Origin: Anaspis maculata
Lineage: Eukaryota > Arthropoda > Insecta > Coleoptera > Scraptiidae
Length of the DNA stretch: 64,000 nt
Reading direction: 5' to 3'
Assembly: GCA_949128115.1 (NCBI GenBank)
Contig: OX421966.1
Span: 70,057,416 to 70,121,415 of the forward strand
In this document: one piece after another, positions 1 through 64,000 of the stretch
How the letters are laid out: every line of letters begins with the position of its first letter
Numbering within the stretch: the stretch's first letter is position 1
The notes under the pieces: generated by a model
Database searches by the model: none
What the model was told of the DNA's origin: nothing
What the model saw: only the letters and a program-made list of their open reading frames with translations
Position numbers and translations under genes: made by a program

Positions 1-170
1 TCAGTCCACATGAAATCAATGTCTTTTTTTAGCAAGTTGCTCAAGGGAGCAGTCAAATCTGCCATATTTGGTATGAAACCTGTAAAAAAATTGAACATTC
101 CCAACAACCTTTGCAATTCAGTTTTGTTCGTCGGCTCTTTCAGTTCTTACACAGCTCTTACTTTTTTTTG

Positions 171-941
171 TTAGGTTTTATAGCTTTTATCGAAAATTCG
201 AAACTCAGATAGGTTATTCGCCTTTCCCTGAACTGAACTTTTGCTTGGGTTAAATCTCACATTCAGTTTTCGAGCCCATTCTAACACTTTTTCCAACGCT
301 CTGTCATGCTCTTCCTTGGTTTGACCACAAATCAAAAGATCATCAAAATAAACAAGGACATTGTCAATGCCTGAAAAACATTTACTGTTGACTTTTTGAA
401 AAAATTCCGGTGCTAGATTTAAACCAAAACGGAATCTCAAAAATTTATAATAACCAAATGGAGTGACAAATGTGCACAGCTTCCTGGATTCTGGCTCCAA
501 TTCGACATGATAAAAGCCATCCTTTAGGTCAAGGACAGTGAACCATCCCTTTCCACTCAATCTAGAACAAATTTCAGGCAACGTCGGAATTGAACAATGT
601 TCATATTTGACACTCTTATTCAAATCAGTTGGGTCCAGACAAATCCTTGACGAACCATTTGACTTTTCTACAATAACCATATTACCAGCCCACTCTACTG
701 GCCCTTTAACTCTCTCAATGATTCCCTGAGCTTCCAAGTCACTCAACGTGGTCTTCAACTTGCCACGAATTGACAATGGCACTCTTCGAATAGGTCTAGC
801 AACTGGTATTGCATCTGCTTTCAACTCAACTTCACATTTTTTCAGGTAGCTTACCAACCCAGTGAACAAATCCTTGTTTGATTCAACAAATTTTTCTTTT
901 TCAATTTTTTCAATTTCAGCCACTCGACTGATCAAACTCAA
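171..941 (-). pseudogene. Ty3/Gypsy reverse transcriptase fragment (fingers and palm)
   Basis: This 256-codon open stretch carries a reverse transcriptase domain, which would copy the element RNA into cDNA. The fingers begin near residue 45. Motif A is LDLKDGFY with its catalytic Asp at about residue 138, and the YFDD box with the catalytic Asp pair is at about 198-201. The phrase PFGYYKFLRFRFGL between them is typical of Ty3/Gypsy. The frame is lost after residue 245 or so, while thumb-like sequence continues in another frame towards position 1. Upstream, a single TAA at 957-959 separates it in frame from the protease, so protease and RT were once one polyprotein. The first Met in this block is not a biological start. 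Confidence 0.85.
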
Positions 942-956
942 CTCAATACTGGAATC

Positions 957-1277
957 TTAACCTATCAATGGCGTTTTATTTCCCTCAACAATTACAAAAT
1001 TCAAAATTTGTTCAGAACCTTCTCTTTCACATTTTAACTTGACCGTTCCAACTGGTTGGAGCTTCGTGCCCCCAAACGCTTCCAGGATCATCCCTGTTTT
1101 TACAATCTTGACATTCTTGTCAATTTTATTCAAAATTTTATGCGGTAAAATATTTACTTCACTACCTGTGTCTAACTTGAAGTTCACAGAAAAACCACCA
1201 ACCTCAACGTTTTCATACCAGGCCACGGAATTCACATGCTTCTTGAGACTTTTCTTTCTTACAATTGTTTCGACCAC
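957..1277 (-). pseudogene. Retroelement aspartic protease fragment
   Basis: The 106-codon frame contains FKLDTGSEVNILP, the D-T-G active-site signature of retropepsins, with the Asp near residue 36. This protease would cut the Gag-Pol polyprotein. It sits directly upstream (minus strand) of the RT in the same frame, separated only by one stop codon. Its start is arbitrary because gag and pol are fused or frameshifted in this family. Confidence 0.8.
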
Positions 1278-1334
1278 GAGCTGCTCGACGTCATCATCCT
1301 CTTGCTGATCTCCAAGTTCCTGGACTGACTTGAC

Positions 1335-1784
1335 ACGACAGGCTACTTTGAAGTGATTCTCCAGCCTTCCACACCTCTTGCATTCTTTTCCAAAGGCTGG
1401 ACATTGATTGAGCCCATGTTTTCGATGACATCTCGTACACTGGAATTGATGACTAGCAGTTGTCGGCTTCTTCCTGTCCGGCTGCTTGAATTTTGTAGAT
1501 TTAAAGCCTTGTCTTCCAACCCCAGTACTATTCGATCTCGAACCATTTTCTCTTCGGCGGTAAACTCACAAGTCTTGGCCAGTTTTTTCAGATCGTTGAT
1601 GAAACAAACTATCAACGGGTTCTTCTGATCCTTGTACTCTTGAATGGAACATGAACCTTTCATAAATTACATTTTTCTTGGGGTTCATGTACTTCGAAAA
1701 GGCTTTCAACACTTTCTCCGATTTCTTCTTGTTGGCTTCGATGATTTGAAGGGTATTGAATACCTCGATGGCTTCGTCTCCCAT
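1335..1784 (-). pseudogene. Ty3/Gypsy gag remnant with zinc knuckles
   Basis: Two overlapping minus-strand frames carry Gag-like sequence. One begins GDEAIEVFNTLQ, a phrase seen at the capsid end of many Ty3/Gypsy Gags. The other continues through a charged region. In a third frame, about 1335-1450, the translation has paired CxxC and CCHC-type zinc-knuckle spacing, as expected for the nucleocapsid segment that binds genomic RNA. Frame changes between these pieces show that gag is broken. The region 1800-1990 probably holds the remaining Gag N-terminus, but no long frame is open there. Confidence 0.65.
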
Positions 1785-2020
1785 AACATTTAGAGCAAAA
1801 TTGCAACTTTGGTTTCGTCATCTTTTTCACAAAGTCCAGTTGCTTTCATGTGGATTTCAAATCTTTGTGGAAATTTCTTGAAATTCTCGGCTAGATTGCC
1901 CTCAAACTTCAACGGTGGCGGCAGTCGATTCTCCATACTGTAGGCAGCTAGCAGCAAGCAGCGTTTCTCGTTTTTTTTCTTTTAAAATTTCACAAATTTC
2001 GATATTTTGTCTCCAGCTAA

Positions 2021-2037
2021 AACTTCGTTCGCAGCGC
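2021..2037 (-). other. Putative tRNA primer-binding site of the left-edge element
   Basis: Read on the minus strand this is TGGCGCTGCGAACGAAG, so the plus strand ends in GCGCCA like a tRNA 3' end with CCA. It lies about 250 bp upstream of the gag start and just inside a CA/TG junction with the presumed LTR, exactly where minus-strand priming would begin. The TGGCGC start resembles lysine-type sites of other retroelements. The primer tRNA was not identified. Confidence 0.45.
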
Positions 2038-2640
2038 CATGTTGTATATTAATTTATTTATGGAAGTTTCCAGTACATACATCAAGATTGTGCCTACTAA
2101 CAAGTATTACTGGTTGCATATATCAACATCCACAACAGATGTCTTGATACAATCCTGTATTCTTGTTAATTTAATGGAGTTACCGGCCCGCTACGGAAAA
2201 AAGAGAAGCCCACGCTCGCCCCTTCTCCACTACAAAGCCGGCGCTTCCACAGCAGAGTGGCCAGTTCTCATCGTGTCGTTTAGCCGTCCTGAGCTGACAC
2301 ACAGCCACGCAGCAGCCTTAACGTCGCACCGCTCCTCCGCCGACAGCCTTTGCCCTCATCGAGATGCTTCGCAGCAGCCAAGCCAGCTTTCCAGCTTTGT
2401 CAAGCCCTCAAGAAACCATTGACTTTTTCCAGGGCAAAAACACCGCACCCTCCTGAACCATCCGCCGAGCGAACGTCGTCCGCAAGCGAAGCCTCAGGTC
2501 TCACCATCACCATCAAGAGCGTGTTTCCGCCAGAGCCTGATAGCTCCGTTTTTCAGCCTGGCTGCGCTTCTTTCGCCCTTGGCATCAGGAGACTGGAAAA
2601 AAGCAGAGGAATGTTCAAGGCCAGCTTAAGGATAATTTGA
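2038..2640 (-). mobile_element. Probable 5' LTR and leader of the left-edge element
   Basis: The segment begins with TGTTGT next to the presumed primer-binding site, consistent with an LTR edge. The far edge could not be fixed because the 3' LTR is outside the window. Its GC-rich part, about 2430-2545, is repeated in inverted orientation near 37.8 kb. Open frames here (for example 2039-2422) show no protein family and are treated as incidental. Confidence 0.35.
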
Positions 2641-3127
2641 AGTTGATTAAGGGTAGTTATGGACAGTTTAATGGGAGTGACAACCATTTAAAGGAAAGTT
2701 GATCTAGTAGCTCAAGAAAATAAAATTGATAGAAGTTTAAGAAGCAGATGAAAGGCGACTGATTTAAGTTTTAAGGGAGGCTTAAGACCAGTGAGCATTG
2801 CTTGGAATCGGTCCAGCGGTTAAGGAGTAACGGTAAGGGACAATTTTTTTATTCCAACTGTGGAGGGCTCCATATCCGTTATTTCGAATTCCCGAAGTAT
2901 ATTTCCTAGATCGGGTCTACTTCTTTTTCCTATCCTTCACCGATTGGTGAAGTTTTTTTGCTCTAATTCCAGAAACTTTTCATAGTTTGAGGGATTTGTT
3001 AAGATTTATCCAACAACATTGGAAGGTAGCTTGAAGCATCTTGGAGGTATGCTCAAGGAGAGTTCGAGAGAGGCGATACAAATTTGAAGGGAAGTTAGCG
3101 TACGGAATGTGGGATGGTTTGTCGATG
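2641..3127. repeat. Degenerate short-repeat DNA, left flank of Penelope insertion
   Basis: The sequence is A+T-rich with loosely repeated words such as GAAGTTGA, TTAAGG and TTGAGGGAAG. The same flavour resumes at 7712-8300 on the far side of the Penelope element, so the two were one stretch before that insertion. I see no gene. Confidence 0.4.
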
Positions 3128-3139
3128 AGAAATATTTGA

Positions 3140-3385
3140 TTTGTTCGTATTTTTGTCCTATTGGATGATACTACAGTTCGGCGGATTTTGAGGGCTTGAG
3201 GACAGTGAGTAAAAATGTCTTCTTTGTTAACGCACAACGTTTCGCCTCTAATTTGGGACTTCCTCGGGTGCTAGAAGTAACGTATATTGAAGTTAGAAAT
3301 AAAATATAGAAATACAAAAGTTCACGGTTAGCGATGATTGATATTTTATGAAAATTTTGATTTAAAAGGCGAAAAAGTAACATTT
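3140..3385 (-). repeat. Inverted terminal segment of the Penelope-like element
   Basis: Reverse-complementing this stretch gives close to the sequence at 7487-7699, including the words CCCGAGGAAG, AAATTAGAGGC and GTTAACGC. A short copy at 19549-19922 carries the same ends. The motif at 3238-3270 (minus strand) has a helix-loop-helix layout of the hammerhead stem II type, but its first core box is CCGAGGA rather than CTGATGA. Confidence 0.75.
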
Positions 3386-3449
3386 GAAGGTTTTCGAAGA
3401 CTCACTAACAATCCCGAACATCTGGAGACTGAAGGCTAAAAGGAATAAC

Positions 3450-5170
3450 AGAATGGATTTCTTCAGTCATCTTCAAACGCAATTTGGACAAGATACTAGA
3501 ATCACCACTAGGCTAGTCTATAACCACCAACAAAAACTGGCAAGAATGCAATGAAGACAAATTTTTGTATTGAAATGCAGACAAAGATTGATTATTCCGT
3601 CCCATATACAGCAATTCTTCAATTGTTCACACTTTTCACAAGTAGATAACACGCCTTTCATGACCAAAACTACTAACCTTGTTAATGAGTTGAAATCGAA
3701 AATATTAAACATAGAAATAGCTGTAACTCATTGGCATATAAGACGTTTAAATATCTTCATCAGTGGAAAAACCTTATTTTAAAAGAATCTTGTCCCCCCA
3801 GTTTTATTCAATTCTATCATGAACAAAGCTAAATAACTTCACAACAATGAATATGACAAGGTGAAGATCGTACATGACATAAAAGATTTTCCTATCGTCA
3901 ACATTATAAAAGATTTGGAGCACATAATAGATTCTCTCCCAAATGACGATAGTGAAGAGTTTCATAGATCTAGAGCCATAAATATCATTAATGATAAATA
4001 TAATGACATCAATAACCTACAGAAGATCACAACAAATTATTTGAAACAACATGATGAATTAATTGTCACTATGGCAGATAAAGGTAATGTTACGGTTTTG
4101 ATGAATAGACGAGATTATGGAGAAAAAATGAATAACTTAGTTGTAAACGATACTAATACATACAAATTATTGAGAAAAGATCCTACCAATTCAATCGAAA
4201 GAAAGAATAACCAATTTTCTAAACAATTTTTCAATTCTAACATCATCAATACAAAAAATCTATAATACCTTAATTTCTCATAATGGTCATTCACCAAGAA
4301 TATACGGTTTACCAAAAATACATGAACAAGACAATCTATTAAGACCAATTGTCTCTTGCATAGGTTCTCCATCATTTTCTCTATCAAAATACATCACAAC
4401 TATAATTAATAATTCGATTCCAACTTTCAAATATAACATCAAAAATTCCTATGAATTCGTTGAAAAAATTAACAATATGATCATTCCTGATGATTATATC
4501 CTAATTTCACTTGACGTTTCTTCTTTATTCACTAATGTTGATAAATAACTTGTTTCAACTCTTCTGGATAAATATTGGAATACTATTTCAGATTTCACCA
4601 ATATTAATTTAGATCTTTTCAAAAACATCATCTGTTTTTTTGTTCGATTCTAGCTATTTTGTTTATGATGATACATTTTTTTCTCAAATTTTTGGAACAG
4701 CTAGTGGCAGTCCCATTCCACCCATATTAGCTGATTTGGTAATGCACGACCTTTTAACTAGTACATTACCTAATTCACCATTCCATGTTCCTTTTCTTTT
4801 TTGTTATGTTGATGACATACTAACTTAAATACCCAAAAATGATATAGATTTCATTTGAGATTACTTCAATAATCAGTAATCACCATCATTGTCTAAAATT
4901 TACAATTGAAATTGAAAAAAAAAACAATAGAGTTCCATTTTTAGATACTTTAGTTATAAGACAGGACTCCAGTTTTATCATTACTGACTGGTTAAGAAAA
5001 CTTCCATCATCAACTAGGACACTAAAGTTTAGATCTTGTCATAATTTGAGACAAAAAATTAACATTAAGATAATGAAACAGAAAAAACTTTAAAACTAAG
5101 TCATAAATCTTTTCATTGTAAAAATTTAGAAATAATTAAAAAATAGCAATTGATAATAATTATCCAATCA
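3450..5170 (+). pseudogene. Penelope-like reverse transcriptase, multiply broken
   Basis: Plus-strand frames carry the N-terminal and RT regions of a Penelope-like protein in order: an N-terminal segment (3454-3780), a piece with TMADKGNVTVLMNRRDY (within 3861-4265), then PRIYGLPKIH and RPIVS (about 4300-4370), LDVSSLFTNV (motif A, about 4510), and FGTASGSP followed by YVDDILT (4640-4828), with the YxDD catalytic Asp pair. This RT normally primes on a cut made by its GIY-YIG partner. At least four stops or frame changes occur, including one just after motif A. About 4860-5170 continues RT thumb-like sequence with stops. Confidence 0.8.
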
Positions 5171-5172
5171 AG

Positions 5173-5763
5173 TTGATCAATAATATTTTATACAACACCA
5201 ACTCTAACATTACCAATAATAATCAACAAAATGATTCTAATGTTACTCCGAATCCCCCATCTAAAAACTTTTTCCGTTTACCTTATATCAAAGGTATGTC
5301 TGAGAAACTAATTAGACTTTTGACGAAGGAAAATATCAAAATTTCAACATATAACAAGAAATCTATTTATAGGTATTATTCTAAGTTTGAAGACACATTG
5401 CCATCTGAGGAGAAATCCAATCTTATTTATAAAATAGACTGTTTCAACTGCAACGGTTGCTACATTGGCCAAACAAAGCAAAAATTGAAAAACAGAGTTA
5501 ATAACCATAAGTACGATTGTAGGTCTAGTCACATCTTCACTGATGAAGGAAAAACAGCATTAGTTCAACATAGCAATTCTCTAGGTCACAATTTCAATTT
5601 CAACAATGTAAAAATTTTAGATTTCGAAAACATACTCTCTAAAAGATTAATTTCAGAAATGATTTTCATTACAAAATTCACCAATAGTCTGAATTTTAGA
5701 ACAGATACCCATAATTTCGGTAATATATATTTGGACCTCATCAATAAGACAAAATTTGTTTCA
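5173..5763 (+). pseudogene. Penelope-like GIY-YIG endonuclease domain, C-terminus displaced by hAT
   Basis: About 195 codons remain open before the hAT insertion. The domain shows YKIDCFNCNGCYIGQT, which combines the GIY-YIG core with the Cys residues that precede it in Penelope-like proteins, followed by a conserved Arg (KNRVNNH) and His. The enzyme nicks DNA for target-primed reverse transcription. The open frame continues past 5771 only because it reads into the hAT terminal repeats; residues after about TKFVSVTH are not part of the domain. No confident start codon is visible, as this part was fused to the RT. Confidence 0.85.
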
Positions 5764-5771
5764 GTTACACA

Positions 5772-7319
5772 CAGGGACCCGGACCCAAATGAAATAAGGG
5801 TTCCGGTCCGGTCCGGTTCGGAACGAGATCGAAAATTTGGTTCTGACCACACCATTCCAAAAATATTTCGGTCCGGTCCGGTCCGGTTTTTTCGGTCCAA
5901 ACGGGTTTTTTTCGGTTCGGAAAAATAAGGTTATTATTATTAAAGAATCTTAAGATAGGTAGCCTTTTTTATAAAAAATAACCTTGAAACGTGAACTTAA
6001 ACCTAGGGTAACCTTGAGAACTTTTTGGCCTCAATTCGAAAGTAAATAAAAGTGGTGGATATAAAATCTCAGTTAAAAATAACGGTCAAGTAATAGGTAA
6101 AACACTGACAAGGTTATCGGCCTCAAGTTTCAATTCAGTTATGTCAGGTCGTAGTAATTTAAGGTGAATCAATAAAACACGATTGTAATAAATGTATGTT
6201 TGTACCTATATATGTTTATTTTTTGGGATCGAGGAGAGAAATGATGATGTAAGCTAAATATTTATCTACTTTGCGTTCTAATGGATTCAATATCAGGTAC
6301 CTACATCTAAAGCAGTGCCCTAATAGAGCACATTAAACTTTTTCTTTAACCCAATAGGAACAATCTACTGCCAATAGAAGGTATAATAGGCGAACGAGTT
6401 CTGAAGTATCACCTGTCAAACGTTTCTATTTTCAAGGCTGTATACGCGGGTATCAATATTTCTCTCTCAAAAATAAAGGTGAAGAGACTCGTGAAGAGGT
6501 ATAGAAATTTTGATGGGACTCCATCAAATGGTTGTCCACCTTGTTTCCATTTGGATTACCCCACATTGTTTTAGGAACCCATTAGCCCTAAAACACTAGA
6601 AAAGTTTCTGAAGGATTACTGGTAGGTACATTTTTTGACAAACAAAAAAATTATCAACTGTTTTATAATTTTGAGAGACGTAGAAAATTGAATACAGAGC
6701 TAATACAGAGCCGTTTTTTGAAAAAAAAAGTCAACAAAACAGAAAAAAAAAAGTTTTTTATATATTTGAGAAAAAGCTCTGTAGGTACTCCAAAATTGAG
6801 TTTTTATCTCCATTTTTGAGGGAGAAATCCTTTACATAGTTTTTACCTACTGAGAATACAGCCACAATTTCCAATTTCGGGGCAATTATAAAAAAAGTAG
6901 ATGAAGTAGCATATTATACTTGTTTAGTAAGACGTACGTATTACCAGTCTCTTTCCTTTTGCGCACTCCTCACAAGCTCGTTGTGCTTCACAATTAGTCG
7001 TGTGATAATAATACCTAGGTCTTATGAAAACTCCCATCTCCTCGTTGTTGGTGGAAAACCGTGGGTAGGTATTGCGCGACGATACTACAATTATTTAATT
7101 GATTATTTACATAGCCAAAACTTGAAGTGAAACGCGAAAAAAAAAATCTGACGAGAACCGAAAAAAACCCGAAAAAACCGAAAAATATGTTAAGGGTTCG
7201 GGTTCGTACCCTAAACTTAATGAAACATGGAATATGGGTTCAGTTTCGGTTCGGGTCCAGGAAAAAATTACGGTTCCGGTCCGGTTTTCGGTCCAAAATC
7301 GGTCCGGTCCGGGTCCCTG
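5772..7319. mobile_element. hAT-type DNA transposon, non-autonomous, 8-bp target duplication
   Basis: The perfect 8-bp direct repeat GTTACACA (5764-5771 and 7320-7327) flanks termini reading CAGGGACCCGGACC and its inverted match. CAGGG ends and 8-bp duplications are hallmarks of the hAT superfamily. Both ends hold subterminal GGTCCGGTCC and CGGTTCGG repeats over roughly 170 bp. No transposase is recognisable. A short plus-strand frame at about 6360-6590 (RLVKRYRNFDGTPSNG) looks protein-like, and its 3' part resembles the non-repetitive spacer of the 47.7-58 kb satellite. Confidence 0.85.
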
Positions 7320-7327
7320 GTTACACA

Positions 7328-7699
7328 ACATTTAGACCACTTATACATCTTTTGACATTTACATAGGTACACTTCTGGAATATCTACACCTACCATCATT
7401 ATTTCACTAATTACTGTGCAGCTGGTTGTTATATTATAAATATTTTTGACAATTCAAAATCAATCGAAATTTTTCTATTCCCATAAATGTCACTTTTTTG
7501 CCTTTTAAATCAAAATGCTCATGGAATAACAATCATCGCTAACCGTAAGTTCTTGTATTTTTATATTTTATTTCATACTTCAATATACGTTACTTCTAGC
7601 ACCCGAGGAAGCCCCAAATTAGAGGCAAAACGTTGTGCGTTAACAAAAAAAAATTACTCACTGTCCTTAAACCCTTTGAAAATTCGCCGAACTATAATA
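7328..7699 (+). repeat. 3' terminal region of the Penelope-like element
   Basis: This is the remaining 3' end after the hAT insertion. It is repeated nearly in full at 19640-19900 and inverted at 3140-3385. At 7602-7633 a GC-rich hairpin followed by AAAACG occupies the place of the hammerhead stem II and GAAAC box found in other Penelope terminal repeats. The Penelope frame ends shortly after the hAT junction. Confidence 0.7.
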
Positions 7700-7711
7700 A
7701 GAAATATTTGA

Positions 7712-8340
7712 GGAGTCTGGTTTGAGGGAATGAAATGAGAAAACAGGATGAATCAAAGAGAATTTCAGGGAAAAGCATTGTAGAATGGAGAGAAACGTAG
7801 ACTTACCTCGGGTTCCACCAAAATTTAAAGAGCAGATTAAATCTATCACGCTGATAGTTGCTATGCACCAGCCAATAGGATGGGCAGTTGCTTAGTTACT
7901 ATCAGAGTGATAAAGTTATCACGCTGATAAAAGTTTGGTGGAACCCGAGGTTAGGCAACAAAAATTGAGTTCGGATTTCCGGAACAAAATTAAAAGATAA
8001 CAGCAAGGAACATTCAAGTGAATTGAGAGGGAAGTTCTAGAGTAACAACAACAATTTGGAGGGAAGTTGAGGACTACGGTTTGAGAGAAAGAATTGAAGT
8101 ATTATGACATTTCTTTCCAAGTTTAGCGGAAACGTGACCAACTTTGTATTTGAGGGAAGCTCAAGAGAAGGTGGAAGGGAAAGTTCAAGGGAGCTTGAAG
8201 ACCAGTTAAATATAACTAAGTCAAGGTACATACAGCCAGTTTTTGAAGAGCAATCACAAATTGAAGAGAAGTTGATCGTCGGAATCTAAAATAGAGATAA
8301 GTGTCTATTATTAGAGCAAGTCAGTAAAAGAAGACAAAAA
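7712..8340. repeat. Degenerate short-repeat DNA with one embedded MITE
   Basis: Loosely repeated words such as GAGGGAAGTT and TTGAGAG recur. The MITE at 7806-7950 is listed separately. No coding sequence is supported. Confidence 0.35.
7806..7950. mobile_element. Harbinger-type MITE (145 bp, TTA duplication)
   Basis: Perfect 17-bp terminal inverted repeats, CCTCGGGTTCCACCAAA and its complement, are flanked by TTA on both sides (7803-7805 and 7951-7953). A 3-bp TTA duplication is characteristic of PIF/Harbinger elements. Internal words TATCACGCTGATAG and CTATCAGAGTGATA form a second inverted pair. It has no coding capacity and would depend on a transposase supplied elsewhere. Confidence 0.75.
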
Positions 8341-9400
8341 CTAAGACTGAAAATATTTCAGAACTGGAGAGTAGTTAGCGTAAAAGAGCCTAGGGTGAAT
8401 GTTTCTGGAAGACACGTAGTTAGTCTCCAAAGTCCAATCTTGCAAGTTTCGATGCTCTCGATAGATCTTTAACGTTATTGTTCGGAGCTTCTCCAATTCC
8501 TGCTGGAGCATGGATAAAATTACAACTATTGCCCCAACGATGTATGAAACAGCAATTGTTTCGTGCTGCTGTACTATCTGCCCCCACTGCCGAACGGCTC
8601 TTCTGCGTTGTCGCTTCTTTTCCACAGAACCGTCGAGAACCGCAATAAACAAGCACACGCAAAGTCTGCCAGCCTCTCTTCCACGCCACGCCGGGGCAGT
8701 ATCCGGCCGGGTATCTGGGCTTTCCTTTTTATTTCCTGTTTATGTAATGGACAAGTTTTCAGGGGAAACTGGCCGGAACATCAAACTTGTCTCGGGGAAG
8801 TTGATAAACGGCCCCCGAGGGATCACCGGGCGCTTCCAGATCCACGCGCCGTTCGTACCATTCTGTCGCCCGCCGTACCAAAAAGAAAAGTGAGGTGTTT
8901 CACTGCGGCGGCATTTTTTTTTCACTCTGCGAGATCAAAATCTAAATTTCCTCTGCGGCGGCGGCGGCGGCGGCGGCAGCGCACACGACGCAACGTTAGC
9001 GATATTTCGTATCTTTTATCATCTCTGCATTTTGTTTTTATTACGCTGGAACATGACGCGACCCCAAGTAGGTATATAAAATGAGACGAGGGTGCGTGTG
9101 CGTATGGCCGAAAACGTCTCGAGCTTTTTCAGCCGGCGCTTTCAAGGTCGCGAGCAGTTTTCCGAGAGGGAGATACGGGCGCAAGGTGTGACATTAATCA
9201 TTCAGATATCTGACGTGAGATGGAGCTCTGGAGAAAGGGCGAGCCCCCGCGAGGAAAAGGCCGTATCTATAGCCAGACTGGGGAGAATGGGAGACGGGGG
9301 ACGGACGCGTCGAGCTACAGGTGAAAAACGAATTGTTTGTTGCGGGTTTGGCTTCACAATTTTCACGAGCCTCGGTGACAAATAGTGTATTACATGCATA
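8341..9400. other. Unassigned GC-rich island with a CGG repeat
   Basis: Base composition rises well above the surroundings, with many CpG dinucleotides and a CGG/CGGCGG run at about 8955-8980. Open frames of up to 173 codons occur in several registers (for example 8563-9084, plus), as expected from GC-rich DNA, and none resembles a known protein. A minus-strand frame at 8341-8658 has one hydrophobic stretch but no family match. It could be a promoter or first-exon region of a host gene, or part of an old element. Confidence 0.25.
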
Positions 9401-10515
9401 TTCAGGTGGAAAGTAGCGTATTACAGGCGAGGGTCAAGACACATTACTTGCGTGACTCAAGTTCTGTATGCAATATACGAGTCGACCAGTGCCAGCGATG
9501 CTGTCTTGAAACGGATGATACTCTACTTGATAACCGTTTTTCAAGTTTCTGTTTCATTATTGATCCCCCTGTCGTTCAGTTCTTTGATTAGTTCAACCTC
9601 CAATCAATCTCAATTTCGATAACAATATCCAACATTCTCACCCTCGTGAAGATTGCTCCTCATCTTCTCTCATCTCTGAACATACTGAACATCAATACTA
9701 GGAGTCTTAGAGGCTGATCTATGGTATATCCCCATCTCCGTCTTCATGCCGGTGATTCTGACTTATCCGTCATTGCTGGTGATTACATTAGTTCCTTCAC
9801 TGTATGTATCATTTTCTTCTCTTCGTCAAATCTAGAATGTACCTACTTCCTGATCCACCTATGCCAAAAATGTCCCATTCCTATTGTATTCTGATATTTC
9901 AGTTATTCTCTTGGAATTCTTTTGGAGATTCAGTTGTGATTAATTTTTGTATCAGTAAGTGATTTGGTATGATAACCTCGAGGTCTTTTTCATCAGAAGA
10001 CATATTAATCAACGGTTGACTATCAATGTGTTCTGCTTCTGATAAGGCAGATGACAACTCCTCTGGATTGAGTGCTGTTCTTCTCGATGTAGCTTTTATC
10101 GCCGTTCTTCTGTTATCCGTTAGATCCTCCTGAAGCTTTGGATAAGTCTATCGTGATTTTGACGACAATGCATGTGATTGTCAAGATCAAATTGAAACAT
10201 ATTCCCAGTAGATGTCATTGAAATAAATATGAATTCCTTCTACCTTTGTCAAACATATATACGTATTTACGCGTATTCTGAAACATTTGATACGAGATAA
10301 TGTAAATTTTCTTGTTCCATTCAAGTAGGATAAGATGAATCTACGACATGGAATGATGATCATGCTATCTCTGATGAACCCTCAAACTCCGAACCCTTAA
10401 CCCCTCGACCCGTAAACCCCTAAACTTCTAACCCCAAATCCCTTCCGGTCTTCAAATACCTTCACCGAACTTTTGTCGAAAGCAATCAAATAGTTTATCA
10501 GCGAATTTCAGCGAA
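9401..10515. other. Unassigned intergenic DNA
   Basis: No long frame, tandem structure or terminal repeats are apparent. A run of AACCCCTAAAC-like words near 10385-10440 is irregular and is not a telomeric array. Confidence 0.3.
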
Positions 10516-10708
10516 GGGAAGATCTCTGAAGTTGCATCCGTCGTGGGAAGGACCGTACACGGTAGTCAAGAGGACTAATGACGTCGTGTACAGAATCTAG
10601 CGAGCCCCAAAAGTCGAAATGAAAATTGTCTACCTTGATTGCCTTGCAAGTTACTCGGGGAGTAGCGATGAGCCTATTTGGGACAAACAAGCTTGAGGGA
10701 GGGGCAGT
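10516..10708 (+). pseudogene. Ty3/Gypsy integrase C-terminus (GPY/F module) fragment
   Basis: Plus-strand translation from 10519 gives LHPSWEGPYTVVKRTNDVVY, the GPY/F-type module at the C-terminus of many Ty3/Gypsy integrases, which contacts target DNA. A TAG interrupts it at about 10598, after which similar Pol-end sequence continues to about 10700. It is immediately followed by TGTTACG, a plausible LTR start. The rest of this plus-strand element is missing to the left. It is independent of the minus-strand errantivirus next to it. Confidence 0.7.
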
Positions 10709-10961
10709 GTTACGAGCGGCGATTCTGGATAACACGCGATCTTTCTAGACTCTTCCCGTTAGATCGCAATGTACAAGAGCGGAGCGTCCTGGTGTGTTAA
10801 TTATATCAATTGGGACCGAACAAACGTTTTAAAAAAATATTTTAATTACTAAAGAACGTACATTTAAGCTTCTACGCGGATATAATAAGAATGAATGCTA
10901 CTACAATGCGTTTCTATTATAATAAATCTGGAAGTGCTGATTCTGCCGTGCTGACGTTGCA

Positions 10962-12761
10962 CTAGTGCGGCAGTGGCATTGATGTAACTCCTCCCCTCGA
11001 AGATTCAGGTTCGGAGGCACGAGGAAGCTGAACAACTCGTGGTGGCGGCATTGGTGATGGTAAGGGTTGCCGGGGTTGTTCTTTGACGGTTCTGTAGGAC
11101 TTCAAGAATCGAAGAATTGGGTTCTTGAAGAAAATGATTACGACTATCACGACAATCATGGCATAGATGATGTGGGTGTGATGACCAGAATTGGATGAAC
11201 GTTTAAGCATCGCTTGGGCCTGGAACCATTTAACCTCATTTTTCAACTCGGAGATGTTTTCCAAGTTAACAGGGTTGATATGCGTCTTCTTTTGTGATGG
11301 GTGTTGGAATTCTTGAATTTCCATGTCCTCGAAGTCAACGAACAGGGGTCGACCTAGTTCTTCTTCCACTGATGGGCTTAGTTTTTGGTCGTTGATAAAA
11401 ATGATACACTGTGGTTGCATGTGTATCAAGTAGGTACCCTGAAGACGTTGCATTTCTCGTCTTGAAGGGCAGGTAATTTTGAGGTCGGCGTAGTTTGGTG
11501 GTATAAGAAGCCAATACTTGGTGTCCTCTATTTCTTGAATTTGGAGGTCTTGAATTTCGATGGAGTGTCGGTTGCAATCCGATAATTTTTGGTTTCGGAT
11601 GATGTTGACTTCGCAGTTGTTCTTGGAAAACTCGATCAGTGCAGTTTTGCAGAAAAAGACTTCGTTGATCTTTTGGCAGTCCTCGGTTTCGTGGGCGAAA
11701 CGACTCCCCGATAGTAGTAAATATCTGGTATCGGGTAAAACTAATCGAAAGGACTGAGATTCACGCCAAATGGAAATCGGGTAGAGTTTATATAGGTCGA
11801 ACGGTTCATTATGATACAGGGGAATTTTCAGAATAAATACAAGTTTGTCGTTGTAAATGTATGAATCTACTTCAATTAATTTGGAAATATAGATTAGATT
11901 TTTCGGCTTTATTTCAAACGGCAATTGTGGCATTTCCCCGGTTGACTTCAATTTTGAAAGTGCATTGAAAAGATCGTTGGTGAATATGATGCTGGGATGT
12001 AAGACTTTTAATTTTGTAAATGATATAGCCAGCAATAATTGATCTAGAATTTTTGAGATAGTCTGATACATTAACTGGATTTGATTTAACGTATCAGCAA
12101 GATTATGGAGGTGTAATTGTTGAACTACTTCGTCTCTTAGGATTACTTCAGCTTCCGTTATTCGTGTTTCTAAAATAACCTCATTCTGATAGAGATCCAT
12201 TATAGATTTGTTGAATTTTTCAATAATTTCTGTGGAAAGAGAGTACTGTTTTTTAATATTTTCTTGGAGTGAATTTAGATTTTCGGCTAGTTCCTGAATC
12301 ATATTCTCGAAGTGAATTCCGTCTTCATCATCCAAATTTCCTGTAATACTTTTAAAAACTGAACCAAGTGCATTTATCAATCCGCGTTTTTTCCTGTTCA
12401 AATTTGGGCTCTCTCTAACTGTTGTCTTGTTGGGTAGAATTTCAAAGATACTTTCCTGAATGGCGTTTTTTGTATTGTCTATAACTTTCAAATAATTTCC
12501 TATTTCCATTGAGTACGTCAAGTTGTTGAGTTGTTGTGTCTGTCGGGTCGAGGTTGAATCTTGTGTAATTATTCGTGTGAGAGAATTGAGGTTTCTGTTG
12601 AGTTTTTCAAAGCGGTTGACCAAAATGGATATGTCATAATAGTAGAGTAATTTATAGGAATATTGCTGGATTTTTGCAGTACCTAGGTGTACTGGGAGGA
12701 GTCCTGGATTATTTTTAAGGTTCCGTATCTCTATCGGACTCGTGGTCGTTATCAATACCAT
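10962..12761 (-). CDS. env: Errantivirus envelope glycoprotein, baculovirus F-like
   Basis: The 599-codon frame encodes a membrane fusion glycoprotein of the baculovirus F / errantivirus Env type. A furin-type site RKKR lies at residues 123-126, followed at once by a hydrophobic Gly/Ala-rich fusion-peptide region, then a long helical, coiled-coil-rich segment, a Cys-containing ectodomain, one membrane-spanning segment at about residues 525-550, and a Pro-rich tail of about 45 residues. The listed Met lies inside the pol overlap. The hydrophobic signal-like run starts a few codons upstream in the same frame, just after a splice-acceptor-like CAG (about 12778-12780), fitting the known expression of errantiviral env from a spliced RNA. 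No internal stops are present. Confidence 0.9.
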   Translation of the reverse strand: MVLITTTSPIEIRNLKNNPGLLPVHLGTAKIQQYSYKLLYYYDISILVNRFEKLNRNLNSLTRIITQDSTSTRQTQQLNNLTYSMEIGNYLKVIDNTKNAIQESIFEILPNKTTVRESPNLNRKKRGLINALGSVFKSITGNLDDEDGIHFENMIQELAENLNSLQENIKKQYSLSTEIIEKFNKSIMDLYQNEVILETRITEAEVILRDEVVQQLHLHNLADTLNQIQLMYQTISKILDQLLLAISFTKLKVLHPSIIFTNDLFNALSKLKSTGEMPQLPFEIKPKNLIYISKLIEVDSYIYNDKLVFILKIPLYHNEPFDLYKLYPISIWRESQSFRLVLPDTRYLLLSGSRFAHETEDCQKINEVFFCKTALIEFSKNNCEVNIIRNQKLSDCNRHSIEIQDLQIQEIEDTKYWLLIPPNYADLKITCPSRREMQRLQGTYLIHMQPQCIIFINDQKLSPSVEEELGRPLFVDFEDMEIQEFQHPSQKKTHINPVNLENISELKNEVKWFQAQAMLKRSSNSGHHTHIIYAMIVVIVVIIFFKNPILRFLKSYRTVKEQPRQPLPSPMPPPRVVQLPRASEPESSRGGVTSMPLPH

Positions 12762-15615
12762 GAGCAGTAGGGCGAACCTGCAACAATTTATTGATCTTTA
12801 ATGGTCGCTTAATGTTTCTCATGTGATATTTGCGTTGTTTTGTGGCAATAACATGTTTGTTCCTATCAACTGCAACGGGTTTTATGGGTGGCCTAAATTT
12901 ATTTTGGGTTTTGGTCACCCGTCTAGTTTCCTTAGGGTAAATAGCTTGTTCAGCGTCAAGTTCGATTTGTTCTTTGTCTTTGTTAAGTCTTGATAAGGTT
13001 TTCGTTTTATTTTCTTGTAGCCTGTCATTGAGTTCACGGTATAACAGTTTGGTCTTTTCTTTGTGATTCTGAGCATAATTACTAGTCAGTAATTTTTGGC
13101 AGTTTATGTCAAAAGGGTCGTCTAATTCTAGGTGGCCAGATACAATTTCGATAGGTTTTTTGCCAGTTGAGGTGTGTATAGAATGGTTATAGGCAAGAAC
13201 TGCGAAAAGAGTTTTAGTCTTCAAATCTTCAGCTGGGAATTGTTCGTTGAGCAGCCGAATGTGTTCTAACAGTGTACTGTGTAACCTTTCTACCATGCCG
13301 TTGGATTGTGGATCTTCAGGAGTGATGAAATGAATTTTTATTTTATGTAATTCAAGTAGTTCTTTCAAATTTGTGTTTTTGAATTCTGTGCCGTTATCAC
13401 AAATTATCATCTTTGGAATTCCAAGGTGTGAAAAGAATTTCAGAAGGCTCTGAATTATGTCGATTGAGTTGTGACTTTGTATCTTATAGATTTGAGCGTA
13501 TTTCGAGAATGCATCTATGATCGTGAGAAATATTCCCTTATCAATCGTTATCGTATCGATATGTATCGTCTCGAAAGGTTTAGTTGCTGTGGGTGTTAGG
13601 TTGATTCCCAGTTTCAAGGGGTTGCGTTCGTATTTTGTACGTTGGCAGATATCGCAGGTATTTATGTATGTCTGAATTGAACTTTTCATGTTAAGCCAAT
13701 AATAAAGACTTTTAATTTTTGCCTCTGTTTCATTTATACCGCGATGGTTGGTCTTGCTCTCGTGATATCTTCGTAGTACTTCAGGTATTTGGTTTTCCTC
13801 TACATCTATCAATTTTCGTTTTGTACAAATGAATTTATAGTGGGCCCACTTGAATGTTTTCCTCACTGTCTCGCAAAATGAATAGTATGCTTCTGGGGGA
13901 TCAAAGATCATGTGATACGTTATTTCGGGTACGATGTATTCCCTTATAAAGTCAATGATTTCGGTGTCGAAATTATTTTTATCGATTTGGACAAGTAATC
14001 TCTGTCTGTTTGGGAACGGCTTTATAATTTTGGTTCGAGCTGGAGAGTGATTGACCAGTTCGATTTCAATTTGATTTTGACCTTTATTCAATATATCATC
14101 AGATATCGGAATTTCAACAATAGGGTTTTCTTGGTCATCAGAATGTTGAGTACCGTCATCATTTTCAGGCTCTGGTAATGGGTCGTCAGGTTCTGGTAAT
14201 GGGTCATCAGGTTCTGGTAATGGGTCATCAGGTTCTGGTAATGGGTCATCAGGTTCTGGTAATGTGTCATCAGGTTCAGGTACCTGCTGGATGTCGTTTT
14301 CGTGGTCGCGATCTATAACAACTGGTTCGGGGGTTTGATCATCGGTTTCGTCTATAGCTATTGTTGGTACGATTTCGGGCTCGGTTTCGTTTAGAATGTA
14401 AATACGTATATTGACGGTAGTGTTCCTAAAGGTGGTTTCGATCATTTGGGATATTCTTTCCCATTTTAGGCCATCAAGCCCACAAGAAATTTTAGGTATA
14501 GCAAGATCTTTAACATTATGTCGTAAACAGAGATCTTTTAAATAGGTGAGTGATTCTTGCAGATTTTCGTAGGTAGGCTGGTCATGGTAACTAGACTTCG
14601 TGATCATATAATAAACGTATCTAGAAGGGAGTTTCAAGCAGGCGACCTCTCCAACTTCTTTACGTTGTTTTGTTAGAGTCGATATATGATTAAATCTTGT
14701 TCGAAACTGAACTGCGATCCCTTTGTTCATTATAAGGTCTTGAGAAATACAGTGAGCAAGGGAGAAATGTTTGGGGGCGTCAAAAAGGTTTCCATTCAAA
14801 ATTTTGATTCGGTTTGATTTTTCTTTTTGTGACGTCGAAGGCATACCGATCTCTGATTGTTCGTCTTTGTTGGCGATTAGAGAGGCTTTTTCTAATTCAT
14901 CATTGAATTCTCTGATATAATTATGAATATTCTGAGGTATATTGGTTTCATTGATATTGATTTCTATGCGAGATAGAGCGTCTGCATTGGAATTCAATTT
15001 TCCTTTTTTATAGATGATTTTATAATCATATTCCTCGAGCTTGAGGCGCCACCTGACCAGTTTGGAGTTTGGCTCCTTGAGGGAGAATAACCATATCAAG
15101 GGTTTGTGATCAGTGATAATATTAAACTTACGCCCAAAGAGATAGGGCCTAAAGTACTTCACGGCGTACACAATTGCCAGAAGTTCCTTCTCGATCGTGG
15201 AGTAGTTTTGTTCCGTATCATCGAGAGTTCGTGATGCAAAGGCCAAGGGCAGGTCATTACCAATGGGCCCTTGAGACAAAACGGCTCCAATGGCTACGTT
15301 GCTCGCATCGGTGGTCAGGTTAAACGTTTTAGAAAAGTCAGGATACTGAAGGATGGGCTCGTTCATCAATACCTTTTTGCATGTGTCGAAACAGGACAAG
15401 AATTCTTCATTATGGGTAATTGTGGCATCTTTTTTCGAACATTTAGTCAATGGCTTGGTGAGTTTCGAGAAGTCTTTGATGAACTTCCTATAGTAGCCCA
15501 AGAGCCCTAGAAATCCTTTTAGCTGCTTTGGCGTTTTTGGGATGGGAAAATTTTGAATAGCTCTAACCTTTTCTGGATTGGGCTTAATGCCATTGGGTGT
15601 GACAACATGACCCAA
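12715..15615 (-). CDS. pol: Errantivirus Pol, second part: RT thumb, RNase H, macrodomain, integrase
   Basis: The 966-codon frame continues Pol after an in-frame stop. Residues 1-75 are RT thumb. RNase H spans about 95-215 with D103 (TTDAS), E142 or E144, D169 (TDHK) and D212 (ADALSR). A macrodomain occupies 269-409, followed by an acidic PEPDD repeat (446-484) and a spacer. Integrase has the zinc-binding set H618, H624, C654, C657 and the catalytic triad D687, D740, E776. The C-terminus is basic and overlaps env. The frame has no other stop over 2.9 kb. RNase H degrades template RNA and integrase inserts the cDNA. The listed Met is internal and not a natural start; in the intact element this would be one polyprotein with the RT. 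Confidence 0.92.
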   Translation of the reverse strand: MGHVVTPNGIKPNPEKVRAIQNFPIPKTPKQLKGFLGLLGYYRKFIKDFSKLTKPLTKCSKKDATITHNEEFLSCFDTCKKVLMNEPILQYPDFSKTFNLTTDASNVAIGAVLSQGPIGNDLPLAFASRTLDDTEQNYSTIEKELLAIVYAVKYFRPYLFGRKFNIITDHKPLIWLFSLKEPNSKLVRWRLKLEEYDYKIIYKKGKLNSNADALSRIEININETNIPQNIHNYIREFNDELEKASLIANKDEQSEIGMPSTSQKEKSNRIKILNGNLFDAPKHFSLAHCISQDLIMNKGIAVQFRTRFNHISTLTKQRKEVGEVACLKLPSRYVYYMITKSSYHDQPTYENLQESLTYLKDLCLRHNVKDLAIPKISCGLDGLKWERISQMIETTFRNTTVNIRIYILNETEPEIVPTIAIDETDDQTPEPVVIDRDHENDIQQVPEPDDTLPEPDDPLPEPDDPLPEPDDPLPEPDDPLPEPENDDGTQHSDDQENPIVEIPISDDILNKGQNQIEIELVNHSPARTKIIKPFPNRQRLLVQIDKNNFDTEIIDFIREYIVPEITYHMIFDPPEAYYSFCETVRKTFKWAHYKFICTKRKLIDVEENQIPEVLRRYHESKTNHRGINETEAKIKSLYYWLNMKSSIQTYINTCDICQRTKYERNPLKLGINLTPTATKPFETIHIDTITIDKGIFLTIIDAFSKYAQIYKIQSHNSIDIIQSLLKFFSHLGIPKMIICDNGTEFKNTNLKELLELHKIKIHFITPEDPQSNGMVERLHSTLLEHIRLLNEQFPAEDLKTKTLFAVLAYNHSIHTSTGKKPIEIVSGHLELDDPFDINCQKLLTSNYAQNHKEKTKLLYRELNDRLQENKTKTLSRLNKDKEQIELDAEQAIYPKETRRVTKTQNKFRPPIKPVAVDRNKHVIATKQRKYHMRNIKRPLKINKLLQVRPTAHGIDNDHESDRDTEP
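14164..14280 (-). repeat. In-frame 21-bp tandem repeat encoding PEPDD(P/T)L
   Basis: Five to six copies of a 21-bp unit encode the heptad PEPDDPL in Pol, residues 446-484, between macrodomain and integrase spacer. The acidic, proline-rich tract is probably an extended linker. Neighbouring copies are almost identical, so unit number likely varies between copies of the element. Confidence 0.9.
14389..14811 (-). other. TARG1/OARD1-like macrodomain inside errantiviral Pol
   Basis: Pol residues 269-409 match the macrodomain of the TARG1 (OARD1, C6orf130) family along their whole length. The N-terminal GNLF and SLAHCISQD, the loop MNKGIAVQF, then VYYMITK and PTYENLQ, and finally IPKISCGLDGLKW appear in family order and spacing. 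Enzymes of this family bind ADP-ribose and remove it from acidic side chains (terminal ADP-ribosyl-ester hydrolysis) and from O-acetyl-ADP-ribose. The Lys and Asp used by human TARG1 for catalysis appear to correspond to K340 and D381, so activity is plausible. It sits between RNase H and integrase in an uninterrupted frame. Family assignment is from recognition, not a search. Confidence 0.85.
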
Positions 15616-15654
15616 GTAATTTACTTCTTTTCTTAGGAACTCGGACTTGTCCAG

Positions 15655-16242
15655 TTAAATTTTGAAATTCGCTTGTTCTAATCGTTGAAAAACTTGTTTT
15701 AGGTTAACCAAATGGTCCTGAAGTGACACACTGAAGATGATTATGTCGTCTAGATAGACTAGACAAAGCTCATTCTGTAACCCGCGTAAAATATTCTCTA
15801 CAACGCGCTGGAAGGTCGCCGGAGCGTTCTTTAACCCAAAGGGCATGCGTAGGTACTCATAGTGCCCGTTTTCGACCGTAAATGCGGTCTTTTGAATGTC
15901 TTCCGGGGCCATTTCAATTTGGTGGAAACCGGAAGCCAGGTCTAACAGGGTGAAGTACTGACAACGTCCCAGTTTGTCAAGAATATCTGAGATGTTTGGC
16001 AATGGATACCTGTAGTCGATAGTTTTTTCATTTAACTTCCTGTAGTCGACAACTACTTTTTCACAACACTTTTTTTTATCGGCACAACTAATATGTGCCC
16101 AAACCCCGCAGTCATTGCAATGGATTCGTTTTTTGACAGCGGGCCCATTACATACATAACAGAGTACTTTCCCAGATCCTTCACCGCTAGCCATCATGAT
16201 AACTAGCTTTCCTCTTCCTGTCCCTTCTTCTGTTCTGTTCAC
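15655..16242 (-). CDS. pol: Errantivirus reverse transcriptase fused to a PHD-like zinc-finger leader
   Basis: The 195-codon frame has two unlike parts. Residues 28-60 show C28-x2-C31, C42-x2-C45, H50-x2-C53 and C59/C60, the spacing of a PHD-type zinc finger that lacks its last ligands. From residue 62 ([13 protein letters not shown]) onward it is errantiviral RT, with motif A Asp at D101 and YLDD at 163-166. The usual RT N-terminus, protease and gag are missing, and the junction falls in an A-rich run at about 16060-16072, consistent with an internal deletion. A TAA at 15655-15657 ends the frame; the same frame continues downstream as Pol, so the stop is a point lesion. M17 is the more likely start. 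Confidence 0.8.
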
Positions 16243-17205
16243 AAAGCTTGAAATTTGACGCTGCGTTAAGAACTGTCACCCAGATCAACTCTTCGAAGGT
16301 TTCGTTCTTCTCAGCGTAATTCTTTGATGGCGATATAATCACAAGTTCTCTAGGCTCAGACGGGCACGTTCTAGCTCAAAATAGACTACACAGTACTTCT
16401 TGAATACAAATTATATCGGATGCAAAGTTGAGATTGACTTGATGTCGGTTTGACGTTTTAAGGAGTTGTAAATAATAATAAACAGTGTGTGTTTTAAAAT
16501 GATCGCTCACTTATATTCGAACCCGTTCGCGAAATACGTAACAATATATTTCCAGTCTCAACGTCACCAACTTGAAGTAGTTCAAGTAGAGTAGCTCTCT
16601 TGCGGTGAATCGAACTCAAGTTCTTCCATGCCCTGTTCCTAACACATTGAAAAGCAATTTCGCAATTCGAGCTCCGGACTGGGGCGTCCTTTGACAAGCG
16701 CCGCTACAATAAATTAAAAAAGCCCTTGTGTGTGCGCGTCTACGGGTGTATGTGTCTCCGACCGATGGGAAACAAGAGATCTGATCCCCCATAAGCACAC
16801 TAGATAAAGGCCAATATACGTATTCAGCGTTTTTCTTTATCTCCATTCAGGTTTCAATTGCCCCTTTGTTTGGCGAACACCACTCACTCTCTTCTCACTT
16901 TCTTTCTTTTCTCTCCGTCGCGTCGTGTTCCTTTGCTCTGCCGTTTCTTAATTTGTTTCGATCCAATATTTGCGCAAAGGACCCTTCTGGGATTTTCGTG
17001 GGGCGCGTTCGCGCTTTTGGAATATGCCTTCGTCGCTTGAAAAATTCAGCTCAGAAGTTTTTATTTTTCATTTTCACTTTTCCAGACCCTCTTGCCGACA
17101 AAATGGAAGAAGTGGTGACTATTGTGTAAATAGTCAGATGGCTATGGATTATGTTCACTTTGGGGTCCCTCAATGGCCAATTGATCGCTTCCCAGATTGA
17201 TTTAT
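16243..17205. other. Region upstream of the errantivirus; unassigned
   Basis: The first 300 bp may be errantiviral leader and LTR remnants or the split LTR described separately. From about 16700 to 17130 the DNA is less A+T-rich, with pyrimidine tracts and short frames without family resemblance. No gene is supported. Confidence 0.25.
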
Positions 17206-17422
17206 GTCTGTCTGTGTACATCTCTGTCTATTTTAGTCATCTGTCGCGTTGCGTATAAAGCCTTTATCGAGGCTTTCATAGACATCAATTTGTATTTTTT
17301 TCAAAATAACGTCTTGATACAATTGGAAAAAATGAAAATTGATGTCTATAAAGGCCTTGATAGAGGCATCCCGTGACAGATGACTAGAATAGACAGACAT
17401 ATACATACACAGAGAGACAGAC
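17206..17422. repeat. Foldback (inverted repeat), 217 bp
   Basis: Arms of about 95 bp starting GTCTGTCTGT and ending in its complement surround a spacer of about 30 bp. The arms match with scattered differences. It sits at the edge of the GATTTC array. Confidence 0.8.
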
Positions 17423-18041
17423 CTACAATTCAAGTCCGTCTCTCTGCAAACACTCTACGGGATTTACCTTGAAAAAATCACAGGATTTCTGCAGATTTCT
17501 GAAGATTTCCAGGGATTCCAAATGATTTCGGGAATTTTCAGTGGAATTTCCAGGGATTTCTACTGCAATTCTAGGGATTTCTTGAGATTTTTGAAGATTA
17601 CCAATAATTTTCTACGGTTTCTGGGGATTACGAAAAGGCTTCTATGAGATTTTAGAAGATTTCCGAGAATTTTCGAGCAGTTCCTTATATCCTACGAAAT
17701 TTTCAAAGATTTTGTTTCGATTTCTAGATATTTCTACGAGATTTCAGAGATCTTCTAGGGATTTTTTCAGGATTCCTACGATTTTGGGATTTTTCTACGC
17801 TTTCTAGGAATTTCTATGGATTTTTGGAAATTCCTACGGGATTTGCGAAAAATTTCAAAAAATGCCTGAGATTTTTTTAGGAGTATTCAAAGAATGTTGG
17901 GGACTCCCAAGAATTTCTATGGATTTCTCATCAATTTCTACAGGATTTCTAGGATTCCATGAAGATTTGTATTTTATGTAGGTATCCCATTTCCAGGGAT
18001 TCCTGAAGATTCCTTGGATTTTTATTTTACACTGTTGAGGA

Positions 18042-18317
18042 ATTCCTCTATAAAACTTTGGAGTAGAGGAATGGGTTGAGTGAGACCAGTGTCGGCTGTG
18101 CGATATTTTTTGTCTGTATGTACCTGTACAAATTGAAGTTATTCAGTCGTGTGAAATGTGTAAATAATTATAACAATTTCTTTTGTCTCACATATTGTGT
18201 CTCCCATGTTAGCTTTCAAGTGCTTATTTTGTCTTTCTTTCTTTTTTGACGCTTGCCATAATCATCAATGTAATTCAGATTTTCAAAGCGATAAAATACT
18301 ATTGATTGATTGATTGA
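18042..18317 (+). mobile_element. Probable non-LTR retrotransposon 3' end with (ATTG)n tail
   Basis: A non-repetitive stretch interrupts the GATTTC array and ends in ATAAAATACT followed by about five copies of ATTG. Simple-sequence 3' tails of this kind are typical of CR1/RTE-like LINE insertions. No coding part remains, so the family is not established. Confidence 0.4.
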
Positions 18318-18574
18318 TTCCCACGAAATTTTTCAAGAATTTCTAGAGATTTCTGAAGATTTCTACAGGATTACTGAAAATATTTACGAGATTTTTGAGA
18401 ATTTCGGTGAGAATTTCCAGAAATTTCCCAAGATTTCTACGGAATCGCTAAGAATTTATGAACATTTCTATGAGATTTCTAGGGATTCCTGTGAGCATCT
18501 ACGAGATTTTTGATGAGTTTTTCTAGACTTTTATGAAGATTTCTACATATGATTCCTGAAGTAAACGAGTGATG

Positions 18575-18690
18575 GAATAGATTTTTCCTCAAGTCGCCTA
18601 TGGTTCCTGAAAATCTGGCGGAAAAACGTGGCTACCCAGAAGACCGAGGCCTACTTCGAGGAGAAATTTGTTCGATCACTCTTCATTAAC
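18575..18690 (+). pseudogene. Exon-like island in the GATTTC array, unidentified
   Basis: One plus-strand frame from about 18591 reads RLWFLKIWRKNVATQKTEAY and continues EEKFVRSLFINEI with balanced codon use and about 50 percent GC, unlike the repeats on both sides. A weak AACGAG direct repeat is present near both edges. It may be a fragment of a retrocopied or captured host transcript, or a single exon. I do not recognise the protein. Confidence 0.3.
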
Positions 18691-19548
18691 GAGATTCTTC
18701 AGCATTCCTGTGAAAATTGCTCAGGATTTCTAAAGATTTCTACTGGGATCTGAGGATTCCTGAAGATTCGTCGAAAACTCTAGGGATTTTTTAATATTTC
18801 TATGAAATTTTCAAGGATTTCTAGGGATTTCTACAAAATTTTCAAGGTTTTTTAGAGATTTGCCTGGAATTTTTGGTGCTTTCAAGTTTCTTACGGTATG
18901 TTTGAAGATTTTTAGGGATTTTTGAGATTATTCATTTTTTCATTACTATTAGTGGAGTCGGCACGTTCGGAAAAAGTCCTGTTCGCTGCATTTTAGAGTA
19001 ATGCAATGCCCTTTGGCACACATGTTCTTAGAACCTGTCTGAATAATTCTGTCCATCGCCGCAATAGTCCAGTAAACCTACGTAAAAAAGAGGTGAACCT
19101 CAAACTAATTGCAACAGAAATAATTCTTTCGCTTTTAAATACCTTGAAGTCCTACAAGCAACATATCAAAAATTAAGAGAAATTAAAATGGCGGAAGGTC
19201 TTCAAAATGGCAAATCAAAAATGGCGGTGTCACTTTGTATAGTTTTTGCTTATAGTACATAAAAGATCAGTTTCTACCTGAAAATAAATCATGGAAATCT
19301 GAAAATGTCAGGATGTGTCTACTGTCTAGAACTGCCTGCCTTATAACTTATCCAAAAACGACAAAAATCGTACTGGAGGGTTTTGTGTTATTCAGGGGAA
19401 GGGGAGCTAAAATTGCTATTCAAAATGCATCAGAGTTAGAACTTAGAATTAATTACTTATACTGACTCAAATAAACAATTTTCCCGAATTTTTCTATGTG
19501 TCGAAGCCTGAAGGTACCATTTTTATAGAAAATGTATTATTGCATAAC

Positions 19549-19922
19549 ATTTATAGATCGGCGAATTTTGAGGGTTTAAGGACAGTGAGTAAAAATTTTT
19601 TCTTTGTTAACGCACAACGTTATATTAGATATAATTATTTTTGACAATTCAAATCAATCAAAATTTTTCTATTCCTTTAAATGTCATTTTTTCGCCTTTT
19701 ATATCAAAATTTTCTTAAAATAACAACCATAGCTAACCGTAAGTTCTTGTATTTTCATATTTAATTTCTTACTTCAATATACGTTACTTCTAGCACCCGA
19801 GGAAGCCCCAAATTAGGGGCGAAACGTTCTGCGCTAACAAAGGAAAATTTCTCTCACTGTCCTTAAACCCTCAAAATTCGCCGATCTATAATATCATACA
19901 ATAGGACAAAAATACAAAACGA
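19549..19922 (+). mobile_element. Truncated Penelope-like copy, 374 bp, with 13-bp target duplication
   Basis: The perfect direct repeat ATTATTGCATAAC at 19536-19548 and 19923-19935 brackets an insert. The insert begins with a short inverted piece of the Penelope 3' end (to about 19621) and continues with the 3' end in forward orientation. Hence even this extreme 5' truncation kept the inverted terminal arrangement seen in the longer copy at 3.1-7.7 kb. The hammerhead-like hairpin at 19797-19826 is better preserved here: GCCCC and GGGGC pair around a 6-nt loop and GAAAC follows. Confidence 0.85.
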
Positions 19923-19988
19923 ATTATTGCATAACGTGGGGGGGCACAGTGGGGGTGTTAACTAGAGGTTTGTGAAATTTTCTTTCTT

Positions 19989-20465
19989 CCATATTGGTGC
20001 TATACCGTCAAGTTAGGTATCATTTTCGACTAATTTCCACATTCTTAATCCAATGATAACCCCAAAATTGGAATAAAAACAAGTTTGAATAAGCTAGCTT
20101 GAAAAACCGTGTTTCATTAGGTATATTCTTTAATTTGATTTTTTCAGTATAAATTATTGTTGGATGCATCCAAAACTATTTTCCACTTTTGTTTTTTTTT
20201 TCAGCTTCCAAAAGCAAAATACGCAGGTATTGGGTACATGCTTTTGATAATGTTAAATACACTCCAAAGTAGTGACGTATAAAATAGTTCTGAATACAAA
20301 TGCCTCCAACAATTGAAAAAAAAACTGGAAAATGCCAAAGGAATTTTTTTTTCAGGTAACTTGTCCAAACTTGTTTCTATTGTAATTTTGAGGTCATCAT
20401 TGAATTCAGAATGTAGAAGTTAGTCGGAAATAATACCTAACTTGACGCGGTAGCTCTAATATGGA
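19989..20465. repeat. Foldback element, 477 bp
   Basis: Arms of about 100 bp begin CCATATTGGTGC and end GCTCTAATATGG. They share TCAAGTTAGGTAT and AATGATAACC-like words with roughly 15 percent differences. It lies within the larger foldback at 19065-21308. Confidence 0.75.
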
Positions 20466-21501
20466 GGATAATAAAATAAAAGACACCTAGTCAAAAATCG
20501 AAATATTGGCTAGCTGACTTTCTCAAGGGAATAGGAAAAAATCGGGGGAAACTATATGTTTCTTCTTTATTATTTATCAAAACAAACAACAAGACGTAAA
20601 ATTGTGATTAAATCACGTTAAAACCAGTTGAACTTGAAAAAACACGTTTTTTGAGCAAAAATGGTCGTTAGGCAGCTTTTGCAACAAATCGATTATATCA
20701 CTTTGTTGAAACAAAAGATACATTCAGTGCATGATTTTTGTGTGTAAGATACTAGGAATAGATGAAGTATGCAGGAATTGTGATAATACATTATTTCAAC
20801 AATGACACAAACAAAATCGAAAAAAAGGAAAAAATGTCCGAAAAAAACGTGTTTTTTTTAGTAAAACTTGCTTAGACATGTTTCAATCACAATTATATCA
20901 CCTTTATTGAATTCACAACGTCAAATTTAGTAGGAAACGATGTCAGAATTGCCAGAATTGATCCGATATTGACAGAAACGAAAATCGTCCACGTAGCGCC
21001 TACTTCCGGATTAGTTTTGACATTTTGGACTTGTTGCCCTACCTATATTGTTTCATATTTTTTATGTGTTGTTCGTATAGGTGTACTGAACTGATAAACA
21101 ACAAAAATTAAATTTATTATAGATTCTTCATCAAGAAGTATGGTTAACGTCCTTCGACCGGATTGGATGTATCATTTTGGACGTTTTCCCCTATTCAAAT
21201 TTTTCTTAATTTTCAATATGTTGTTCAGACAGCTAAACGAAACTTGATGGCCAAAAAATTATTTCTGTTGCAATTAGTTCGAGGTTGATCCGTAGTTTTA
21301 CTGGACTACAAGCAAAATTTCAGTGAAGATCCTGTATACAGGGTGAAGAACAAAAACAGTTTGAAAAAATTGCTTTGAACGGACAAAGGTAGAGTATTGC
21401 AGGGCATGTCATATGATGCGCAATTTGATGGTTGTTGAGGTAAACCAAACCATTTTGAAACATCAATTACCGTTATCGAGATATTTTAGAAAAACTAAGA
21501 T

Positions 21502-21893
21502 CTGTCAAAAAAAAACATTATCTCCATTATATCGCTTATTTTTTAAGATATCGGAATAAAATTTGGTATTTGCCTTACAAAAAACGTGATGGATGAATAA
21601 CAGCTGCAGTTATTTTCTAGGCTTACTATTTTTCTAAATAAGACAGTCAACTTTTTTGGAGGGAGGCCGCCATTTTGTTTTGTGAATATCAAGCTGATGA
21701 CCGAAAAAATGACTGATGGTCATTAGGCTAGTATCATGCCATTACTCTATCATGTTAAAGATCACCTTGGATGGACCATCATACCATGCAGCTGTTATTC
21801 ATTTATGACGTCTTTTATAGAGCAAATACAAAATTTCATTCCGATATCTTAAAAAAGAAACGATATAATAAAGATAATGTTTTTTTTTGACAG
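21502..21893. repeat. Foldback element, about 390 bp, beside an ACAGGGTG word
   Basis: Arms of roughly 110 bp, from CTGTCAAAAAAAA to its complement, include AAGATATCGGAAT and GAATAACAGCTGC. An ACAGGGTG word lies 160 bp to the left at 21341-21348. The GATTTC array resumes at its right edge. Confidence 0.7.
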
Positions 21894-22213
21894 AAAAATT
21901 TTCAAGGATTCCTGAAAATCTGTTTTGGTGTTTTAGAAATATGGATATATTCATACAAGATTCCCAGGGATTTCTAGAGATTGTAACAGTTTGATTTTGT
22001 CGAGAATAAAAGAAAAACTATTAGTAGGTATTGGCTGCAACAATGGAAAAAAAAGGAGGACTTTTGGAGATGTCGTTTTTCTGAGAAAACGGACAAAAAA
22101 ACGTTCGAGTTGAAAGCAAGAAAACGGAGCTACTGCTTGAAGAAAAGATCGTTTTCGTTGTGATTATCTGGCACAATCCAAGAGCGGCGTCGAGGTGTCA
22201 GGTCAGTCTCTGG

Positions 22214-24358
22214 TAGTGTTGCCGTCTAGAGTTAGACTTTCTAGAGTCTTGTCTTGAAAAGACGTCAAGACTTAGACAAGACCTTTAGAAACTCTTGTCT
22301 TGAAATTTCTAGACAAGACAAGAGTAGGGCTGTCAAGATCAAGAGTCTTGATTAGACTCTTGAAAAGAAAAAAAAATCAGATGTATTCCTCTCTGTTGAC
22401 GGTTTTTATTGTCTACTGAATGGTGTGATTTGCTTGGAGATTCCTAACAGAATTTATTGACAACATAAAATAACATCAATAAGGGTGGAAGGTATATTAT
22501 ACAGGGTGCTCGTAAACTTTGGGTTAGAAAATCGAAACGGAGTTACGGAAATGCTTCAAAAGTATCAGAAAAATGTTGAAAGAAATTTAGGGCTCTTATT
22601 TTTGGAAATATGGAGGGGCAAAATGTGGTCTTTCGACCCCCTCTATTTTCGTTAATTTGAAAGATTTTAGTTAACTGTTCGCAATAGACCAGGAAGTAAT
22701 GTTTTCGAACCTTTGAATGTGTTTTGTAATATAATTCACTATACAGGGTGAGTCGTAAATCCTGAAAACCCAGTTTTCTTTAAAAATACATGCAGAAAAT
22801 TTCAGATGAGAACTATTTCTTCATAACCTCCAGAACCTTTCACGGCCATTTTCGAGGAAAAATAGATTTCTGCGATTCATGACTCACCCTGTACACTAAC
22901 TAAAACTACAAGTCACATTCAAAGGTTCAAAAAATTTGATTTTTGGTCAGATGGTGAGAGTTTCCTAAAATCTTAGAAAAGAAAAACGAAAGTAGGTCGA
23001 AGGACCACCATATATTATTATAAGGACCACATATTTCCAAAAATAAATATCATAGTTTTTTTTCAACATTTTTCCAGCACTTTTAGGGCATTTCTTCAAC
23101 TGCGGCTCAGTTTTTTATCTCAAGTTTGCAAACACCCTGTATATTCACATGACGTCTCCTTCAGACTCTGTATGTCTCTACTGTTTTTTTCCGGTTCTCA
23201 TGCGGAAGTTTCCTCCAAGTGATTTTTTTTTCAAGAGCTGCTCCATCATCTTCATTTTTACTTCTTCAAAAAATAGCTGCGCCTTCTCAGATCGCAACTT
23301 TTGAGAAATCAGGTCGCTCAATGAGGCTTTCAAGAAGGTTTTTGGTCAATAACTGCGAAACAAAGTGTTTCTCGCCAATAAAAGAAAAATGATTCAGACA
23401 ACATGCTGCAGCCAGATATCATTTTAATGTAGGTACCAAGGCAAAATACCTGTTAGGCTGGTGTTCTTTTTGCAACTTGAACAAAGTGAGTCTTCTTGCC
23501 CGCGTCAGGTTGACATAAGCGGGAACCTGACACAGGTCTTCAAACAATCGGTATATTCTCGACAAAAATATAGGACCACGTCCGCAGCACGACATCTGCG
23601 AACTCCGGGTCCTGCTTAAACCCGATTATTTACATTTCTCCGTGCAGCAGCAATGTTCCAAACACCAGCAAATATTGAAGTTGATTGATTGAGTTTTTTC
23701 GACTGTGACTCTTTTTCGTTGACTGTTTCTCGACGTTCATGTGGCAACCTGATACTGTTCTTGGCTTGCTCACTCACTCGATTTGAGCACATAGACTGCG
23801 GTGAGCTGAATTTCTATTTACTTTCGCGGTGCCAGATTTTTTGAATACTTTTTTAACTGAACAGTAGTTGACTATATATTTGTTTAGGCATGAAACCTAC
23901 GGCAATAGACTCGTATCTTGTCATTTTATATAAGACCCCATTGCAGAAATACGTCTACTGACAGATCAGGGGTGGCGGTGGTAACCTTTTCTCCCAGCAC
24001 TTCCACCAATGCAATGATTTTCAGTGTGAATAAAAGGTGGTCTTTGTTTTGAAATTTGAACGTAAGTGTACCCAAGTAGAATATTTTATTGGAGCGCAGT
24101 CTCTATTCGAAGGGTGCTCTTTGCTCCTCACAATTTCTTTGTTTTTCCTGCCTAAAGATGTTTATATTCCTGTCACGTATTTTCATAGGAAGAGAAGGGG
24201 GTTTTATACAATTTTAATTTCAAGAGTCTATCTAGACTCTTGAAAAATTTCCATCAAGAGTTAGAGTCTTGTCTTGAAATTTTGAAAAAATCTTGATATT
24301 TCAAGACAAGACAAGAGTAGGGCAACTCTTGTCTTGTCTTGTCTAGACGGCAACACTA
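22214..24358. mobile_element. hAT-type element, 2145 bp, perfect 8-bp duplication
   Basis: The direct repeat GTCTCTGG (22206-22213 and 24359-24366) flanks perfect 17-bp inverted ends TAGTGTTGCCGTCTAGA. Subterminal TCTTGTCTTG and CAAGACAAGA repeats are dense at both ends, typical of transposase-binding regions in hAT elements. No transposase frame remains; the interior holds nested foldbacks and unassigned A+T-rich sequence. Confidence 0.88.
22499..23142. repeat. ACAGGGTG-ended foldback with a second foldback inside
   Basis: The outer arms start ATACAGGGTGCTCG and end in AACACCCTGTAT, with about 120 bp of imperfect complementarity. The inner foldback, 22741-22893, starts ATACAGGGTGAGTCG and ends GACTCACCCTGT with about 25 bp of close pairing at its tips. 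Both lie inside the 2.1-kb hAT element. Confidence 0.75.
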
Positions 24359-25409
24359 GTCTCTGGGGACCCATCCAGCCAGCGGTTCAGAGTATAACGT
24401 GGAGAACGGAGTCGTCAAGAAAGTCCTCGAAGGAATCGAGGTGAGACAGCGGCTTCCGTGAGTTGAGAAACCGGACACGAACCAGTATTGGCGAAGATTT
24501 CGGTACCTGTCTTTGGCCGCGGATCGACGGATCCGTCGTAAGGACGTCATCAGGTCGTCGCAGGACGTCACCGCTTAATTCTGATCTGGCTCGGATCTTC
24601 GGAGTTCGGAGAGCCGGAGTTCTTCGACTCGGTCATCACCAGCCACTCGGGCCAAGCTTCCCATCCAACTCCAGCGGTGAAGGTTGTCAGTGAGGCCTCA
24701 AAGGGACGTTAGCTTGGTGAGACGTGTCATTTTCTTTTAGTGCTAAGCCGAGTTTGGTGCCGGGAACTACGGATCGCGGTCAGGTTTTGTCACCGAAGTG
24801 ACTCGGTGTTAGGGCCCCCGTCTTGAACTGAGCTCAGGGCAACCGCGGCGCGCCGAACAAAGTCTTTTTCTATTTTGCGTCCCGTGGATTTTCCGAGTTC
24901 CGCTGGGTGCGAATCTCACACTCCAATGACATAATCTCACTTTGTGTGACTGCTCTTGGAGGGCCACTGTGTGCCCCCGACAGGCGTACGGCTACGAAAG
25001 GAAACAAAGCGGCAACGGCAAAGCCCCCTGCTTGCCTGTATATAGATACCTATACCTTGTAAGTAAACCCCAAACAACCTAAAAACTCATTGTTTACCTT
25101 TGTATATACACACCATCTTCGTCTTCGTGCTCTCAACAGTAACATACCCGGCTCCGGCTGTCGGTCACGTCAAGCGACTGTCAACAGTCACTGTCAGTGA
25201 CATCACAGGTACCACGACACAGGGACGTACGGAGAGAGCTAATTCCGATTAATCAGGAGGTCGGAATTTAATTTAGCATACCTATACTCCTGATTGGCGC
25301 CCTATAAATAATTTCTTCGAACATCCACTTTGTACGACCCACGGCCCAGCGACCGAGACCAACGAGCGAACCGGCGGGCAGCGTTTGCCGAAGTGAACGT
25401 TACAACATT

Positions 25410-26085
25410 TTTGAGAAAATTCTATTGATATTCGAAAATTCTTAGAGATTTCTCAAGATTTCTACGAATTTTCAAGGAATTTCTAAGGATTTTAGAAGAC
25501 TTCTACAAGATTTCTAGGAATTTATGAAAATTTAGCGAAGAAAAACTTCTTGATATCTAGGGATCCTAAAACCACGGGAATTCGAGGAATTTCTTAAGAT
25601 TTTCACGGAAATTCGAAGAGTTTTTCAAGGTCTTAATGGGATCACGATTTCAAGAAGATTTCTGGGGATGTTAGAGATTTCTACAAGATTTCCAAAGATT
25701 TTTAATAATTTAAGGGATTTCTACTAGACTTTTCAAAATTTCTATCGATTTCTACTGGATTTCTGAGGACTTTTGGGAGAATTTTCTAGGGATTCTGAGA
25801 AATTTTCACAGGATCCTTTCAATTCAATTGGAATTTCTCAAAATGTTCTGACAGTTTCTATAGATCTTATATCTCTGAAGATTTTCGAAGATTTCCAAAA
25901 ATGTCTATGCATTTCTCAAGATTTCTGCAGGATCTCTGGAAATTTTCAACATTTGTGTGACATTTGTAGGACTTTCGAATATTACGAGAATTTTGAAGAA
26001 CTTTTAGGAACTTTCAAAGATTTCTGTGAGATTTCTCAAAATATTTTCGGGATTCTTGAGAATTCCTGTGAGAATTTTTGATATC
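25410..26085 (+). repeat. GATTTC-type array, continuation
   Basis: Same degenerate words and orientation as 17.46-18.95 kb. The array is probably one tract expanded by insertions. A 102-codon frame (25773-26081) is made of the repeat and is not a gene. Confidence 0.7.
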
Positions 26086-27330
26086 GAATAATCTATACAT
26101 CCGACGCTATGAGCTACTCAAGGCCACTCCGGAGTATAAAACCCGACCAAAAACTCATCCACGTAGATCCCTGTGTACTCGCTGGGAAGCTATTGTTTTG
26201 CCGCCAACAGCTTTTTTTAAGACCCTGTGAACTCTTCCGAAGCGGTTGATGTTATGGAAATGTGCATTATAACGTATGTCCGAGATTTAATCAAGTTTAT
26301 AATTACAGTGTAGGTAACCGAGTTTGTATACTGTGCAGGTACGTATGTGGGTCGCGCACTGGTTTAAAAATTCAACGCTAAAGTTCAGAGCAAAAGCACG
26401 AAAACTGCAGTGCAGCATGGAACGGCGATAAGAATTTCGTTCGTGAATTCAGCTCGAAATCTACAACGTTGGCGATAACTTTGCGTGAATTTGTTAGCAA
26501 CAATGTTTGCAAACGAGCGGCTGGAGTGAGCCTTATGATCTTTTTTTCAACAATTTGGAATTGCAAAGCTGACCACCACCGTTTCATTTGCAAGAAAGAG
26601 GTGGATATTTTTTCAGAGGACAAAATAATACCTGAGCCACTTGGTGGAAATTCCAAAAATTCTGAAATACAGAATACTGATATGATGATATCGTATATTG
26701 AGAACTCATTTAAGCACACGATAGCTAATTGGAACGGAAAAAATGCTAATTGGAACGGAAAAAATCCACCAATCGCTTTCTGGAGGTTTTTTTAATTCTC
26801 GTGATTCGATTGCGTACAAAAAAAATCAACGGTGACAAGTGTATAAAATATGAAGCGATCAGTCGAATGCGAAGAAGCAAAATTTGTTTGAATTGAACCT
26901 GAACCCTATTAAATTGAAAGTTCCCCACAGAGTACGTATGGCAGATGGAAGAAAATCATCCCAATCGAACTTCCCGCGAAATTTCTTTGCTTCGAGTTTC
27001 ACCTGCTGACCCCAAAAGGCTACCAGGTACCAAGTGCAGAAATGGTGAAAGACAACTTTTTCCCTACATCAGATAGGCGAGGCATATTGAAGCGATCGGA
27101 CCGTGATCTCCCTGCGTTGTGATTACTTCAACCAGGTTCTATTCGCGAGAGGACCAATATTCCATGAAGAAACAATAACCTCAAACGACAACGAACTTTA
27201 TTCAAAGATGGACAAACATAATCGTTTAGCTTTCGGTGAATATCACAGTCCAATTATCCATGACACCGCTTAATCAAGCTGAATTAGTGATATGCAATTA
27301 CGTGTAATTTATGGAAATGTAAAATTTCAG
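26086..27330. other. Unassigned non-repetitive spacer between opposite arrays
   Basis: This stretch separates forward GATTTC arrays from reverse ones. A plus-strand frame of 108 codons at 26469-26795 has one hydrophobic segment and a directly repeated GCTAATTGGAACGGAAAAAA (about 26726-26765), but no recognisable domain. No terminal repeats were found. Confidence 0.3.
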
Positions 27331-27599
27331 TCAACTTACATGACTCAAAAATCTCCAGAAATACCTACAAAGTCTATGAGGAATCCTTGGAAATCCCTTA
27401 GCAATCTGCAAAGATCCATAGAAACTGTCAAAACATTTTTAGAAATCCCAAACGAATTTCAAGGATCTCGTGAAAATTTTCCAAAATCCCTGGAAATTTT
27501 CACAAAAATCCTCAGATATCCTGTATAAACCCATAGAAATTTCAAGAAATCTAGTAGAAATCTGAGTAAAGAAATCCCTAAAAATTATCGAAAATCCTA

Positions 27600-27851
27600 G
27601 ATGATAATTGGGATCAGATGCCAAATCACTTTTGAACGAACTGGGGAAATTAATAAAGGACAAATCCGGAGTGCCTCAAGCCAAAAAGTACCTGCAACAG
27701 CACATCAGCATTGCCATCCAGCGAGGCAACGCTGCTAGTGTTCTGGGCACAGTGGAGAAGACAGATGGCATTGAAGAAATTTTTTACATGTTTTAACATT
27801 TATTTATTGTACTATATTTACCTTTACTACATAAATAAACAGTTTAAAGAT
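27600..27851 (+). pseudogene. 5'-truncated retrocopy of an unidentified host mRNA
   Basis: A 62-codon frame (27608-27796) ends with a stop and a 3' UTR-like tail holding AATAAA at about 27833. It reads LLNELGKLIKDKSGVPQAKK, then QHISIAIQRGNAASVLGTV and ends near GIEEIFYMF, with normal coding composition. The segment is bracketed by AAATCCTA at 27592-27599 and 27852-27859, and neighbouring array units have this word once, so it is an insertion. Loss of 5' sequence, an AATAAA near the 3' edge and a short duplication fit LINE-mediated retrocopying, though no poly(A) remains. I do not recognise the parent gene. Confidence 0.5.
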
Positions 27852-29124
27852 AAATCCTAAGAAACATCGTGGAAATCTCTAAAGATTCCCAAAAATCTTC
27901 TTGAAATCTTGAAAGTATTCAAGTGAAGACCTTGAAAAAATCTTAGATATTCCGTAAAAATCTTGAGAAATCCCTCGAATTCCCGTAGATTCTAGAATTC
28001 TCAGATCTCTAGAAGTTTTTCTCCTCAACATTTTTATAAATTCCTGGAAATCTTGTGGATATCTTCAAAAATTCTCGAATATTTCTCAAAAATCAATAGA
28101 AATTTTTCAAAAATCTCTAGGAATTCCTGGGAATCTTGTATAGATATCCACATTTTCAGAAATCCACAACAGATTTCCAGAAATTCCTGGAAATTTTTGA
28201 AACTTTTCCATAAATCCTCAAAAATCTCGTGAAAAATTTTCAAAAAATCCTAGTAATCCCGTAAAAATAGATTTAGGAATCCCAAACGAATTCCAAGGAG
28301 CCTGTGAAAATTCTCCAAAATCCGTGGAAATTCTCAGAAAAATTCCCAGAAATCCTGTAAAAAATCCATACAAATTTCAAGAAATTCAGTAGAAATCTCC
28401 AAAAATTATTGAAAATCCTTAGAAATATCGTGGAAATCTCCAAACATCCCCAGAAATCTCTTTGAAATCTTGAAAGTATTCCCATAGAGACCTTGAAAAA
28501 ATCTTAGAATTTCCGTGAAAATCTTGAGAAATCTCTAGAATTCCCGTAGATTGTAGAGTTCCTAGATCTCTAGAAGATTTTCTTTTCTGAATTTTTATAA
28601 ATTCCTGGAAATCCTGTGAAAATCTCCAAAATCTTCAGAAATCTTCAAATATTTCTTGAAAATTCGTAGAAATTTTGGAAAAATTTCCAGGAATTTTCAA
28701 AAATCAATAGAAATTCTTCAGAAATCTCCAGGAATCCCTGGGAATCTTGTATGAATATACTGATTTTTAGAAATCCACAACAGATTTCCAGAAATTCTTG
28801 GAGATTTTTGAAACCTTTTCATAAATCCTTAAAAATCTTGTGAAAAATCTTCCAAATTCCCGGTAATCCCGTAAAAATAGATTTAGAAATCCCAAACAGA
28901 TTTCAGAGATCCCGTGAAAATTTTCCAAAATCCGTGGAAATTCTCAGAAAAATTTCCAGAAATCCTGTGAAAAATTCATAGATATTTCGAGAAATCTGGT
29001 AGAAATCTCTGAAAATGATTGAAAATCCTAAGAAATATCGTGAAAATCCCCAAATATCCCCAGAAATCTCTTTGAAATCTTGAAAGTATTCCCATAGAGA
29101 CCTTGAAGAAATCTTCGAATTTCC

Positions 29125-29262
29125 GTATATTGTATATTGTTTATTGTATACTGTATATTGTATATTGTATATTGTATATTGCATATTGTATATTGCATAT
29201 TGTATATTGCATATTGTATATTGCATATTGTATATTGCATATTGTATATTGTATATTTATTG
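29125..29262. repeat. TATATTG/TATATTGCA microsatellite, LINE tail
   Basis: About 14 copies of 9-bp TGTATATTG and TGCATATTG units alternate. It directly abuts LINE 3' sequence on its right and on the minus strand reads as that LINE's 3' tail. Overlapping frames made of YNIQY-type repeats are artefacts. Confidence 0.85.
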
Positions 29263-29575
29263 AACAGCAGCTTTGGATAATTGCATACATTTGTCTTACA
29301 TAATAGGCGTCTGAGTACAAATAAGTAAGTGAATGAGTACATGATATACATATACAGGTAATTACACACCGATAGTTTGAAGCACAATAACAATCAAAAT
29401 ACAAAGTCAAAATATTCACTGAAATAATACAAAGCATTTGTGACTAGCAACGTTTTTATCTGTTTTTTTAAATTCAGGGAGTGGTAGATTTCTCAGAGCT
29501 TGCGGTATTTTATTGAATAATTTCAAACCCTGGTACATACAACTATACGTAAAAACGTAAAGGTAGGTACGTAAA
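29263..29575 (-). mobile_element. LINE 3' end (CR1/Crack-like), truncated
   Basis: Minus-strand translation within 29416-29560 gives YQGLKLFNKIPQALRNLP, followed by EFKK, the C-terminal signature of CR1/Jockey-superclade ORF2 proteins after the RT. Only the last 50 codons or so and the 3' UTR remain. It is inserted in the reverse GATTTC array with a TATATTG-rich tail on its left. Confidence 0.65.
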
Positions 29576-30574
29576 AATCTTGAGAAATCTCTCGAATTCC
29601 CGTAGATTTCAGATCTCTTAAAGTTTTTCTTCTCTAAATGATTGTAAATTCCTGGGAATCTTGTAAATATCTTCAAAAATCTTCAAATATTCCTTGAAAA
29701 TTTGTAGAGGTCTTGGAAAATCTCCAGGAATTTTAAAAAATCAATAGAAATTTTTCTGAAATATCTAGGAATCCCTGGAAATCTTGTATGAATATCCAGA
29801 TTTCTAGAAATCTACAACAGATTTCCAGAAATTCTTGGAAATTTTTGAAACCTTCCCATAAATCCTCAAAAATCCCCTGAAAAATCTCCAGAAATTCCCA
29901 GTAATCCTGTGGAAATCTTCGGAAATGTCCACAAATTTTGTAGGATTCTCCAGAAATCCCCAAAGCGAATACTAATGAATTATTGGATAATCTCAGAAGT
30001 CCCTAGAAATCCTCAAACATACCGTAGCAATCTTAAAAGCACTAGAAATTCCATGAAAATTTCCACTGCCTATACATCTATTGGAATCTTCAATCCCAGA
30101 GCTGCATAGAAATTCTCAAAAATAGTTGGACATCTTTGGAAACCCAGTGGAAATCTCAAGAGAACCTTGAAAATTTTGTAGAAATCTCTGAAAATCCTTG
30201 AAAATTCCGTGGAAATATCCGGAAATCCCTGGAATTTCCAAACGAATTTTCAGGAATCCTCAGATTTCATGTAGAAATCTTGAGAAGCCCCTCAAAATCC
30301 CCACAGGAATGCTCAAAAATCTCCTCAATATCTTTGGGCAGAATAATGTAGAGATCATCAGAAATACCTAGGAAAATGCATCGAAAATTTTTCAGATTTC
30401 TTCAGAAATATCTAGAACTTTTATACAAATCTTTATGAACTCCAAGCAATCCTGTAGAAATCTTGAGGAATCCATGGAAATTTTTGGGAGTCTTTGAAAA
30501 TATCAAAAAAGTCCTTCAAAATTTTCCAAAAATATCTTGGAAATCCATGGATATCCCGTGGAGATTTGCAAATA

Positions 30575-30935
30575 TTTCACAAACAAACAAACAAACAAAC
30601 AAATAATCTATTTTACTCATTTGACCGAGACAACAGTGTGAGTAATAGTCGGAGAGGAGAAAAGATTATGATATAGTTACACTTAAATAACACAATTAAA
30701 CAGGTATATAGAACAAATACATACACAAATTCATAACAATGTATACTAATTATTGAGCAAGTACAACAAGTACAACAAGTGCCTACCAATCGCAGGCTAA
30801 AAACTCACCGATGGAATAGAAACTTTTGCTAAGGAGCAATGAATGTACCTCTTTTTTGAAAGAAATACTTTCAGAAAAGAAGTGAAGAAGTGTTCTTTTT
30901 TGAAAGAACTGAAATACTTTCAGTTTTCCCAGAAA
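30575..30935 (-). mobile_element. LINE 3' end with (TTTG)n tail, truncated
   Basis: On the plus strand an (ACAA)5-6 run at about 30581-30604 marks the tail. Upstream on the minus strand, the last codons read FKKEVHSLLLSKSFYSIGEF, close to the C-terminus of the LINE ORF at 44.8-46.9 kb (FKKQLKELLIKKCFYSMDEF). It is therefore a relative of that family, reduced to its 3' end. Confidence 0.65.
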
Positions 30936-31584
30936 TACTGAGCAATTTTTAAGAATCTTGCGTAAAATCTTCAGATATTACTAAATTTTCAAAATATAGC
31001 CCAATCGAAAGAAAGAATAAAGTTGAAGCTTGAAAGAAAATCCTCGGAAATCTCGTAGTAATCTCTAGAAGCTCTCGAAAATGTGGTAGAAATATTCAGA
31101 AATCTGTAATAAACCGTGATCCGTGAAAATCTTCAGAAATCCTCAAGAATCTTTCCCAAAATCTTCAGACATCTCGTAGAAACTTCTAGACATCTCTGGA
31201 AATCTATGAAAATTTAATAATAATATTGTAAAGCCTAGACATTTCATAAAAATCTTCATTCTGCACGTAGAAATCTTTAACACAATATAAAATTACATAC
31301 ACATCTCAAGTCCATCAATTCCCTGAGTACACATTTCCAGAAATCTTCAGAAATCCCTAGTAACCTCGTGGAAATCTTTGGAAATCCCTAGAATAGAAGC
31401 TTTCTAAAAATCTTTAGAAATCCTCACAAATTTTGTAGAAGAACCCAGAAATTTCTAGGAATACAAAACGAATCTCCAATTAATTGAGAAATGTATAGAC
31501 ATTCCTTCAAATTCTCACTGAAATTCTTAGAAATCTCGTTAATATTTGAGTAGTCCTGTAGAAATGTTCAGAAATCCTTAGTTT

Positions 31585-31660
31585 GTGCACAGGTTGTTGT
31601 GTAGTACACGAGATTCGATTAGGGCTCGTTCAGCCCGCTTATGTACAACAACCTGGGCAC
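31585..31660. repeat. Small inverted repeat, 76 bp
   Basis: GTGCACAGGTTGTTGT and ACAACAACCTGGGCAC form about 15 bp of pairing around a 44-bp spacer at the right edge of the reverse array. It may be a small MITE; no clear target duplication was found. Confidence 0.5.
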
Positions 31661-33311
31661 TAGGTAGGTGAGTACGTGCCGTTTAAATTCAGTTTCGTAA
31701 ACTTCCACGGAATTGTGTGACGCGTAACGGAAATAAATGCTCGGAAGGCTCATTCCTCGGTTGCGGCACTAAATCCAAGAACTAATTAACGAGCAAAGAC
31801 GCCGCCGCTTACAGCGCCAATTTCCATGCACTAAGCACTTCCAAAAGTGTGCTTAGCAACAGATGATGCCTCTTCCTTTTTATCCGATTCCATTCATTCC
31901 CTGGTCGGTGTTTCACGAATATTCCCAACCTTCCAGCTATTGGTTCATCCTTTGTTTTATTCCTCATTTTATCCATCGTTTTATCTCCCAATTTAGCTTT
32001 TGTTTCACAAAATAAGCACCTATCCCAATAATTATTCATGCGTATTGTATGTGTGTGCAAATATGTATGTTGAAATTGCGTGCATGCTCGTAGTTATGCG
32101 GTTATGTATAAATTGCGCCTAAATAATTGGATAATAATAATTAAAACTCTCTTGTGTATTACATGTGCCGTGTATTTGTACAGTGTGAATAATTAGGAAC
32201 GAACAATAATTAACGGCTGTCATCAAGAGCTTTTTTCTCCAGTCGGGTGTACGTGCATTGGTGATAAAAATAGTAATAATAATGTGTCACAATGAAGTTG
32301 AACGAGATAGATGACCCGACAGTGCTTCGCCCGGATCGATCCAGGCCTGAGCTCTCTGGAAGCACTTTAAATTTTGATTTACACGACTGGAATGTCGGCG
32401 ACAGATTATTCGAAAGCTTTCAACTCTAATGTTTTTTTTTTTTAGCCTCCAAGAAGTTTTTGGTTAGGCACTTACATGTTGTATTGACTTCGTCAAAAGT
32501 ATTGTTCAATAACCAGAAGTTTACTCACGACGTTAGGTGATGAAGATAAAAACAGATGAATCCTTGACCTGGCTGTAAACCTCGCCTTTTTCTCTTCTAT
32601 TCGAAACTGTTTTACGTTGAATTGTTCATCCTAGTTGTCCAAAACTTTGATCAATATGGAAAAATCTGCTGTCAATGATTGTTCAATCCCACCTCTGACA
32701 CCACAAATAGCAGAAAAGTGAATATTGAAGCTCGAATAACACATGTAATGCGTTGAATATGACCAGTTTTTGAACGGTAACGGATGAGCTGAACAGCAAA
32801 AGGAGTCTCACGACCATTTTCTTGATTATTCCAACGCTGAATTCAATTGCTCTTTGACTTTCATGGATTCAACGCAGCCAATCAAGAAGGAGTAACTAGC
32901 CCGGGATTGTTCTTGACTGATTAATTCGTATCTTGTTCTTGCTGTTTTATTTCGAAATTGAACTAATATGTCTATTTTGTTTCAGGTAAGTTCATTTGGG
33001 TTTTCGTCCAAATCCTTTAAGTGATTCCATCCCGTGTGCACTTTGGTAAGTAGGTTACAGCTTCATTTGTGAAAGTAGCAGTGTTCAGCTAACAAGACAA
33101 GTGGAAACAAGTCCAATTTAGCTGTTCATTGGAGCATATACTGGGACGTTTTTGTCTTCAAGAAGCCTGCACCCTACATTCTTTTGTAACTCAAATGCTG
33201 AGCTGATGTTGACTGCTTATTAGACCGTGAGGAAAAAATAACAGAGATATACGTAATTCTAAGGCGGATGCTAAATTCGATATTTGAGTTGCTAAATGAA
33301 ATTGTCCAACT
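31661..33311. other. Unassigned intergenic DNA
   Basis: No repeats, terminal inverted repeats or protein-like frames stand out. Short frames such as 31809-32060 (minus) have no family resemblance. Confidence 0.3.
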
Positions 33312-34639
33312 AAACTGCGCACAAAATGAAGTGACAATTTTATTTTGGGAGGTTTTTTCAAATGTCCATAACTTTTGAAAGAATGATCAGAATCTAAAGT
33401 AGCTGGCACTGTTGTGAGGATACATTCTTCTATTTTGTGAACCATACATACTCAACTCATTCAAAGTGAAGGTATATCTCATACAGGGTGATACAAAAAG
33501 GCGTGCAACTTTCTGCTCTTTTCATCTTGACACCGGAAATTTTGACGTCATCCTGTATCTGCGAATATGACTGCGTCTTGTAGCCTGTAGTATCTGTAAC
33601 TCATAACTGTTTAGTTTTTCACTCTACGTTGTGTACTTGGGGAGATATGATTTTTCTTGTATAAAAGTACCAATTTTTTGATAGAAGAGCAATAATTGTA
33701 CGAAACAGTTTGGTAATCAAACGATAATCATCTTAAGATAGAATGATTTGTTTCCTCTTCAGGAACCATAAACTTAAATTCCAATAAAAGCAAAGAAATG
33801 ATACACACAGAGTGATGGGAAAAGACTGCGGTTTTTTTTCTGGTGCAGGCAGGATTGGTTCTATCACTCGGTACAGGTACTCGAATTGACTGTATCTTGT
33901 AGCTTGTCGTATTTGTAACTAACAGGTTGTCTTTCTACTCTGCATTACGTAAATATCTCCATTGGTCCATTGTCTCGAGTCGCATACTGCATGCATATGC
34001 TCACATGTCAACCCAATAAACCTGCGGTCACAGAATTATTCCAGGGCACTTGGAACATTTTTGGGTCCGTAGTCAACTTTTGTGCAGTAATTTTTTTCAT
34101 GGTACAGACCAAAATCTTAATTCTTTTTGTGTTCCTTAATCTTCTTGAGCCTTGATCCGATCGCCAACAATTGGCAAAAATCTATTGCCTAGATACAGAG
34201 ATACGGCTTTTTATTGTTAGCTCTTTGTTGGTGACAGTTTCAAGCGACGAAATTGTTGCCGTTGAACAGATTGCAAATTGGCATCTTTTACAAGAAAAAT
34301 TATATTTCCGTCAATACACAACGTAGAGTGAAAAACTAAACGGGTCCGAGTAACAGATGCTACAGGCTACAAGATGCGATCACATTCGTATATACAGGAT
34401 GACGTGAAAATTTCCTGTGCCAGGATAAAAAGAGCAGTAGTTTGCACGCCCTTTTGTATCACCCTGTATGAGGCATTTCTCCGCTTTGGATGACTTGGAT
34501 ATGTACGATTCACGAAAATAGAATGATGTATCTTCAAAATAGTGCAAACTGTTTCGAATTACGATCATTTTTCAAAAAGTTATGGACATTTGAAAAAACC
34601 TCCCAAAATAAAATTGTCACTTCATTTTGTGCGCAGTTT
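33312..34639. repeat. Foldback element, 1.33 kb, ACAGGGTG in both arms
   Basis: The left arm begins AAACTGCGCACAAAATGAAG and the right arm ends with its complement; more than 60 bp at the tips match almost perfectly. Further in, ATACAGGGTGATACAAAA (about 33482) pairs with TTTTGTATCACCCTGTAT (about 34452-34469), and TGTAGCCTGTAG-type words pair deeper still. The centre has short frames without similarity to known proteins. Confidence 0.85.
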
Positions 34640-34699
34640 ATATAAGTTCAAGCAAATTATTGGCAAAAGTTATCCAAGAATCGACTTTTAGTCCAGTCA

Positions 34700-35117
34700 C
34701 TATGTTCAAAAAATAGTATCAACTTCGGAAAAATTAGTAGAGGGTTGAAATTTTAGACACATAATCCTTTGATAGTCTTGAATGACCTATGAGAAGTCCG
34801 AGAATGGAAATAAGACAGTCAACTGTTTTTTCTTCTTGGCGGCCATCTTGGATCCGCCATCTACGCAAAAGTAAAAATAGTGTATGGCGATTGTCAAGGT
34901 GGTGATACGCAATCATTCAATCACAAAAAAGACCATCTTGCAATGAAGAAATGACTTCTTCGCCAAAAAAACGACTTTTTAACACTTGATGGCAATTATC
35001 CAAAGTTCCTGAGCTTGGATTCCAGGGGAATTTTCACAGGCCGTTCACGACAATCAAAGGAATGCGTGTACAAAATTTCAACTCTCCACTAATTTTTCCG
35101 AAGAAGAAAAACATAGT
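34700..35117. repeat. Foldback element, 418 bp
   Basis: Arms of about 90 bp share CTTCGGAAAAATTAGT and GTTGAAATTTT. It ends exactly where the SINE begins. Confidence 0.75.
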
Positions 35118-35290
35118 AACCCGGTCGGTAGCATGGTGAGCTCGGCCCCGCTTTCAGAGGTGGAGGTCCCGGATTCAAATCCGCACCGGGCCAGATGGAC
35201 TTCTCCATGCGTTCCTCAGTACTGGGGCATTGACTATCGTGCGGTGATGCCCCGGGAAAAGGGATGAAACGGGAAAGCCATCGAAAACGA
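35118..35290 (+). mobile_element. tRNA-derived SINE
   Basis: The head contains an A-box-like GGTAGCATGGTGA (about 35128-35140) and a B-box-like GGATTCAAATCC (35171-35182) at tRNA spacing, followed by CGCACCGGGCCA. CCCGGT at the 5' side can pair with ACCGGG at the 3' side like an acceptor stem. Unlike a tRNA gene, the anticodon arm is not convincing and unrelated body sequence follows to about 35290. Transcription by RNA polymerase III would start at the head. Confidence 0.65.
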
Positions 35291-35480
35291 AATCATACTG
35301 AAAATTCCCCACAGTTCCAAAAACTGTTATCTACACGTTTTGCCGTCGTTCGTAGTTATCGTTACAGAAAAACTCACCGAAAAAAGCTTGCTAATAACCC
35401 AGTATTTGATGCAAGAAAAAACATAGTGACTGAACTATTTAGAATGGTTGAGCTCTTTCCCATTTGTTGCTCCATAAAAA
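35291..35480. other. Junction DNA between SINE and RT satellite
   Basis: An open plus-strand frame crosses this region into the satellite but shows no domain of its own. Confidence 0.3.
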
Positions 35481-37366
35481 TGGCAACTTTCCGCTGCCTT
35501 GCATCGACGAAATACTCGAGTCCTTGGGGGGAGCCGTGCATTTCACTCCTTTGGATCTCTCGCGGGAGTACTATCAGAGAGCAAATGACAGTTTTCCGCT
35601 GCCTTGTATCGACGAAATACTCGAGTCTTTGGAGGAAGCCGTGCATTTCACTCCTTTGGATCTCTCGCGGGAGTACTATCAGATAGCAAATGACAACTTT
35701 CCGCTGCCTTGCATCGACAAATAACTCTAGTCCTTAGGGGGAGTCGTGCATTCAACTTCTTTGGATCTCTTGCGGGAGTACTATCAGATAGCAAATGACA
35801 ACTTTTCGCTGCCTTGCATCGACAAATAACCCGAGTTCTTAGGGGGAGTCGTGCATTCAACTTCTTTGGATCTCTCGCGGGGGTACTATCAGATAGCAAA
35901 TGACAACTTTCCGCTGCCTTGCATCGACGAAACACTCGAGTCCTTGGGGGAAGCCGTGCATTTCACTCCTTTGGATCTCTCGCAGGAGTACTATCAGATA
36001 GCAAATGACAACTTCCCGCTGCTTTGCATCGACGAAATACTCGAGTCCTTGGGGGGAGCCATGCATTTGACTCCTTTGGATCTTTCGCGGGAATACTATA
36101 AGATAACAAATGACAACTTTTCGCTGCCTTGCATCGACAAATAACTCGAGTCCTTAGGGGGAGTTGTGCATTCAACTTGTTTGGATCTCTCGCGGGGGTA
36201 CTATCAGATAGCGAATGACAACTTTCCGCTGCCTTGCATCGACGAAATACTCGAGTCCTTGGAGGAAGTCGTGCATTTAACTTTTTTGGATCTCTTGCGG
36301 GGGTACTATCAGATAGCAAATGACAACTTCCCGCTGCTTTGCATCGACGAAATACTCGAGTCCTTGGGGGGAGCCATGCATTTGACTCCTTTGGATCTTT
36401 CGCGGGAATACTATAAGATAACAAATGACAACTTTCCGCTGCCTTGCATCGACAAATAACTCTAGTCCTTAGGGGGAGTCGTGCATTTAACTTCTTTGGA
36501 TCTCTTGCGGGGGTACTATCAGATAGCAAATGACAACTTTTCGCTGCCTTGCATCGACAAATAACCCAAATCCTTAGGGGGAGTCGTGCATTCAACTTCT
36601 TTGGATCTCTCGCGGGGGTACTATCAGATAGCAAATGACAACTTTCCGCTGCCTTGCATCGACGAAACACTCGAGTCCTTGGGGGAAGCCGTGCATTTCA
36701 CTCCTTTGGATCTCTCGCAGGAGTACTATCAGATAGCAAATGACAACTTCCCGCTGCTTTGCATCGACGAAATACTCGAGTCCTTGGGGGGAGCCATGCA
36801 TTTGACTCCTTTGGATCTTTCGCGGGAATACTATAAGATAACAAATGACAACTTTTCGCTGCCTTGCATCGACAAATAACTCGAGTCCTTAGGGGGAGTT
36901 GTGCATTCAACTTGTTTGGATATCTCGCGGGGGTACTATCAGATAGCGAATGACAACTTTCCGCTGCCTTGCATCGACGAAATACTCGAGTCCTTGGAGG
37001 AAGTCGTGCATTTAACTTTTTTGGATCTCTTGCGGGGGTACTTTCAGATAGCAAATGACAACTTTCCGCTGCCTTGCATCGACGAAACACTCGAGTCTTT
37101 GGAGGAAGCCGTGCATTTCACTCCTTTGGATCTCTCGCGGGAGTACTATCAGATAGCAAATGACAACTTTCCGCTGCCTTGCATCGACAAATAACTCGAA
37201 TCCTTAGGGGGAGTCGTGCATTTAACTTCATAGGATCTCTCGCGGGGGTACTATCAGATAGCAAATGACAACTTTCCGCTGCCTTGCATTAACGAAATAC
37301 GCGAGTCCTTAGGGGGAGCTGTGCATTTCACTCCTTTGGATCTCTCGCGGGGGTACTATCAGATAG
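35481..37366 (+). repeat. Satellite of about 18 copies of a 105-bp RT-derived monomer
   Basis: The monomer is 35 codons long and encodes the RT motif A region of a Ty3/Gypsy element: FPLPCIDEILESLGGAVHF, then LDLSREYYQI with the motif A Asp. The unit length keeps the frame from copy to copy. Several monomers carry GACAAATAA instead of GACGAAATA and so contain a stop. A higher-order unit of seven monomers (735 bp) is present: the block from 35851 recurs from 36586 with nearly identical variants. It therefore behaves as a young satellite and not a gene. Its monomer differs from both RT copies elsewhere in the window. Confidence 0.9.
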
Positions 37367-37794
37367 GCTAAGACGAAAAATTCAGATAATATGAAGTTTT
37401 CACTACAGACCGAATAAAGTTTGAGTTGACATGGTTTCTGATGATGATAAGATCATTCAGAATCAATCTCATGATCAAGCTCATGCTTAAGACCATTTGC
37501 AAAAGCTATTACGGAAAATTTTATGTCAGGATTGAATAATACACGCTGATATTTCACCTATCCAGACGATATAATATGCGTATTGAGACACAATTTAGTG
37601 GAGCATAAAGGAAACGGAAGTCTGGCTTCAAAAGGCTAGCTAGAAAAACTAGCCAACAACTTGAAAAAAGCTAATCATTTGAGGTACATTAGATGTTGAA
37701 TAGAATTATTAGAAAAATTGTCGATTTTTTTTACAAAATCAAAGAAATATTCAATGCAAAAAAACAAAACTAGTGATGCCAACGGGTGAAAGAG
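37367..37794. other. Unassigned A+T-rich DNA
   Basis: No repeats or genes recognised. Confidence 0.3.
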
Positions 37795-37925
37795 GCGCGG
37801 TTCTGGCGGAAAACCGCTCTTGATGGTGGTGGTGAGACCTAAGGCCTCGCTTGCGGACGATGTCCGCTCGGCGGATGGTTCGGAAGGGTGGCCCCCGAGG
37901 GGGCCGGTGTTTTGGCCTTAAAAAC
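37795..37925 (-). repeat. Dispersed GC-rich repeat, inverted copy of about 2430-2545
   Basis: The reverse complement shares CCATCCGCCGAGCG, GTCCGCAAGCGA and CACCATCAAGAGCG with the stretch near 2.43-2.55 kb. As that copy lies in the probable LTR or leader of a Ty3/Gypsy element, this may be another fragment of the same family. Confidence 0.6.
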
Positions 37926-39628
37926 TTGTGTCAATTTCATAATTTTGAATGAAACATTTATTTATATCTACACTAGCAGATCGACAAAGAACAAGATTGA
38001 CAAAATCTAATAGCAAAATTGATCGATACAGAAAATTGGCGACAAAAAAATTGGCGCATTCGAAAAATAAATTCGAAAAAATCGACAAAATCAAAGGAAA
38101 ATTCACTTTTCGCAGGAGAAATGGTGATGGCCACTTTTTTTATGGTGGACAGTGCATATGCATAAAAGTGCATGCAGTGCAGTCAATGCATAAAAAATGG
38201 ACACACTGGTACACTGTGGAGAAACAAAATCGCGAATTGAGTTTAGATCACAGTTTGTAGGTGAATTACTTCTAAAGAATAAAATCGAAAAGTCGAATAA
38301 CTTCCGAAAACGTGCTTCGGGGGTACCACAATAGGTGGGGTTTGATTCGATAACGTAGAACACTTGGTGGGAAAACATCCGCAAAGCTTCAGGAGAACTT
38401 GCAAAGCTTGTAAAAAGACGACATATCATGGTTGTGAAAAATGTAATGTTTTTTGCAGTCAAAATAATTTTCAAATATCATGAAAAAAAAATCCATTTTG
38501 CCAATATTGCAAAAACGCAAGGTCACTTTTTTTGTACTATTTAAAAAAAAAATCATAGTTTCATCCGATAATAATATTATTATTGACACAACAAACAAGT
38601 TTTAACACCAAAAGAATAAAGAAATTACGTAATTTTGGTAGTGGTATATCTAGAAGATGGGTTAAGTGAGCTTAATTCCTGGTTAACTCTGAAAAAGGCG
38701 ATTGTTTCTCAACTTGTTGTGCTATGTGATTGCGAAAGCTTTTGAAAGCTGCAAAACAGTTCAAAGGCGGCTTGCATTCGATCGTCCGTTATCTTGAACT
38801 GTGCCGTTGCGGCTGATGTTTGACAGTATGAAATTATGCTCGGCACAGCCTTCTCGACAGCTCGATTCAAACTTACCAAGTTTCAAACTATGCTTTCATC
38901 TTGCCTTCTCCACCCTCCCTCACTCCCAATTCAAATGAAAGCAGCCAAAGACACCGAAAGAATCTTCCGTCCGGCAACTTCCGCGGCAGTTGCAAAATCC
39001 AACTCTTTACAACTCAATTTGCGCGGCAAATTCCGGAAACGTCCGCACGATGTGCCACACACCAGCACTCGCCCATCCCCCGGACCGATTGAATTCGTTC
39101 TCTCCCACACCCCCATCGCATACCTACGCCCAGACACCGACCCGACCCTTCTCATCTCTTTTCTCGATTTCCGCCATCATGTCATATTTGCAAAAAAGTC
39201 ACATTTGGAAATGAATTTTTGATTGACTGTAAAATATCGAGTCGAGCAAAAAGGGGCGAAGAGAGAGAGAGAGAGAGCCGTCCGGAGCGATAAAACACAA
39301 GTTTTGTGCATCCCGAACTGTGCCTCCGCCACTTTGGCGCTCGTGACACACTCACGTGTACAAAAATACATATTTCTTGCGATGATGGTGGCGGCGGCGG
39401 TGCCGGTAGCACCGGTGGAAATTCAGGAGGCGTCTCTGGAAAGCCCGGGCTGACTGCAAATGAGGATACATCGGGAGGATGCGGGGGGCAGCGGGGAGGG
39501 GGACAGGAGGGACGAAAAGCGGGGACTCCGGGACCCCCCAAAGTCTGCGAGATATAATTTATCGATTTGTTTTGTATGAGAGGCGCACGGAGTCGGTGGT
39601 GCTCAAAACAAGGCGATTATTGTGAAAA
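37926..39628. other. Unassigned DNA with GC-rich segment
   Basis: The first half is A+T-rich. From about 38900 to 39560 the DNA is GC-richer with a GA microsatellite (about 39255-39275) and GGC/GGT runs. Overlapping frames in all registers look incidental. Confidence 0.3.
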
Positions 39629-39865
39629 ATGCCTCACAGGCGGAAAGTGAAACTCAAATTGATTTTCTGTTTTCTGTTTCTTATTACCGCGATTGGTTCA
39701 CATTGCAAAAGCTACTGCCTACGCATGCATCTCAGAAAAATACCTGGAAGCAAGGCTTCCAGCTTTCCAGTCCTCCAGAAAAGTATACTACTTGAGGACC
39801 AAAGCTCAATTTACGACAAAAAGGCTGGTACCGTAGCGTTTCTTTCAGCCAGGGAGTTCAAATAG
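39629..39865 (+). CDS. Hypothetical small ORF with signal-anchor-like N-terminus
   Basis: The 78-codon frame starts with basic residues followed by KLIFCFLFLITAIGSHC, which would serve as a signal peptide or type II membrane anchor. The remainder is polar with no domain I recognise. It could be a first coding exon of a secreted or Golgi protein, but no convincing splice donor was identified and chance cannot be excluded. Confidence 0.2.
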   Translation: MPHRRKVKLKLIFCFLFLITAIGSHCKSYCLRMHLRKIPGSKASSFPVLQKSILLEDQSSIYDKKAGTVAFLSAREFK

Positions 39866-40623
39866 AAAAATATTCCAAGTTAGGTACTTTGGGTGAAAAT
39901 TATTTTAGTTTAAAATTTTGTGCACAGGCTTTTTCCAGTATGCTGTGTCAGTAATAAGTTGGTACTATCACATAAAACAACCAAATGTAGTTGAATAACA
40001 GTACCTAACAAAGTACAATTGATTTTTTTTCACAAATCCCAAAATTCGTAGTGGGGCTTCATTTACACTAAAAATACAATTTCATCAACTCTCGCATCGC
40101 AAGTCTCAATTAAAGTTTTCTTGTATAAACAAACTTCAGTTGAGCTCGAGCTTTCGCAATTCTTAATTTTTCTTCCCATCACAAGATGGCTGTCGGTAGC
40201 AAACTGTGATAAGTAGTGGCAAAAGTAGTAGGAGATAGCAGGTTCAGGAACACATGAAAAAGACAAGGAGGAAGTGGAGGAGAAGGATAGAGTAGAAGAA
40301 GGGAAAATGAAGAGGAGCTTCTCCATTATTTTCTTATTTTTCGTCGGTTTTTCTTTGATTTTTTTGTATTTTTGTTTCATCGGGTCTGTTTACTTTTGGA
40401 ATTTTCCTTTCATTTTGTCGATTTTACACTTCACTATCTGATCCTCCTGGCAACGGTCGTGGCTTCACGTGAAATTTGCGTTCAATTCCTTCGCCCGCCT
40501 GACGCCTTTGGAATATAGCATCTGCTGAATGCCTTCGATAGATGGCGCCGCTTGGGAAACTCACATATTGTTAGTCTTCCTGAGTGCATATCACCATAAT
40601 CTCTGGCTGCCACAGCATATAGG
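39866..40623. other. Unassigned A+T-rich DNA
   Basis: A minus-strand frame at 40063-40380 is Lys/Ser-rich and low in complexity. No feature is supported. Confidence 0.3.
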
Positions 40624-40647
40624 ATGTTTGGACTAAATTCCCGCACA

Positions 40648-40682
40648 CTGATGAGCCCTCAAACAGGGGCGAAACACGTGCC
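40648..40682 (+). ncRNA. Hammerhead-ribozyme-like core
   Basis: CTGATGA (40648-40654) is followed by GCCCT, a short loop and AGGGGC, which pair as stem II, and then GAAAC (40671-40675). These are the two conserved boxes and the helix of a hammerhead. The next bases ACGTGCC resemble the miniature stem III of Penelope-associated hammerheads, but the expected GTC cleavage triplet reads GCC. Stem I is poor. It is probably a decayed Penelope terminal repeat. Confidence 0.55.
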
Positions 40683-40714
40683 ACCACGTCAACAAGTCGT
40701 GTTTTTTTTCGATT

Positions 40715-41300
40715 ATTTGTTTCAGCGAAGAAAATTGCCCGCTGAGCATATGAATAGAGCTAAGGACATGTTGGTGTTGGACGCCAATAAAATAAAAGTT
40801 AAAGAGGTCATAGAAAAGGAGACGGGGCTCGAGTTGACTTTGAAGGATTTGACCAATATAGAGCAAAATGCTACCATCAAAAATCCGGCAACTTTGGAAG
40901 AGTGTATTGATTTGTTGATTGACCAGTACCATTGTCGCATCAGTGTGTTAAAAGACAAAGACAATAATTTCAAAGGAATGTTCATGCAAACTTAGAAAAT
41001 GAGAAAAACTTACGAAGCATTTCCCGAATTTTTGAGTCTTGATAGTACCTACAAACTCGTCAACATAGGGATACCATTATTCCTATTTGTTTGCGGAGGT
41101 GGTAATCGCCAGACGGAAATCGTTGCTTCCTGTCTACTTACAAATGAAGACAAAGCAAGTTTTGGATGGTTTTTTACTGAATTTCAAAATAATAACCCCA
41201 TATGGCCGAAAACCAAATGCATAATGACTGATTAAGACTTATTGGAAAGAGATTGTATTAAAGAAATATTCACAGATGTTAACATAATCTGAACTGCTCA
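40715..41300 (+). pseudogene. MULE/ZSWIM-like transposase remnant
   Basis: Two successive frames (40624-40995, 40999-41235) and a continuation after a stop carry FPEFLSLDSTYKLVNIGIPL, then GNRQTEIVASCLL, and MTD-stop-DLLERDCIKEIF. This resembles the RNase H-like DDE core of the Mutator-like-derived ZSWIM1/ZSWIM3 family, with the first Asp in LDSTYK and the second in MTD. The N-terminal piece (about 40720-40990) is helical and charged. Only the first half of the DDE domain is present, and stops at 40993-40995 and 41233-41235 make it non-functional. Frame-opening residues before about 40715 belong to the hammerhead-like DNA. Confidence 0.65.
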
Positions 41301-41828
41301 AAAGTGAATAGGGGCAATCCAAAATTTCGCAATTTTCAAAATAGGAATATCTCGGAAAAGAATTACCCGATTTCAAAAAAGAAGACAACGCCAGATAGGA
41401 CCTTCTTTCGGCTACATGGTGATGGATAGGATAATAACATTAATTGAAATTTACATGATATACAGGGTGTCAAAAGGTGTCCGAAGGGTCAATTTACAAC
41501 GTTGTGCCATTTTCCAAAAAAAAAAATTGTAGATTATTTCTGATGTCGTTTCTGGAAAAGTAGCATTGATATCTCGAAATGGTTTTTTAGTTTTACAAAT
41601 ATTTCTTTCATTTCAAAGGCTACGTGATTTTTTCTAAAATTTACAGTTTTTGATTGCGCATCTCTAATTGGCCATATTAGTGACATAAATTTGACGGATA
41701 CGCATGAATTTACTTCGCATACTGTCCCATGACAAAAAATCTCCCCCCAACGACCCCAACTACTTCCGGTGGACGTCAGCAACCTCTTTAGGGATGAATT
41801 GAAATGAAGCATGCTGTGGCGGTTACCA
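41301..41828. other. Unassigned DNA with an ACAGGGTG word
   Basis: ATACAGGGTGTC occurs at about 41461-41472. No gene or matching arm was identified. Confidence 0.3.
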
Positions 41829-42055
41829 TGATTTTTTTAAATCAGGATTCTTGACGTAACATCAGTAACTTTATGTCAAATCATAATTACCATCATGGTT
41901 ACCATATCAGCCCTCTTTTGATCATTTTTGAACAAGGTGTTCACGCTAGAGGTATACCCCCCTATCAAAAACTCTCTTTTCATGATAATTCAAAAAGGAA
42001 AAAACTTTCCTGAGACATTTTTTCCGTATTTTCTGAATATGTTAAGTATAATTTT

Positions 42056-43038
42056 TAGGGATCGACCGATATGGATTTTTCGGCCGATACCGGCGAAAAA
42101 TATGCGATATCCATATCGGCCAATACCGATATATCGGCCTGAATATTTTTATTCTTCAATTACTATTTATTTCGGGTTTTTTCGTATGAAATACTTTGCA
42201 CAAGTCATTTTACAGATGGTGATAAAGTACTGCGCAAAATTCATATTTCCGTTGACGGTTTTTTTTTTTTTAATCCGGAAACAGGTTGATTTTGTTTTTA
42301 TCCAACCATAATTGTTATCTAAGACAGAAGAATTTTCACACTGTTGTTTGAAGAAAAACCAAAGCTATCAATTTTATGACAACAATTTGGGGGTTGTCGT
42401 TGTCATTTCAAAAAATTGATGATGTTATCGTAATTAAAAAAGAGCCAATGAAAAAAGTGTTCTATCACAAAGTAGTCATAGTGGGTTGGAAAAAAACAAA
42501 ATCGACCGTTTCAGAATTTTTTCGGAAAAAAATCATCAACGGAGATAATTATGAATTTTGTGAAGGACTTCATCACCACACCCGTATATTATGCATACCC
42601 AATGTGTATAGAATAAAAGATTCTTTTCGAGAATATTTTTCGTATCGGCGGAAGGTTTTTCGATGTTTCAGTCTCCAAACAATTCCACCACAAACAATCT
42701 GAATAATCTCCTGATTATTCTTCTTTATTGCAAAATTTATTTTTAGTTCGATATTGGTAAATGATTGGATAAAATATGATTGTCTCTCGGATATCTTTTT
42801 TGTTTGTTCTCATTTCACAATTTTCTAAGTAGTTTAATAATATCGAAGAATAATAATTTGGTTGGTATGATTTTTGAGTGTTACATGTTTCAAGATCATT
42901 CGGATTTATATGCTTTTCAGTGTTTTTTTTTAAAAGCGTTCAACAAATTCCAATATCGGCGACATATCGGCCAAACATCGGCCGATAGGCAGATATTCCG
43001 ATATACCGATATACTATATCGGTATCGGTCGATCCCTA
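42056..43038. mobile_element. hAT-type non-autonomous element, 983 bp, 8-bp duplication
   Basis: ATAATTTT occurs at 42048-42055 and 43039-43046. The ends read TAGGGATCGACCGATA and TATCGGTCGATCCCTA with small differences inside, followed by many subterminal CGATAT and ATCGGCC repeats. Eight-base duplications and dense subterminal repeats suit a hAT-like MITE. No transposase is present. Confidence 0.8.
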
Positions 43039-43246
43039 ATAATTTTCCATTTCGTGTCATATACAGAGTGTGTCATTTTTTTGCATTTTTTTCGAAACAC
43101 CCTGTATATCATCACCACATTATTGCACACTGTTGTCTTGATTAGAAAATTGCATGACACTTCTAAAAAAAATTCTGAAAAAATTGAAAAAATTTACAAA
43201 AATTTCTATATCTTCTGATGAAGTTCTCCATAATGTATGTGAAGTC

Positions 43247-43409
43247 TTTGTAAATTATTGTGGAAAGTTAAAAATGTCTCTTCACTTGTATAATATTTTA
43301 TTTTGCTCGACGCGTTTCGAGACTCTTATTTATAGTCTCATTTTCAAGAGCAAAATAAAATATTATACAAGTGAAGAGACATTTTTAACTTTCTACAATA
43401 ATTTACAAA
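43247..43409 (-). ncRNA. Long hairpin with hammerhead-like motif at its apex
   Basis: Arms of about 62 bp (43247-43308 and 43348-43409) are almost perfectly complementary. The 39-nt apex on the minus strand has TTGAAAATGA, a stem made from GAGACT and AGTCTC, GAAAC, then GCGTC. The arrangement follows a type I hammerhead: the arms act as stem I, GAGACT/AGTCTC as stem II, and GTC ends at the first base of stem I. The first core box departs from CTGATGA, so activity is uncertain. Confidence 0.5.
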
Positions 43410-43984
43410 AATTTCATTTTTTTTTTTCAAATGATGGATCCATTTCAGGATTCAAATATGTTCAGAGTATTCTGTTTCACTTCTAAATGGCATGGAATCA
43501 CATAGAATGACTAATAAGATATCCGAGACATATCTGATTTCTGAAATGCATCTATCATTCTGGGAAAAAAATTTGAAATGCCATTGTGAATTTTTGAATT
43601 CTTTTCAAAAAACTTTGAAAGTGTCATGCATTTCTGTAATCAGGTTAGGAATGTGAATCGACTGTGATGCTGATGACGAAATACAGGGTATTTCGAGAAG
43701 AAGCAAAAAAAAACTGCGACATTCTGTATTTGGCACAAAATGGAATATAATACTTGACATTCTCAGAAACTACGGAAAAAACTGTTGCAGGAATATTTTC
43801 TTTCGATTAATTATCACGATGGATAAGTTTTTAATGAGGGGGTATCCGTCTCGCGTGAACACTCTGTATAAACATTTCCAAAAAGGGGCTGATATGGTTA
43901 CCATGATCGTAAGCTGATATGGTTACCATGATCGTAATTACGGTTTGACATAAAGTAACTGACGTTACGTCAAGAATCCTGATG

Positions 43985-44322
43985 GCCTTCCAGTGGCGGA
44001 GAGAGGCTGGGTTGTCGCGGTGGCGGGTACTTCTTGGCCCTGGTTTGTAACAAGATGGTGAAATTATTTGTTAGTGGTGTGAATGGCTGTCCTTCCGATT
44101 CTTACACATTGCGGGTAGCTGATGGATGGCTTCAAGAGGCAGGGCATGTCCAACAGCAACAATGATTAAAAAAAGGGGGGTTGTTCACGAGAGAAGACTC
44201 GTACGACATCAACTTAACCACAAGGGGTTCAATTGACCTGCACGAGAAAATTGAGATAAACATGAAATTGAGATGGGATCTACAAGACGTAATACATGGT
44301 CTAGTCACCCATCATGTGTGAG
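43985..44322. other. Unassigned DNA upstream of integrase fragment
   Basis: It may include further Gypsy pol remnants, but no domain could be read. Confidence 0.3.
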
Positions 44323-44484
44323 ATTTGTGTCGACAATGGGGTACAATTCAAAAGTCGTGAATTTAATGGCCTGGCTGAAAAGTACAGCGTGAAAATTAAA
44401 CCCATCCCACACTATCATCCTCGGTCTAACCCTGTCGAAAGGGTAAATCGTGTATTGAAAACTATGCTCTCTGGTTCTAATTGA
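44323..44484 (+). pseudogene. Ty3/Gypsy integrase fragment
   Basis: Fifty-three codons read ICVDNGVQFKSREFNGLAEK, then HYHPRSNPVERVNRVLKTML, which cover the second Asp and the Glu of the integrase DDE triad with typical spacing. Both sides are unrelated, so this is an isolated fragment of an otherwise lost element. Confidence 0.8.
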
Positions 44485-44562
44485 TCAAAATTTCAATTGG
44501 AACCAAGGTGGATCAGGTGCTTTTGAGCTGGAGCGTTTCGTCCGTGTTCAATTTCATAAGCA

Positions 44563-46735
44563 TTAAATAAATAAATAAATAAATAAATATATTTATTGCA
44601 CCATCAGAAAACATACACTATGCTACAGGCTTCGTCAGTAAGAGTATACACACATTTTATGCGGTAAATATAATATCGTGTGCAACAGACTGCAACACGA
44701 AATGAAAGAGCAAAAGTTGATAGACTGTACACTACACATCAAAATCATGGCAGCAAGCAGAAGCAAATATAAAAAACAAAATCATATTATAGGGCACTAC
44801 AGTTAAGAAATTCATCCATACTGTAAAAACATTTCTTTATTAGGAGTTCCTTTAGTTGTTTCTTGAAGACAACAATGCTGTTGAGATTTTTTATGACACT
44901 GGGAAGTTTGCGGTATAATTGCCCACAGCAGTAATCGGGAGCTTTCTCGTACAGGGCAGTTTTGTGCTTTGGGAGCCTGATCTCCCTCCCCGCTCTCGTT
45001 TCATAATGGTGATATGCATTATTATTTATAAAAGAGTTTCTATAGGTATGAACATATATACAGCATCTCAATATAAACAAGGAGGGTAATGTAAGTATTC
45101 CCTCATTAACAAATGTGGTTCTACATGTTTCTCTGTACTTAAGATTAAAGATAAGCCTAATTACACGTTTTTGTAGCAAAAAAATGCGCTTAAGGTGGAC
45201 AGTTCCACCCCAGATTACAACATTGTAGTTCAGTTGGGATTGCACTATTGAGTAATAAATACTTTTCAAGGATACAACAGGTAGTGATGGTTTTAGTTTC
45301 AGTATGGCATAATAGGCTGAATTCATTTTTTTACACAGGTGGTCTACATGTATTTCCCACTTAAGACTTGAGTCAAGAAACGTCCCCAAGAATTTGGTAG
45401 CAGTCACAGTGTCCTGTTTAAAATGTAACACTACCGTCTTATTTTCATTTACAATGAGTCTATTCTTACTACACCATGCAGTCATCTCCTTCGTGACTGA
45501 CTCGATGCACTCATTCAAGCTATTCACAGCATTCGCGGACACAACAATCGACGTATCATCCGCGTATAGCACCACACTTCCCGATCTGATTAAATCTGGT
45601 AAGTCATTGATGTATAGGGAGAACATGAGTGCCCCGAGGATTGCACCCTGAGCCACCCCTATATCCAGATCACACACGTCAGAGACCTGTCCATCCACTT
45701 TAACGATTAGTTTCCTGTTTAGCAGGAATGACATGATCCATTTCAGAATCTGACCTCTTATGCCTAATTTGTACAACTTATGTTCTAAAAACCTATGATC
45801 TATAGTATCAAATGCAGACGCCAGGTCAAAAAAGAGTGCAGCAACATGATTACCTAAGTCTAATTCCCTATGGATGCAGTTCAAGAAGCATATTGATGCA
45901 GTTTCCGTGGATCTTCCGGGACGAAAGCCATGTTGTGAATCCGACAGGAGATTCTTCGATATCAGATAGTTCATAAGTCGCTGATGCACAATCTTCCCGA
46001 ACACCTTCGAGAAGCAGCTGAGGAGTGAAATGGGCCGGTAGTTCCTGATGTCAGATGGGTCGCCTTTCTTGTAGATTGGGAGAACGTCAGCCAGTTTGAG
46101 GGTGTTGGGAAATTCACCCGCCTCGATCGATAGGTTGATAAGGTAGCTCAGAGGGTCCGCAATGGCATGCGCAGTAGCCTTGATCGCTTTTGTAGGAACT
46201 CCATCTGGACCAGTCGAATTTTTGTTTTTCAGGCAGCAAATCACGTCAAACACCTCTTGCTGGGTGACTGGATGGAACACCATGCTACTCAGCGTCGATT
46301 TAGAAGTTGTGCATGGTTCAACTGGCCTGAGGTGGAAATGCCTTTGAACGCTGCGTGCAGCATTGGTTGCAAAATGTTGGCCGAATGAGTTTGCAATATC
46401 CCACGGATTGGTGATGGTTTCATTTTGGATCTTCAACTTTATTGGTTTATTTTGCTTCGATTTGGTGTTTGTGTCGAGACTGACGTACCTCCACAATTCT
46501 CTGACAGGATTCGCCGAATTTTTTATTTTGTCGGAGTAGAAAGCACCTCTTGTCATCCTTACGAGTCTTCCGTGTTCCTTTCTATTCGTTTTATAGGAAT
46601 TCCATAGACGTACCTCCCCAGTAGTCCTTGCCATTGAATAAAGCTGCTTGAGACGCTGACCACTGACAACCACTTCTGCGGTGATCCATGGCTTCGCTTG
46701 TCCCTTTATTGTAAGTTTTCTGATGGGGCAGTTGA
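44563..46735 (-). mobile_element. LINE (CR1/Crack/Daphne-like), 5' truncated, with (ATTT)n tail
   Basis: The element comprises the ORF2 RT and C-terminal part, a 3' UTR of about 220 bp, and a tail of (AAAT)n on the plus strand at 44563-44590. The endonuclease domain is missing. Homology seems to begin at CPIRKLTIKGQAKPWIT (codon near 46730), so 5' truncation is placed there. The presence of two related 3' ends at 29.3 and 30.6 kb shows that the family is repeated locally. Confidence 0.8.
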
Positions 46736-46874
46736 CATCCAGGTAGTATAAGAGATTGCCTTGTCGCAACAAGTAACGAACCGTCGCTGTCCGTTCGTGA
46801 CGTAAGCTATATGCTAATGTTACAGGCGTGATTTTGTGACCGTTACTGATGGAAAACCGACGCAGCTCTAGCAC
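44787..46874 (-). CDS. LINE ORF2 reverse transcriptase, open but lacking endonuclease
   Basis: The 695-codon frame has no stops. Residues 1-48 do not resemble ORF2 and may be flanking DNA read in frame. LINE sequence starts near residue 49, with TGPDG at 221-225, LPIYKKGDPSDIRNYRPISL at 265-284, motif A FFDLASAFDT (D350, D356), AQGAILGALMF, and YADD at 437-440. The C-terminal domain ends FKKQLKELLIKKCFYSMDEF. In the complete element this enzyme performs target-primed reverse transcription with an N-terminal endonuclease. The intact frame suggests a fairly recent insertion. The listed start is the first Met in frame, not a likely native start. Confidence 0.85.
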   Translation of the reverse strand: MLELRRFSISNGHKITPVTLAYSLRHERTATVRYLLRQGNLLYYLDVNCPIRKLTIKGQAKPWITAEVVVSGQRLKQLYSMARTTGEVRLWNSYKTNRKEHGRLVRMTRGAFYSDKIKNSANPVRELWRYVSLDTNTKSKQNKPIKLKIQNETITNPWDIANSFGQHFATNAARSVQRHFHLRPVEPCTTSKSTLSSMVFHPVTQQEVFDVICCLKNKNSTGPDGVPTKAIKATAHAIADPLSYLINLSIEAGEFPNTLKLADVLPIYKKGDPSDIRNYRPISLLSCFSKVFGKIVHQRLMNYLISKNLLSDSQHGFRPGRSTETASICFLNCIHRELDLGNHVAALFFDLASAFDTIDHRFLEHKLYKLGIRGQILKWIMSFLLNRKLIVKVDGQVSDVCDLDIGVAQGAILGALMFSLYINDLPDLIRSGSVVLYADDTSIVVSANAVNSLNECIESVTKEMTAWCSKNRLIVNENKTVVLHFKQDTVTATKFLGTFLDSSLKWEIHVDHLCKKMNSAYYAILKLKPSLPVVSLKSIYYSIVQSQLNYNVVIWGGTVHLKRIFLLQKRVIRLIFNLKYRETCRTTFVNEGILTLPSLFILRCCIYVHTYRNSFINNNAYHHYETRAGREIRLPKHKTALYEKAPDYCCGQLYRKLPSVIKNLNSIVVFKKQLKELLIKKCFYSMDEFLNCSAL

Positions 46875-47708
46875 CGGTTCGAAAACTCACTCCTGCATGC
46901 CTTCGCATGTCAGATTGGCATAAAGCTCTGCGAAACTCCTTTGCTCCGACAAACAAATTAAGACACACTGGGACAGCTCTCATGCCTACAAACTTGAGAA
47001 ATCAATACCGCCCCGAGGCACCAGCTGTTGAAACACAAACTCTTTGATATAGTCGACTTGGCCGTAAGAAAATCCGTGTTTCTGATGTGCTGAATTGATG
47101 TGCCGAATTGTTGCGCCGAATTTTGAATTTCGCTACTCTACTATTGCTCGGTCGAAGTGGCCCGAAAATGTGGCCCATCTGCGTGTTCATTTCTCACACG
47201 CAAATATAGCGGAGCCTCAAAGGATCAAAGTTGTTGGAGGCAAACTCTTCTCCCCGAAAGGTTGCGGTGTGCTTCGGGGAGGCAGTAGGGTAGGTAGGTG
47301 TGCTGGAGACGGGCGGGAAATGGAAGGATGAATCGATGCGTTTCCTCTCGCTTTCCCGGCGAGACATTAATTCCGACTTAACCGCGCGATATTAGGGGAG
47401 TCCCAATCCGAATTTCCGCAATTGTTTCTCCACAACGTTCTGCTCGGGGCCCGGCTGGCGGATATTTAACGAGAGCCGGGTCGAAGGAGAGGCCCGGCGT
47501 CGGAGCAAAAGAATCTCTGGAGTTTTCGGTGCGTTATGTTGATTGTTTTCCGATCTTTTTGCGGTTAGGTTCCGCTTTCGGAAACTTGGCTGACACATTC
47601 TGGAACATTTTGAAGAAAAAAAAAATTGAATTCTAAAAAAAAAACGAAGTCGTACATTAGAACACAGTTTTGCTCGGTTCATTCGAGTCTCAAAGCCCAT
47701 TCGCCGGA
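46875..47708. other. Unassigned, moderately GC-rich DNA
   Basis: Frames in several registers, including 47392-47700 (minus), show no recognisable domain. The satellite begins at about 47709. Confidence 0.3.
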
Positions 47709-50562
47709 AAGTTGCAGCTCCCTCTTTTAGATTAGCTCTTGTTCCAATTAGCTTAGGTTTAAATTAGCTCGGGCTTACCCAGCTCCAGCTAACATTACCT
47801 CAGTTATGGCTGAAGTTTTAGCTAGATTAGCTGTAGTTCACCTCAGCATCAGTTCAGATTAGCTTTATGTAGTTCAGATTATCAAATTAGTTCAATTCTA
47901 TCTGTAGGTATCTTTTTCATTTTTAGCACAAGTTCTTGTTTGGATCAGTTCTTTCTCCATCTGTTGCTATAATCCAGTTTCGCTTAGATGTAGCTGAAAA
48001 TATTCCAATGTCAGCTCAAGTTAGCACAGATCCAGTCCGGATTAGCTCTAATTCTGATTGGCTTGGGTTCATATGAGCTGTAGTTCAGCTGAGTTCCATC
48101 AGCTGAAATTATTCCATTCATAGGTGAAGTTGCACGAAGCTCCAATATTGATTAGCAGTAGCTTAGTTCAGCTTCGGTTCAGACTAGCTCTAGTTCAGAT
48201 TATCTCTATTTCTTTTCATTTGATGTCTCGTTTGTTGTCATACCTGAGTTTGGCTCAGCTCTAGCTGTAACCCTACGCTAGAGCTAGTTAGTCGCGTCTA
48301 GGTGAGCTTTCGTTCAGATTAGCTCTAATTTAGATAAGCACCAGTTAATCTTAGATCAGCTGTAGTCCAGATTAGATCTCATTTAGGTAGATGAGCTCAA
48401 GCTAGGCCACAGCTAGTTTGGATTAGCTCAAGTTCAAATTCTCTCCAGTTAAGATTAGTTCCAGGTGAGATTAGTTCCAGCTAGGATCAGCTTTAGTTTA
48501 GATTATCCCTAGTTCAAACCAGCACTAGCTTAGATCGGCTTCAGTTCAGATCGGTTTCAGTTCAGAAAGGTCAGCTTTAACCAAATGAACTCAATTTTAG
48601 CTCGAGGTAAGGTCGGATCTAGTTCAGATTAACTTCAGCTCTAACTGGCTTAGGTTTAGATGAGCTAGAGTTTAGCTGAGCTCCAGCTTAAACTATCTCA
48701 GTTATCGATCATTGTAGAAAGCTCGACTATTGATTAGCTATAGTCCAGATTAATTTCAGTTTTGGATAGCTTTAGATCACAGACTCATCACTACTTCCAG
48801 TTCTGATTCAGTAAGACTCTAGTTAAGGCCAGCTTTAGCTTAAGTACTTAACCTTAATTCTAGTTCAAGTTAGTTTGGATTAGCTCTAGTTCTGATTGGC
48901 TTGCGTTAAGATAAGCTGCAGGTTAGCTGAGCTCTAGCCTAAATTATCTCAGTTATAGCTCCAGTTGAGAAAGATCTATTAGTGATCAGCTGTTAGTTTA
49001 GTGTAGCTTCTTTTTTTATAATCCCTCTTTCTTTCCATCCATCTTAATGTTCTAATTTTGTTCCGCTCAGCTCAGCTCTAGTCAGTACCGGTTCAGCTTA
49101 AATAAGCTCTGATTTGGATCAGCTTCATTTTAGATAAGCTCAAATCTAGGTTAACTATAGTTTAGATTAGCTATAATTTCAATTTTCATAAGTTAATTCC
49201 AGATCAACTGTAGTCAGACTAGATCTGGTTTAGCTAAGCTGAAGATAAATGACCGTAGGTAATTCTCAGTTTGAGTCAGCACAGATCTAGTTGAGATAAG
49301 CTCGAGCTCAGATTAACTTCAGTTTGAATTTGTTTCTCTTAAAATTAGCTCTACTCAAGATTTGCTCTACCCCAGATCATCTGTAGCTTGGATTGTCTCT
49401 TGTTCAGATCAGCTCTAGCTCGGATCAGCTCTGATTTGTATTAGCCCCGGTCCAGATAAGCTGAATTTTAGCTCAAATTCGGCTGCGATCTTTCCAATTA
49501 TAGCTCAAGTCTGCGCAGTTCTAGTTCAGATTACCTATTTTTCCCATCTGTTGTAAAATTTTTGTTTGGCTCAGATTTTGCTGAAGATATTTCAAATCCA
49601 ACTCAAGTTAGCACGAACTCAGTTCATATTGTCTCTAAGTTATATTAAGCTCTGGTTCAGATCCAAATAAGCATCAATTGAGGTCAGCTCTATCAAAAAT
49701 GATCTCAGTTCTAGCTGAAGATTGCATATATCTAGGGTAGATCAGCTCTGATTCTAATTCTTATAATTTCAGATAAGCTCTAGTTCAACTAAGCTTTAGC
49801 TGAACTTATCTTAGTAATAGCTTGAGTTTACGTAGCTTCAGTAAGAAGATTCAGTTAGCTAAGTTTCAGTGAGATTTGGTTCAGATCAGATTATCTCCAA
49901 GTATTTATCCAAATTTATTTTTATATCTTAGTTTGACTCACTTCTAGCCATAATTACCTTGTTCAAGTTGGCACATATTTAGCTTAGATAAGACAAAATG
50001 TGAATTAGCACCAATTCAGATCAGATCTAGTTTGGCTAAGCTCAAGCTGAAATTATCTCACTCCAAGCTCAAATAAGCTCAACTTCAGATAAGGTTTAAT
50101 TTATATTGATTCTATCTAGTCAAGACTAGCTCTCGATAACATTATCTGTATTTCAAATTATCTGCAGTTCAGGTCAGCTTAAGGTTAGACAATTTCAAGT
50201 TCAGATGTCAGCTCTACTTGAGATAAGCTCAAATTTAGATGTAGCTATGTAAATGCTGGCTCAAGTTGACACAGTTCTAGTTCAGATTAGTGCTTCTTGC
50301 GATATCTCACTATAATCTAGTTTGGCTCAGATAAAGCAAAGAAAATTCCAATCCTAATTCAAGTTTGCACAGATCTAGTTCTTACTATCCGTAGTTGAGA
50401 GTGAGCTCTGATTCAGAAAAGCTCTAGTTTGGGTGAGCTTTGGCTAAAATGACCTTAGTTCAAGCTAGCACAGGTCAAGTATTAGTTAGCTTAATTTCTG
50501 GTTAACTTGAATTTAGTTAATCCCTAGTTTAGCTATCTCGATCTTAAATTTTCTCAGTTGTA

Positions 50563-50793
50563 ACCAGGGTTGGGTCATTACACGTAGAAAATTATTTTTC
50601 CACATCACTGGAAATAACCACGTAGAATAATTATGAGAATATGTAGAATATGTATATTATGTCGAAAATTGTAATTCACGTGCTATCAGCTTTTAATTGA
50701 GCTCATTCAGTCAGTTGAAGATTTGGAGATGAAGAGATATTGAGATTTTGATGGAATTTCATTAAATGCTTGTCCACCTTGTTTCCGTTGGGA
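50563..50793. repeat. Non-satellite spacer within the higher-order unit
   Basis: This segment starts CAGGGTTGGGTCATTACACG, which looks like a hAT-type terminus, and lacks the short-unit pattern. It recurs at about 53587-53818 and 55857-56088. Its right part (CTTGTCCACCTTGTTTCCGT) resembles 6530-6560 inside the hAT element at 5.8-7.3 kb. It therefore appears to be a transposon fragment amplified with the satellite. Confidence 0.6.
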
Positions 50794-53700
50794 TTACCCA
50801 GCTCCAGCTAACATCACCGCAGTTATGGCTGAAGTTTTAGCTAGATTAGCTGTAGTTCAGCTTAGCATAAGTTCAGATTAGCTTTGTGTAGTTCAGATTA
50901 TCAAAGTTCAATTCTATCTGTAGGTATTTTTTTCATTTTTAGCACAAGTTCTTGTTTGGATTAGTTCTTTCTCCATCTGTTGCTATAATCCAGTTTCGCT
51001 TAGATGTAGCTGAAAATATTCCAATGTCAGCTCAAGTTAGCACAGATCCAGTCCGGATTAGCTCTAATTCTGATTGGCTTGGGTTCATATGAGCTGTAGT
51101 TCAGCTGAGTTCCATCAGCTGAAATTATTCCATTCATAGGTGAAGTTGCACGAAGCTCCAATATTGATTAGCAGTAGCTTAGTTCAGCTTCAGTTCAGAC
51201 TAGCTCTAGTTCAGATTATCTCTATTTCTTTTCATTTGATGTCTCGTTTGTTGTCATACCTGAGTTTGGCTCAGCTCTAGCTGTAACCCTACGCTAGAGC
51301 TAGTTAGTCAAGTCTAGGTGAGCTTTCGTTCAGATAAGCTCTAATTTAGATAAGCACCAGTTAATCTTAGATCAGCTGTAGTCCAGATTAGATCTCATTT
51401 AGGTAGATTAGCTCAAGCTAGGTCACAGCTAGTTTAGATTAGCTCAAGTTCAAATTCTCTCCAGTTAAGATTAGTTCCAGTTGAGATTAGTTCCAGCTAG
51501 GATCAGCTTTAGTTTAGATTATCCCTAGTGCAAATCAGCACTAGCTTAGATCGGCTTCAGTTCAGATCGGTTTCAGTTCAGAAAGGTCAGCTTTAACCAA
51601 ATGAACTCAATTTTAGCTCGAGGTAAGGTCGGATCTAGTTCAGATTAACTTCAGCTCTAACTGGCTTAGGTTTAGATGAGCTAGAGTTTAGCTGAGCTCC
51701 AGCTTAAACTATCTCATTTATCGATCATTGTAGAAAGCTCGACTATTGATTAGCTATAGTCCAGATTAATTTCAGTTTTGGATAGCTTTAGATCACAGAC
51801 TCATCACTACTTCCAGTTCTGATTCAGTAAGACTCTAGTTAAGGCCAGCTTTAGCTTAAGTACTTAACCTTGATTCTAGTTCAAGTTAGTTTGGATCAGC
51901 TCTAGTTCTGATTGGCTTGTGTTAAGATAAGCTGTAGGTTAGCTGAGCTCTAGCCTAAATTATCTCAGTTATAGCTCCAGTTGAGAAAGATCTATTAGTG
52001 ATCAGCTCAGCTGTTAGTTTAGTGTAGCTTCTTTTCTCATAATCCCTCTTTCTTTCCATCCATCTTAATGTTCTAATTTTGTTCAGCTCAGCTCAGCTCT
52101 AGTCGTACCGATTCAGCTTAAATAAGCTCTGATTTGGATCAGCTTCATTTTAGATAAGCTCAAATCTAGGTTAACTATAGTTTAGATTAGCTATAATTTC
52201 AATTTTCATAAGTTAATTCCAGATCAACTGTAGTCAGACTAGATCTGGTTTAGCTAAGCTGAAGATAAATGACCGTAGGTAATTCTCAGTTTGAGTCAGC
52301 ACAGATCTAGTTGAGGTAAGCTCGAGCTCAGATTAGCTTTAGTTTGAATTTGTTTCTCTTAAAATTAGCTCTACTTAAGATTTGCTCTACCCCAGATTAT
52401 CTGTAGCTTGGATTGTCTCTTGTTCAGATCAGCTCTAGCTCGGATCAGCTCTGATTCGTATTAGCCCCGGTCCAGATAAGCTGAATTTTAGCTCAAATTC
52501 GGCTGCAATCTTTCCAATTATAGCTCAAGTCTGCGCAGTTCTAGTTCAGATAACCTCTTTTTCTCATCTGTTGTAAAATTTTTGTTTGGCTCAGATTTTG
52601 CTGAAGATATTTCAAATCCAACTCAAGTTAGCACGAACTCAGTTCATATTGTCTCTAAGTTATATTAAGCTCTGGCTCAGATCCAAATAAGCATCAATTG
52701 AGGTCAGCTCTATCAAAAATGATCTCAGTTCTAGCTGAAGATTGCATATATCTAGTGTAGATCAGCTCCAATTCTAATTCTTATAATTTCAGATAAGCTC
52801 TAGTTCGACTAAGCTTTAGCTGAACTTATTTTAGTGATAGCTTGAGTTTACGTAGCTTCAGTAGTGATTAACTCTACTTTAGCTAAGTTTTAGTGAGATT
52901 TGGTTCAGATCAGATTATCTCCAAGTATTTATCCAAATTTATTTTTATATCTTAGTTTGACTCACTTCTAGCCATAATTACCTTGTTCAAGTTGGCACAT
53001 ATTTAGCTTAGATAAGACAAAATGTGAATTAGCACCAATTCAGATCAGATCTAGTTTGGCTAAGCTCAAGCTGAAATTATCTCACTCCAAGCTCAAATAA
53101 GCTCAACTTCAGATAAGGTTTAATTTATATTGATTCTATCTAGTCAAGACTAGCTCTCGATAACATTATCTGTATTTCAAATTATCTGCAGTTCAGGTCA
53201 GCTTAAGTTTAGACAATTTCAAGTTCAGATGTCAGCTCTACTTGAGATAAGCTCAAATTTAGCTGTAGCTATGTAAATGCTGGCTCAAGTTGACACAGTT
53301 CTAGTTCAGATTAGTGCTTCTTGCGATATCTCACTATAATCTAGTTTGGCTCAGATAAAGCAAAGAAAATTCCAATCCTAATTCAAGTTTGCACAGATCT
53401 AGTTCTTACTATCTGTAGTTGAGAGTGAGCTCTGATTCAGAAAAGCTTTAGTTTGGGTGAGCTTTGGCTAAAATGACCTTAGTTCATGCTAGCACAGGTC
53501 AAGTATGAGTTAGCTTAATTTCTGGTTAACTTGAATTTAGTTCATCCCTAGTTTAGCTATCTCGATCTTAAATTTTCTCAGTTGTAACCAGGGTTGGGTC
53601 ATTACACGTAGAAAATTATTTTTCGACATCACTGGAAATAACCACGTAGAATAATTATGTAGAATATGTAGAATATGTATATTATGTCGAAAATTCTAAT

Positions 53701-56700
53701 TCACGTGCTATCAGCTTTTAATTGAGCTCATTCAGTCAGTTGAAGATTTGGAGATGAAGAGATATTGAGATTTTGATGGAATTTCATTAAATGCTTGTCC
53801 ACCTTGTTTCCGTTGGGATTACCCAGCTCCAGCTAACATCACCGCAGTTATGGCTGAAGTTTTAGCTAGATTAGCTGTAGTTCAGCTTAGCATAAGTTCA
53901 GATTAGCTTTGTGTAGTTCAGATTATCAAAGTTCAATTCTATCTGTTGGTATCTTTTCCATTTTTAGCACAAGTTCTTGTTTGGATTACTTCTTTCTCCA
54001 TCTGTTGCTATAATCCAGTTTTGCTTAGATGTAGCTGAAAATATTCCAATGTCAGCTCAAGTTAGCACAGATCCAGTCCGGATTAGCTCTAATTCTGATT
54101 GGCTTGGACTCATATGAGCTGTAGTTCAGCTGAGTTCCATCAGCTGAAATTATTCCATTCATAGGTGAAGTTGCACGAAGCTCCAATATTGATTAGCAGT
54201 AGCTTAGTTCAGCTTCAGTTCAGACTAGCTCTAGTTCAGATTATCTCTATTTCTTTTCTTTTGATGTCTCGTTTGTTGTCATACCTGAGTTTGGCTCAGC
54301 TCTAGCTGTAACCCTACGCTAGAGCTAGTTAGTCAAGTCTAGGTGAGCTTTCGTCCAGATTAGCTCTAATTTAGATAAGCACCAGTTAATCTTAGATCAG
54401 CTGTAGTTCAGATTAGATCTCATTTAGGTAGATTAGCTCAAGCTAGGTCACAGCTAGTTTAGATTAGCTCAAGTTCAAATTCTCTCCAGTTAAGATTAGT
54501 TCCAGGTGAGATTAGTTCCAGCTAGGATCAGCTTTAGTTTAGATTATCCCTAGTGCAAATCAGCACTAGCTTAGATCGGCTTCAGTTCAGATCGGTTTCA
54601 GTTCAGAAAGGTCAGCTTTAACCAAATGAACTCAATTTTAGCTCAAGGTAAGATCGGATCTAGTTCAGATTAACTGGCTTAGGTTTAGATAAGCTAGAGT
54701 TTAGCTGAGCTCCAGCTTAAACTATCTCAGTTATCGATCATTGTAAAAAGCTCGACTATTGATTAGCTATAGTCCCAGATTAATTTCAGTTTTGGATAGC
54801 TTCAGATCACAGACTCATCACTACTTCCAGTTCTGATTAAGTAGGGCTCTAGTTGAGGCCAGCTTTAGCTTAAGTACTTAACCTCAATCCAACTCAAGTT
54901 AGCACAAACTTAGTTCATATTGTCTCCAAGTTATAATAACCTCTGGTTCAGATCCAAATTAGCATCAATTGAGGTCAGCTCTATCAAAAATGATCTCAGT
55001 TCTAGCTAAAGGTTGCATATATCTAGTGTAGATCAGCTCTAATTCTAATTCTTATAATTTCAGATAAGCTCTAGTTTGGCTAAGCTTTAGCTAAACTTAT
55101 CTCAGTTATAGTTTGAGTTCACGTAGCTTCAGTAGTGATTAACTCTACTTCAGCTCAGTTTCAGTGAGATTTGGTTCAGATCAGATCAACTCCAAGTATT
55201 TATTGAAATTTATTTTTATATCTGAGTTTGACTAACTTCTAGCCATAATTACCTAGTTCAAGTTGGCACATATTCAGCTTAGATAAGACAAAATGTGAAT
55301 TAGCACCAATTCAGATCAGATCTAGTTTAGCTAAGCTCAAGCTGGAACTATCTCAACTTTAAGCTCAAATAAGCTCAACTTCAGATAAGGTTTAGTTTAT
55401 ATTGATTCTATCTAGTCAAGACTAGCTCTCGATAACATTATCTGTATTTCAAATTATTTGCAGTTCAGGTCGGCTTAAGTTCAGACAATTTCAAGTTCAG
55501 ATCAGCTCTACTTGAGATAAGCTCAAATTTAGCTGTAGCTATGTAAATGCTGGCTCAAGTTGACACAGTTCTAGTTCAGATTAGTGCTTCTTGCGATATC
55601 TCACTATAATCTAGTGTGGCTCAGATAAAGCAAAGAAAATTCCAATCCCAATTCAAGTTAGCACAGATCTAGTTCTTACTATCTGTAGTTGAGAGTGAGC
55701 TCTGATTTAGAAAAGCTCTAGTTTGGGTGAGCTTTGGCTAAAATGACCTTAGTTCAAGCTAGCACAGGTCAAGTATGAGTTAGCTTAATTTCTGGTTAAC
55801 TTGAATTTAGTTCATCCCTAGTTTAGCTATCTCGATCTTAAATTTTCTCAGTTGTAACCAGGGTTGGGTCATTACACGTAGAAAATTATTTTTCCACATC
55901 ACTGGAAATAACCACGTAGAATAATTATGTAGAATATGTAGAATATGTATATTATGTCGAAAATTCTAATTCACGTGCTATCAGCTTTTAATTGAGCTCA
56001 TTCAGTCAGTTGAAGATTTGGAGATGAAGAGATATTGAGATTTTGATGGAATTTCATTAAATGCTTGTCCACCTTGTTTCCGTTGAGATTACCCAGCTCC
56101 AGCTAACATCACCGCAGTTATGGCTGAAGTTTTAGCTAGATTAGCTGTAGTTCAGCTTAGCATCAGTTCAGATTAGCTTTATGTAGTTCAGATTATCAAA
56201 TCAGTTCAATTCTATCTGTAGGTATCTTTTTCATTTTTAGCACAAGTTCTTGTTTGGATTAGTTCTTTCTCTATCTGTTGCTATAATCCAGTTTCGCTTA
56301 GATGTAGCTGAAAATATTCCAATGTCAGCTCAAGTTAGCACAGATCCAGTCCGGATTAGCTCTAATTCTGATTGGCTTGGGTTCAGATGAGCTGTAGTTC
56401 AGCTGAGTTCCATCAGCTGAAATTATTCCATTCATAGGTGAAGTTGCACAAAGTTCCAATATTGATTAGCAGTAGCTTAGTTCAGCTTCGGTTCAGACTA
56501 GCTCTAGTTCAGATTATCTCTATTTCTTTTCATTTGATGTCTCGTTTGTTGTCATACCTGAGTTTGGCTCAGCTCTAGCTGTAACCCTACGCTAGAGCTA
56601 GTTAGTCGCGTCTAGGTGAGCTTTCGTTCAGATTAGCTCTAATTTAGATAAGCACCAGTTAATCTTAGATCAGCTGTAGTCCAGATTAGATCTCATTTAG

Positions 56701-58861
56701 GTAGATGAGCTCAAGCTAGGTCACAGCTAGTTTGGATTAGCTCAAGTTCAAATTCTCTCCAGTTAAGATTAGTTCCAGGTGAGATTAGTTCCAGCTAGGA
56801 TCAGCTTTAGTTTAGATTATCCCTAGTGCAAACCAGCACTAGCTTAGATCGGCTTCAGTTCAGATCGGTTTCAGTTCAGAAAGGTCAGCTTTAACCAAAT
56901 GAACTCAATTTTAGCTCAAGGTAAGATCGGATCTAGTTCAGATTAACTGGCTTAGGTTTAGATAAGCTAGAGTTTAGCTGAGCTCCAGCTTAAACTATCT
57001 CAGTTATCGATCATTGTAAAAAGCTCGACTATTGATTAGCCATAGTCCCAGATTAATTTCAGTTTTGGATAGCTTCAGATCACAGACTCATCACTACTTC
57101 CAGTTCTGATTAAGTAGGGCTCTAGTTGAGGCCAGCTTTAGCTTAAGTACTTAACCTCAATCCAACTCAAGTTAGCACAAACTTAGTTCATATTGTCCCC
57201 AAGTTATATTAAGCTCTGGTTCAGATCCAAATTAGCATCAATTGAGGTCAGCTCTATCAAAAATGATCTCAGTTCTAGCTAAAGGTTGCATATATCTAGT
57301 GTAGATCAGCTCTAATTCTAATTCTTATAATTTCAGATAAGCTCTAGTTTGGCTAAGCTTTAGCTAAACTTATCGCAGTTATAGTTTGAGTTTACGTAGC
57401 TTCAGTAGTGATTAACTCTACTTTAGCTAAGTTTTAGTGAGATTTGGTTCAGATCAGATCAACTCCAAGTATTTATTGAAATTTATTTTTATATCTGAGT
57501 TTGACTAACTTCCAGCCATAATTACCTAGTTCAAGTTGGCACATATTCAGCTTAGATAAGACAAAATGTGAATTAGCACCAATTCAGATCAGATCTAGTT
57601 TAGCTAAGCTCAAGCTGGAATTATCTCAACTCCAAGCTCAAATAAGCTCAACTTCAGATAAGGTTTAGTTTATATTGATTCTATCTAGTCAAGACTAGCT
57701 CTCGATAACATTATCTGTATTTCAAATTATTTGCAGTTCAGGTCGGCTTAAGTTTAGACAATTTCAAGTTCAGATCAGCTCTACTTGAGATAAGCTCAAA
57801 TTTAGCTGTAGCTATGTAAATGCTGGCTCAAGTTGACACAGTTCTAGTTCAGAATAGTGCTTCTTGCGATATCTCACTATAATCTAGTTTGGCTCAGATG
57901 AAGCAAAAAAAATTCCAATCTCAATTTAAGTTTGCACAGATCTAGTTCATACTATCTGTAGTTGAGAGTAAGCTCTGGTTCAGAAAAGCTCTAGTTTGGG
58001 TGAGCTTTGGCTAAAATGACCTTAGTTCAAGCTAGCACAGGTCCAGTTTGAGTTAGCTTAATTTCTGGTTGACTTAAATTTAGTTCACCCCTAGTTCAGC
58101 TTTCTCGATCTAAAACTTTCTCAGTTGTAACTCAAGTTAACAGAGCTCCAATAGTGATAAGCTCAAGTTAAGTTCAAGTTCAGATGGGCTCTAGTTTGGG
58201 TAATCTTTATTTTTTCTTTAGATTAGCGTAGATCGGCTGTAGCTCAGACTAGATCTAGTTCAACTGAGTTCTAGCCTTTGGAATGATCTCATTCCTAGCT
58301 CAAGTTAGCACAAATCAAGTTTGGATTAACTAGATTTCAGTTGGCTCCGATCCAGATTAGGTCGACTTTAAATTGTTTTGAGTTGAGATCAGCTCTGGCT
58401 ATGATTGTATCTAGTTATGATCAGCTTGCCAAGTTCAGATTACTTTTGATTCAGATAAGCACTAGTTCAGAATGTTCAGATGATCTCAAGTTCAGCTCAG
58501 ATCCAGCTGCAATTATTTTAGCTCAAGGTAGCACAGTTCCGGTTCAGACTGATTCTTGTTCCTATCTGTTGCTCATCTAGTTTGGCTCAGTTGTAGCTGA
58601 AATTATTTCTATTCCAACTCATGTCAGCACAGATCTAGTTTATGATATGTCTAGTTGGAATTGAGCTGTGGCTTAGATTAGCTCTAGTTTAGGTCAGCTT
58701 TTAAGCCGAAAGGACCAATATAGCTGAGGCAAGCAATTGGTTCAAATTAGTTCTAGCTCTGATTATCTTATTCAAAGAAAAGCTTTGGTTCAGCTTAACT
58801 CTAGCTGAAATTATCCGAGTTCTAGGTCAAGTTTACAAAACTCTTTTAGTGATCAGTTCTT

Positions 58862-59000
58862 GGGCCCGTTTCATTAAAGTACATACCTACAATGGAAAAT
58901 TTACAAGAGTGTAGCCTTGGTAACTCATTGTTGCAACAATGGGTCGTCAAGGTTATACATTTGCAAAATAGGATATCATGTAGTTTTATGAAACGGGCCC
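58862..59000. mobile_element. Short MITE with GGGCCCGTTTCAT ends
   Basis: GGGCCCGTTTCAT at the left and ATGAAACGGGCCC at the right form perfect 13-bp inverted repeats around 113 bp of unrelated sequence. It interrupts the satellite. No clear target duplication was identified, so the superfamily is left open. Confidence 0.7.
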
Positions 59001-60120
59001 ATCCATGGTTCAGTTTAGCTGCAGTTTAGATCAGTGCTAGTTCAAACTATCTCTCTTCCTCCTCAACTTTTATTATAGTTCAGTTTCAGTCAGCTCCAGC
59101 TGTATTAACCCAGCCTAATAAGTTAGTACAGGTCCAGTTTAGGTAAGCTCTGATTGAGTTTAGCTGTAATTCAGATTAGCTTCAAGTTAGGTTAACTAAA
59201 GCTTAGATTAGCACTCATTAGTTAAGCTGAGTTGTATCTGAAATTTTCTCATTCTTAGCTCAAGTCAGTGCAGATCTAGCTCAAATTATCTCTAATGCAG
59301 GTTAGCTGTAGTTCAACTGAATTCAGGCTGGGGGTATCTCAATTTTAGCTTAAGCTGACAAAGTTTAAGCTATCCTTAGCTCTAAATTTAGTATGGGTTA
59401 GGCTAGCTCAGGTTCGGTATATATCAGCTCTATTTCTTCACATTCATTTATATACTCTCGTTTGACTGAGTTCCAGCAGAAATTATTTCAACTTTATCCA
59501 GCTAAAGTTGGCACAAGTCTAGCTTAGGCTAGCTCCGATTTGGATTAGCTTCAATTTAGATAATCTCCAGTTCGGATCAGCTCTGGTTTCTTAGATTAGC
59601 TGTAGTTCAGATTAGATCTAGATGAACTCAGCTCCAGCTCATTCAGCTTATTCAGCTCACATTACCTGAATTCGAGCTAGAGTAAGGACAGATCTGATAT
59701 GAATTAGCTCCAGTAGGGATGAGCTTTATCTTAGATAATCTTGAGTTAGGCTTATCCCTACCTAAAAGTGTCATAGTTCAAACCCAAGCTGTATAGTTAT
59801 TATGATCCTCAGTTCAAAACACTTATTATTAAGATTATTTGTAGCGAGATCTGTGGATGAGCTCAGCTTTATCTTGCTAAGATCAGCTTAATTTTTTTTG
59901 TGATCACAACATCTTTCATTTTTTGATAATTCGATAAGAGCTGAAAATGATGTAATTAAGCTTTTTAGCTGTGATTAAGTATGTGAATTCTGCCTCAAGG
60001 TGGCACACTTTTAGTTTGAATTAGTCCTTTTTGCCATATTTCGCTATAATCTAAATACGTAGTTTGGCTTGAGTATAGCTAAACATTTTTTAATTCGAAC
60101 TCGAGTTTGCCTGGGTCTAG

Positions 60121-60937
60121 TTTATACAGGGTGATTTTTTGAAAAGGACTCACCCCGGAACTTCCACTGCCATTTTTTTTCCCAGGAAAACGCTGAAACA
60201 GTTCGATTGTTATTTCGAGGGGGACATCTAGGACACACATTGTCAAATTTTTATCTTCAACCCCTTGCCCTTCGCCCTCACCCTACCTTACTTAAGAATT
60301 TCAAATAGCACTTCCTATGTTGTGATACATCAAATTGGAGGCATAAAGTTCTCTTTCTTTCAAACATACTTTGAATTCTCTTGAACCACTCCAAACCCTT
60401 CTCAAAAATTTTTGATTGACAAATATAAAGGGAAGGTTTCCACCTATCAACTGCCGATCCTTGAGGAATAGATTTTCAATCAAAAACAGGTTGCTTCTTA
60501 TTTCGAAGGAGACATCTAAGACACATATTGCAGAATTTTTATGTTCAACCCTTTCATCTCCCAATCGAGGGAGTTCTTGAAAAGGGTTAGAGGGTGGTTT
60601 AGAAAACTTGAAACTATTTTTTACAGAAGGAGAATTCTGGTACCTTCAGTCTGATGTATCACAAGATAAATGTTGCTATTTGAAATTTGAAAGTAGGGGA
60701 GGCGATTGAAGATGGAAATTTGGCGATACCTGTCTTAGATGCCTCATTCGAAATAAAAATCGACTCGTTTTCGCTGGAAAATCTATTTTCCAAGACCTGT
60801 GGAGGTGCTTCAAGTCATTTTCAGCACGTCAAATTTGACTTGAGTTCTGACAATTCACCTATCAATTCCAATGCTGATTCACCTGACTCTATTGTTTTGA
60901 AAAGTCAATCCATCTGACAGTTGTTATTTCAACCTGT
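60121..60937. repeat. ACAGGGTG-type repeat cluster
   Basis: Starting at ATACAGGGTGATTTT (about 60124) there are direct and inverted copies of a GACATCTAGGACACA-containing module at about 60221, 60509 and (inverted) 60740. Short frames at 60301-60564 (minus) and 60687-60917 (plus) are inverted copies of each other and so encode similar peptides; this is a result of the inverted repeat. Confidence 0.55.
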
Positions 60938-61370
60938 CAAGTTTGACCAAATTTCACAACTCACCTGTCAATTCTTGGAACAATTCACCTGCAAACTTTG
61001 ATTCAGTTGGTCGATCTGCCAGTGGGACCTTAAACCAGTCAAATTTGATCATGTTTCACAATTCACCTTTCGATTTTTGGAACAATGCACCTGCAAATTT
61101 TGATTCAGTTGGTCGATCTGTCTGTGGAACTTTCAACCAGTCAAATTTGATCAAGTTTAACCATTTACCTGTCAATTCTTGAAAAAATTCACCTGCATAT
61201 TCTGAGTTAGTTGCTTGATCTGCCAGTTGAACTTTTAACCTTTCAAGTTTGATGAAGATTCACGATTCACCTGTCAATTCTTGAAACAATTCATCTGCAA
61301 ATTTTGATTCGGTTGCTCGATCTGCCAGTTGAACTTCCAACATGTCAAATTTGGTTCACTCTGATACTTG
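60938..61370 (+). repeat. Tandem repeat of about 102 bp, four copies
   Basis: Landmarks such as TTGATTCAGTTGGTCGATCT recur at about 60998, 61100, 61201 and 61304. Units also share CACCTGTCAATTCTTGGAAC-like words. Copies differ by 10-20 percent. An open frame at 60943-61182 reflects the repeat only. Confidence 0.8.
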
Positions 61371-61433
61371 ACTTCATAGTTCTTATGACAATTCATTCCT
61401 TTACCAATGTACGTGAGAAATTTATCATTACTG

Positions 61434-63068
61434 GACAGGGAGCTGGTGTCTCAAAATTTTCGTCATAAGGTACATGATTTTAACCCTGTAGGTCTAATGT
61501 GCGTTGATAAGGTTGTTGAAAATTACTTTGTCTTACATGTCAGACCGGGGGCTTCAAGCTGGTAGAGGGTTATCAATTTTCGAAAAATGTCAAAAATTTT
61601 ACGTCATAAGGTACATGATTGAAACCAACGAGCTTTTGTGTGGAAACATCCCCTTAATCAAAATTCGGGTCACAAGACAAAATTTTGGGGGGCTCTCGGT
61701 CCATAAGACAGGTTTGAAATTTTCAAAAAGTGCCAAATTTAACCTCCTGGAAACTCCCATTCAAAAAATCTCAGGAATGAGAAGCGATTCTTACATAATT
61801 TTTTATGCAGGTTCCGAATCTGTCTACAAAATTTTCGATGTATCAAAGCGATTTGATACATCGCTTACAGGGTGCAACATCGGAAAATTTTTCTCAAACC
61901 GTACACCCTGTATTTTAACATGAAAAAAGATTCCGTCTCTCATCATGATAACAAGAATATATCACACTTAGTGGTTTGTCAAAAAAACATCTGAATTTTT
62001 TTATAAATGTTGGTCTTTTTTTGAAAATTTCAAACTTGTCTTATGGACCGAAAGCCCCAAAAAATTTTGTCTTACGATCAGGTTTCCGATCAAGGGGATA
62101 TTCCCACATAAAATTCAGTTGGTTCCATTCATGTACCTTATGACATAAATTTTTTGCCGTTTTTTTCGAAAATTGACAAGCTCATACCAGCCTAAAGTTC
62201 CCGGTCTGACATGTGAGAGAAAGCAATTCTCGACAACCTTATCAACGCACATTAGACCTACATGGTTGAAATTATGTACAGGGTGTTCACGATGAAGTTC
62301 ACCCCCCCCTCTGGAAGATTCCCCTTAGAGATATTTTGACAAACTAAAAACTTTTTTCAACAATTTTTCCCAGGGATTTTGAATCGATCGTCTAAAAGTT
62401 TTCAATTGGTACCGTATACAGGGTGTGACATGTAACTTTTTTTATTTCAAATGCAACACCCTATATTTTATTACGTCATTTGATGAAGCCTTTCTTTCTG
62501 ATTACAAATATATATGACACTTATGATTTATTCTGCCAAGTAAGTTGTCGAGAAAATAATGAAATAGGTAGTCAAATAGTTTTGTTTCGCGGCAAGATGG
62601 CTTTGGTTTCTACAGTTCACTTAAAAATAATTATTCTCGCAGCATTTCATTTGCAGAATTCAACTCTGCATGAATAAATGGTCCATTCGTTCCTAATACA
62701 GGGTGTCGCGTAATTTTTAATTTTTAATTCATTTGACTACCTATTTTATAATTTTTTTGACAGCTTCCTTGTCGAAGTAAATCATAAATGTTATATATTT
62801 TTGTAATCAGAAAGAAAGGCTTCATCAAATGACGTGATAAAATATAGGATGTTGCATTTGAAATAAAAAAGTTACATGTCACACTCTGTATACGGTACCA
62901 ATTGAAAACTTTTAGACTATCGATTCAAGATCCCTGGGAAAAATTGTTGAGAAAAAGTTTCTAGTTTTTGGAAATATCTCAAAGGGGAATCTCCTAGAGG
63001 GGGAGGGATTTCATCGTGAACAGCCTGTACCTTTATGACGTAAGTTTTGAGGCACCAGCTCCTTGTCC
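61434..63068. repeat. Compound nested foldback, 1.6 kb
   Basis: Outer arms (GGACAGGGAGCTGGTG at 61434 and its complement to 63068) enclose two further foldbacks side by side: about 61471-62280, with arms of roughly 280 bp including GGTCTAATGTGCGTTGATAA, and about 62278-63030, with arms of roughly 310 bp and two ACAGGGTG words in its left arm. A shorter ACAGGGTG pair sits at the apex of the first (about 61866-61912). Frames such as 61504-61923 lie in the arms and are not genes. Confidence 0.8.
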
Positions 63069-64000
63069 ATACGCTATTTTCTTCAAATTTTTTGAAAATG
63101 TAGAGGTATCAACGGTTTGATGGAAGAACAGCTGGAGTCCTCGACTTCAAGCTGAATTTCGCCCCGTCGGTCGTTAGGCAATGAAGTTCACTTAATATTA
63201 TTATTTCGTTGAAACGACCAAGAGGCCAAAGCCCAATTGAAGATCGAGTGTTGGAAAAAGCCCTGTATATGGAGGCAGGGGTGCAAAACAGGATATCGAC
63301 GTCACCCTCAATCAATCTGTGGTTTGAGTAGATTCTGCCAGTAGAAGAAGCTTGCAAAAGATTTCTTCTGGCAAAAGGAGGTGGAAATGAACTTCCCGAT
63401 CTGAGTACAGTGTACACGAAAATCGATCATCCCCAGGATTTCAGGGCAGTCAACCTCCAAAAATTCATCCCTGCACGGGGATATATTTTTTTTTCGAAAA
63501 ATTTCGACTAATATCGAAAGTAGATTGGATTTGGCGTCGTGTAGACCCAATTTCAAAATCGACACGGTTCCAATTTTCGGCGATAATTTTTTCAAAATGA
63601 AATTTGCACGTTCCGTGTATTTGACAAAACTGCAGTGCAAACCTCGACATGCGGGTGAGCCCCACGAAATATGCCTTTCAGGTGCAAACATGCTGTTGAT
63701 GAAAGTTGGAGAAAAGATTGAATAATTTTTTAAGGAAAATTTCCAGAAACGGACCCACGTTTTTTGAGCTTTCCTCTCTGAAAAAACTGCAAATTTTTTA
63801 ACCCATGAACAGATTTTCACCATTTTGTTTTTCAAGAGGAGGTAACCGGTTATTGAACATTTTCCAACAGTTTTTTTTTCCAATTTCCCGAAGAATTTTC
63901 TGTTGAAAATGTAAAATCGGCCTGGGTTATCGAGACCGGACTTAGATGATGGAGCTCAAAAAGCCTCATTGACGATTTTTACGATAAGGCGATTTGAAAA
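63069..64000. other. Unassigned DNA at the right edge
   Basis: A minus-strand frame of 191 codons (63308-63883) is the longest here but has no recognisable domain and overlaps another frame on the same strand. I leave it uncalled. Confidence 0.3.

What the first reader, a model, noticed from the sequence alone, without database searches (positions are those of the whole stretch)
14389..14811. A TARG1/OARD1-like macrodomain inside an insect errantivirus Pol, between RNase H and integrase
The sequence shows an uninterrupted Pol frame in which about 140 residues between RNase H (ending near residue 215) and the integrase zinc finger (residue 618) match the TARG1 type of macrodomain, with the equivalents of the family's catalytic Lys (K340) and Asp (D381) retained. 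Macrodomains are known in alphaviruses, coronaviruses and hepatitis E virus, where they reverse host ADP-ribosylation. Some lentiviruses carry a captured dUTPase at this same Pol position. I know of no standard errantivirus with a macrodomain. The inference is that an insect retroelement captured a host ADP-ribosyl hydrolase, perhaps to counter PARP-based restriction, to remove ADP-ribose from nucleic acid or protein, or to process a tRNA-splicing by-product.
Basis: partly seen in the sequence, partly recalled or inferred. Interest (0 to 1): 0.93.

Follow-up and report, generated by a model that had tools for sequence, protein, structure and literature searches.

The report
Captured ADP-ribose eraser in insect retrovirus
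Several families of virus-like jumping genes in what is probably an insect genome carry, at different places inside their replication polyprotein, a well-preserved copy of a cellular enzyme domain that removes ADP-ribose tags from DNA, RNA or protein, which suggests that such tags hinder these elements.

The parts
14389..14811 (-). TARG1/OARD1-type macrodomain, 141 aa, family A, between RNase H and integrase
14596..14598 (-). codon of Lys72 of the domain (Pol K340), equivalent of TARG1 Lys84
   Evidence: alignment; invariant in the 27-row alignment
14473..14475 (-). codon of Asp113 of the domain (Pol D381), equivalent of TARG1 Asp125
   Evidence: alignment; invariant in the 27-row alignment
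12715..15615 (-). open Pol frame (966 codons) holding end of RT, RNase H, macrodomain, acidic linker, integrase
15658..16050 (-). reverse transcriptase core (PF00078 E 1.7e-30), in the same frame but before one in-frame stop (15655-15657)
15028..15339 (-). RNase H (PF17917 E 1.5e-39)
14165..14282 (-). acidic PEPDDPL repeats in the linker after the macrodomain
13630..13800 (-). integrase H2C2 zinc-binding domain (PF17921 E 2.9e-8 in the first query piece; the rest, in the second piece, only E 0.76 because the domain was cut)
13309..13584 (-). integrase core (PF00665 E 9.2e-13)
10962..12761 (-). env, baculovirus F type (PF12259 E 1.9e-31), 599 codons, overlapping the end of Pol

Best explanation
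The segment is a functional TARG1-type ADP-ribosyl hydrolase domain that Ty3/gypsy (errantivirus-like) elements took from a cellular OARD1-like gene and now carry as part of Pol. Shown: its presence, predicted fold, catalytic residues, repeated copies, low omega, three Pol contexts, and an empty site in a sister family. Inferred: because it lies in Pol in each family examined, it is packaged with protease, RT and integrase at Pol dosage and acts inside the particle or reverse-transcription complex. There, like the dUTPase of some lentiviruses, it would clean the template, here by stripping ADP-ribose that host transferases put on RNA ends, single-stranded cDNA or Gag/Pol proteins. The domain was gained or relocated at least a few times, which points to a recurring benefit rather than chance.
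For: TARG1 is the best match by sequence and fold, over the full length. Lys84 and Asp125 equivalents: of 50 genome copies L001-L050, 48 keep both; L019 has lost the Lys and L045 is interrupted at the Asp. Omega 0.075 for the macrodomain against 0.071 for RNase H (GY+F3X4, 14 and 13 sequences). 71 of 80 family B places have no stop inside the domain, counted by hand; 14 copy pairs tested are 96-99% identical at DNA level, those of A, B and C 98-99% over 3-6 kb. Contexts: RH-macro-IN in A, B, C, H; PR-macro-RT in D, G, F; macro before PR in E, one copy. Empty site: X linker residues 1-21 match B's left flank and 22-116 its right flank, reached by 0 of 200 shuffles each. F's RNase H is 64-65% identical to A's but its macrodomain only 33-36%, and F has no macrodomain between RNase H and integrase. 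Published: TARG1 removes ADP-ribose from thymidine in DNA, and K84A fails to rescue (PMC8501950, passages); TARG1 acts on 5' or 3' phosphates of dsDNA and ssRNA and on acidic residues (PMC8053099, passages).
Against: No activity was measured. TARG1's MGAGIA loop reads MNKGIA (A), MNSGIA (B), MTQGIA (C), MSSGVA (D), so substrate preference may have changed. Family C and F domains fall just under Pfam's cut-off (20.5 and 20.3 bits against 22). The macrodomain tree is weakly resolved: AU tests do not reject one clade for A+B+F (p 0.093), A+B+C (p 0.23) or D+G+F (p 0.283), nor for A+B+H+F (p 0.258), A+B+H (p 0.424) or all RH-IN copies (p 0.439), so repeated capture from cells is not proven against relocation between elements. 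The shift between A's and B's insertion points rests on a short stretch (16 and 7 of 1000 shuffles); A's left flank and B's right flank show no direct likeness (113 of 200 shuffles), nor does the first part of H's right flank with X (139 of 1000). dS between families is saturated, so omega values are rough. Family H copies are decayed, and sister family X does without the domain.
Confidence: 0.62

Rival explanations
1. One ancient capture, then relocation by recombination between elements (and losses, as in X): the domain is an old module of this group of elements, not a repeated host capture. Its function could be the same as in the best explanation, which leaves this open.
For: All element domains in the trees form one clade apart from human TARG1 and 12 viral relatives (96/93; 96/96). 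AU tests do not reject the clades expected under vertical descent.
Against: At least four changes of position state on the RNase H tree; F against A: 64-65% RNase H but 33-36% macrodomain identity. A and B insertion points seem to differ by about 40 residues against X (suggestive only). No insect OARD1 was in the tree, so the one-clade result cannot tell the two apart.
Confidence: 0.4
2. The domain binds but does not hydrolyse: an ADP-ribose reader that ties Pol or the integration complex to PARP-marked chromatin or damaged DNA.
For: Macrodomains can be readers (recalled); the loop next to the substrate is changed in the families compared; its place next to integrase in A, B, C would suit targeting.
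Against: The catalytic Lys and Asp are kept in families A, B, C and D, and D, G, E, F carry it far from integrase.
Confidence: 0.15
3. A passive passenger or spacer without function.
For: Family X lives without it; H copies are decayed.
Against: Omega as low as that of RNase H; catalytic residues and open frames kept across families 39-56% identical to A.
Confidence: 0.05
4. Assembly chimera or contamination (phage or bacterial TARG1/DarG joined to an insect element).
For: Phages carry such domains (32 records).
Against: At least 150 matching places on many contigs, and in A and B the RNase H matches end where the macrodomain matches begin; the window domain is nearer to human TARG1 (E 5e-42) than to the best phage copy (39% identity, E 6e-25; the two searches differ in size).
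Confidence: 0.01

Closest known systems
Human TARG1 (OARD1, C6orf130)
   Different: Stand-alone cellular enzyme; here a domain in a retroelement polyprotein, with a changed MGAGIA loop
DarG antitoxin macrodomain
   Different: Bacterial antitoxin; NCBIfam DarG model far below its cut-off (53 against 250 bits)
Macro-domain ORFs of fish epsilon-like endogenous retroviruses (Basta et al. 2009)
   Same: A reverse-transcribing virus with a macro domain
   Different: Reported as additional open reading frames, in fish; known to me only from one passage of a review (PMC4977317); the original is not held, so its macro subtype and place were not compared
dUTPase of some lentiviruses, between RNase H and integrase (recalled)
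   Same: Captured cellular enzyme at the same Pol place, acting on nucleic acid precursors
   Different: Unrelated fold and chemistry
Orchid Ty3/Gypsy elements with an AlkB-type RNA demethylase ORF (PMC9289625, passages)
   Same: Ty3/gypsy element that took up a nucleic-acid-cleaning enzyme
   Different: Plant element, demethylase, separate ORF
Alphavirus, rubella and coronavirus macrodomains
   Same: Viral macrodomains thought to counter host PARPs (recalled, and PMC8053099 passages)

Membership tests
TARG1/OARD1-type macrodomain | Macro fold with TARG1 as closest solved structure over the whole domain | tested here: met
   (predicted fold)
TARG1/OARD1-type macrodomain | Catalytic Lys84 and Asp125 equivalents | tested here: met
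   window copy (L001); 48 of 50 copies L001-L050 (families A-D); E, F, G sequences show both by eye; decayed H1 reads GLN at the Asp place
TARG1/OARD1-type macrodomain | ADP-ribosyl hydrolase activity | not testable with these tools
   needs an enzyme assay
TARG1/OARD1-type macrodomain | Branches with insect OARD1 genes in a tree | not tested
   host gene not found; PF01661 search of the genome not answered
Errantivirus (gypsy clade, Metaviridae) | RT, RNase H, integrase in this order with F-type env in an overlapping frame | tested here: met
   RT is cut off from the rest by one stop in this copy
Errantivirus (gypsy clade, Metaviridae) | Aspartic protease at the start of Pol | tested here: inconclusive
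   not seen in this rearranged copy; in family A copy L094 a DTGA stretch, Pfam E 0.001 below cut-off
Errantivirus (gypsy clade, Metaviridae) | Flanking LTRs | tested here: inconclusive
   no direct repeat of 60 bases or more in 8000-20000; this copy is rearranged; other copies not tested
Lentivirus-type Pol with dUTPase insert | dUTPase domain between RNase H and integrase | tested here: not met
   the insert is a macrodomain; only the place agrees
DarG antitoxin | Reaches the curated DarG model cut-off | tested here: not met
   53 bits against 250

The most novel reading that the evidence does not exclude
Insect hosts ADP-ribosylate retroelement nucleic acid or capsid as a form of restriction, and Ty3/gypsy elements answered by capturing a cellular TARG1 several separate times, at different points of Pol, so that each particle carries its own ADP-ribose eraser. 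This would be a so far undescribed arms race at the reverse-transcription complex.
Probability: 0.3. Interest if true: 0.92.

Novelty: new variant of a known kind. Interest (0 to 1): 0.78.

Why it matters
If right, it points to ADP-ribosylation of retroelement DNA, RNA or particle proteins as a real obstacle in animals, a subject where, by the review seen here in passages (PMC8053099), the relevance in cells is unclear. It gives a natural, selected enzyme in many copies and at several Pol sites with which to find the substrate, and gives insect retroviruses a counterpart of lentiviral dUTPase. A macro-less sister family in the same genome makes a ready comparison.

Tried and rejected
Protein database search (search for homologous proteins) was switched off, so other insects could not be surveyed. 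Scans with the single domain or with RNase H and integrase found no relative in viral contigs or, for the domain, genome contigs; only the phage-based alignment found relatives, 33 of 99 stretches in viral contigs, whose surroundings I did not examine. The genome search answered three times (36, 52, 108) and reported busy at 15, 20, 26, 41, 42, 49, 58, 59, 63, 67, 71, 73, 75, 81, 83, 86, 88, 91, 93, 95, 96, 98, 100, 103, 106, 110, 112, 114, 116, 118, 120, 123, 125, 126, 129, 131, 134; so no host OARD1, no count for E and F beyond 9 and 10 places, and no full list of macro-less families. Considered and rejected: assembly chimera, alphavirus-like macrodomain, DarG membership. Literature: nine searches listed no paper that I could recognise, from title and abstract start, as reporting a macrodomain in an errantivirus or Ty3/gypsy Pol; several listings were cut to the best 12-30 of many. 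Beyond listings I saw passages of PMC4977317, PMC9289625, PMC12992720, PMC8501950, PMC8053099 and PMC6338049. Subscription papers are mostly not in that library. Rows dropped: samples A2, B2, C2 left out of the trees as near-duplicates; the macrodomains of L098 and L096 (frameshifted) were left out of the macro tree; L093 (F2) has no RNase H; 12 of 33 viral relatives were used in the trees.

Full report

It is a repeated feature. A search of the window's own genome (758 Mb, 50 contigs, unnamed) scored 150 of 500 candidates, all significant. Counted by hand and by identity band, 65 belong to the window's family A (61-100%), 80 to B (48-57%), 4 to C (47-49%), 1 to D (39%). Searching with D (150 of 466 scored) added G (1), a second D piece, E (9) and F (10); these are lower bounds. 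Surroundings were checked only for the window, for L031-L050, L089-L094 and L095-L098; for further A and B copies the coordinates show RNase H matches ending where macrodomain matches begin. Long open frames occur (1437 codons in B, 1482 in A, 1627 in C), and tested copies of A, B and C are 98-99% identical over 3-6 kb, those of E and F 96-98.5% (14 pairs), so I infer recent activity; no LTR dating was done.

Where it sits. A, B, C and decayed H carry it between RNase H and integrase. D, G and F carry it between protease and RT, E before the protease (D, G and E from one copy each, F from three). Some protease matches are below Pfam's cut-off. Family A's Pol begins with a protease-like stretch and has no second macrodomain there. 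RNase H similarity puts F beside A and B (64-65% and 59-60%), yet its macrodomain is only 33-40% like theirs, and its RNase H-integrase linker holds none. A search with RNase H (143 of 7178 candidates scored) gave, by eye, about 19 places of 60-71% identity without a listed macrodomain match; I fetched four. L095 is a macro-less sister (X), L096 another F copy, L097 and L098 family H. The macrodomain lists being capped, the other 15 or so are undecided. In X, linker residues 1-21 match B's left flank and 22-116 B's right flank, with 0 of 200 shuffles reaching either score: an exact empty site. A's left flank matches X to residue 63 and its right flank from 55, so A's insert seems to sit about 40 residues further on; the stretches that decide this are suggestive only (16 of 1000 shuffles for A, 7 of 1000 for B), and A's left and B's right flank show no direct likeness (113 of 200). 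The RNase H tree needs at least four changes of position, counting absence as a state.

Origin. All element domains used form one clade apart from human TARG1 and 12 viral relatives (midpoint root), but no insect OARD1 is in the tree, and AU tests do not separate repeated capture from relocation (p 0.093 to 0.439). I therefore claim several gains or moves, not several captures from cells.

Selection. Omega is 0.075 for the macrodomain (14 sequences, no stop) and 0.071 for RNase H (13 sequences, one stop masked) under GY+F3X4 on BIONJ trees; a second model (MG+F3X4) gave 0.09-0.10 for the macrodomain and failed for RNase H because of that stop. Synonymous sites are saturated between families, so the comparison counts, not the absolute values. 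Within-family pairs give 0.25-0.41 for the macrodomain (four pairs) and 0.10-0.35 for RNase H (three pairs), as expected where neutral decay after insertion is mixed in. The Lys84 and Asp125 equivalents are kept in 48 of L001-L050 (families A to D); L019 has lost the Lys and L045 is interrupted. E, F and G show both by eye. D and G also have, upstream, a second half-domain like the C-terminal part of a macrodomain, without the catalytic motifs (best-domain E 8e-6 and 5e-5 in a nine-sequence search with a profile that includes D and G themselves); Pfam does not see it in G.

How it most likely works. TARG1 removes ADP-ribose from thymidine in DNA, and its K84A mutant does not rescue (PMC8501950, passages); it also acts on terminal phosphates of dsDNA and ssRNA and on acidic residues (PMC8053099, passages). 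A domain that is in Pol, wherever in Pol, in each family examined is best explained as an enzyme packaged with RT and integrase that keeps template, cDNA or particle proteins free of ADP-ribose. That step is inference.

Known and new. Fish epsilon-like retroviruses with macro-domain ORFs are a precedent (a passage of PMC4977317; the original not held). Ty3/gypsy elements with other captured enzymes are known (PMC9289625, passages). Nine literature searches listed no paper recognisable as reporting a macrodomain in an errantivirus or Ty3/gypsy Pol. I rate it a new variant of a known kind.

Noticed in passing
window 16081-16182, minus: Before the RT core, in the same frame, a Cys/His-rich piece resembling a C1 or PHD finger (PF03107 E 0.0045, below cut-off) stands where the N-terminal RT should be: this copy is a 5' rearrangement.
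   Followed up: partly
L046 (reverse strand, before the macrodomain at 2998-3411) and L089 2578-3000: Families D and G carry a second, degenerate macrodomain-like C-terminal half before the intact one; Pfam finds nothing in the G piece.
   Followed up: partly
L093: A family F copy lacks RT and RNase H but keeps an open 1053-codon frame running from a protease-like stretch and macrodomain into integrase.
   Followed up: no
L042 139-2280: Family C has about 410 residues between protease and RT with no Pfam match at E 0.01.
   Followed up: no
phage records H1-H20: 32 phage records encode TARG1-like domains; of the 20 listed, several are annotated only as phosphatase or hypothetical protein.
   Followed up: no
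window 44787-46874, minus: A 695-codon open frame that reads like a non-LTR retrotransposon reverse transcriptase (judged by eye).
   Followed up: no
window 3147-3390, 7428-7699, 19619-19893: A dispersed repeat of about 210-280 bases, 87-88% identical, in both orientations.
   Followed up: no
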